From a virus, in the IMG/VR virus record IMGVR_UViG_3300028876_000011, positions 1 through 22,278 of that record: a stretch of 22,278 nucleotides of DNA, one strand, 5' to 3'. The notes beneath the pieces were generated by a model, which had not been told where the DNA came from, did no database searches, and saw only the letters and a program-made list of their open reading frames with translations. The translations under genes and the position numbers were made by a program. Numbering within the stretch: the first letter of the stretch is position 1; every line of letters begins with the position of its first letter. Below are positions 1 to 22,278 of the stretch, in pieces.

Positions 1-1452
1 CGCGCCAAGAAATGAGTCGGCATTCGCAATCGAGAAGCCGCCGTCAATCGAAACACCGAGTAATGCCTGAGAACTGTTGCACTGTATCACCAGACTATTA
101 TTCGCGCCGGGTGTTATGGGGCCAGCCTGAAGCGTGGTGCCAGTTCCTTTATCCCCGGACAATTGATCGTAGACAGGCGTGCCGGCGCTGTCACTGAACG
201 CGATAACCTGACTGGATGAGTACTGGGCCGAGATGGAGAAGGTATGCCCCGTCCCCACGGTCGGGCTTATTTTATAAAAAAGGGCGGTAGAATTATCAAC
301 GCTGGCATCAACAGGCGTTGTCCCGGCCTTTACATATGTATTACCTTTATTGTCCGTTACGGTCGCATTACTAAAGGCCCCTGGATTATTAAAGGAAACG
401 CAGGCGACTATCAGTTTCGCCCCGGTTGTATTGAGCGCCGCTGTCGTTCCGCCCGAGGAACCAGCGACGTCCGCGTTGGCGACAACGGCCCATGTGGATG
501 AGGCACCTGATATCGTGACACCCGGCGATGTCGCGTTGCTCGACAGGTCGTTGGTGATACCGAGAGTGCAACCCGTTCCGACACCAGCGGGGGTCGTGAA
601 CCTGGCGGTCCATTTTCCGCCTGAAGCCGAGAAGTTCGAAGGCGTGGCTGATCCCGAGCAACTGCCACCCCACGTCGCCGAAGAGATCGAGGATGGTGTC
701 GTGCCGCTGTAAGTGCCACTCCCTGGAATGGTTATCCCGCCCACATAACCATTGGCGAGCGCCGTGAAGGTCATTCCGCTGTTGGAAAGGGTCACATTCG
801 GCGAGGTCGCCCCGGCACCAAGGTTGTTCGTGATCGTGATGTTGCAGGCCGATCCGCCCGCGCCTGATACCGGAGTGCTGAAGTTGGCCGACCACGCGAG
901 GCTACCCGCCGTGAACCCGGTGACGGTCGAAGACCCGGCGCAGCCGGTGCCGCCCCATGTCGCGGTGCTGATGGAGGTCGGCGTGACCCCCGTGTAAGCG
1001 CCGCTCCCGGCTATCGTGGAACCACCGATAGCGCCGTTGGCGAGCGTCGGGAAAGTGATGGCGTTACCGGTCACGGTCACGTTGGGCGAGGTCGCCCCGG
1101 CCCCCAGATTGTCCGTGATCGAGATGTTGCACGATCCGCCCGTGCCCGACCCCGGAGGGGCGAAGGCCGCCGACCACGTCCCGCTACTCGCGCTGAAACC
1201 CCCGACAGCCGAAGACCCGGCGCAGCCGGTGCCGCCCCAGGTCGCGGTGCTGATGGAGGTCGGCGTGGTGCCAACATAAGTTCCACCCCCGGCTATCGAC
1301 GCCCCACCGATGGAACCGCCGGTGGATAGTGACGAAAAGGCGATGGAATGGGCACCGGCAATCGAATGCGCCATGCCTGGTCCCGGCCCCATGCCGCCTT
1401 GAGCGAACGCGGGGCCGGCAAGAAGGATGAAAAGGAAAGCAAGGGCTTTCAT
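1..1452 (-). CDS. Exported Cys-repeat protein, tail-operon end (3' end outside window)
   Basis: The frame starts with ATG at 1452 and stays open for 484 codons to the left edge, so the C-terminus is missing. It overlaps the upstream stop as TGATG. Residues 1-18 form a clear Sec signal peptide (Met-Lys, hydrophobic core, Ala-Phe-Ala before Gln-Gly-Gly). Residues about 45-315 hold three copies of a 94-95 residue module built around Thr-Trp-Gly-Gly, a Cys soon after it, a Trp-Ser/Thr-Ala strand, a second Cys before Ile-Thr-(D/N)-(N/D)-Leu, and Ser-Pro-Asn/Gly-Val-Thr. Residues about 340-484 form a different beta-rich domain with Ala-Cys-Val, Thr-Asp-Asn-Lys-Gly-Asn-Thr and Ile-Gln-Cys. This type of domain is common in phage and environmental surface proteins. 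Eight Cys are visible, an even number, which suits disulfides in the periplasm or outside the cell. An adhesin or receptor-binding accessory is the best guess; the function is not established. Confidence 0.85.
   Translation of the reverse strand, partial: MKALAFLFILLAGPAFAQGGMGPGPGMAHSIAGAHSIAFSSLSTGGSIGGASIAGGGTYVGTTPTSISTATWGGTGCAGSSAVGGFSASSGTWSAAFAPPGSGTGGSCNISITDNLGAGATSPNVTVTGNAITFPTLANGAIGGSTIAGSGAYTGVTPTSISTATWGGTGCAGSSTVTGFTAGSLAWSANFSTPVSGAGGSACNITITNNLGAGATSPNVTLSNSGMTFTALANGYVGGITIPGSGTYSGTTPSSISSATWGGSCSGSATPSNFSASGGKWTARFTTPAGVGTGCTLGITNDLSSNATSPGVTISGASSTWAVVANADVAGSSGGTTAALNTTGAKLIVACVSFNNPGAFSNATVTDNKGNTYVKAGTTPVDASVDNSTALFYKISPTVGTGHTFSISAQYSSSQVIAFSDSAGTPVYDQLSGDKGTGTTLQAGPITPGANNSLVIQCNSSQALLGVSIDGGFSIANADSFLGA
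500..1312 (-). repeat. Three tandem 282-285 bp coding repeats (94-95 aa)
   Basis: The first two copies share long identical DNA stretches. The segment starting gaagacccggcgcagccgg occurs at 1211 and 929, and gtcgcggtgctgatggaggt recurs with the same 282-base offset. The third copy (about 500-747) is 285 bases further on and more diverged. Each copy encodes one Cys pair. The closeness of copies one and two suggests recent duplication and possible copy-number variation between relatives. Confidence 0.85.
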
Positions 1453-2396
1453 CAACGCACCACCCGCCAGTTCAGGGTGATCGCCGCCGATGGGGTTATC
1501 GAGGCGCTCGTGTTGTTGCAAACCTTGAAGTTGGCGTTGTTGGCTGACGGATACACGATGATCGTCAACATTCCGTTGACCGTTGGCGCGTAACCCGTCA
1601 CCGCCGTGGGATCTCCGTTGAAGCCCCATGTAATCGTGTCGGTCGTCGCGATACCCGACCCGGCGCTCACCACGGCGGCGGCGCAAGCGCCCGACGCGAT
1701 GGAGGATGTCCCCAGGACGGCCGTGCTGTTCGCGACGGTAACCGCGCCGCCACCCGTGGACGTGGCGCTGCCGCTGACGCAGTTATAAAGCGCCCCGGAA
1801 TTGTAAACGCAGGACAGGAAACTCACCGGCCCGAGCGTGGTTTGAGACGCGATGCCCCCGCCAAGGGTCACGCCACCCGGCTTCGTCAGTGTCGCGGTCA
1901 CACCAGAGGCGGTGACCAGCATGAACGACTGACCGGCGGTCAGCGTCGGCAGCGTCGCCGTGCCGTTGGCGGTCATGGTGTCCTGACCGCCGACATTCCA
2001 TGAACTGAACGACCCGGCGTGCGTGTTGTCCGTGACCTTCATGCCGACAATCGCGTTGCCGCTACCCCCGTCCGTCACCACGAATGTGGATAAAGGGAAT
2101 GTGAGGGTCGTCGCGGTGACCGAGGTCGCCGTATCGGTGACCGTCAGCGAGCCGCCGCCACCACCGGAGCCGCACGCTGTCGTGACGACATCCCCGCTTG
2201 CATTCCGAGCCAGACAAACCGTTGGCGTCCCGGAGGGCACGGCGGACATCTTCACGGTGCCGGTGGCGTTCAGGATTGGCGTCGTGACCTGGCTCGCCGC
2301 CACCGGGCCGCAGTCCGCCGGATTGGCGGGACAGGCCGCGCGGGCCGCGCCAGCCAGCAGCGACAGGAGCGCCGCCAGGATCAGACTTTTTTGCAC
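1452..2396 (-). CDS. Exported Cys-rich protein of the tail operon
   Basis: The start is GTG at 2396, preceded by GGAGG about seven bases upstream (inside the preceding gene). The protein has 314 residues. Residues 1-20 are a typical signal peptide (Gln-Lys, then a Leu/Ala core, ending Ala-Arg-Ala before Ala-Cys-Pro). The mature part has eight Cys, including CPANPADC near its N-terminus and a Cys-Val-Tyr-Asn...Tyr-Asn-Cys pair. A Gly5 linker near residue 75 separates a short N-terminal part from a beta-rich middle. The last 80 residues (Ser-Gly-Ala-Cys ... Phe-Lys-Val-Cys-Asn ... Leu-Asn-Trp-Arg-Val) resemble a C-terminal module I associate with proteins of tail-fibre loci. It lies downstream of the fibre gene and overlaps the next exported gene by one base. 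It may be a secreted or virion-associated accessory protein; the function is unknown. Confidence 0.85.
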   Translation of the reverse strand: MQKSLILAALLSLLAGAARAACPANPADCGPVAASQVTTPILNATGTVKMSAVPSGTPTVCLARNASGDVVTTACGSGGGGGSLTVTDTATSVTATTLTFPLSTFVVTDGGSGNAIVGMKVTDNTHAGSFSSWNVGGQDTMTANGTATLPTLTAGQSFMLVTASGVTATLTKPGGVTLGGGIASQTTLGPVSFLSCVYNSGALYNCVSGSATSTGGGAVTVANSTAVLGTSSIASGACAAAVVSAGSGIATTDTITWGFNGDPTAVTGYAPTVNGMLTIIVYPSANNANFKVCNNTSASITPSAAITLNWRVVR

Positions 2397-2578
2397 AGGA
2401 AACCTCCGTTCCAGAACAGAGCGCCCGTGGCCAGTCCCGCGTCGCTGGTCGGCAAACCACTCAGATAACTTTGAATGGCGGCTCCCAGCCCCGATGCCGG
2501 GACGGCGGCATTGGCTTTGTTCTGTATCGCCAATATATCGGTGGCGTAGATTGTTTCTCCAGGCGCGATGATCCCCAT
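2381..2578 (-). CDS. Small tail-locus protein, 65 aa
   Basis: ATG at 2578 has GGAGG seven bases upstream, and the frame ends at 2381, overlapping the next start by 16 bases. The 65-residue product contains Ile-Tyr-Ala-Thr-Asp-Ile-Leu-Ala-Ile-Gln-Asn-Lys and ends with LPTSDAGLATGALFWNGG-Phe-Leu-Cys-Lys-Lys-Val. The Leu-Pro-Thr-Ser-Asp-Ala-Gly-Leu-Ala-X-Gly pattern followed by a Trp-Asn strand recurs in phage tail and fibre proteins, often near their C-termini. That suggests a small structural or fibre-associated part. I do not recognise a defined family. There is no signal peptide, unlike the gene just downstream. Confidence 0.75.
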   Translation of the reverse strand: MGIIAPGETIYATDILAIQNKANAAVPASGLGAAIQSYLSGLPTSDAGLATGALFWNGGFLCKKV

Positions 2579-2624
2579 GAGCGACCTCCCATGCTAATTG
2601 TTGAGCGCGTCATGGAACGCGGAA

Positions 2625-2864
2625 TCATGTTCCCGCGTGCGCCGCTCCGTTCGTCGCCGCCGGGACCGTCGCTTCCTCGCCCGCCGCCATCTCGCGCGCC
2701 GGGATCGCCGCCCTCGCCGCCTTCAACCCGACCTCCTGCACCTGACGCATGATCTCGGCGATGACCGGCGCGGCCTGTCGATAGGGCGCGTTGTGCAGGG
2801 CATCGATCACCCCGTTCCACATCTGCGCTTCCAACGTGATCGATACTTTGTCGGTGAGTTCCAT
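2625..2864 (-). CDS. Small conserved tail-locus protein, 79 aa
   Basis: ATG at 2864 is preceded by GAAGGA about seven bases upstream, and the gene follows the fibre gene by 10 bases. The product looks mostly helical: an N-terminal stretch (Thr-Asp-Lys-Val-Ser-Ile-Thr-Leu-Glu-Ala-Gln-Met-Trp-Asn) leads into Pro-Tyr-Arg-Gln-Ala-Ala-Pro-Val-Ile and a helix rich in Gln/Glu/Val, then an Ala-rich tail. This resembles short uncharacterised proteins found beside fibre genes in proteobacterial phages (from memory, not searched). There are no Cys, no signal peptide and no membrane segment. A chaperone or assembly role for the fibre is possible but is only inferred from position. Confidence 0.75.
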   Translation of the reverse strand: MELTDKVSITLEAQMWNGVIDALHNAPYRQAAPVIAEIMRQVQEVGLKAARAAIPAREMAAGEEATVPAATNGAAHAGT

Positions 2865-2874
2865 GTCGCTTCCT

Positions 2875-5193
2875 TCAGGTTGGTTGTGCCGCGCGGCTCT
2901 CCAACTGGACGATCCGCCGGATGGCGACCGCCAGATCGTCAGTGGTTTTGTTTAGCTTATCGTTCAGTTCGCGCAACGCATTGAGCGCGACGAACAACAG
3001 CGGCTTCTCGTCCACCGATAGCTGGCCGGGAAAGCGCGCGTCTGGCACTTTTTCTTCAGCGAAGGGGTCCATCGGTTGTGGCGGCGTATGATACACCGCT
3101 TCCGGCACCAGCTTCTCCAGTTGCTGGGCGATCAGCCCGACGCGGCGCTTGCCATCGTCAGAGGTGCCGCCCAGGCCGTTGTAGAGATAACTGACCGGCG
3201 TCAGTCGCATGATGACATCGAGGCCGCGCCGCCAGGGTGCGACCTCCTTCTTGACCCGCTCATCCGACGCGCTGTCACCGGGCATGAACGCGCCGCGGCA
3301 ATGGACATTGCCCGCGCCATCGGTCCATGACATGGCGTTGTTGCCGCCGAACGCCGTGTTGTTCGCCCGATAGACCAGTGACCCATCGTTGCTCCAGAAC
3401 AACCCCCAGCCATCGGCCTGAAACCGGATGGCGCGTCCAGGGCTGTTGCCATAGATCACGAAATCGGCCCCCGCCGCCTCGCCGATGAAGATGCCCTGCG
3501 TGACATGGAAGTTGCCGTTGGGTTCCAGCATCATGGTCCGGCTGCTGCCCCAGTACCACTCATGCGCGTAAGCGGCGCGCCCGCCACCGCTGAGAATGAA
3601 GTTGGCCCCGCCACTAAAGTCGGTGCTGCCACAGATCGTGGTGTAGGAATTGTTGACCCGGCAGTTGATGCTGTTGTCGCCGGCGGCGACGTAGAGTCGG
3701 CTGGCGACGTTACAGGTTCCGCCGATGCCGACGTTGCGCCCGACGCTGAGATCATAACCGGCGACGAGGTGGATCGCGGCACCGATGCTGCCGGTCATAT
3801 ACAGACCGCCCCGGTTGCCATCGCCGATGGGGTTCTCCGTCACCATCCCGCCGTAATAAATAATCGGGTTACCAGACCCATCCATCTGGCCAAAGCGCAG
3901 ACCGCCATCGGCATATATTCCGGCGGCGTAAGCGGCGTGGGTATCCCACACGCAGAATGATGGGTTGTTCCCGTCGCCACACGAGATGACCCGCGCGCCG
4001 TTGGTGAAGATGCGACCGGCGGTCACCAGCCCGCCGCTCATCGACACCTCGGCGGTCCTGCGACTGATGGAAATCGGCGCGTCGATGTAAGTCCCGGCAT
4101 CGTTGCATCGGCCCAGTAAGAAATCGGAACCGACGTTGCTGCCGTCCTGGTTGTCGGTCGCGCCACCGCCAAATTGCATGATCCAGCGGGTAAAGCCGCT
4201 GCTGTAGCCGACGACCTGGTTGACCTGGCTGTAGCCGTTGGGGCGGTTCAGGGTCAGCGTCGCCGACTGACCCGGCTGGGCGGCGATGGACATTCCGTTG
4301 GTGGCGGTGACGTTGCCATTGGCGGTCAGCGATCCCACCGTGGCGGCACCCGTGATCGAGAACGCACCGCCCGCCGAGAACGCGCCGGTCACCGAAAGCG
4401 TGCCGGTCATGCTCCAGCCGGTGTAGCCATTCTCGGCGTTCATGTTCAGCGTCGTCGTGCCAAAGCCGATGTAGCCCGCGCGCACACCGTTGGCCTTGTG
4501 GAAGGCCACGTAGCCAGCGTTGGTGGCGTCGCCGACGTTCAATACCGAGTAGCCGACCGACGGCATACGCGCCGTCACGTTCGCCGCCTGGAGCGTCCCG
4601 GTGACGGCGAGCGTGCCGGTGATGGCGGTGGCGGCGGCGTTCAGGGTGATGCCGGTCAGCGTCATGCCCGTGCGGGTGACGGTGAGCCAGTTGCTGGACA
4701 CGGTGTAGGGATCGTTCATCGCGCGGCCCCAGAGGGTGTTGCCGGTCGAGAGGAAGTCCCACGCCTTGCTGTCCGACGCGCCCGACTGTTCGCGCATACT
4801 GAGGATCGCGCCGCCCCCGGTGGCCGTCGCGTAGAACCCCCTGGCGGTGATGTTGGCCCCGGCGACGGAGATGTTACCCGCGTTATCGACCCACAGCGTC
4901 CGTTCCGCTGGCGTCTCGTTGTAGACTTTGGTTTCACCCAGGAAATTCAGGCGCGCGGTCGAACCCGCCGAGTTCTTTAGGACCGTCGTGCGATTCAGTT
5001 TGTTCGGGCTGCCGGCGGTATAGGTGCCGATGCCCCATTCCGATTGCGTACCGTCACTCATGACGTAAAAACATTGCGCGCCGCTCGCGAACCAAAAGCC
5101 GAACGGCAGACGCCCCGACGTGGGGCCAAGCAGATTGCAATCCGCCGTCGTTCCGGGCGCGTTGCACATCTCAAGGATCAGATTGCCGAGCAT
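2875..5193 (-). CDS. Tail fibre with C-terminal S74 autoprocessing chaperone
   Basis: I chose ATG at 5193 (772 residues) because it forms a TGATG overlap with the upstream stop and has AAGGAG eight bases before it. An upstream in-frame ATG at 5223 would add ten residues and lacks these signals. The N-terminus (Met-Leu-Gly-Asn-Leu-Ile-Leu-Glu ... Trp-Gly-Ile-Gly-Thr-Tyr ... Leu-Asn-Arg-Thr-Thr-Val-Leu) is the kind used for tail attachment. The centre is a long beta-rich Gly/Thr/Ala shaft with repeated Val-Thr-Gly motifs. The C-terminal 130 residues form an S74 intramolecular chaperone domain: SDERVKKEV places Ser643 and Lys648 five apart, the spacing of the Ser-Lys dyad in endosialidase-type chaperones, followed by Gly-Leu-Ile-Ala-Gln-Gln-Leu-Glu and a C-terminal helix. 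In this family the domain helps trimer folding and then cleaves itself off. It probably recognises the host surface. Confidence 0.9.
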   Translation of the reverse strand: MLGNLILEMCNAPGTTADCNLLGPTSGRLPFGFWFASGAQCFYVMSDGTQSEWGIGTYTAGSPNKLNRTTVLKNSAGSTARLNFLGETKVYNETPAERTLWVDNAGNISVAGANITARGFYATATGGGAILSMREQSGASDSKAWDFLSTGNTLWGRAMNDPYTVSSNWLTVTRTGMTLTGITLNAAATAITGTLAVTGTLQAANVTARMPSVGYSVLNVGDATNAGYVAFHKANGVRAGYIGFGTTTLNMNAENGYTGWSMTGTLSVTGAFSAGGAFSITGAATVGSLTANGNVTATNGMSIAAQPGQSATLTLNRPNGYSQVNQVVGYSSGFTRWIMQFGGGATDNQDGSNVGSDFLLGRCNDAGTYIDAPISISRRTAEVSMSGGLVTAGRIFTNGARVISCGDGNNPSFCVWDTHAAYAAGIYADGGLRFGQMDGSGNPIIYYGGMVTENPIGDGNRGGLYMTGSIGAAIHLVAGYDLSVGRNVGIGGTCNVASRLYVAAGDNSINCRVNNSYTTICGSTDFSGGANFILSGGGRAAYAHEWYWGSSRTMMLEPNGNFHVTQGIFIGEAAGADFVIYGNSPGRAIRFQADGWGLFWSNDGSLVYRANNTAFGGNNAMSWTDGAGNVHCRGAFMPGDSASDERVKKEVAPWRRGLDVIMRLTPVSYLYNGLGGTSDDGKRRVGLIAQQLEKLVPEAVYHTPPQPMDPFAEEKVPDARFPGQLSVDEKPLLFVALNALRELNDKLNKTTDDLAVAIRRIVQLESRAAQPT

Positions 5194-5978
5194 CAGAGGC
5201 GCTCCTTGATACGGAATTTCCACGCGTGTCGATCATGGAATCCCGCGATATAGCTGACATCGGCGGTCACCGTGACACGACCGAACACCGCTTCTCCGCT
5301 TATCGTCGCCGAAGCGAGATCGGACACGAAAAGAATGTTGCCGCCGTAACGGGAAATCCGGTCCAGGTTCTGCGCCTCGGTCCACAGTTCGCTGTCGGTG
5401 ATGGCGTCGAACGCCACCTCCCATCGCCGTTGCTGGAACCGATACGTTGGGTATTCCTGACCGCCACGCGAGATCATTTCATCGACCGTCGAGTCCCGGC
5501 CAAATGTCGAATTCCATGTATGCCCCAGCACCGGCTGCCAGGCCGGTCCCGCGTAAGCCAGCGGCACGTTCACGAAGCCGTCCGGATTGCCCGCGTCGGT
5601 GATATCGACAACGCAATAATCAGCCTCGATGTCAGTGGGGGCCACGGCGACGACCTGGGCGTAGCCCGGACGCGGCCCGGTCACCGTGCCGCTCCAGACC
5701 AGCGTGGACGGATTGATGAACAGGCTGAACGTCACGCTCGCGCCCTGCGACAGATTGGTGCGGAACAGGCCGAACAGCCGCCAGGCCTGGCGTACCGATG
5801 TCACCCGGAAGGTCGCCCCATCGGTGGGCGTCATAACGCCAGAGACGGTCTGCCAGGCCACGGAGGCCGCGCCTGAATCGATTTGCAGATTGGTGATCGG
5901 CATCGACGGTACCGACGACCCGGCGATCAGCGCGCCCGATTTGACCAAATTGTTGATGCCAAGAACCGTGTTGCCCAT
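5193..5978 (-). CDS. Distal tail protein, 261 aa
   Basis: ATG at 5978 overlaps the upstream stop as TGATG, and its own stop overlaps the fibre start the same way, so the gene is probably translationally coupled on both sides. The product is beta-rich with no signal peptide. Visible elements include Leu-Phe-Gly-Leu-Phe-Arg-Thr-Asn near residue 70, Pro-Gly-Tyr-Ala-Gln-Val and an aromatic centre (Tyr-Arg-Phe-Gln-Gln-Arg-Arg-Trp-Glu-Val). The C-terminus is Trp-Lys-Phe-Arg-Ile-Lys-Glu-Arg-Leu. Its place between a large distal tail protein and the fibre suggests a tail-tip or fibre-connecting structural protein. I do not recognise a named family. Confidence 0.85.
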   Translation of the reverse strand: MGNTVLGINNLVKSGALIAGSSVPSMPITNLQIDSGAASVAWQTVSGVMTPTDGATFRVTSVRQAWRLFGLFRTNLSQGASVTFSLFINPSTLVWSGTVTGPRPGYAQVVAVAPTDIEADYCVVDITDAGNPDGFVNVPLAYAGPAWQPVLGHTWNSTFGRDSTVDEMISRGGQEYPTYRFQQRRWEVAFDAITDSELWTEAQNLDRISRYGGNILFVSDLASATISGEAVFGRVTVTADVSYIAGFHDRHAWKFRIKERL

Positions 5979-7786
5979 CAGATTAGCACCCGGAGGACGA
6001 CCGACGCGTCGGGAGAACGGAAACTGTAGCCGACGATCTGACCGGCCAGACCGTTGGTCAGGTCGTCCATCGGATACTTCAGGGTAACGACGTGGCCCAT
6101 GTCCAGCGCCACGCCGATAAACGCCGGAACGGTCACGTCATAAAGCCGCCGCCGCACACCCCAGAGCGCCCCCAAATCGTTCACCACGGCCTGTGCCTCG
6201 GACTGCTTCAACAACAACCCCTGGATCGGCGGCGGGTCGTTGGGGCGGCGGAACGCGGTCAGCACGGCCGTGCTACTCCAGTAAGCGAAACTACCGGTCA
6301 TCTCCACGAACTGCTTGTGCGCCGCCGTCATCGACGCGGTATTCATATCGGATGTTTGCACGGTGAAATTATGATCGTATTCGGAACGGATACGATATGG
6401 CGGCGGATCGAGCGTGGCGGGGAGCGGAACCGGATCGATCTTGATGATGTTGGATAAATCAAAGATCACCTCCGATATGACGTCAACCGGTAGCGCCCGC
6501 GGCATATAGAGTCCAAGCCGTCCATCGCGTTTGGAGATCATCTTGCATCCCGGCCCCGCCAGCACCGCCGTCAGCACATCGATACCGGTCACCGCCGCGT
6601 CGCTGCCGTAGTAGCCGCCAGCCGTGTAAGGCCACGACGCATCGACCGCGATGAACGAGGCGACATCGATCAGTTCCGACGGCAGGAGTAAATCCTCGGT
6701 CAGGATGTAGAGGGCGAGTTGGGCGAAGGTGGTGATCGTGCCGGCCAGCGGGAATTGCCCGGTGACATCACAGGTGATGGCGTGGACGGCGACCGAGCCG
6801 AGCTGAAACAGGCCACGCGAGTTGTCGGTGCGATATTGACCGGCGGGGCAACCGCCCGCGTAAAGATTGGTGGTGTCGCCGCTGTAAGTGATGACCTGGG
6901 CACCGCCCTCGTAGAGCCTCACCACGGTCCCCGGCCCATCGGTGTATTGATAGATGCGGTTGAGCGGATCGACCAACGTCGGCGTGACGTTCATCACCGG
7001 TTCCGCCGGGGTGCCGCCACGCGTCCTCGGCAGCGGCTTGCCGGCCAGGGTAGCCGTGCCGAAATAGGTGCCGGTGCCGGTATAGACGGAATTTTGATAG
7101 GGCCGGTCCAGCCAGTATGTGGCGTCCCGTATCGGAATGGCCAGCGCCGTGTCGGACAAGAACCACGGCGTCGCCACGCCGGCCCACATGGATCGCAACG
7201 AGGCGTAACTGGGATCGCGGTGATACTGGCGTAAACCGTCCCAGGATTTCATGCCGGTCAGGATGCGTACGCCGCGACCGTCCGAATTGAACGTCCCGGC
7301 CATCGTGTCGAACTGATTATCGACATTGGACAACACGATGGTGCCCCACGCCGCGCCGACACCAGAGGCCGATAATTCCAGATTGATTTTGTTATCAACC
7401 TGGAACGCCTGATCAAGGATGGGCGGATAAGGCACGATGCCGCCCACGTCGGTTTCCATCGTGCGATAACCAAGATCGCTGGCGAGAATGCGCGACGATA
7501 TCTCGGCGGGATCTTCGAAGTCGGCGAGCGCCAGATGCGGATGGCTGAGATGGCTCTCTGTCGTCGTCACCACGAGCGTGCCTGGCTTGTACACGTCGAG
7601 TTCGACGATGATGAAGGGGATATCCACCCCAGGAAATTCAACGACCACGACTCCGGTCGGAGCGGAGCCATACAAGCAAAAGTCATAGAGCGTAACGTCA
7701 TAAATCCCGACCCCCGGCGCGCCTCCCTCGGCATACAGGGAATCGTCATAGAGCGTGTCGTCGTAAATGCCGGTTACGGACGGCAT
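5978..7786 (-). CDS. Large distal tail / tail-tip protein, 602 aa
   Basis: ATG at 7786 lies 13 bases after the tape measure stop, with a weak GAGAGA purine stretch upstream. The protein starts with a duplicated Tyr-rich 21-residue motif (IYDDTLYDDSLY, then IYDVTLYDFCLY), a Val/Ile-rich segment, and then a long mixed alpha/beta part containing Leu-Ser-Asn-Val-Asp-Asn-Gln-Phe-Asp, where a nearby Gly-Arg-Gly-Val-Arg-Ile-Leu-Thr-Gly resembles baseplate/tail-hub proteins. The C-terminal 60 residues (Val-Thr-Leu-Lys-Tyr-Pro-Met ... Gly-Gln-Ile-Val-Gly-Tyr-Ser-Phe) look like the end of a hub-type protein that defines a binding surface. The position directly after the tape measure is where tail-tip hub genes usually sit. 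The role as hub or tip is inferred from synteny and a loose sequence resemblance. Confidence 0.85.
   Translation of the reverse strand: MPSVTGIYDDTLYDDSLYAEGGAPGVGIYDVTLYDFCLYGSAPTGVVVVEFPGVDIPFIIVELDVYKPGTLVVTTTESHLSHPHLALADFEDPAEISSRILASDLGYRTMETDVGGIVPYPPILDQAFQVDNKINLELSASGVGAAWGTIVLSNVDNQFDTMAGTFNSDGRGVRILTGMKSWDGLRQYHRDPSYASLRSMWAGVATPWFLSDTALAIPIRDATYWLDRPYQNSVYTGTGTYFGTATLAGKPLPRTRGGTPAEPVMNVTPTLVDPLNRIYQYTDGPGTVVRLYEGGAQVITYSGDTTNLYAGGCPAGQYRTDNSRGLFQLGSVAVHAITCDVTGQFPLAGTITTFAQLALYILTEDLLLPSELIDVASFIAVDASWPYTAGGYYGSDAAVTGIDVLTAVLAGPGCKMISKRDGRLGLYMPRALPVDVISEVIFDLSNIIKIDPVPLPATLDPPPYRIRSEYDHNFTVQTSDMNTASMTAAHKQFVEMTGSFAYWSSTAVLTAFRRPNDPPPIQGLLLKQSEAQAVVNDLGALWGVRRRLYDVTVPAFIGVALDMGHVVTLKYPMDDLTNGLAGQIVGYSFRSPDASVVLRVLI
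7684..7786 (-). repeat. Duplicated 63 bp N-terminal Tyr motif
   Basis: The segment catagagcgt recurs at 7684 and 7747, a 63-base (21-residue) offset, encoding two versions of Ile-Tyr-Asp-X-Thr-Leu-Tyr-Asp-X-X-Leu-Tyr at the very start of the tail-tip protein. The DNA is diverged outside short shared blocks, so the duplication is not very recent. Confidence 0.7.
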
Positions 7787-7799
7787 GATCTCGTCTCTC

Positions 7800-10700
7800 T
7801 CATGCCGCTATGCGAGCCGGGGCGCTCGCGTTCTGGCGCAGTTGCGTGGTGATGTTATCCACCGCCGCTTTTAGATCCGCCAGCGAGGACACCAGTTCCG
7901 CCGTCTGGGTGCGCGTCTCGACCTGGAGGACCGACGCGATGACCGTGTCGGGTGCCACGTTGGCCACCGCGCCCAGCGCCTCAAGCACCCGCTGGAAGTC
8001 GCTGACGTAGGCTTCGCCAGAGCCAAACACGGCGCGCGAAGCGTTGAGGAATGTGTCGGCGTAGCCTTGCAGTTGCTGGATCGAGGTGTAATCGCCCGCG
8101 CCAGCCGCCCCGGCGACGGCGTTGAACCGGCTGCGCGCCAGAGCGAGCTGGTCCTGCGGCGACAACGGCGAGGCGTTGGAGGTTTGCAGCCCCTGCGCGT
8201 AGGCCACCAGCGAGGTGATCGACCCCGCCGCCGTCGCCGCCGCCGCCTCGCTTTTGGCGGTGATCTCGTCGGCGTATTTCTTGACGATGGCGAGCCGCTC
8301 CTCGCCGAGCGTGACCTCCAGCAGCGACATCTGATCGGCGTAGGACCGCGACGCGGTGTAGCTGTCGCCGAACAGGCCGATCAACTGATCGCGGAAAGCC
8401 ACCCGCTGGCGTGCCGCGCTCAGATCGAAGCTGAACAGTTCCTTGTCCTGGGCGCTGGCCGATCCGGCGTTGACGCGCCGCGCGTTCAGATCCTCGTCAG
8501 CCGTGACCACGGTCTTCCACGCCGCCTCGATCTGTTCGTTATACTTCCTGATGATGGCGAGACGTTCCGCGCCAAGCGTCCGCTCCTCCAGCGCCATCTG
8601 ATCGGCGTAGGCCTGGGTGGACCGGAACGCCTCGCCGAACGAGGCGATCATGCCATCACTGAAATCCTGCCGTTCGCGGTTGGCCCGCACATCGAACGAA
8701 TAGAGTTCCTTGTTGAGGTCGTCATAAGGGCCGGCACTCTTCGTGGCGGCGTTGATGCGGATGTTGAAGTCCTCATCCGCCCTGGTCAGGCTCTTCCACG
8801 CGGCGGTGATCGCCTCGGCGTATTTCCGGACGATCTCGGCTCGCTCCGCGCCATGCACCCGCTCCATCAGGTTGATCTGATCGGCGTAGGCCTGGGTGGT
8901 GCGGTACGCCTGGCCGTAAACCTCGGCAAGCTGGTCGCCGAACTGCTGCGTCTCCCGGTTAGCCTTGATATCGAAGGCGAACAGTTCCTTGCCCCGCGCG
9001 TCGCCAGGCGTGGCGTTGGACAGCCGCACCATCAGATCCTCAAGAGCGTATCGGATCTGTTTTTCCGCCGCGATGATCTGTTCGGCGGCCTGCCTGACGA
9101 GGGCGACGCGCTCCGCTCCCAGCGTCTCCTCCAGTTGCCGCATCTGATCGGCGTAATAGGCGGTGGAGGTGAACGCGTCGCCGAACATATCGACCAGTTG
9201 TTTCTTGTAGGCCGTGCGCTGTTGGTCCGCGCCCTGATCGAAACTCGCCAGCGCGATGGCGCGCGGGTCTTCGCCGTTCGCCTGCATCCGGCGGATGCGG
9301 AGCGTGGTGTCGAAGTCGCGGATCTGGGCGTTCGCCGCATCGCGGATCTTCGCCTCGCCCGCCGCCTGGGCGGCGGTCAGTTCCTCGGTCGCCAGGCCGT
9401 ATTTCTTCGACCCCTCGACCGCCGCGTTGAACGCGTCGTTCAGTTCCTTGACCGCCGCCTCGACCGACCCGGTGGTCTTGCCGAAATTCATCAGCGTCGG
9501 GATCGTACTCTCGACCAGGGTGTGATACTCGGTGATGGCTTTCTGGAGCGTGGCGCTGTCTTCGAAGCCGCGACCTTGCAGGTATTTGTTCAGGTTCGGA
9601 TCATCGGAACTGAAACGTAACTGACTAAAACCAGAAGCAAGATCCTTGAATTTCGATGGATCCTGGAAACCATGAGGCGAGTTCGTGCCCAACTGGCCGA
9701 CCTCGCCGAGCGAAGTCAACTTCAACGCTGTCTGATCGAGATAGGTGTTCAGATTCCGCACGTCAGTCAGCGCCTGTGTGCGCTCCGCGTCGGTATCCAC
9801 GCCCTGTCCCAGTGTCTGCCCGACCTGGGCGTGGCCATCCGAGAGCGACAGCAGCGTTGACGAGAACGGCGAGGCTTTCTTGGGGCCGATGAAGCCACCC
9901 GCGCCGCCACCAAGCGTGCCGCCGATCAGACCACCGATGAGTGTGCCGACACCAGGAATGATGCTGCCAATGATCGCGCCCGCGATGGCACCCGCCGCCG
10001 CGCCAATCTCGGGCGCGTATCCGGTCGTGCCACGCGCTCCCTGGATACCTTCCCCCGCCAGACTGCCAAGCACGAAGCCGCCGCCGATACCGCCAAGAGT
10101 GCCCCCAAGCGTACTCATGCCGGGACCAGCCGCTGTCAGCGGACCACTACCGAATAAGCTACCCGCTCCACTGATAGGCGTACCAAAGATCGTACCGCCA
10201 CCCTGGACGGCGAACAGACTGCCGCCAGGGCCGCCAAGATAGCTGTTGATCGAGCCGCCGATGCCGGTCTTCAGTCCCAGCGCGTCAGCGAGGAAACCGG
10301 CACCTGATGTGCCGACGCTACTGAGAGAGCCGCCAATGCCGTTGGTGGAGCGGCCAGACGTATCGTCGGTCACGCGGCCACTCGCCGCGCCAGCGCCGCC
10401 ACCGAACAGGCCCGAGAGGGCGAGGTCGAGTGTCGGCTGGGTCGGGCCGACGCCAAGGTAATTCAGGAAGGGACCGACGAACGCCAGCTTGAGGAAGGCC
10501 TGCAACACTTGTTGCGCGGCCGCGGTCATCACGTTCTTCCAGTTCACGGCGGCACCCTGGCCGCTGATGAACGCCTGGGTGATCGAGTTGCCGATGGCGT
10601 CGAACGCCTGGGTGAACGCGGTGCTGAGTGAGTTGACCGACGCCTCGGTATTTTTCAGCGCCTGATTCTGGCGCATCAGATCGTCCAGCAATGCCAGCCG

Positions 10701-13700
10701 CGTGGCGGCGTCTTCTTTCTCGGCTCCGGGGGCCATGTTCTTCACGGCCTGTTCGTCCTTCAGTCTCTGAATGACGCGCTCCCGCGCGTCGGCATTCATT
10801 CCCAGAGTTTTGGTCTGAAGCTGGACGACGGCGATCTCGTCCCTGGTGGTATCGTTGGCCTTGTTGAGCGTGACCCTGGCCGCGGCGGCGGCCTGTTTCT
10901 CCATCTCAAGCGTCAACACGGCGGTCGCCTTGGTCGCGTCGTCCGAACCTTCCTTATAGACCTTGTTCGCTTCCGCGAGCGCCTTGTTGGCGATTTCCGT
11001 ATGGAATGCGGAAACCGCGCCCTTCTCCCACGACGCGGCCAAAGCATCGTTGGCGGCGGTGTCTTCCCTGATCGCGCGGACCTGAAGGTCGATCAGGGGG
11101 ACGCTGTCGTACAGTTCCTTGTTGAGCGCCGCCGCCTGTTGCGCCAGCGCGGCGCTGGCCGGATTGGCCGCCGCCGCCTGTTGGGCATATTTTAATCTGG
11201 TCGTGAGTTCCTCGGCCCGACGCGCGGGTGTGTTCGCCGCCTGTTCCGCTTCCAGTTTCCGCGTGGATTCAAGTTGCTGATCGTACAGCTTGTTTATTTG
11301 CGCCTCGGCGGCGATGCGTTTGTCGTTTTCCGGCCCAAACTCCTCCCTTACCGTGACCAGGGCTTTTTCCCTGTTCGCCTGAATCTGCGCCGCTTCCGAT
11401 CCATGTTGCCACGCGAGAGCCATGCGGTTGCTGGCGTCGGTGTCTTCCTTGATTTTACGGATCTTGGCATCGAACGCCGGAATCGATTCGTAGATGTCCT
11501 TCGTCAACCTTTGATGCGACTGCTGCAACGCGACGTTGTTGGGGTCCATCCGCAACAAATCCTCGACAGCCTTTTTCTGTCGCTCAAGCGCCTCGGTGGT
11601 CCTCTGTGGCGTCCCCGCCGCCTCGGCGGCGTTTTTCCGTTCGGTGACGCGGGTCAGTTCGTCAAACTCGGAGTTTATCAACGAGATGGTGGCCGGGAGG
11701 TCTTTACTTTTCTCACCCAGTATCTGCGTCGCCTCGGCGATGGCCTTTACTCTGTTGGTGTTTTGGATGGCGGCGTCGGTGCCGCCCTTCCAGGCATCGC
11801 CCTGCGAAATCTCGGCGTCGATGTTTTGCCTGATGGAGCGGACGAGTTTCTCCGTCGCCGGAACCGCTTCAGAGAGTTGCTTGGTGAGGTCTTGCCGATA
11901 CTGGAGATAAGCCACGTTGTTCGGGTCAACCTTCAACAGATCATCGATGCCCTTGAGCGACTGGGCCAGAGCCTGTGATGTCCGTTCCGGCGTTCCGGCG
12001 GCGGCTTTGTTCGCGGCCTCTCTGGCGATGCGTAAATCGTTGATGAGTTTGATGGTCTTTTCCAGGTTCTGCCCATCGACGCCGACATGCATCGGGTCGG
12101 TTGTTCTGAACGAGTAACCAGAGGTCAGCCCCCACTTCGCCGCGAATCCCAGCATGCGCTCGCGACCAAGATCGCCCTCCGTCCCTTCCTGGTTGGTCCT
12201 GGCGTTGAAATCGACCGCGCCACCCGACGCATGCTTGCTTGGCTGACCGGTGCCCCTGACGGTGGCGTAGGGCCGGTAGCTGGACATCTCGATGATCCGG
12301 TAACCGGTGTCCTCCAGGTCTTTGACGAATCCCTCGAAAGCGGGGGCGAGATCTTTCCGCACCGTGTAATCCACCCCGCTGCGCGTGCGGAGCGTGACCA
12401 TTTCGTCTGGCGTGGCTCTGCTGGAGAGAGTTGACGTTGAGCGATTCCCGGTGCCGCCGATCCCGCTGGTGTAAAGACTGGCTGGTAATCCGCCTGGAAA
12501 CAGCGGCGAGATGCCGCGCGTCACGAATTCTCCGAGCGTGGGACCGCCTCTCTTCGCCACCTCGTTATTGTAGTCGCGCAGTTTTTCCACCACGGCGGCG
12601 ATGGCGTTCTCAATCGTCCCGAGTATCCGCACGACGGGAGAACCCATCTGTTCCATGAAGGATTTGCCGCCCTGCCCCGCCACGGTGAACGCCTTGTTCA
12701 GTCGTTCGCCCGCCCTTTCAAAGTCGGTCACCGATTTCGTGGTGTTTTCCAGCGCCGCGCGTTGCCGGGTCAGATACAGCGTGAACGCGTCGTTGATCTT
12801 CCCCGCGAGTTCCAGATCATGGATGCTTTCAACGAGTTTCGTGTCGAACCCATCCAGCCGCCCGATGAGGGCTTCCGCCGCCTTCGACGGCGAGGTCATG
12901 GATTCGGCGAACCGTTTCGACGCCGCCGGGATATCCTCGCCCAGCGCGAGCGATAGTTTCTCGATATCCTGGGCGAGGGCGACGATGTCGGTTCGATTGC
13001 CCTTGAAATCCATCGCCTTGACGAGCGCGTTTGAGGCGGTGCGCGCGTCCTCGGTCGAGAGCGACGTGGTCCGCGCCAGGATCTTCGCCGCCTCCTCGGC
13101 TTCCGTCGCCATTTCCTTGTAATCGACGCGCGAACCGGACAGGGACTGTTCCAGTCTGCCGACACGCGCCATGGAACTTTCCGCCGCGATGCCGACCGCC
13201 GTGATGGCTCCGGCGACGGCGGCGAAAGCCGCTATCGCCGCGCCGATTGGCGTGACCAATAACGCGAACCCCGAGCCGATCATCTTGAGCGCGCCACCGG
13301 CCATTTCCTTCATGGAAATACCCGACGCCCACATGACATCGGCGACCTGGTGACCTTGTTGGATCAAGGTAATCATGAACGGCTGGCCGGTCGCGATGCC
13401 GGAAAAGAACTGCGACATCTGCACGGTCAACTGCTGCGTCGCGAACTTCATCTGACCAACGGAAGCAGTGCCGTTCTTGACCTTTTGGTCGAGTTCCTCG
13501 TGGCTCTTGCCAGTGTTGTTGATGATGGCGACCTCTCGGTCATAGGTCGCCGCGGCCTGTTTGCGCGCGTTATCCGCCACCACCGTCTGATCGGTGTTGT
13601 GAATCTCCCATTCGCCGATCGAGGTCAGCGTGGCCCGGTATTTTTCGCCCGCGGCGAACAACCGGTCGAACCCGGCACGCTTCGCGTTGAGTTCCGCTTC

Positions 13701-15029
13701 GGTGGGGCCGGTCGCCGTATCGACGGTGACGCCGTCCCTTTTCTTGATCGCCACGACCTCGGCGTCGTAGGCGGCGGTGGTCCGTTTGATCGCCGCCGTG
13801 ATGAGGTCGCTTTCTCCCGGCAGCAACTTCTCGGCCGCCCGCAGACGTTCGATTTCCTTGTCGTATCTCTGGGTCGCGGCGGTCAGCGGATCGATGCTGG
13901 CGCGTAATTTATCCAGATCGACGTGAGCCGTGCCCAGTTCGTTGATCGCCTTGACGTTCGCGTAATACTCATCGGCCAGTTTCGCCAGTTCCGTCTCGAT
14001 CACCTTGGCGCTGGACCCCAGCTTGCCGTGATCGGCGATGACTTCCGCCATCGCGGCCTGATACTTTTGCAGCGCGGCGGTGAGCGGATTGTACTTGGCT
14101 TCCAGTTGGCCCAGTTCCGCGAAGGTTTCTTCCAGTTCCCGCTGGCGCTTCGCTTTCTCCGCGCCGTAAAGCGGGTTGGTGATGGTGAGCGTATTGTCGG
14201 TTTGACGCGCCACCGGAGCCGATCCCGGTGCCACGCGCGGGTCCAGGGTCATCTGGCTCGCCGCGATGACGCCAAGCCTCATGGTGCGGGCCGCGGCCTC
14301 GACATCGGCCATGTGCGCTTCCACGTCGCGCATGCCCTTAACCGCGTCGGAGGTGCTGTTGTACAGCCGCCTGTAGGCGTCCCCGGCCTCGTCTATCGAT
14401 ATGACTTCCTTGTCCAGGGCGAAGCCAACCTCGGCCACCGCGTTGGCGAACGCCTTTTGTTGCGCTTCCAGCGGCACCAGCTTGGCGCGCAGCCCATCGA
14501 CATCGACGGCGACTTCCTTCACCCCCTTGGACAATCGCTCCGCCGTCGTGTTCATAAACGCCATCGCGTCGGCGACATCGATGGTCCCGGCTTCCAACCG
14601 GCCCATGACGGTGATGAGTTCTTTCTCGCGCATCTCCAGTTGTTTCGTCCGCGCGATGGCCTCGTCGTCTTTGATCTTCTTGGCGATCAACAGCGTATCG
14701 ACGCCCTTGATCGCCTGGCCGACCTTGCCCAGTTCCCGCGACAGCGAGGTGTGGGCGAAGATCAGCGGGTCCATGCGGCCCAGGTAGGCGTCGGATTCCG
14801 CCTTCGCCTTGCGGAGCGCCCCCGCCGTGATCGTCAGCGCGTCGGCGGCGTCTATCCCGGCTTCCGCCGCCCGTTCGGTGGCGGCGGTGTTCTCCATGAT
14901 CTTGGCGGTGGTCTTGTCGAACTCGCGTTGCGCCGCCCGCTGCGCCGCCGCCAGTTGCGCCATGCTGAGTTCGGCCTGATCGGCATCGATAATAATCTCG
15001 GTAACGATCCGATTTGTGCTGCCGCTCAC
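7800..15029 (-). CDS. Tape measure protein with embedded M15-type peptidase
   Basis: The start is GTG at 15029, overlapping the chaperone-frame stop as GTGA, with AAGGA upstream. At 2409 residues this is one of the longer tape measures. Residues 1-530 are mostly helical/coiled. Residues about 533-780 match TMP_2-type prophage tape measures, with a hydrophobic stretch near 573-613. Residues about 871-993 look like an M15/VanY-type carboxypeptidase or L-Ala-D-Glu peptidase: Ser-Ser-Tyr-Arg-Pro-Tyr, SKHASGGAVD (His933, Asp940) and DPMHV (His981) supply the expected zinc ligands. Residues about 1007-1393 hold three 128-residue repeats, about 1536-1720 are Gly-rich with a hydrophobic GAAAGAIAGAIIGSIIPGVG segment, and about 1925-2256 hold four 89-93 residue repeats. 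The protein should set tail length, line the tube and assist DNA entry; the peptidase would locally cut peptidoglycan during injection. Confidence 0.95.
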   Translation of the reverse strand: MSGSTNRIVTEIIIDADQAELSMAQLAAAQRAAQREFDKTTAKIMENTAATERAAEAGIDAADALTITAGALRKAKAESDAYLGRMDPLIFAHTSLSRELGKVGQAIKGVDTLLIAKKIKDDEAIARTKQLEMREKELITVMGRLEAGTIDVADAMAFMNTTAERLSKGVKEVAVDVDGLRAKLVPLEAQQKAFANAVAEVGFALDKEVISIDEAGDAYRRLYNSTSDAVKGMRDVEAHMADVEAAARTMRLGVIAASQMTLDPRVAPGSAPVARQTDNTLTITNPLYGAEKAKRQRELEETFAELGQLEAKYNPLTAALQKYQAAMAEVIADHGKLGSSAKVIETELAKLADEYYANVKAINELGTAHVDLDKLRASIDPLTAATQRYDKEIERLRAAEKLLPGESDLITAAIKRTTAAYDAEVVAIKKRDGVTVDTATGPTEAELNAKRAGFDRLFAAGEKYRATLTSIGEWEIHNTDQTVVADNARKQAAATYDREVAIINNTGKSHEELDQKVKNGTASVGQMKFATQQLTVQMSQFFSGIATGQPFMITLIQQGHQVADVMWASGISMKEMAGGALKMIGSGFALLVTPIGAAIAAFAAVAGAITAVGIAAESSMARVGRLEQSLSGSRVDYKEMATEAEEAAKILARTTSLSTEDARTASNALVKAMDFKGNRTDIVALAQDIEKLSLALGEDIPAASKRFAESMTSPSKAAEALIGRLDGFDTKLVESIHDLELAGKINDAFTLYLTRQRAALENTTKSVTDFERAGERLNKAFTVAGQGGKSFMEQMGSPVVRILGTIENAIAAVVEKLRDYNNEVAKRGGPTLGEFVTRGISPLFPGGLPASLYTSGIGGTGNRSTSTLSSRATPDEMVTLRTRSGVDYTVRKDLAPAFEGFVKDLEDTGYRIIEMSSYRPYATVRGTGQPSKHASGGAVDFNARTNQEGTEGDLGRERMLGFAAKWGLTSGYSFRTTDPMHVGVDGQNLEKTIKLINDLRIAREAANKAAAGTPERTSQALAQSLKGIDDLLKVDPNNVAYLQYRQDLTKQLSEAVPATEKLVRSIRQNIDAEISQGDAWKGGTDAAIQNTNRVKAIAEATQILGEKSKDLPATISLINSEFDELTRVTERKNAAEAAGTPQRTTEALERQKKAVEDLLRMDPNNVALQQSHQRLTKDIYESIPAFDAKIRKIKEDTDASNRMALAWQHGSEAAQIQANREKALVTVREEFGPENDKRIAAEAQINKLYDQQLESTRKLEAEQAANTPARRAEELTTRLKYAQQAAAANPASAALAQQAAALNKELYDSVPLIDLQVRAIREDTAANDALAASWEKGAVSAFHTEIANKALAEANKVYKEGSDDATKATAVLTLEMEKQAAAAARVTLNKANDTTRDEIAVVQLQTKTLGMNADARERVIQRLKDEQAVKNMAPGAEKEDAATRLALLDDLMRQNQALKNTEASVNSLSTAFTQAFDAIGNSITQAFISGQGAAVNWKNVMTAAAQQVLQAFLKLAFVGPFLNYLGVGPTQPTLDLALSGLFGGGAGAASGRVTDDTSGRSTNGIGGSLSSVGTSGAGFLADALGLKTGIGGSINSYLGGPGGSLFAVQGGGTIFGTPISGAGSLFGSGPLTAAGPGMSTLGGTLGGIGGGFVLGSLAGEGIQGARGTTGYAPEIGAAAGAIAGAIIGSIIPGVGTLIGGLIGGTLGGGAGGFIGPKKASPFSSTLLSLSDGHAQVGQTLGQGVDTDAERTQALTDVRNLNTYLDQTALKLTSLGEVGQLGTNSPHGFQDPSKFKDLASGFSQLRFSSDDPNLNKYLQGRGFEDSATLQKAITEYHTLVESTIPTLMNFGKTTGSVEAAVKELNDAFNAAVEGSKKYGLATEELTAAQAAGEAKIRDAANAQIRDFDTTLRIRRMQANGEDPRAIALASFDQGADQQRTAYKKQLVDMFGDAFTSTAYYADQMRQLEETLGAERVALVRQAAEQIIAAEKQIRYALEDLMVRLSNATPGDARGKELFAFDIKANRETQQFGDQLAEVYGQAYRTTQAYADQINLMERVHGAERAEIVRKYAEAITAAWKSLTRADEDFNIRINAATKSAGPYDDLNKELYSFDVRANRERQDFSDGMIASFGEAFRSTQAYADQMALEERTLGAERLAIIRKYNEQIEAAWKTVVTADEDLNARRVNAGSASAQDKELFSFDLSAARQRVAFRDQLIGLFGDSYTASRSYADQMSLLEVTLGEERLAIVKKYADEITAKSEAAAATAAGSITSLVAYAQGLQTSNASPLSPQDQLALARSRFNAVAGAAGAGDYTSIQQLQGYADTFLNASRAVFGSGEAYVSDFQRVLEALGAVANVAPDTVIASVLQVETRTQTAELVSSLADLKAAVDNITTQLRQNASAPARIAA
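8260..9260 (-). repeat. Four tandem 267-279 bp repeats in the tape measure C-terminal part
   Basis: The phase marker ctgatcggcg occurs at 8331, 8598, 8877 and 9144, giving offsets of 267, 279 and 267 bases (89, 93 and 89 residues). Each unit reads roughly Phe-Asp-X-X-Ala-X-Arg-X-X-X-X-Phe ... Phe-Gly-X-Ala-Phe-X-Ser-Thr ... Tyr-Ala-Asp-Gln-Met ... Leu-Gly-Ala-Glu-Arg and is predicted to be helical. Changes in copy number would be expected to alter tail length. Confidence 0.85.
10850..12010 (-). repeat. Three tandem ~385 bp repeats in the tape measure centre
   Basis: Three diverged copies of about 128 residues are visible at residues about 1007-1393. Each begins Gly/Asn-Thr-Pro-X-Arg, then a helical stretch with Asp-Pro-Asn-Asn-Val-Ala (Asn-Pro-Ala-Ser-Ala-Ala in the third), Val-Pro ... 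Val/Ile-Arg-X-Ile ... Asp, and Ala-X-X-Trp-X-X-Gly. They follow directly after the peptidase domain. Similarity is clearer in protein than in DNA, so the duplication is old. Confidence 0.75.
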
Positions 15030-15837
15030 TGTTGGGAGTCCTTTTGCGCCTGCGCCTGGGCGCGCAGCCAGAGGTCATCCATCCGCTCGATCAAAGCGAC
15101 CTCCCACGACAAAAGGCTCAGACCCGACAGGCGCGAAAACGCCTCGATGTCTGGCCATTCCAGCGGCGAATGGCCAAAGCCATTGCCGCCTTTCCGTCCA
15201 CGCAGTCGATGGTAGACACGCCAGAGGTACATCATGGACATCGGGAATTCCGGCATCCACAATTCGGCCTCGTATTCGGCCCGCTTCTCCGCGCGCCGTG
15301 AACGGTTCAGCAAACCCTCGAGAGTTTCCCGCCAGGAAACCCCGCTTTTGTCTACTGCGTTAAGTCTGAACTCGCACTCGGCGAAGTCGGTGAGGTCGTC
15401 GCCGAGCGTTTTGTAAAACTTTCGTCGGAATTGAAGTACTCCAGAAGCTGTAAGTAAACTTTCCCGAACGACGGATCGAGCAACAGACCCACGACGTTGT
15501 CGCGCGTGTAGGGATAGTCGGCCCCGTTCAGCTTGATCGGGGTCCAGCCCAGGACGCGGGTGGCGAAGCTTTCCGCGTTCTCCCGGCGCATGTCGTCCGG
15601 TGTGCGATCCGGCTCGATCCATTTACGCCGGTTGACCACCGCCTGTTCGCGCAGCCGGGTCAGCCGCAGCGCGTCCCGCGCGGCGATGTTCGCCGACTCG
15701 ATGGATTTGGGGTGACCGGGACCGGCGAGCGTCCACACCCATGTGGTCGGCGCGCCGGTCAACGGATGAACGATGGCCAGTTCATCCGTCTCCGTCGATT
15801 TGAGGTCACTGAGATCGAAAGCGTCCCCGTTCTCCAT
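15026..15837 (-). CDS. Tail assembly chaperone fusion product (G-T type, -1 frameshift)
   Basis: The second frame is open from about 15622 to its stop at 15026-15028. Upstream of about 15430 it reads like a shadow (Arg/His/Gly-rich). Beyond that it encodes a plausible protein ending with Pro-Leu-Glu-Trp-Pro-Asp-Ile-Glu-Ala-Phe and Glu-Val-Ala-Leu-Ile-Glu-Arg-Met-Asp-Asp-Leu-Trp, typical of the T part of tail chaperones. No good independent start lies in the plausible part. This frame is -1 relative to the first chaperone frame, which fits the programmed frameshift used by many siphoviruses to add a T domain to G. The fusion would chaperone the tape measure during tail assembly. The slip position is inferred; the interval covers the whole fusion. 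Confidence 0.75.
15352..15837 (-). CDS. Tail assembly chaperone, unshifted product (G type)
   Basis: I chose ATG at 15837, which has AAGGAG about five to seven bases upstream; a GTG six bases earlier would sit directly on that ribosome site. The product is about 161 residues. It starts Met-Glu-Asn-Gly-Asp-Ala-Phe-Asp-Leu-Ser-Asp-Leu and has a beta-like section with Pro-Thr-Thr-Trp-Val-Trp. A helical part follows, with Arg-Arg-Lys-Trp-Ile-Glu and Ala-Glu-Ser-Phe-Ala-Thr-Arg-Val-Leu-Gly-Trp. The last residues (Ser/Thr/Pro-rich) read as low-complexity, as expected past a frameshift point. Its place between the major tail protein and the tape measure is the standard one for this chaperone. Confidence 0.85.
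   Translation of the reverse strand: MENGDAFDLSDLKSTETDELAIVHPLTGAPTTWVWTLAGPGHPKSIESANIAARDALRLTRLREQAVVNRRKWIEPDRTPDDMRRENAESFATRVLGWTPIKLNGADYPYTRDNVVGLLLDPSFGKVYLQLLEYFNSDESFTKRSATTSPTSPSASSDLTQ
15408..15421 (-). other. Candidate -1 frameshift site
   Basis: In sense orientation the zero-frame codons run AGT TTT ACA AAA CGC. Two homopolymer tetramers (TTTT at 15418-15415, AAAA at 15412-15409) each let a P-site tRNA re-pair perfectly after slipping back one base, and the -1 frame there continues as Tyr-Lys-Thr-Leu-Gly-Asp-Asp-Leu. It is not a canonical X-XXY-YYZ heptamer. A lambda-like GGGAAAG at about 15461-15467 is in the wrong phase. Confidence 0.45.
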
Positions 15838-15852
15838 AAGCACTCCTTTTTG

Positions 15853-17100
15853 TTAAGACGAACTCTGGATCTTGATCATCGTCGCATCGTAACCAAGCCC
15901 GCCGTTGTCCATGCCGACGAGCGCCATGGGCACCGTGATGGACTGCGTGCGCGGCCCGCCTTCTTTCGAATAGGCGCTCTTCGACAAGCCGCCAAGGGTA
16001 AGATTCGGAACCGTAATTGATACGAAACTCTTAGGTTCCGCCTCGTTCTCCACCGCGAGGATGTGGATGGAGTACTGCGTTTCGGCTACGAAATCATTGA
16101 GGAACTGCAAGTCTTTTCGCAAACACGTAAAGTTGATGCCGATTCCCATCTGACCCGTGAACACATCCGGCCCATATTTTATGTTTCCGGAGCCGAACAC
16201 GTCTGGGCTCATCGGGGTGATGTCCATGGTCAGGTCGAAGCTGGTCAGATCGACCATGTCCTGGGTGCCGATGCGGACGGTGGCGTCCACCACGGCGAGC
16301 GGCAGGGTCGAGGAGGGGACCGGCGCGGTGAACACGGGTGCAGACGCGGAGGGGTAGGTCTGCATCTGCCCGGTCCCCACACCGCTGGGATCGACCGTGA
16401 TGATCCCGTTCGGGGCCATGCCAATCCGCATCGCGCCCCACACGAAATCGGACATGACCTCGGAGGTATCCACGTCGATCTCGTATTCCTCGACGGTGAA
16501 ATACCGTTTGATCAGTTGCGTGCCCGTTTGGATCAGTTTCTTGCCTGGGCGGGTCACCGTGAACGTGGTGTCCGCCGTGGGGACGGCGACAAGCTGTTCG
16601 CCGACCGAGATGACGGTGGGCGTCAGGTTGGTGATGCGGAGGTTCTTGCCGTTGTTCAGCGGATCGCTGTGGTTGGACAGGCGGATGATGTCGCCGACCC
16701 GCAGCCCCGCCGTGATCCATGAGCCGCCCGCGGCGGTGATGGTGCCGCCGCCGACCCCGGTCGCGGTGACGATGGACAACAGCCCACCCGTGGACTCGGT
16801 GATCGTCAGATCAGCGGTTGACCATGTGTCGCGCATGATCGCCTCGATGATGGCATCGAAGCTGCCGATGGAGCCTTCCGCGCTCCACGCGCCCACGGTC
16901 TTTTGGATGCCGTGACGGCCACGCGTCCGCATACCATCGTAACGAACTTCGTTACTCTCGGTGGCGGCCTTGGTGAGGCTTCCGCCCGACCCGCCAGCCA
17001 CGCGCAGGATGGACGCACCAGCACCCGTGGCGGGCACGCCGAGTCCGGACTGGGCTTTGTAGGCGACGATGGAGTTGGATTGAGTTTGATATACGGGCAT
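15853..17100 (-). CDS. Major tail (tube) protein
   Basis: ATG at 17100 has AAGGAG eight bases upstream. The 415-residue product begins Pro-Val-Tyr-Gln-Thr-Gln-Ser-Asn and has the pattern of phage tail tube proteins: an early Glu-Val-Arg-Tyr-Asp-Gly-Met region, Trp-Ser-Ala-Glu-Gly-Ser, and Glu-Tyr-Glu-Ile-Asp-Val-Asp-Thr in the middle. The C-terminal beta domain ends Gly-Gly-Leu-Gly-Tyr-Asp-Ala-Thr-Met-Ile-Lys-Ile. Residues about 105-190 look like an extra beta domain (Gly-Leu-Arg-Val-Gly-Asp-Ile-Ile-Arg-Leu) that could decorate the tube surface. It lies between the tail terminator and chaperone genes, the standard position. The protein should polymerise as stacked hexameric rings around the tape measure. 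Confidence 0.9.
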   Translation of the reverse strand: MPVYQTQSNSIVAYKAQSGLGVPATGAGASILRVAGGSGGSLTKAATESNEVRYDGMRTRGRHGIQKTVGAWSAEGSIGSFDAIIEAIMRDTWSTADLTITESTGGLLSIVTATGVGGGTITAAGGSWITAGLRVGDIIRLSNHSDPLNNGKNLRITNLTPTVISVGEQLVAVPTADTTFTVTRPGKKLIQTGTQLIKRYFTVEEYEIDVDTSEVMSDFVWGAMRIGMAPNGIITVDPSGVGTGQMQTYPSASAPVFTAPVPSSTLPLAVVDATVRIGTQDMVDLTSFDLTMDITPMSPDVFGSGNIKYGPDVFTGQMGIGINFTCLRKDLQFLNDFVAETQYSIHILAVENEAEPKSFVSITVPNLTLGGLSKSAYSKEGGPRTQSITVPMALVGMDNGGLGYDATMIKIQSSS

Positions 17101-17142
17101 GTCTGACTCCTTTCGAGAGCGAACCGTTGGTTAGCGAACCTT

Positions 17143-17580
17143 TCAGTTCGTGTAGTAGAAATCGAAGGGCACGCTACAAAGCAGGATCGCGTAGTTACCC
17201 GCTTCATCCGTCGCCACGCTGTCGTAAGCAGAGAACTCAAGCGTTCTGACCGTCTGTCCGAGTTCTGGCACCCTGCCGAATTCGGTCTTTTCCATGAACG
17301 CCGCCAGCGCGTCGGCGACCTCCAGGGAACTATCCATCCCGGTATTCCAGGGTGCCCAGATGTAGAACCGTATCAATCCGGGATGGATATAAAGTTGGTT
17401 GCCACGCTGGCTGAACCCTCTCAGCGCGTTGTAGCCACCAATGATTTCGCACTCGACAAACGGCGAAGCGGTCTGCATCGGGTCTTGCCCGTCCCAGTTC
17501 TCGTTTGCCCACCGCAATGGAAGCGCGTTGAAGTTGGCGTCCACATGCGCGCGGATCGCCTTGATCGCCGGTCCCAGCAT
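17143..17580 (-). CDS. Tail terminator-like protein (DUF4128 type)
   Basis: ATG at 17580 has GAGGT six bases upstream. The 145-residue product has the layout of the tail terminator-like family: an N-terminal helix (Ala-Ile-Arg-Ala-His-Val-Asp-Ala-Asn-Phe) and Leu-Arg-Trp-Ala-Asn-Glu-Asn. Then come Phe-Val-Glu-Cys-Glu-Ile, Arg-Gly-Asn-Gln-Leu-Tyr followed by Gly-Leu-Ile-Arg-Phe-Tyr-Ile-Trp-Ala-Pro, and a C-terminal strand ending Phe-Asp-Phe-Tyr-Tyr. It sits between the gp10-like gene and the major tail protein. Proteins of this type cap the growing tail tube and join it to the head. Confidence 0.85.
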   Translation of the reverse strand: MLGPAIKAIRAHVDANFNALPLRWANENWDGQDPMQTASPFVECEIIGGYNALRGFSQRGNQLYIHPGLIRFYIWAPWNTGMDSSLEVADALAAFMEKTEFGRVPELGQTVRTLEFSAYDSVATDEAGNYAILLCSVPFDFYYTN

Positions 17581-17583
17581 TTG

Positions 17584-18324
17584 TTACCTCGCTTCGATCT
17601 CCAGCGCCGGAAAACGATCTTTCGCGTCGTTGCCGTGGCGCGGCCCGCCCTGTGAATGGAAGCGTCCCATTTTGTTTCGCCTTGGCGTGCGCGCGATGGC
17701 CTCTTGCTCGATCAGCGCGCCCTCGACGTTGCCGTGATAGGCGAAACGGATGATCGCGACCTTTTCGTACTTGTTCTTCAGGTCACGCGCGGTGACCTCG
17801 TAGACGCCGTCAGGAGCCTGGGAGGACAGGCCGGGGCGGCGCTGGGTCAGCCGCGCGCGATACTTGTGCTTGGCCCCACCCTCGATCTTACGTGCGTAGG
17901 GCTTGACATTGATGATGACGACCTTGTCGCCCTTCCTGAGTTCGACCTTGGTGCCGCCCTGCAACATCGCGTCGCGGCGCACACCGTTCACGTAGAGCCA
18001 GTGGTTGTCGCGATAGTGCCCGTGTCTGCCGGGGCCGACCGGCGAGCGGGTGATCAACAGCCGCAGCGCCTCATCGACCACATTGGTGTGCAGATGGAAG
18101 ATCGTGTCGGTGACCGATTGGGCCTGGTTCAGCGGCTTGCCGATCTGGCCGTCCACGATCAGTTCAGTCGGTGCCGGGGAGCCGAACGCCTGCATGATGG
18201 CTTGCTGATTCAGATCCGTCAGCCGCTTCGTCTCGCTGATCAGCATCTCGCGGGTATTCGCGCGATAAATCTTGATCAGGTCATCGACCTTTTGCGGCGT
18301 GAAACCCAGCATCCCGGCCATCAC
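17584..18324 (-). CDS. gp10-like neck / tail completion protein
   Basis: The product has about 246 residues. The start is either GTG at 18324 (GTGA overlap with the upstream stop) or the next codon ATG at 18321 (TGATG overlap). An N-terminal helical part (residues 1-90) precedes the conserved-looking part: Ser-Pro-Val-Gly-Pro-Gly ... His-Tyr-Arg-Asp-Asn-His-Trp-Leu, then Val-Ile-Ile-Asn-Val-Lys-Pro-Tyr-Ala-Arg-Lys-Ile-Glu-Gly-Gly. That pattern is typical of HK97 gp10-type proteins, although this one is longer than usual. The C-terminus is basic. Position between the head-closure protein and tail terminator supports a neck or tail-joining role. Confidence 0.8.
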   Translation of the reverse strand: MMAGMLGFTPQKVDDLIKIYRANTREMLISETKRLTDLNQQAIMQAFGSPAPTELIVDGQIGKPLNQAQSVTDTIFHLHTNVVDEALRLLITRSPVGPGRHGHYRDNHWLYVNGVRRDAMLQGGTKVELRKGDKVVIINVKPYARKIEGGAKHKYRARLTQRRPGLSSQAPDGVYEVTARDLKNKYEKVAIIRFAYHGNVEGALIEQEAIARTPRRNKMGRFHSQGGPRHGNDAKDRFPALEIEAR

Positions 18325-18674
18325 GCCATCCCCATTACCTGCATGATATGCTCCGCGATCACGCCACCGGGCGCGGCGACCTGGACGCCCTGCACGGTGT
18401 AGGTCGTCGCGGCGATGATGATCTGATCACCCCGGCGGATCGGCGCTGGCCAACCGCTGGCGGCGATCTCCTTGTTCGACACCCGCACATCAATGCGACC
18501 CTGCACGACGCCGCCCACGGCCTCCCCAGGCGCTACAAACGTGGGCACGCATTTCAACGTCACCTCGACCCGCGGCATGGTGCGCGTCGCCAGGCGGATC
18601 AACGTGCCGGGTTCGCCGACCCGCGCGATGGCGTCGGCCACCTGTTTGGCCACATAATCGCCCTTCGCCGTCAC
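18321..18674 (-). CDS. Head closure / head-tail adaptor protein
   Basis: I chose GTG at 18674 (117 residues) because it gives a GTGA overlap with the connector stop and has AGGA upstream. A longer frame starting ATG at 18710 would overlap the connector by 40 bases. The product has an N-terminal helix (Val-Ala-Lys-Gln-Val-Ala-Asp-Ala-Ile-Ala-Arg) then beta strands, with Gly-Thr-Leu-Ile-Arg-Leu, Val-Gln-Gly-Arg-Ile-Asp-Val-Arg-Val-Ser, Arg-Arg-Gly-Asp-Gln-Ile-Ile-Ile-Ala and Tyr-Thr-Val-Gln-Gly-Val. Such small beta proteins directly after a gp6-like connector act as head-closure or adaptor proteins. The assignment is mainly by size, fold pattern and position. Confidence 0.75.
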   Translation of the reverse strand: MTAKGDYVAKQVADAIARVGEPGTLIRLATRTMPRVEVTLKCVPTFVAPGEAVGGVVQGRIDVRVSNKEIAASGWPAPIRRGDQIIIAATTYTVQGVQVAAPGGVIAEHIMQVMGMA

Positions 18675-19336
18675 GCGTTGAATTCCTGAAACGGTTGCAG
18701 CATGTCGCAAATCTCTGGCGGCAGCGCCGACGTATTCGGCATCGTCATGCTGTTGTATTCTTCCTTGATGACGCCTGGGATTTCCTGCGAACGCAGGAAT
18801 CGGTCACGGCCCCAGGTGTCATTGCGGATCTTCAGCAGCGACAGGCATGCCGCCTGCAAATCGGGCGGCAAATTGTTCGGGTCGTAACCGCCGGTATAAG
18901 TGATCTCCAGGCTCATCATGGCGCTGTTCGACCAATGCCACGACCAATAAGACCGTTGCCCCTCACTGAGCCGCCACAGCCGCCCGCGGTAGGCATCAAG
19001 CTGGTAATCATCCGCGGTCAGCGGCGGATCATCATCGACCGAGCCGAACGACACGATCTCGGTCACCGGATAGCGCCGCAGGGTCAGGGGGCGGATTTCC
19101 ACCGAGACTTCCGGCAGATACCAAAAATCAGTGCCATGCCATGTCTCGCTGACCGTTTCCCTTATCAGGGTTCGATTGCAGTGCCGCTCGATGTAAACGC
19201 TGGTTTCGCGTATCCAGCGCGCCAGGCGGGCATCGTTCTCATCGCTGGTGATGCCAAGTTCCTCCTTGGCGATCTCCAGCGTCGTCAGGTCGTGCGACGC
19301 CGCCGGTTCGATCACCTCGATGACGGAAGATTTCAT
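18671..19336 (-). CDS. gp6-like head-tail connector protein
   Basis: ATG at 19336 overlaps the methyltransferase stop as ATGA. The 221-residue product has hallmarks of the phage gp6-like connector family: an N-terminal segment Thr-Thr-Leu-Glu-Ile-Ala-Lys-Glu-Glu-Leu-Gly-Ile, then Asp-Ala-Arg-Leu-Ala-Arg-Trp-Ile-Arg-Glu-Thr-Ser-Val-Tyr-Ile-Glu. A Leu-Arg-Arg-Tyr-Pro-Val-Thr-Glu-Ile segment, Tyr-Thr-Gly-Gly-Tyr and Pro-Pro-Asp-Leu-Gln-Ala-Ala-Cys follow. These proteins form a ring under the portal and link it to the tail. It starts the neck module of the operon. Confidence 0.9.
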   Translation of the reverse strand: MKSSVIEVIEPAASHDLTTLEIAKEELGITSDENDARLARWIRETSVYIERHCNRTLIRETVSETWHGTDFWYLPEVSVEIRPLTLRRYPVTEIVSFGSVDDDPPLTADDYQLDAYRGRLWRLSEGQRSYWSWHWSNSAMMSLEITYTGGYDPNNLPPDLQAACLSLLKIRNDTWGRDRFLRSQEIPGVIKEEYNSMTMPNTSALPPEICDMLQPFQEFNA

Positions 19337-20004
19337 GGCCGCGACACCCTCCGAAACGCGAACGAGGTGATCCCCTCACGGCCCAGGATCGTCTCCACGT
19401 CGCTGACCTCGCGCAGCTTCCAACCAAGCCTGTCCATGAAAATGATCAGGCCCGCCTTACTGAAGTACCAATAATGCTCATCCTTCCGATAATGTTTCGA
19501 CTTCAACACCTCGGCGGGACCAGGAAAGACCGGAAGCGAAATGAAGACGCTGTCCTCGACCTGTTCCAACAGCTTTGGAAAATCAGGGATATGCTCCAGG
19601 CTGTCCCAGAACGACATCGCCAGGCACGGCTGGCGGTAGGGGTTCCACAGCTTCTCCCGCGCCTTCAACCACGCCACACCCGCCGGGTTCACGTCATAAC
19701 CCCAGGTAAACGGTCGGGCGTTCACGAAGGCACCGCTGCCGATACCGATGTCCACCAAATGACCGGTGTAATGCCGCGCGACCAGCGCGATGCGCGCGAC
19801 GTTCAGCTTCGATCCCAGTTCGGTCTGGGCGTAGCCCTGATACTTGGCGAAGTAGGCCTCGTCATAAATATGGGTGCCGCCGGTCGCCGGGTAATAGCCG
19901 TAGCCCAGTTCCGGAAACCAGCAGAGTTCAGTCGCCAGCGTCCTGGTCAGGCAGCGCGGGAAGACCGGGAAAGGCGTGGCAAGGCACTCGCCCAGCGACG
20001 CCAT
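19333..20004 (-). CDS. Class I SAM-dependent methyltransferase
   Basis: I favour ATG at 20004 (223 residues), with GGAAAAG close upstream and a 58-base overlap with the glycosyltransferase. The frame is open further, to 20205, but that part reads as a shadow of the upstream gene; a CTG at 19950 is another option. The SAM-binding motif I is VDIGIGSGAF at residues 84-93, and Gly-Tyr-Asp-Val-Asn-Pro near 102-107 supplies the acidic residue that follows strand two. Phe-Trp-Asp-Ser-Leu-Glu-His-Ile (132-139) is motif-like for the family. An N-terminal Tyr-rich segment (Gly-Tyr-Gly-Tyr-Tyr, Tyr-Asp-Glu-Ala-Tyr-Phe) precedes it. The substrate is unknown. It lies between a glycosyltransferase and the connector, so DNA, sugar or virion protein modification are all possible. 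Confidence 0.8.
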   Translation of the reverse strand: MASLGECLATPFPVFPRCLTRTLATELCWFPELGYGYYPATGGTHIYDEAYFAKYQGYAQTELGSKLNVARIALVARHYTGHLVDIGIGSGAFVNARPFTWGYDVNPAGVAWLKAREKLWNPYRQPCLAMSFWDSLEHIPDFPKLLEQVEDSVFISLPVFPGPAEVLKSKHYRKDEHYWYFSKAGLIIFMDRLGWKLREVSDVETILGREGITSFAFRRVSRP

Positions 20005-20867
20005 TGCTTTTCCAGGTCCGGTATCAGCTTCACGCACTGGTGCCGCATATCGATGCATTGGCAGTAATCCTTTGGTGTCGCGAAACCGATCTTCGATCCG
20101 TCCATGCGCCGATCTATGATTTTCGATGGCGCGTTCATCCCACCATTGCCACCAAGCACGACGAAGGTTGGCGTCTTCATCGCTATCGCCGCCGGAACGA
20201 TCCATCCGACACCGCCAACGACCACCGCCGCGTCCCTGACCATCGCCATCAGCTGGTTCACCGTGCCCTCGCCGCGCAACCGGGCCAGGTTATGTGGCGG
20301 CGGCACACCGCCCTCGATCCATTCCGCGTTGTGCGTGTTGCTGGTGTCGGCGATGACGACCACCGCGAAGCCGCGCCGCTTGAGGTCGCCGGCGACGAAG
20401 TTGATATATTCCGGCAGCGGATTGCGCGCCTGGTTGTCCCACTCCAGCCGCCGCATCACCGGGCGCACGACGGCCAGCGGCGCGCCACCCGTGTCGAACG
20501 GACATGGACCCATATCCGGTAAATCCCAGTTGGGCGCTCTCGCTTCCGGCTTCGTCATGGGCAGCTTGCGTTCCATGGCGGCGAACACGCCATGTTCCAT
20601 TTCGAGGTGACCGTAGCCCAGCGCGATGGTGCCCAGGCCCGCCGGTAACGGGGTCCAACGCTCCGGTGGCTGGCGGCGGATGTTCTTGTTCTGGGTTCGC
20701 AGTAATCGCTCGCCGCGCACGAACTTCAGGTTGTCGATGTCGTCGTAGAATTCCGGCCACGGCGTATCGACATAAAGGGTGCGCTGTTTCGCCGCCGATT
20801 TAAGGAGGGGCCTGACGTAGATCGCGTCGCCCAGGCCCCACGGCGCTTTGATGTGTAGTGGCGTCAA
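19947..20867 (-). CDS. GT9-like glycosyltransferase
   Basis: The start is TTG at 20867, giving a TTGA overlap with the preceding stop and GGAAAG upstream. An N-terminal motif starting at residue 5 (His-Ile-Lys-Ala-Pro-Trp-Gly-Leu-Gly-Asp-Ala-Ile-Tyr) shows the start cannot be much later. The 306-residue product resembles heptosyltransferase-type GT-B enzymes: that N-terminal Gly-Asp loop, a linker, and a C-terminal part with Val-Val-Gly-Gly-Val-Gly-Trp-Ile-Val-Pro-Ala-Ala (216-227) then Pro-Thr-Phe-Val-Val-Leu-Gly-Gly-Asn-Gly-Gly, a likely nucleotide-sugar site. Three Cys cluster at 269, 271 and 278. No membrane segment is visible. It could glycosylate a virion protein or alter the host surface; the substrate is not known. 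Confidence 0.75.
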   Translation of the reverse strand: MTPLHIKAPWGLGDAIYVRPLLKSAAKQRTLYVDTPWPEFYDDIDNLKFVRGERLLRTQNKNIRRQPPERWTPLPAGLGTIALGYGHLEMEHGVFAAMERKLPMTKPEARAPNWDLPDMGPCPFDTGGAPLAVVRPVMRRLEWDNQARNPLPEYINFVAGDLKRRGFAVVVIADTSNTHNAEWIEGGVPPPHNLARLRGEGTVNQLMAMVRDAAVVVGGVGWIVPAAIAMKTPTFVVLGGNGGMNAPSKIIDRRMDGSKIGFATPKDYCQCIDMRHQCVKLIPDLEKQWRRWASALPRLSRSSRAA

Positions 20868-21130
20868 CGGGCTTTCCGTTTCGCCGCCGCTTTGCGCGGT
20901 GCTTTCTTCTCGTCGTCGTCCTCATCATCGTCGTCGTCGTCGTCGTCATCGTCTTCCGGCGCATCGGCGACCACGCGCGTTGGCTTCGTTTCGCTCAGCG
21001 CGCGCACCGCCAGACCGGCCATCTCCAGTTCGGTCGCGCGGTATTCCGATGTCTCGAATTCCTGCCCTCGCTCCACTTGCCCCTCATGATCGGCGTTGTA
21101 CCAGTCAGCGGTTGCTCTCATGAGGGGCAT
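20864..21130 (-). CDS. Small acidic protein with poly-Asp tract and basic tail
   Basis: ATG at 21130 has AGGAG eight bases upstream. The 88-residue product starts Met-Pro-Leu-Met-Arg-Ala-Thr-Ala-Asp-Trp-Tyr and has an N-terminal domain with Gly-Gln-Glu-Phe-Glu-Thr-Ser and Ala-Thr-Glu-Leu-Glu. That part resembles short uncharacterised proteins encoded near phage capsid genes. Residues 59-73 are almost all Asp/Glu (ten Asp, Glu, three Asp, Glu), followed by a Lys/Arg/Ala tail. An acidic stretch then a basic tail could bind basic surfaces and nucleic acid. Function unknown. Confidence 0.8.
   Translation of the reverse strand: MPLMRATADWYNADHEGQVERGQEFETSEYRATELEMAGLAVRALSETKPTRVVADAPEDDDDDDDDDDEDDDEKKAPRKAAAKRKAR
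20909..20955 (-). repeat. Trinucleotide repeat coding the poly-Asp tract
   Basis: On the plus strand the tract is a near-perfect run of gtc/atc triplets (for example cgtcgtcgtcgtcgtcgtca), which reads as GAC/GAT on the coding strand. Such a repeat can expand or contract in steps of one Asp without breaking the frame. Confidence 0.8.
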
Positions 21131-21140
21131 GTGTCGTCTC

Positions 21141-22025
21141 CTAGATCAGGAACATTTGTTTAGAACCTTTTTCCATATTATCCCGCTTCCACAAGGGCCG
21201 TAGGTTCGTCAACGCCCACGCGGCACGAAACTCGGGATCGTCCAGACCGCTAATCCTGAACGAGGAAATCGGCACGATGTGATCGATGTGCCATTTCCCC
21301 ATATTGGCCCAGGACATCCTCCCCCTGAACTGCTTCTCCAGATGATCGCGGAGTTGCTCCACGGTGTAACCGAGCGCCGCCCAGGTCTTGGTCGTTTTCA
21401 CGACTCCCTGCCGTTTCAAATCCGTTCTGAGGCGGGTTCTGATCCTACTACACAACGCTCGTTCTTTGTCGGTGTATTTTAAGTTAGACAGGCCCCAACA
21501 TTTTCTGCTGCACGTAAAATGGTTGCGCTTTTTCGGTGCGAATGAAGTGCCACAAATCTTGCACTCTCTCCTCCGCTTTAATGACCGAGCCGTAGCTTCA
21601 GCCCTCGCCGCGATCAGTACGTGAGGCCCCTTATTGTTGCATGACAATGAACAAAATCTGGCTTCCACCCGCGTTGTCACGAACGCTTTGCCACATATCT
21701 CGCAGACACGATTGAAACGCTGCGCCCTGTCTTTTCGAGAAAACGTCCTCGACAGTACGTGACACTGATCCGAGCATGTCCGACGCGGATGCCGCTTCCA
21801 GGGGTATTCCTTGCCACAAACCTCACAGATCATCGGTGGCCTTTCGGCCTTGGCCTGACTGAAACGGTATGTGGTCGAACAACTAAGGCTGCAACACCTG
21901 ACCTTTTTATTCACGGGAAAGAACTGGATTCCGCATTGGATACAATCCGCGGATCGTTTCCCCCGCTTTTTCTCGACCGGCGTTAACAGATCATCGAAAA
22001 GCGGCGTAGGTTGGCGCAGCATCAT
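21141..22025 (-). CDS. HNH endonuclease with four zinc-binding modules
   Basis: The start is the first of two ATG codons at 22025, preceded by AGAGG about seven bases upstream. The 294-residue product has four CxxC...CxxxC modules: C28/C31-C45/C49, C67/C70-C84/C88, C108/C111-C125/C129 and C155/C158-C172/C176. A basic stretch follows, then a C-terminal HNH-type nuclease motif: WHIDHIVPISSF (His246, Asp248, His249), then LTNLRPLW (Asn274) and Asn283, an H-N-N arrangement seen in many phage HNH enzymes. Two sampled lines of the gene are 45-48% GC, against about two-thirds in the tape measure gene, so it looks acquired. It sits just after the capsid gene, a common place for free-standing homing endonucleases. 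Confidence 0.9.
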   Translation of the reverse strand: MMLRQPTPLFDDLLTPVEKKRGKRSADCIQCGIQFFPVNKKVRCCSLSCSTTYRFSQAKAERPPMICEVCGKEYPWKRHPRRTCSDQCHVLSRTFSRKDRAQRFNRVCEICGKAFVTTRVEARFCSLSCNNKGPHVLIAARAEATARSLKRRRECKICGTSFAPKKRNHFTCSRKCWGLSNLKYTDKERALCSRIRTRLRTDLKRQGVVKTTKTWAALGYTVEQLRDHLEKQFRGRMSWANMGKWHIDHIVPISSFRISGLDDPEFRAAWALTNLRPLWKRDNMEKGSKQMFLI

Positions 22026-22056
22026 CGTCGTCCTCTAGCCAGGATTGGTGGTGTTA

Positions 22057-22090
22057 GGGCTTCCTTGGGGTTACAGCCCCTTGGAAGCCC
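22057..22090. promoter_or_regulatory. Long imperfect hairpin between capsid and HNH genes
   Basis: Arms gggcttcc-tt-gggg (22057-22070) and cccc-tt-ggaagccc (22077-22090) pair as 8 bp, a TT/TT internal bulge and 4 bp, around a six-base loop (ttacag). No T-run follows on the minus strand (the transcript continues with TAACACC), so it is not a standard intrinsic terminator. It could protect the capsid mRNA 3' end, reduce read-through, or mark the insertion junction of the HNH gene. Confidence 0.6.
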
Positions 22091-22113
22091 GCAGTTATAC
22101 AGTCTGATTTATG

Positions 22114-22278
22114 TTACGGCAACGTCCCGTAAATAAACGCCGCCGGGCGGTACACGGCGAGTGCAAGCCGTTCCTCGGCCCTTATGGTGATCATATTCCT
22201 CACAAAGTTGTCCTGGTCCTCGGTCGAGATCAGCACCTCGATGCTCATCCGGTCGAAGATCTGCGCCCCCAGACGGAA
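22114..22278 (-). CDS. HK97-type major capsid protein, C-terminal end (5' part outside window)
   Basis: The frame is open from the right edge and stops at TAA (22116-22114). The visible 54 residues are the end of a capsid protein of the HK97 fold: Ile-Ser-Thr-Glu-Asp-Gln-Asp-Asn-Phe-Val, then RNMITIRAEERLALAVYRPA and Ala-Phe-Ile-Tyr-Gly-Thr-Leu-Pro. The Arg-Ala-Glu-Glu-Arg segment followed by an Ala-Val-Tyr-Arg-Pro-Ala-Ala-Phe strand is characteristic. It places the window directly after the head genes, and the order of genes downstream fits. Confidence 0.85.
   Translation of the reverse strand, partial: FRLGAQIFDRMSIEVLISTEDQDNFVRNMITIRAEERLALAVYRPAAFIYGTLP

Follow-up and report, generated by a model that had tools for sequence, protein, structure and literature searches.

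A predicted exported, cysteine-paired protein in a recurrent three-gene cassette of uncultured phages

Results

The DNA analyzed here (the window) spans the whole of an IMG/VR record (22,278 bases), one end of which cuts through a minus-strand open frame that runs from an ATG at position 1452 to the contig end at position 1. The 484 codons of this frame, described in a sequence-only reading of the window and confirmed here, encode a putatively exported, cysteine-paired and adhesin-like protein, which we call P1 (1-1452, minus strand). The C-terminus, truncated by the contig end and sought to its left, was found in a 44.9 kb sister contig (L001), in which all 1,452 nt of the frame are 100% identical and the gene is closed (L001:8001-9569). 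The complete protein has 522 aa, of which the window encodes 484; only 38 residues lie beyond the window frame, and these are known from the sister contig and not from the window.

Residues 1-17 of P1 (MKALAFLFILLAGPAFA; 1402-1452, minus strand) were detected as a Sec signal peptide by a heuristic based on a charged n-region, an uncharged hydrophobic 8-mer and small residues at -3/-1. Signal detection and gene calls were both carried out with home-made scripts, and the background of the heuristic was 3/114 genes in 12 control loci (non-cassette or weakly related). By this heuristic, the clear signal peptide noted earlier was borne out by the charged n-region, the hydrophobic core, an AxA-type cleavage site between A17 and Q18 (followed by QGG), and conservation in the relative L025, where the corresponding stretch is MRTFLALLLSLLTGLAFA, again followed by QGG. 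The codon-position bias of the signal stretch is typical of coding sequence. With these features P1 is predicted to be translocated by the Sec pathway and cleaved by signal peptidase I. Directly behind the predicted cleavage site, residues 18-26 (QGGMGPGPG; 1375-1401, minus strand) form a mature N-terminus with a PGPG-type motif.

Three homologous modules follow on the same minus strand, each with exactly one cysteine pair: module 1 at 1039-1323 (residues 44-138, 95 aa, Cys 77/108), module 2 at 754-1038 (residues 139-233, 95 aa, Cys 171/203) and module 3 at 505-753 (residues 234-316, 83 aa, Cys 265/295). The modules had been given as 94-95 residues long, and their number and single Cys pairs stand, the third module being shorter. 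The different domain expected after them was indeed found from residue 317 on (1-504, minus strand; residues 317-484 of 317-522), with its own pair Cys 351/458, P1 having 8 cysteines in total, two per domain. Modules 1 and 2 share 69% amino acid identity, and their alignment score of 325 against a best of 77 in 200 shuffles places the repeat far above chance. Their DNA, held in the sequence-only reading to be nearly identical, is in fact only 78.4% identical overall (71-78% in two blocks), and that of module 3 is 63% identical to modules 1 and 2.

The module and the C-terminal domain were folded with AF2 from separate alignments (A7 and A8), both models being of moderate confidence. For the module (pLDDT 75), the best Foldseek matches were Ig V domains (prob at most 0.99, E 0.04 or worse, TM ~0.45), and the comparison with VIA gave a Z of at most 7.2; no match of P1 to the Pfam Ig family was found, its sole Pfam score being a meaningless one to SCP2. 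The likeness of the modules to Ig domains is weak. The C-terminal beta-sandwich (pLDDT 70) matched predicted phage proteins in BFVD (TM ~0.6-0.77, best E 2e-7), among them several mycobacteriophage and Gordonia phage proteins that carry the annotation minor tail protein. As modeled, the domain shares the fold of phage minor tail proteins, which makes P1 a candidate virion protein. Homologs of this domain (L002-L008, L010) are encoded among tail genes, lack a signal peptide and begin with the domain right from the start. Comparison with the PDB gave no convincing match for the C-terminal domain, and weak matches to PBSX XepA were not taken as homology; by sequence, no solved-structure relative was found for P1 or for the P2 domain described below.

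Upstream of P1 lies the gene for P2 (1452-2396, minus strand; 314 aa, 8 Cys), a fibre-like protein whose stop overlaps the start of P1. It carries a putative signal peptide of its own (VQKSLILAALLSLLAGAARA, followed by ACP) and ends in a conserved domain (WGFNGDPTAVTGY...NWRVVR; 1455-1754, minus strand), whose alignment, A9, was used as the cassette marker. In L001, P1 is followed by a third gene, P3, with the signal MKVLRAMKNLSPLALIVAFLTLVAPASA (followed by FFP), a DUF2341 domain and, by inspection, propeller-like and LamG-like stretches. The earlier reader had missed the signal peptides of P2 and P3. No genes other than P2 and P1 in the window, and P2, P1 and P3 in L001, score for export.

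A short ORF of 65 aa (2381-2578, minus strand) overlaps the start of P2, and its C-terminal motif, PTSDAGLATGALFWNGGFLCKKV, is found again at the equivalent place in L025. It is preceded by a conventional tail fibre with a C-terminal S74 chaperone and without signal peptide (2875-5223, minus strand) and, further upstream, by the tape measure protein (7800-15029, minus strand), which marks the tail operon. The S74 fibre contains 10 cysteines, far more than are found in the phage's remaining virion genes without export signals. No cysteine occurs in the tape measure protein (2409 aa), which has a glycine-zipper stretch and, at residues 926-982, a weak match to an M15 D-Ala-D-Ala peptidase (Pfam E 0.0078, below cut-off).

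By inspection, the L001 genome is siphovirus-like, with terminase, portal, protease, capsid and tape measure genes, and it also encodes LtfC-like, Gp80-like and LamG proteins, which are ordinary fibres without signal peptides. Between the window and L001, P2 is 99.4% identical in DNA and P1 100%, whereas the neighboring S74 fibre is only 93% identical. The simplest reading that this difference suggests is a recent exchange of the cassette end of the operon between the two phages, and the sequence that they have in common may be the reason why the window assembly stops at P1.

To define the cassette, we required a signal-bearing P2 with the A9 domain, an adjoining signal-bearing gene with a PGPG-type N-terminus and a large signal-bearing gene, and this P2-P1-P3 arrangement is present at this locus. 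A search of IMG/VR with the alignment A9 of the 100-aa C-terminal domain of P2 returned 61 uncultured viral loci. A signal was detected in 55/55 P2 genes with an intact 5' end, in 56/61 of the next genes and in 36/42 of the third genes; under a stricter start rule the figures were 50/55 for P2 and 50/50 for the next gene. Upstream genes taken as controls in this survey also score in 30 of 132 cases, and many of these resemble lysis genes or additional members with export signals. Most P2-P1 pairs overlap (-3 nt). The contigs are viral, since major head proteins of several families, tail fibres, terminase or capsid genes adjoin the cassettes, and the GC content of the 61 loci, spanning 39-66%, suggests several host lineages. 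Judged from these sequences, P1 is the middle gene of a recurrent, putatively exported three-gene cassette and not a one-off.

The proteins of the cassette vary widely in composition. In L025, P2 is 49% identical, the upstream tail or head gene is a different one, and P1 has the signal, the PGPG motif, one module (against three in the window) and another C-terminal domain. Two modules and a beta-helix-like C-terminus were found in the P1 of L028, and a single module in L029 and L030, within runs of five to six signal-bearing genes. These runs (L029:248-7665 and its counterpart in L030) lie near a terminase-like gene and include a family starting with AG(S/A)(T/G)TVTGKDA. Behind P1 in L025, the gene at L025:3164-3973 is alpha/beta-hydrolase-like by inspection, has a possible Tat start (MLFLRRTFLEGVGGTAARFL) and matches the PHROG virion structural protein phrog_10356 (E 1e-28). 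Other P1 bodies or third genes contain LamG domains (L033) or beta-helices (L078, L084).

Tat-type signals were found in three loci, namely L033 (MDRRRFLKTAAG...KARA, followed by QGGMGPGP), L034 (MILPRRKLLRL...) and L044 (MHRRKFLTGAAS...). In L033 and L034 the Tat signal precedes the same mature QGGM[GM]PGPG terminus, and in L044 it belongs to the third gene, an alpha-L-fucosidase (PF01120, E 3e-31). This fucosidase gene (L044:5417-6406), with a textbook Tat signal, lies directly behind a PGPG-type P1. Because the swapping of one export route for another (Tat for Sec) is hard to explain otherwise, export itself appears to be the function. Among the P2 relatives, fibre-type N-termini and repeats stand right behind the signal (NLGLKLP in L098; TAASALGGTELxYVVQGG in L068/L104). 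As both these N-termini and the minor-tail-type C-terminal domain of P1 follow signals, virion-type domains appear to have been placed behind export signals.

The PGPG-type motif stands directly behind the cleavage site in 38/56 next genes, distributed over 19 of the 33 clusters into which the otherwise unrelated bodies fall. Seven contigs matched the corresponding DNA pattern (QGGM[GM]PGPG), six of which are cassettes; the seventh, L048, was rejected, its motif not being behind a signal peptide. The PGPG terminus has the appearance of a shared attachment end to which different heads can be joined. Between P2 and P1 there is a modest correlation (Spearman 0.29, 0/500 permutations), which shared descent could also produce. 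From this correlation, and because the P2 domain and a PGPG-type P1 are always adjacent, we infer that the C-terminal domain of P2 is the candidate docking partner of the PGPG peptide.

Proteins that fold in the periplasm are expected to have paired cysteines. Among 22 hand-picked signal-bearing proteins, 21 had an even mature cysteine count, at 1.94 Cys per 100 aa, compared with 0.49 Cys per 100 aa and 16/30 even counts in 30 genes of these phages that lack a signal. In the survey, cysteine counts were even in 55/55 P2 and 49/55 P1 proteins, and after a redundancy cut at 50% identity in 27/27 P2 (p 7e-9) and 46/52 P1 (p 5e-9), the tests treating proteins as independent after this identity cut only. 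In 52 of 55 cases the P2 domain contains two cysteines, and the counts of P3 are only weakly even (20/30). The even and enriched cysteines of its mature chain point to P1 as a disulfide-bonded extracytoplasmic protein. The export proposed in the sequence-only reading thus gains backing from the signal kept in divergent relatives, from the Tat-for-Sec swaps and from cysteine parity.

Searches outside uncultured viruses gave little. P1, P2, P3 (P0004) and a divergent P2 domain had no tblastn match in 50,697 cultured phage records, and the P2 and modular P1 proteins tested had no match in PHROGs or Pfam. The P2 relative of L033 aligned over 47 residues only with a protein of Pelagibacter phage HTVC008M annotated as baseplate wedge initiator, a match that was set aside. 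A 602-aa tail protein matches Synechococcus phage MinM1, whose tail region (L026) is without a signal-bearing gene by the heuristic. A scan of bacterial genome contigs yielded two weak matches, one in an unrelated exported protein (L011) and one by chance (TDNKGNTY, L012). Two matches of the P2 domain in 398 Pseudomonadota genomes (L042, L043) were rejected as antisense of ABC-transporter genes, and none was found in 385 + 397 further genomes from the class and order of the GcrA-bearing genome G043, which we take to be alphaproteobacterial. In all, the P2 domain was absent from about 1,180 sampled bacterial genomes (positive control 6/6). No description of such an exported cassette was found in the open-access literature, subscription papers and preprints being outside the scope of the search. 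P1 is unusual, as had been claimed, in so far as it has no match in the cultured phages searched, but it belongs to a recurrent, putatively exported cassette.

Discussion

To our knowledge, the tail proteins of tailed phages are made, folded and assembled in the cytoplasm. We read the cassette as an exported, disulfide-bonded and late-expressed set for binding receptors or glycans, and file it as an exported variant of phage receptor-binding genes. P1 would probably be the exported, disulfide-bonded adhesin in the middle of this late-expressed cassette, which adjoins tail and capsid genes. A surface adhesin, as suggested in the sequence-only reading, fits the domain content, with a minor-tail-type beta-sandwich, Ig-like modules, and lectin and CAZyme domains in sister genes. 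Our own reading assigns a fibre-like role to P2, a tip-like role to P1 and that of a large lectin, enzyme or beta-helix to P3, an assignment that we favor on balance.

P1 would be made along with the tail proteins, as its start overlaps the stop of P2, and, once exported via Sec, would have its signal removed by cleavage after Ala17; each of the three modules, like the C-terminal domain, would then form one disulfide as it folds in the oxidizing periplasm. We regard these two steps as well supported. The mature N-terminus (Q..PGPG) would act as a docking peptide, most likely for the C-terminal domain of P2, given that motif and domain are neighbors and that P1 bodies are swapped freely behind the motif. 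The three Ig-like modules would form a stalk on which the minor-tail-type domain is presented to a receptor in the envelope or a glycan on the surface.

Tailed virions assemble in the cytoplasm, and an exported fibre would therefore need to meet the virion after lysis. In the least certain step, the exported complex would join the tails when lysis mixes the periplasm with the virions, and would supply fibres whose folding is not possible in the reducing cytoplasm; alternatively, the complex would act free or on the cell surface. We hold such fitting at lysis to be a serious candidate, with chances somewhat short of even. Still more tentatively, a portion of the receptor-binding apparatus of tailed phages in several lineages might be put together outside the cytoplasm, from disulfide-bonded P2 fibres, exchangeable PGPG-docking P1 tips and large P3 effectors that would leave the cytoplasm by Sec or Tat and be attached to virions at lysis. 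The cassette would not be the phage's only receptor-binding set, since the same phage also encodes ordinary signal-less fibres.

The presence of these conventional fibres beside the cassette also fits another possible, though in our view rather doubtful, explanation, by which the exported proteins never become part of the virion and are instead secreted or released as free glycan-targeting proteins; by binding and cleaving exopolysaccharide, capsule or debris, they would let progeny diffuse away and would expose new hosts. The Tat-borne fucosidase, the LamG domains, the DUF2341 of P3 in the window's sister contig and the beta-helices would all suit such proteins. On the other hand, P2 and the C-terminal domain of P1 are built like virion fibres and minor tail proteins, which would be needless in a free enzyme, and an N-terminal motif common to unrelated bodies suggests a shared anchor.

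Superinfection exclusion or receptor masking, in which exported proteins in the periplasm or on the surface of the infected cell block the phage's own receptor as T5 Llp or Cor do, appears improbable. Such exclusion proteins, exported and encoded beside receptor-binding genes, have been described, and Llp contains an intramolecular disulfide (PMC9586334); both export and a disulfide are predicted for P1 as well. However, these proteins are described as small (PMC9586334), and are lipoproteins acting alone on a protein receptor, whereas P1 is large (522 aa, about 50 kDa), belongs to a three-gene set and has no lipobox with a +1 Cys at its A17-Q18 site, which rules out a lipoprotein of the Llp/Cor type. 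Across the survey, just 1 P1 and 3 P2 show a lipobox-like motif, and three large exported proteins exceed what exclusion needs.

Exported morons also occur in tail operons, lambda lom being one that lies within the tail region. By this precedent, and with an integrase in two cassette contigs (G003 and G006), P1 could be a lysogenic conversion gene providing a new surface adhesin to the prophage-bearing cell, which we judge quite improbable. No integrase match was found in the window record (G000), the 45-kb sister (G001), G004 or G005, start-stop overlaps tie P1 to its neighbors, promoter-like sites are no more frequent in the region than expected by chance, and the P2 domain was found in none of the sampled bacterial genomes. 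Lom is an outer-membrane protein, whereas P1 is predicted to be soluble, modular and coupled to P2. That P1 is an ordinary cytoplasm-folded tail protein whose hydrophobic N-terminus serves assembly and merely resembles a signal peptide is very improbable, for although the C-terminal domain occurs on signal-less tail proteins, a signal is found on all intact P2 genes and nearly all next genes, Tat motifs replace Sec ones, and even cysteine counts are unexpected for cytoplasmic proteins.

The reading of P1 as an exported adhesin of a receptor-binding set can be compared with several known systems. Minor tail proteins of the mycobacteriophage and Gordonia phage type, and a protein of Sinorhizobium phage phiN3, share the fold of the C-terminal domain; the homologs inspected are without a signal, and P1 adds the signal, the PGPG motif and three Cys-paired modules. 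The modules may resemble phage structural Ig-like domains (Hoc, phiCbK gp99) in being beta-sandwich repeats of about 95 aa on a virus protein, with variable copy number, but P1 differs from these in the conserved Cys pair of each module, in its predicted export and in the lack of a Pfam Ig match. In T4, a fibre gene (gp37) is followed by that of a tip protein (gp38), with a conserved attachment end and a variable receptor end. The cassette resembles this system in its fibre-then-tip gene order and differs from it in that gp37 and gp38 lack signal peptides and undergo assembly in the cytoplasm.

A cassette of fibre-, adhesin- and CAZyme-like proteins with export signals and paired cysteines would imply either virions finished outside the cytoplasm or surface-glycan proteins released in lytic growth, and either outcome, if true, would be new for such a domain set. 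The C-terminal domain of P2 and the PGPG N-terminus provide a sequence handle for candidate host-recognition cassettes missed by current phage databases.

Elsewhere in the window, between capsid-side and tail genes, inspection revealed two adjacent genes (19333-20867), one GT9/heptosyltransferase-like and the other methyltransferase-like. The pair resembles sugar or host-envelope enzymes and is unusual for a head-tail operon. Next to it, positions 20864-21130 encode a small protein with an aspartate run (DDDDDDDDDDEDDDEKK).

Follow-up and report, generated by a model that had tools for sequence, protein, structure and literature searches.

The adhesins of tailed phages are taken to be folded and assembled under the reducing conditions of the cytoplasm, which is also where tailed virions are put together. 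A question is raised by the stretch of DNA analysed here (referred to as the window), a 22,278-bp linear phage fragment from IMG/VR: what are two genes with export signals, A and B, doing downstream of a tail fibre gene?

Signal-bearing genes are known near the tail genes of other phages, including those for Llp of T5 and Cor of phi80/N15. The lom gene of lambda is a further example (PMC12309495). Genes A and B, and the gene C that follows them in related phages, resemble lom, llp and cor in that exported proteins are encoded among or beside tail genes. However, Lom, Llp and Cor are a small outer-membrane protein or lipoproteins, whereas A-C are large fibre-like or enzyme proteins, mostly lacking a lipobox, a separation that is made by description and not by sequence. 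Diversity-generating phage tail adhesins, in turn, have been reported to lack signal peptides, which was read as a mark of phage origin (PMC6199706); they share with the proteins considered here a role in ligand binding, which for A-C is a proposed one, but they are described without signals. A limited literature search, covering exported tail or virion proteins and signal-bearing viral glycosidases, returned no report of an exported fibre cassette; a study of phiCbK dealt with lysis proteins.

We propose that A-B(-C) very probably constitutes a secreted, disulfide-bonded adhesin cassette of tail-fibre-type proteins, and the sequences suggest that, in some tailed phages, folding of a part of the host-recognition apparatus takes place beyond the cytoplasm. 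As to the use made of the exported proteins, we somewhat favour their joining virions at lysis. Because this virion step is itself a proposal, we place the finding among tail adhesin cassettes, which are of a known kind; if the step were shown, it is the biogenesis route that would be new.

Gene layout of the window

The minus strand of the window carries head-tail genes, a tail tube gene, a long tape-measure gene, tail-tip genes and an S74 fibre gene, followed by genes A and B. The features at this end are as follows.

2875..5223, minus strand: S74-chaperone tail fibre gene (Pfam PF13884, E 1.8e-12; PHROG tail fibre), upstream of gene A, without a signal peptide
2381..2578, minus strand: 65-aa open reading frame ending LPTSDAGLATGALFWNGGFLCKKV, without a signal, overlapping the start of gene A by 16 nt
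2403..2407, minus strand: Shine-Dalgarno sequence GGAGG of gene A, lying where the 65-aa frame encodes its final residues WNGGF, with a 6-nt spacer
2396..1452, minus strand: gene A, predicted exported fibre-like protein of 314 aa, GTG start preceded by the GGAGG, homologs on viral contigs
2337..2396, minus strand: Sec-type signal peptide of gene A, MQKSLILAALLSLLAGAARA, kept in locus L003
1..1452, minus strand: gene B, truncated where the record ends so that 484 of its 522 aa are seen, its start overlapping the stop of gene A (ATGATG)
1402..1452, minus strand: Sec-type signal peptide of gene B, MKALAFLFILLAGPAFA, whose counterparts in L102, L128, L142 and L152 are Tat-like
1375..1401, minus strand: N-terminal tag of mature gene B, QGGMGPGPG, of which PGP[GN] recurs in B proteins
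790..1311, minus strand: tandem repeat in gene B with a 282-nt period, in modules of about 94 aa with two cysteines each
1..468, minus strand: C-terminal domain of gene B, related to domains in signal-less proteins of other phage contigs

The earlier note had described each of the two proteins as starting with a Sec signal with an Ala-X-Ala end and as having eight cysteines, and the translated frames bear this out for gene A and for the visible part of gene B; the complete 522-aa B protein of a sister phage also has eight. Its single interval for both genes, 1452-2396, is correct for gene A, while gene B lies at 1..1452. That the pair appeared to be the last two genes is owed to the record being a linear fragment. 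The sister phage (L214; IMGVR_UViG_3300043609_000052, 44,926 bp), which is collinear with the window at 93-99% DNA identity and completes gene B, continues with a third signal-bearing gene, C (689 aa, DUF2341), and then with signal-less tail and lysis genes. Positions 1-3762, the A/B end of the window, are 98.8% identical to the sister phage, against about 93% in the adjacent tail genes, which suggests that the adhesin region was exchanged recently.

Some smaller observations may be added. The arrangement of Shine-Dalgarno sequence and upstream frame in L003 resembles that at 2381-2407. On reading the sequence, a methyltransferase-like frame and a glycosyltransferase-9-like frame lie at 19333-20867, inside the head-tail block, and residues 926-982 of the tape-measure protein (7800-15029) include a stretch with a weak likeness to Peptidase_M15_4 (Pfam E 0.008, below the cut-off).

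Export signals

Relatives were collected with a five-member alignment, which led to 34 viral loci, and with a 42-member alignment, which led to 167 IMG/VR stretches, of which 80 were kept; no fewer than 80 uncultured phages share the cassette with its predicted secretion. Statistics on gene A refer to 87 distinct members, counted by their C-termini, three of which have an open 5' end. Signals were scored by a heuristic of our own that considers the charge of the N-region, the hydrophobic core and the AxA cleavage site.

Both window proteins have a basic n-region, a hydrophobic core and an AxA site, with MQKSLILAALLSLLAGAARA followed by ACPANPADC in gene A and MKALAFLFILLAGPAFA followed by QGGMGPGPG in gene B. 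Neither signal has a lipobox cysteine, and with lengths of 314 and 522 aa the proteins do not fit the Cor/Llp type of lipoprotein; most cassette proteins, likewise, have neither a lipobox nor a membrane anchor. The gene A of L003, 49% identical to that of the window, has the signal MQKNLILAVILSLLAGSSAWA. By the heuristic, signals were found in 24-27 of 31 A genes, in 22-25 of the 31 genes that follow them (B) and in 14-18 of 26 C genes, whereas the other genes of the same loci gave a background of about 10% (9-10/91). Nearly all of the 87 distinct A genes scored as signal-bearing.

The signals also change in kind. In L102, L128, L142 and L152 the tag of gene B is preceded by Tat-like signals (MDRRRFLKTAAG..., PRRKLLRLAA..., SRRTFIKSAA... 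and TRRLFLRGAA...). Moreover, the mature gene A proteins of L055 and L060 are identical at 271 of 285 residues (95%), while their signals share 18 of 57 bases, as if the signal had been wholly replaced. When a further fibre family (NPGVxTQG) was sought that has both signal-bearing and signal-less members, this pair alone turned up, so that a second such family is anecdotal.

Cysteines and the gene A domain

The part common to the gene A family is its last ~95 residues, which is also the only confident part of the AlphaFold model.

1455..1742, minus strand: conserved C-terminal beta-sandwich domain of gene A (alignment; AlphaFold pLDDT ~97)
1683..1685, minus strand: codon of Cys238, first of a conserved pair (40/41 alignment rows; 79/87 distinct members)
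1518..1520, minus strand: codon of Cys293, second of the pair (41/42 alignment rows; 79/87 distinct members)

Foldseek comparison of the modelled domain gave weak matches to tailspikes, H-type lectins and phage minor tail proteins. Specifically, it resembles the C-terminal beta-sandwiches of the tailspikes LKA1 gp49 and phi297 gp61 and the H-type lectins, all at E above 0.2, with no PDB match below that value and no sequence match in the PDB. By these weak matches the modelled fold is fibre-like, which speaks in favour of a virion role.

The one alignment row that covers both cysteine positions without having the cysteines has lost the two together. In the gene A set, 75 members have both signal and pair, two a signal without the pair (L132 and L078), six neither, and one the pair without a signal (L145, with a weak signal at another start); the association gives a Fisher p of 5e-7 when kinship among the members is ignored. 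Of 77 signal-bearing A proteins, 76 have an even number of cysteines in the mature part, ranging from 2 to 40. The same holds beyond the conserved domain, where non-zero counts are even in 70 of 72 cases, compared with 183 of 337 signal-less background genes. Consecutive cysteines lie a median of 16 residues apart within presumed pairs and 70 between them. Even counts are weaker in gene B (55/67) and gene C (24/36), and the gene A of L171 has no signal yet 14 cysteines. Since the C-terminal domain of gene B gave no clear cysteine contrast between signal-bearing and signal-less proteins, we claim a coupling of signal and cysteines for gene A only.

The proposal in the earlier note that the pair acts beyond the cytoplasm is thereby strengthened, as the signals are conserved across very divergent phages, swap from Sec to Tat and are replaced, and as even cysteine numbers are near-universal and the pair is lost where the signal is absent.

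The gene B tag and the bodies of B and C proteins

PGP[GN] occurs within the first 50 aa in 51 of 71 B proteins and once in their remaining 23,901 residues. A motif search with the tag alone returned 31 stretches; those with a long open frame mostly follow a signal and an A-type C-terminus, and the rest look like chance matches.

Genes A and B of the window have no match in Pfam, PHROG or NCBIfam, and A, B and C have none among the PADLOC models of anti-phage defence. The bodies of gene B proteins resemble tail fibres or glycan-binding domains, and those of some relatives match PHROG tail, tail-fibre, minor tail and virion families. The gene B of L152, one of those with a Tat-type signal, shares 39% identity across 280 aa with RcapMu gp58, whose annotation is that of a tail-related structural protein, and the L152 domain is also found inside tail and J-type proteins of Rhizobium phages; together with RcWaterboi gp56, these are homologous to the L152 body at 39-43% identity and are annotated as tail or minor tail proteins. 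RcapMu gp58 has no signal peptide, and its N-terminus, MTGLPGCGMGGGG, resembles the gene B tag only loosely. B and C proteins also carry LamG, arabinofuranosidase, GH5, GH43, GH29, beta-helix and GDSL lipase domains. The third genes of two cassettes (L097 5426-6406; L102 8091-10772) include a protein like a GH29 alpha-L-fucosidase behind a Tat-like signal and another, large protein, also signal-bearing, resembling a spike of the pectate-lyase type.

The earlier note held that clear homology to fibres assembled in the cytoplasm, without export, would count against it. Cytoplasmic tail proteins do contain homologous domains, yet in copies that have no signal, and in the gene A family the signal-less cytoplasmic copies lack the cysteine pair as well. 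It is very improbable that A and B are ordinary cytoplasmic tail fibres with N-termini that are hydrophobic and merely signal-like: such a view is consistent with their position in the tail operon and with the homologies just given, but would leave the even cysteine counts, the Tat-like signals, the wholesale signal replacement and the placing of a tag after the cleavage site without a reason.

Virion adhesins or free proteins

Export would be compatible with more than one place of action. Signal-less copies are informative here. In L171 both A and B are without a signal, and in B the tag follows the start methionine (MLSCLPWPGPGGG), a short way after a stop codon; L125 and L143 each combine a signal-less A with a following gene, likewise signal-less, that looks like one for a LamG-type adhesin. 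Such copies could hardly be used except by the virion; on the simplest view the copies, exported or cytoplasmic, would all serve in the end as virion adhesins.

It is nevertheless a possibility of some weight, though on balance doubtful, that the exported proteins never join virions and work instead at the surface of the host or after release into the medium. They might mask receptors (superinfection exclusion), keep progeny off debris, loosen extracellular glycans or alter the surface of a lysogen, as do small signal-bearing proteins of other phages. The sequence support for the export route serves this explanation equally, the LamG, glycosidase, beta-helix and lipase domains of B and C are plausible in free enzymes, and a cassette in a Bryobacterales chromosome has no recognisable phage genes near it (see below). 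Furthermore, the window phage has other adhesin genes that are signal-less; with an S74 fibre and further tail genes of this kind, it could employ A-C for extra functions. Against it, other phages have A genes with neither signal nor cysteine pair amid their structural genes, and from the cytoplasm the products could hardly serve anything except virions; the bodies match virion-protein families, and most of the proteins have no lipobox or membrane anchor.

Joining the virion at lysis, which we continue to favour, may proceed as follows. The precursors of A and B (and C), probably made late, would cross the inner membrane by Sec or, in some relatives, by Tat, as the signals strongly indicate. 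In the periplasm paired cysteines would be oxidised to local disulfides within fibre regions; this has strong support in gene A, with one disulfide in the C-terminal sandwich, and weaker support in B and C. Signal peptidase would free the N-terminal tag of gene B ending PGPG, in agreement with the position of the tag. The tag may then dock gene B to a further component of the fibre, with the C-terminal domain of gene A, encoded immediately before gene B, as a candidate. Finally, at lysis, with the membranes broken down, the oxidised fibres, of a glycan-binding or glycan-cleaving kind, might attach to tails, where they could act as receptor-binding or depolymerising tips. Late joining of this kind is a proposal, given that virions assemble in the cytoplasm. 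For the complete statement, that in tailed phages of several architectures fibres exported by Sec or Tat, oxidised in the periplasm and PGPG-tagged through signal peptidase join virions when the cell breaks, we regard the balance as even.

A recurrent exported cassette of disulfide-rich adhesins would amount to a second route of adhesin biogenesis and would explain how phages come to use disulfide-stabilised fibres. A signal followed by PGPG offers a sequence tag for finding receptor-binding modules in uncultured phages, and signal-bearing glycoside hydrolases of soil viromes, often called metabolic cargo, may belong to adhesin cassettes.

Distribution and a possible host origin

The genes flanking the cassette match a wide range of PHROGs (portals, terminases, head proteases, major head proteins and endolysins), and its carriers are accordingly phages of varied make-up. 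Among cultured phages (50,697 phage records), tblastn with A, B and a consensus A domain gave no match, as did tblastn with the A domain in 72,556 plasmids; a genome scan with P0001 alone gave zero matches. Three of 396 Acidobacteriota genomes did match: one in a compact prophage with a terminase, one with a phage-free cassette and one weakly.

These counts bear on whether phages acquired a host operon for secreted proteins as cargo (a moron). Signals and CAZyme domains are typical of cell proteins, and the cassette does occur in a chromosome next to sugar genes; but three matching genomes, one of them weak and one a prophage, stand against 167 viral stretches, and the chromosomal A gene does not look intact, which together make such an origin very improbable. 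The chromosomal case, L209, is a Bryobacterales MAG in which an A-B-C cassette (8233-14939) has heptose and UDP-sugar genes for neighbours; the ~5-8 kb visible to each side contain no gene recognisable as phage. The gene A of this cassette, in a masked stretch, seems to be divided over two frames, and the cassette may be either a remnant or domesticated.
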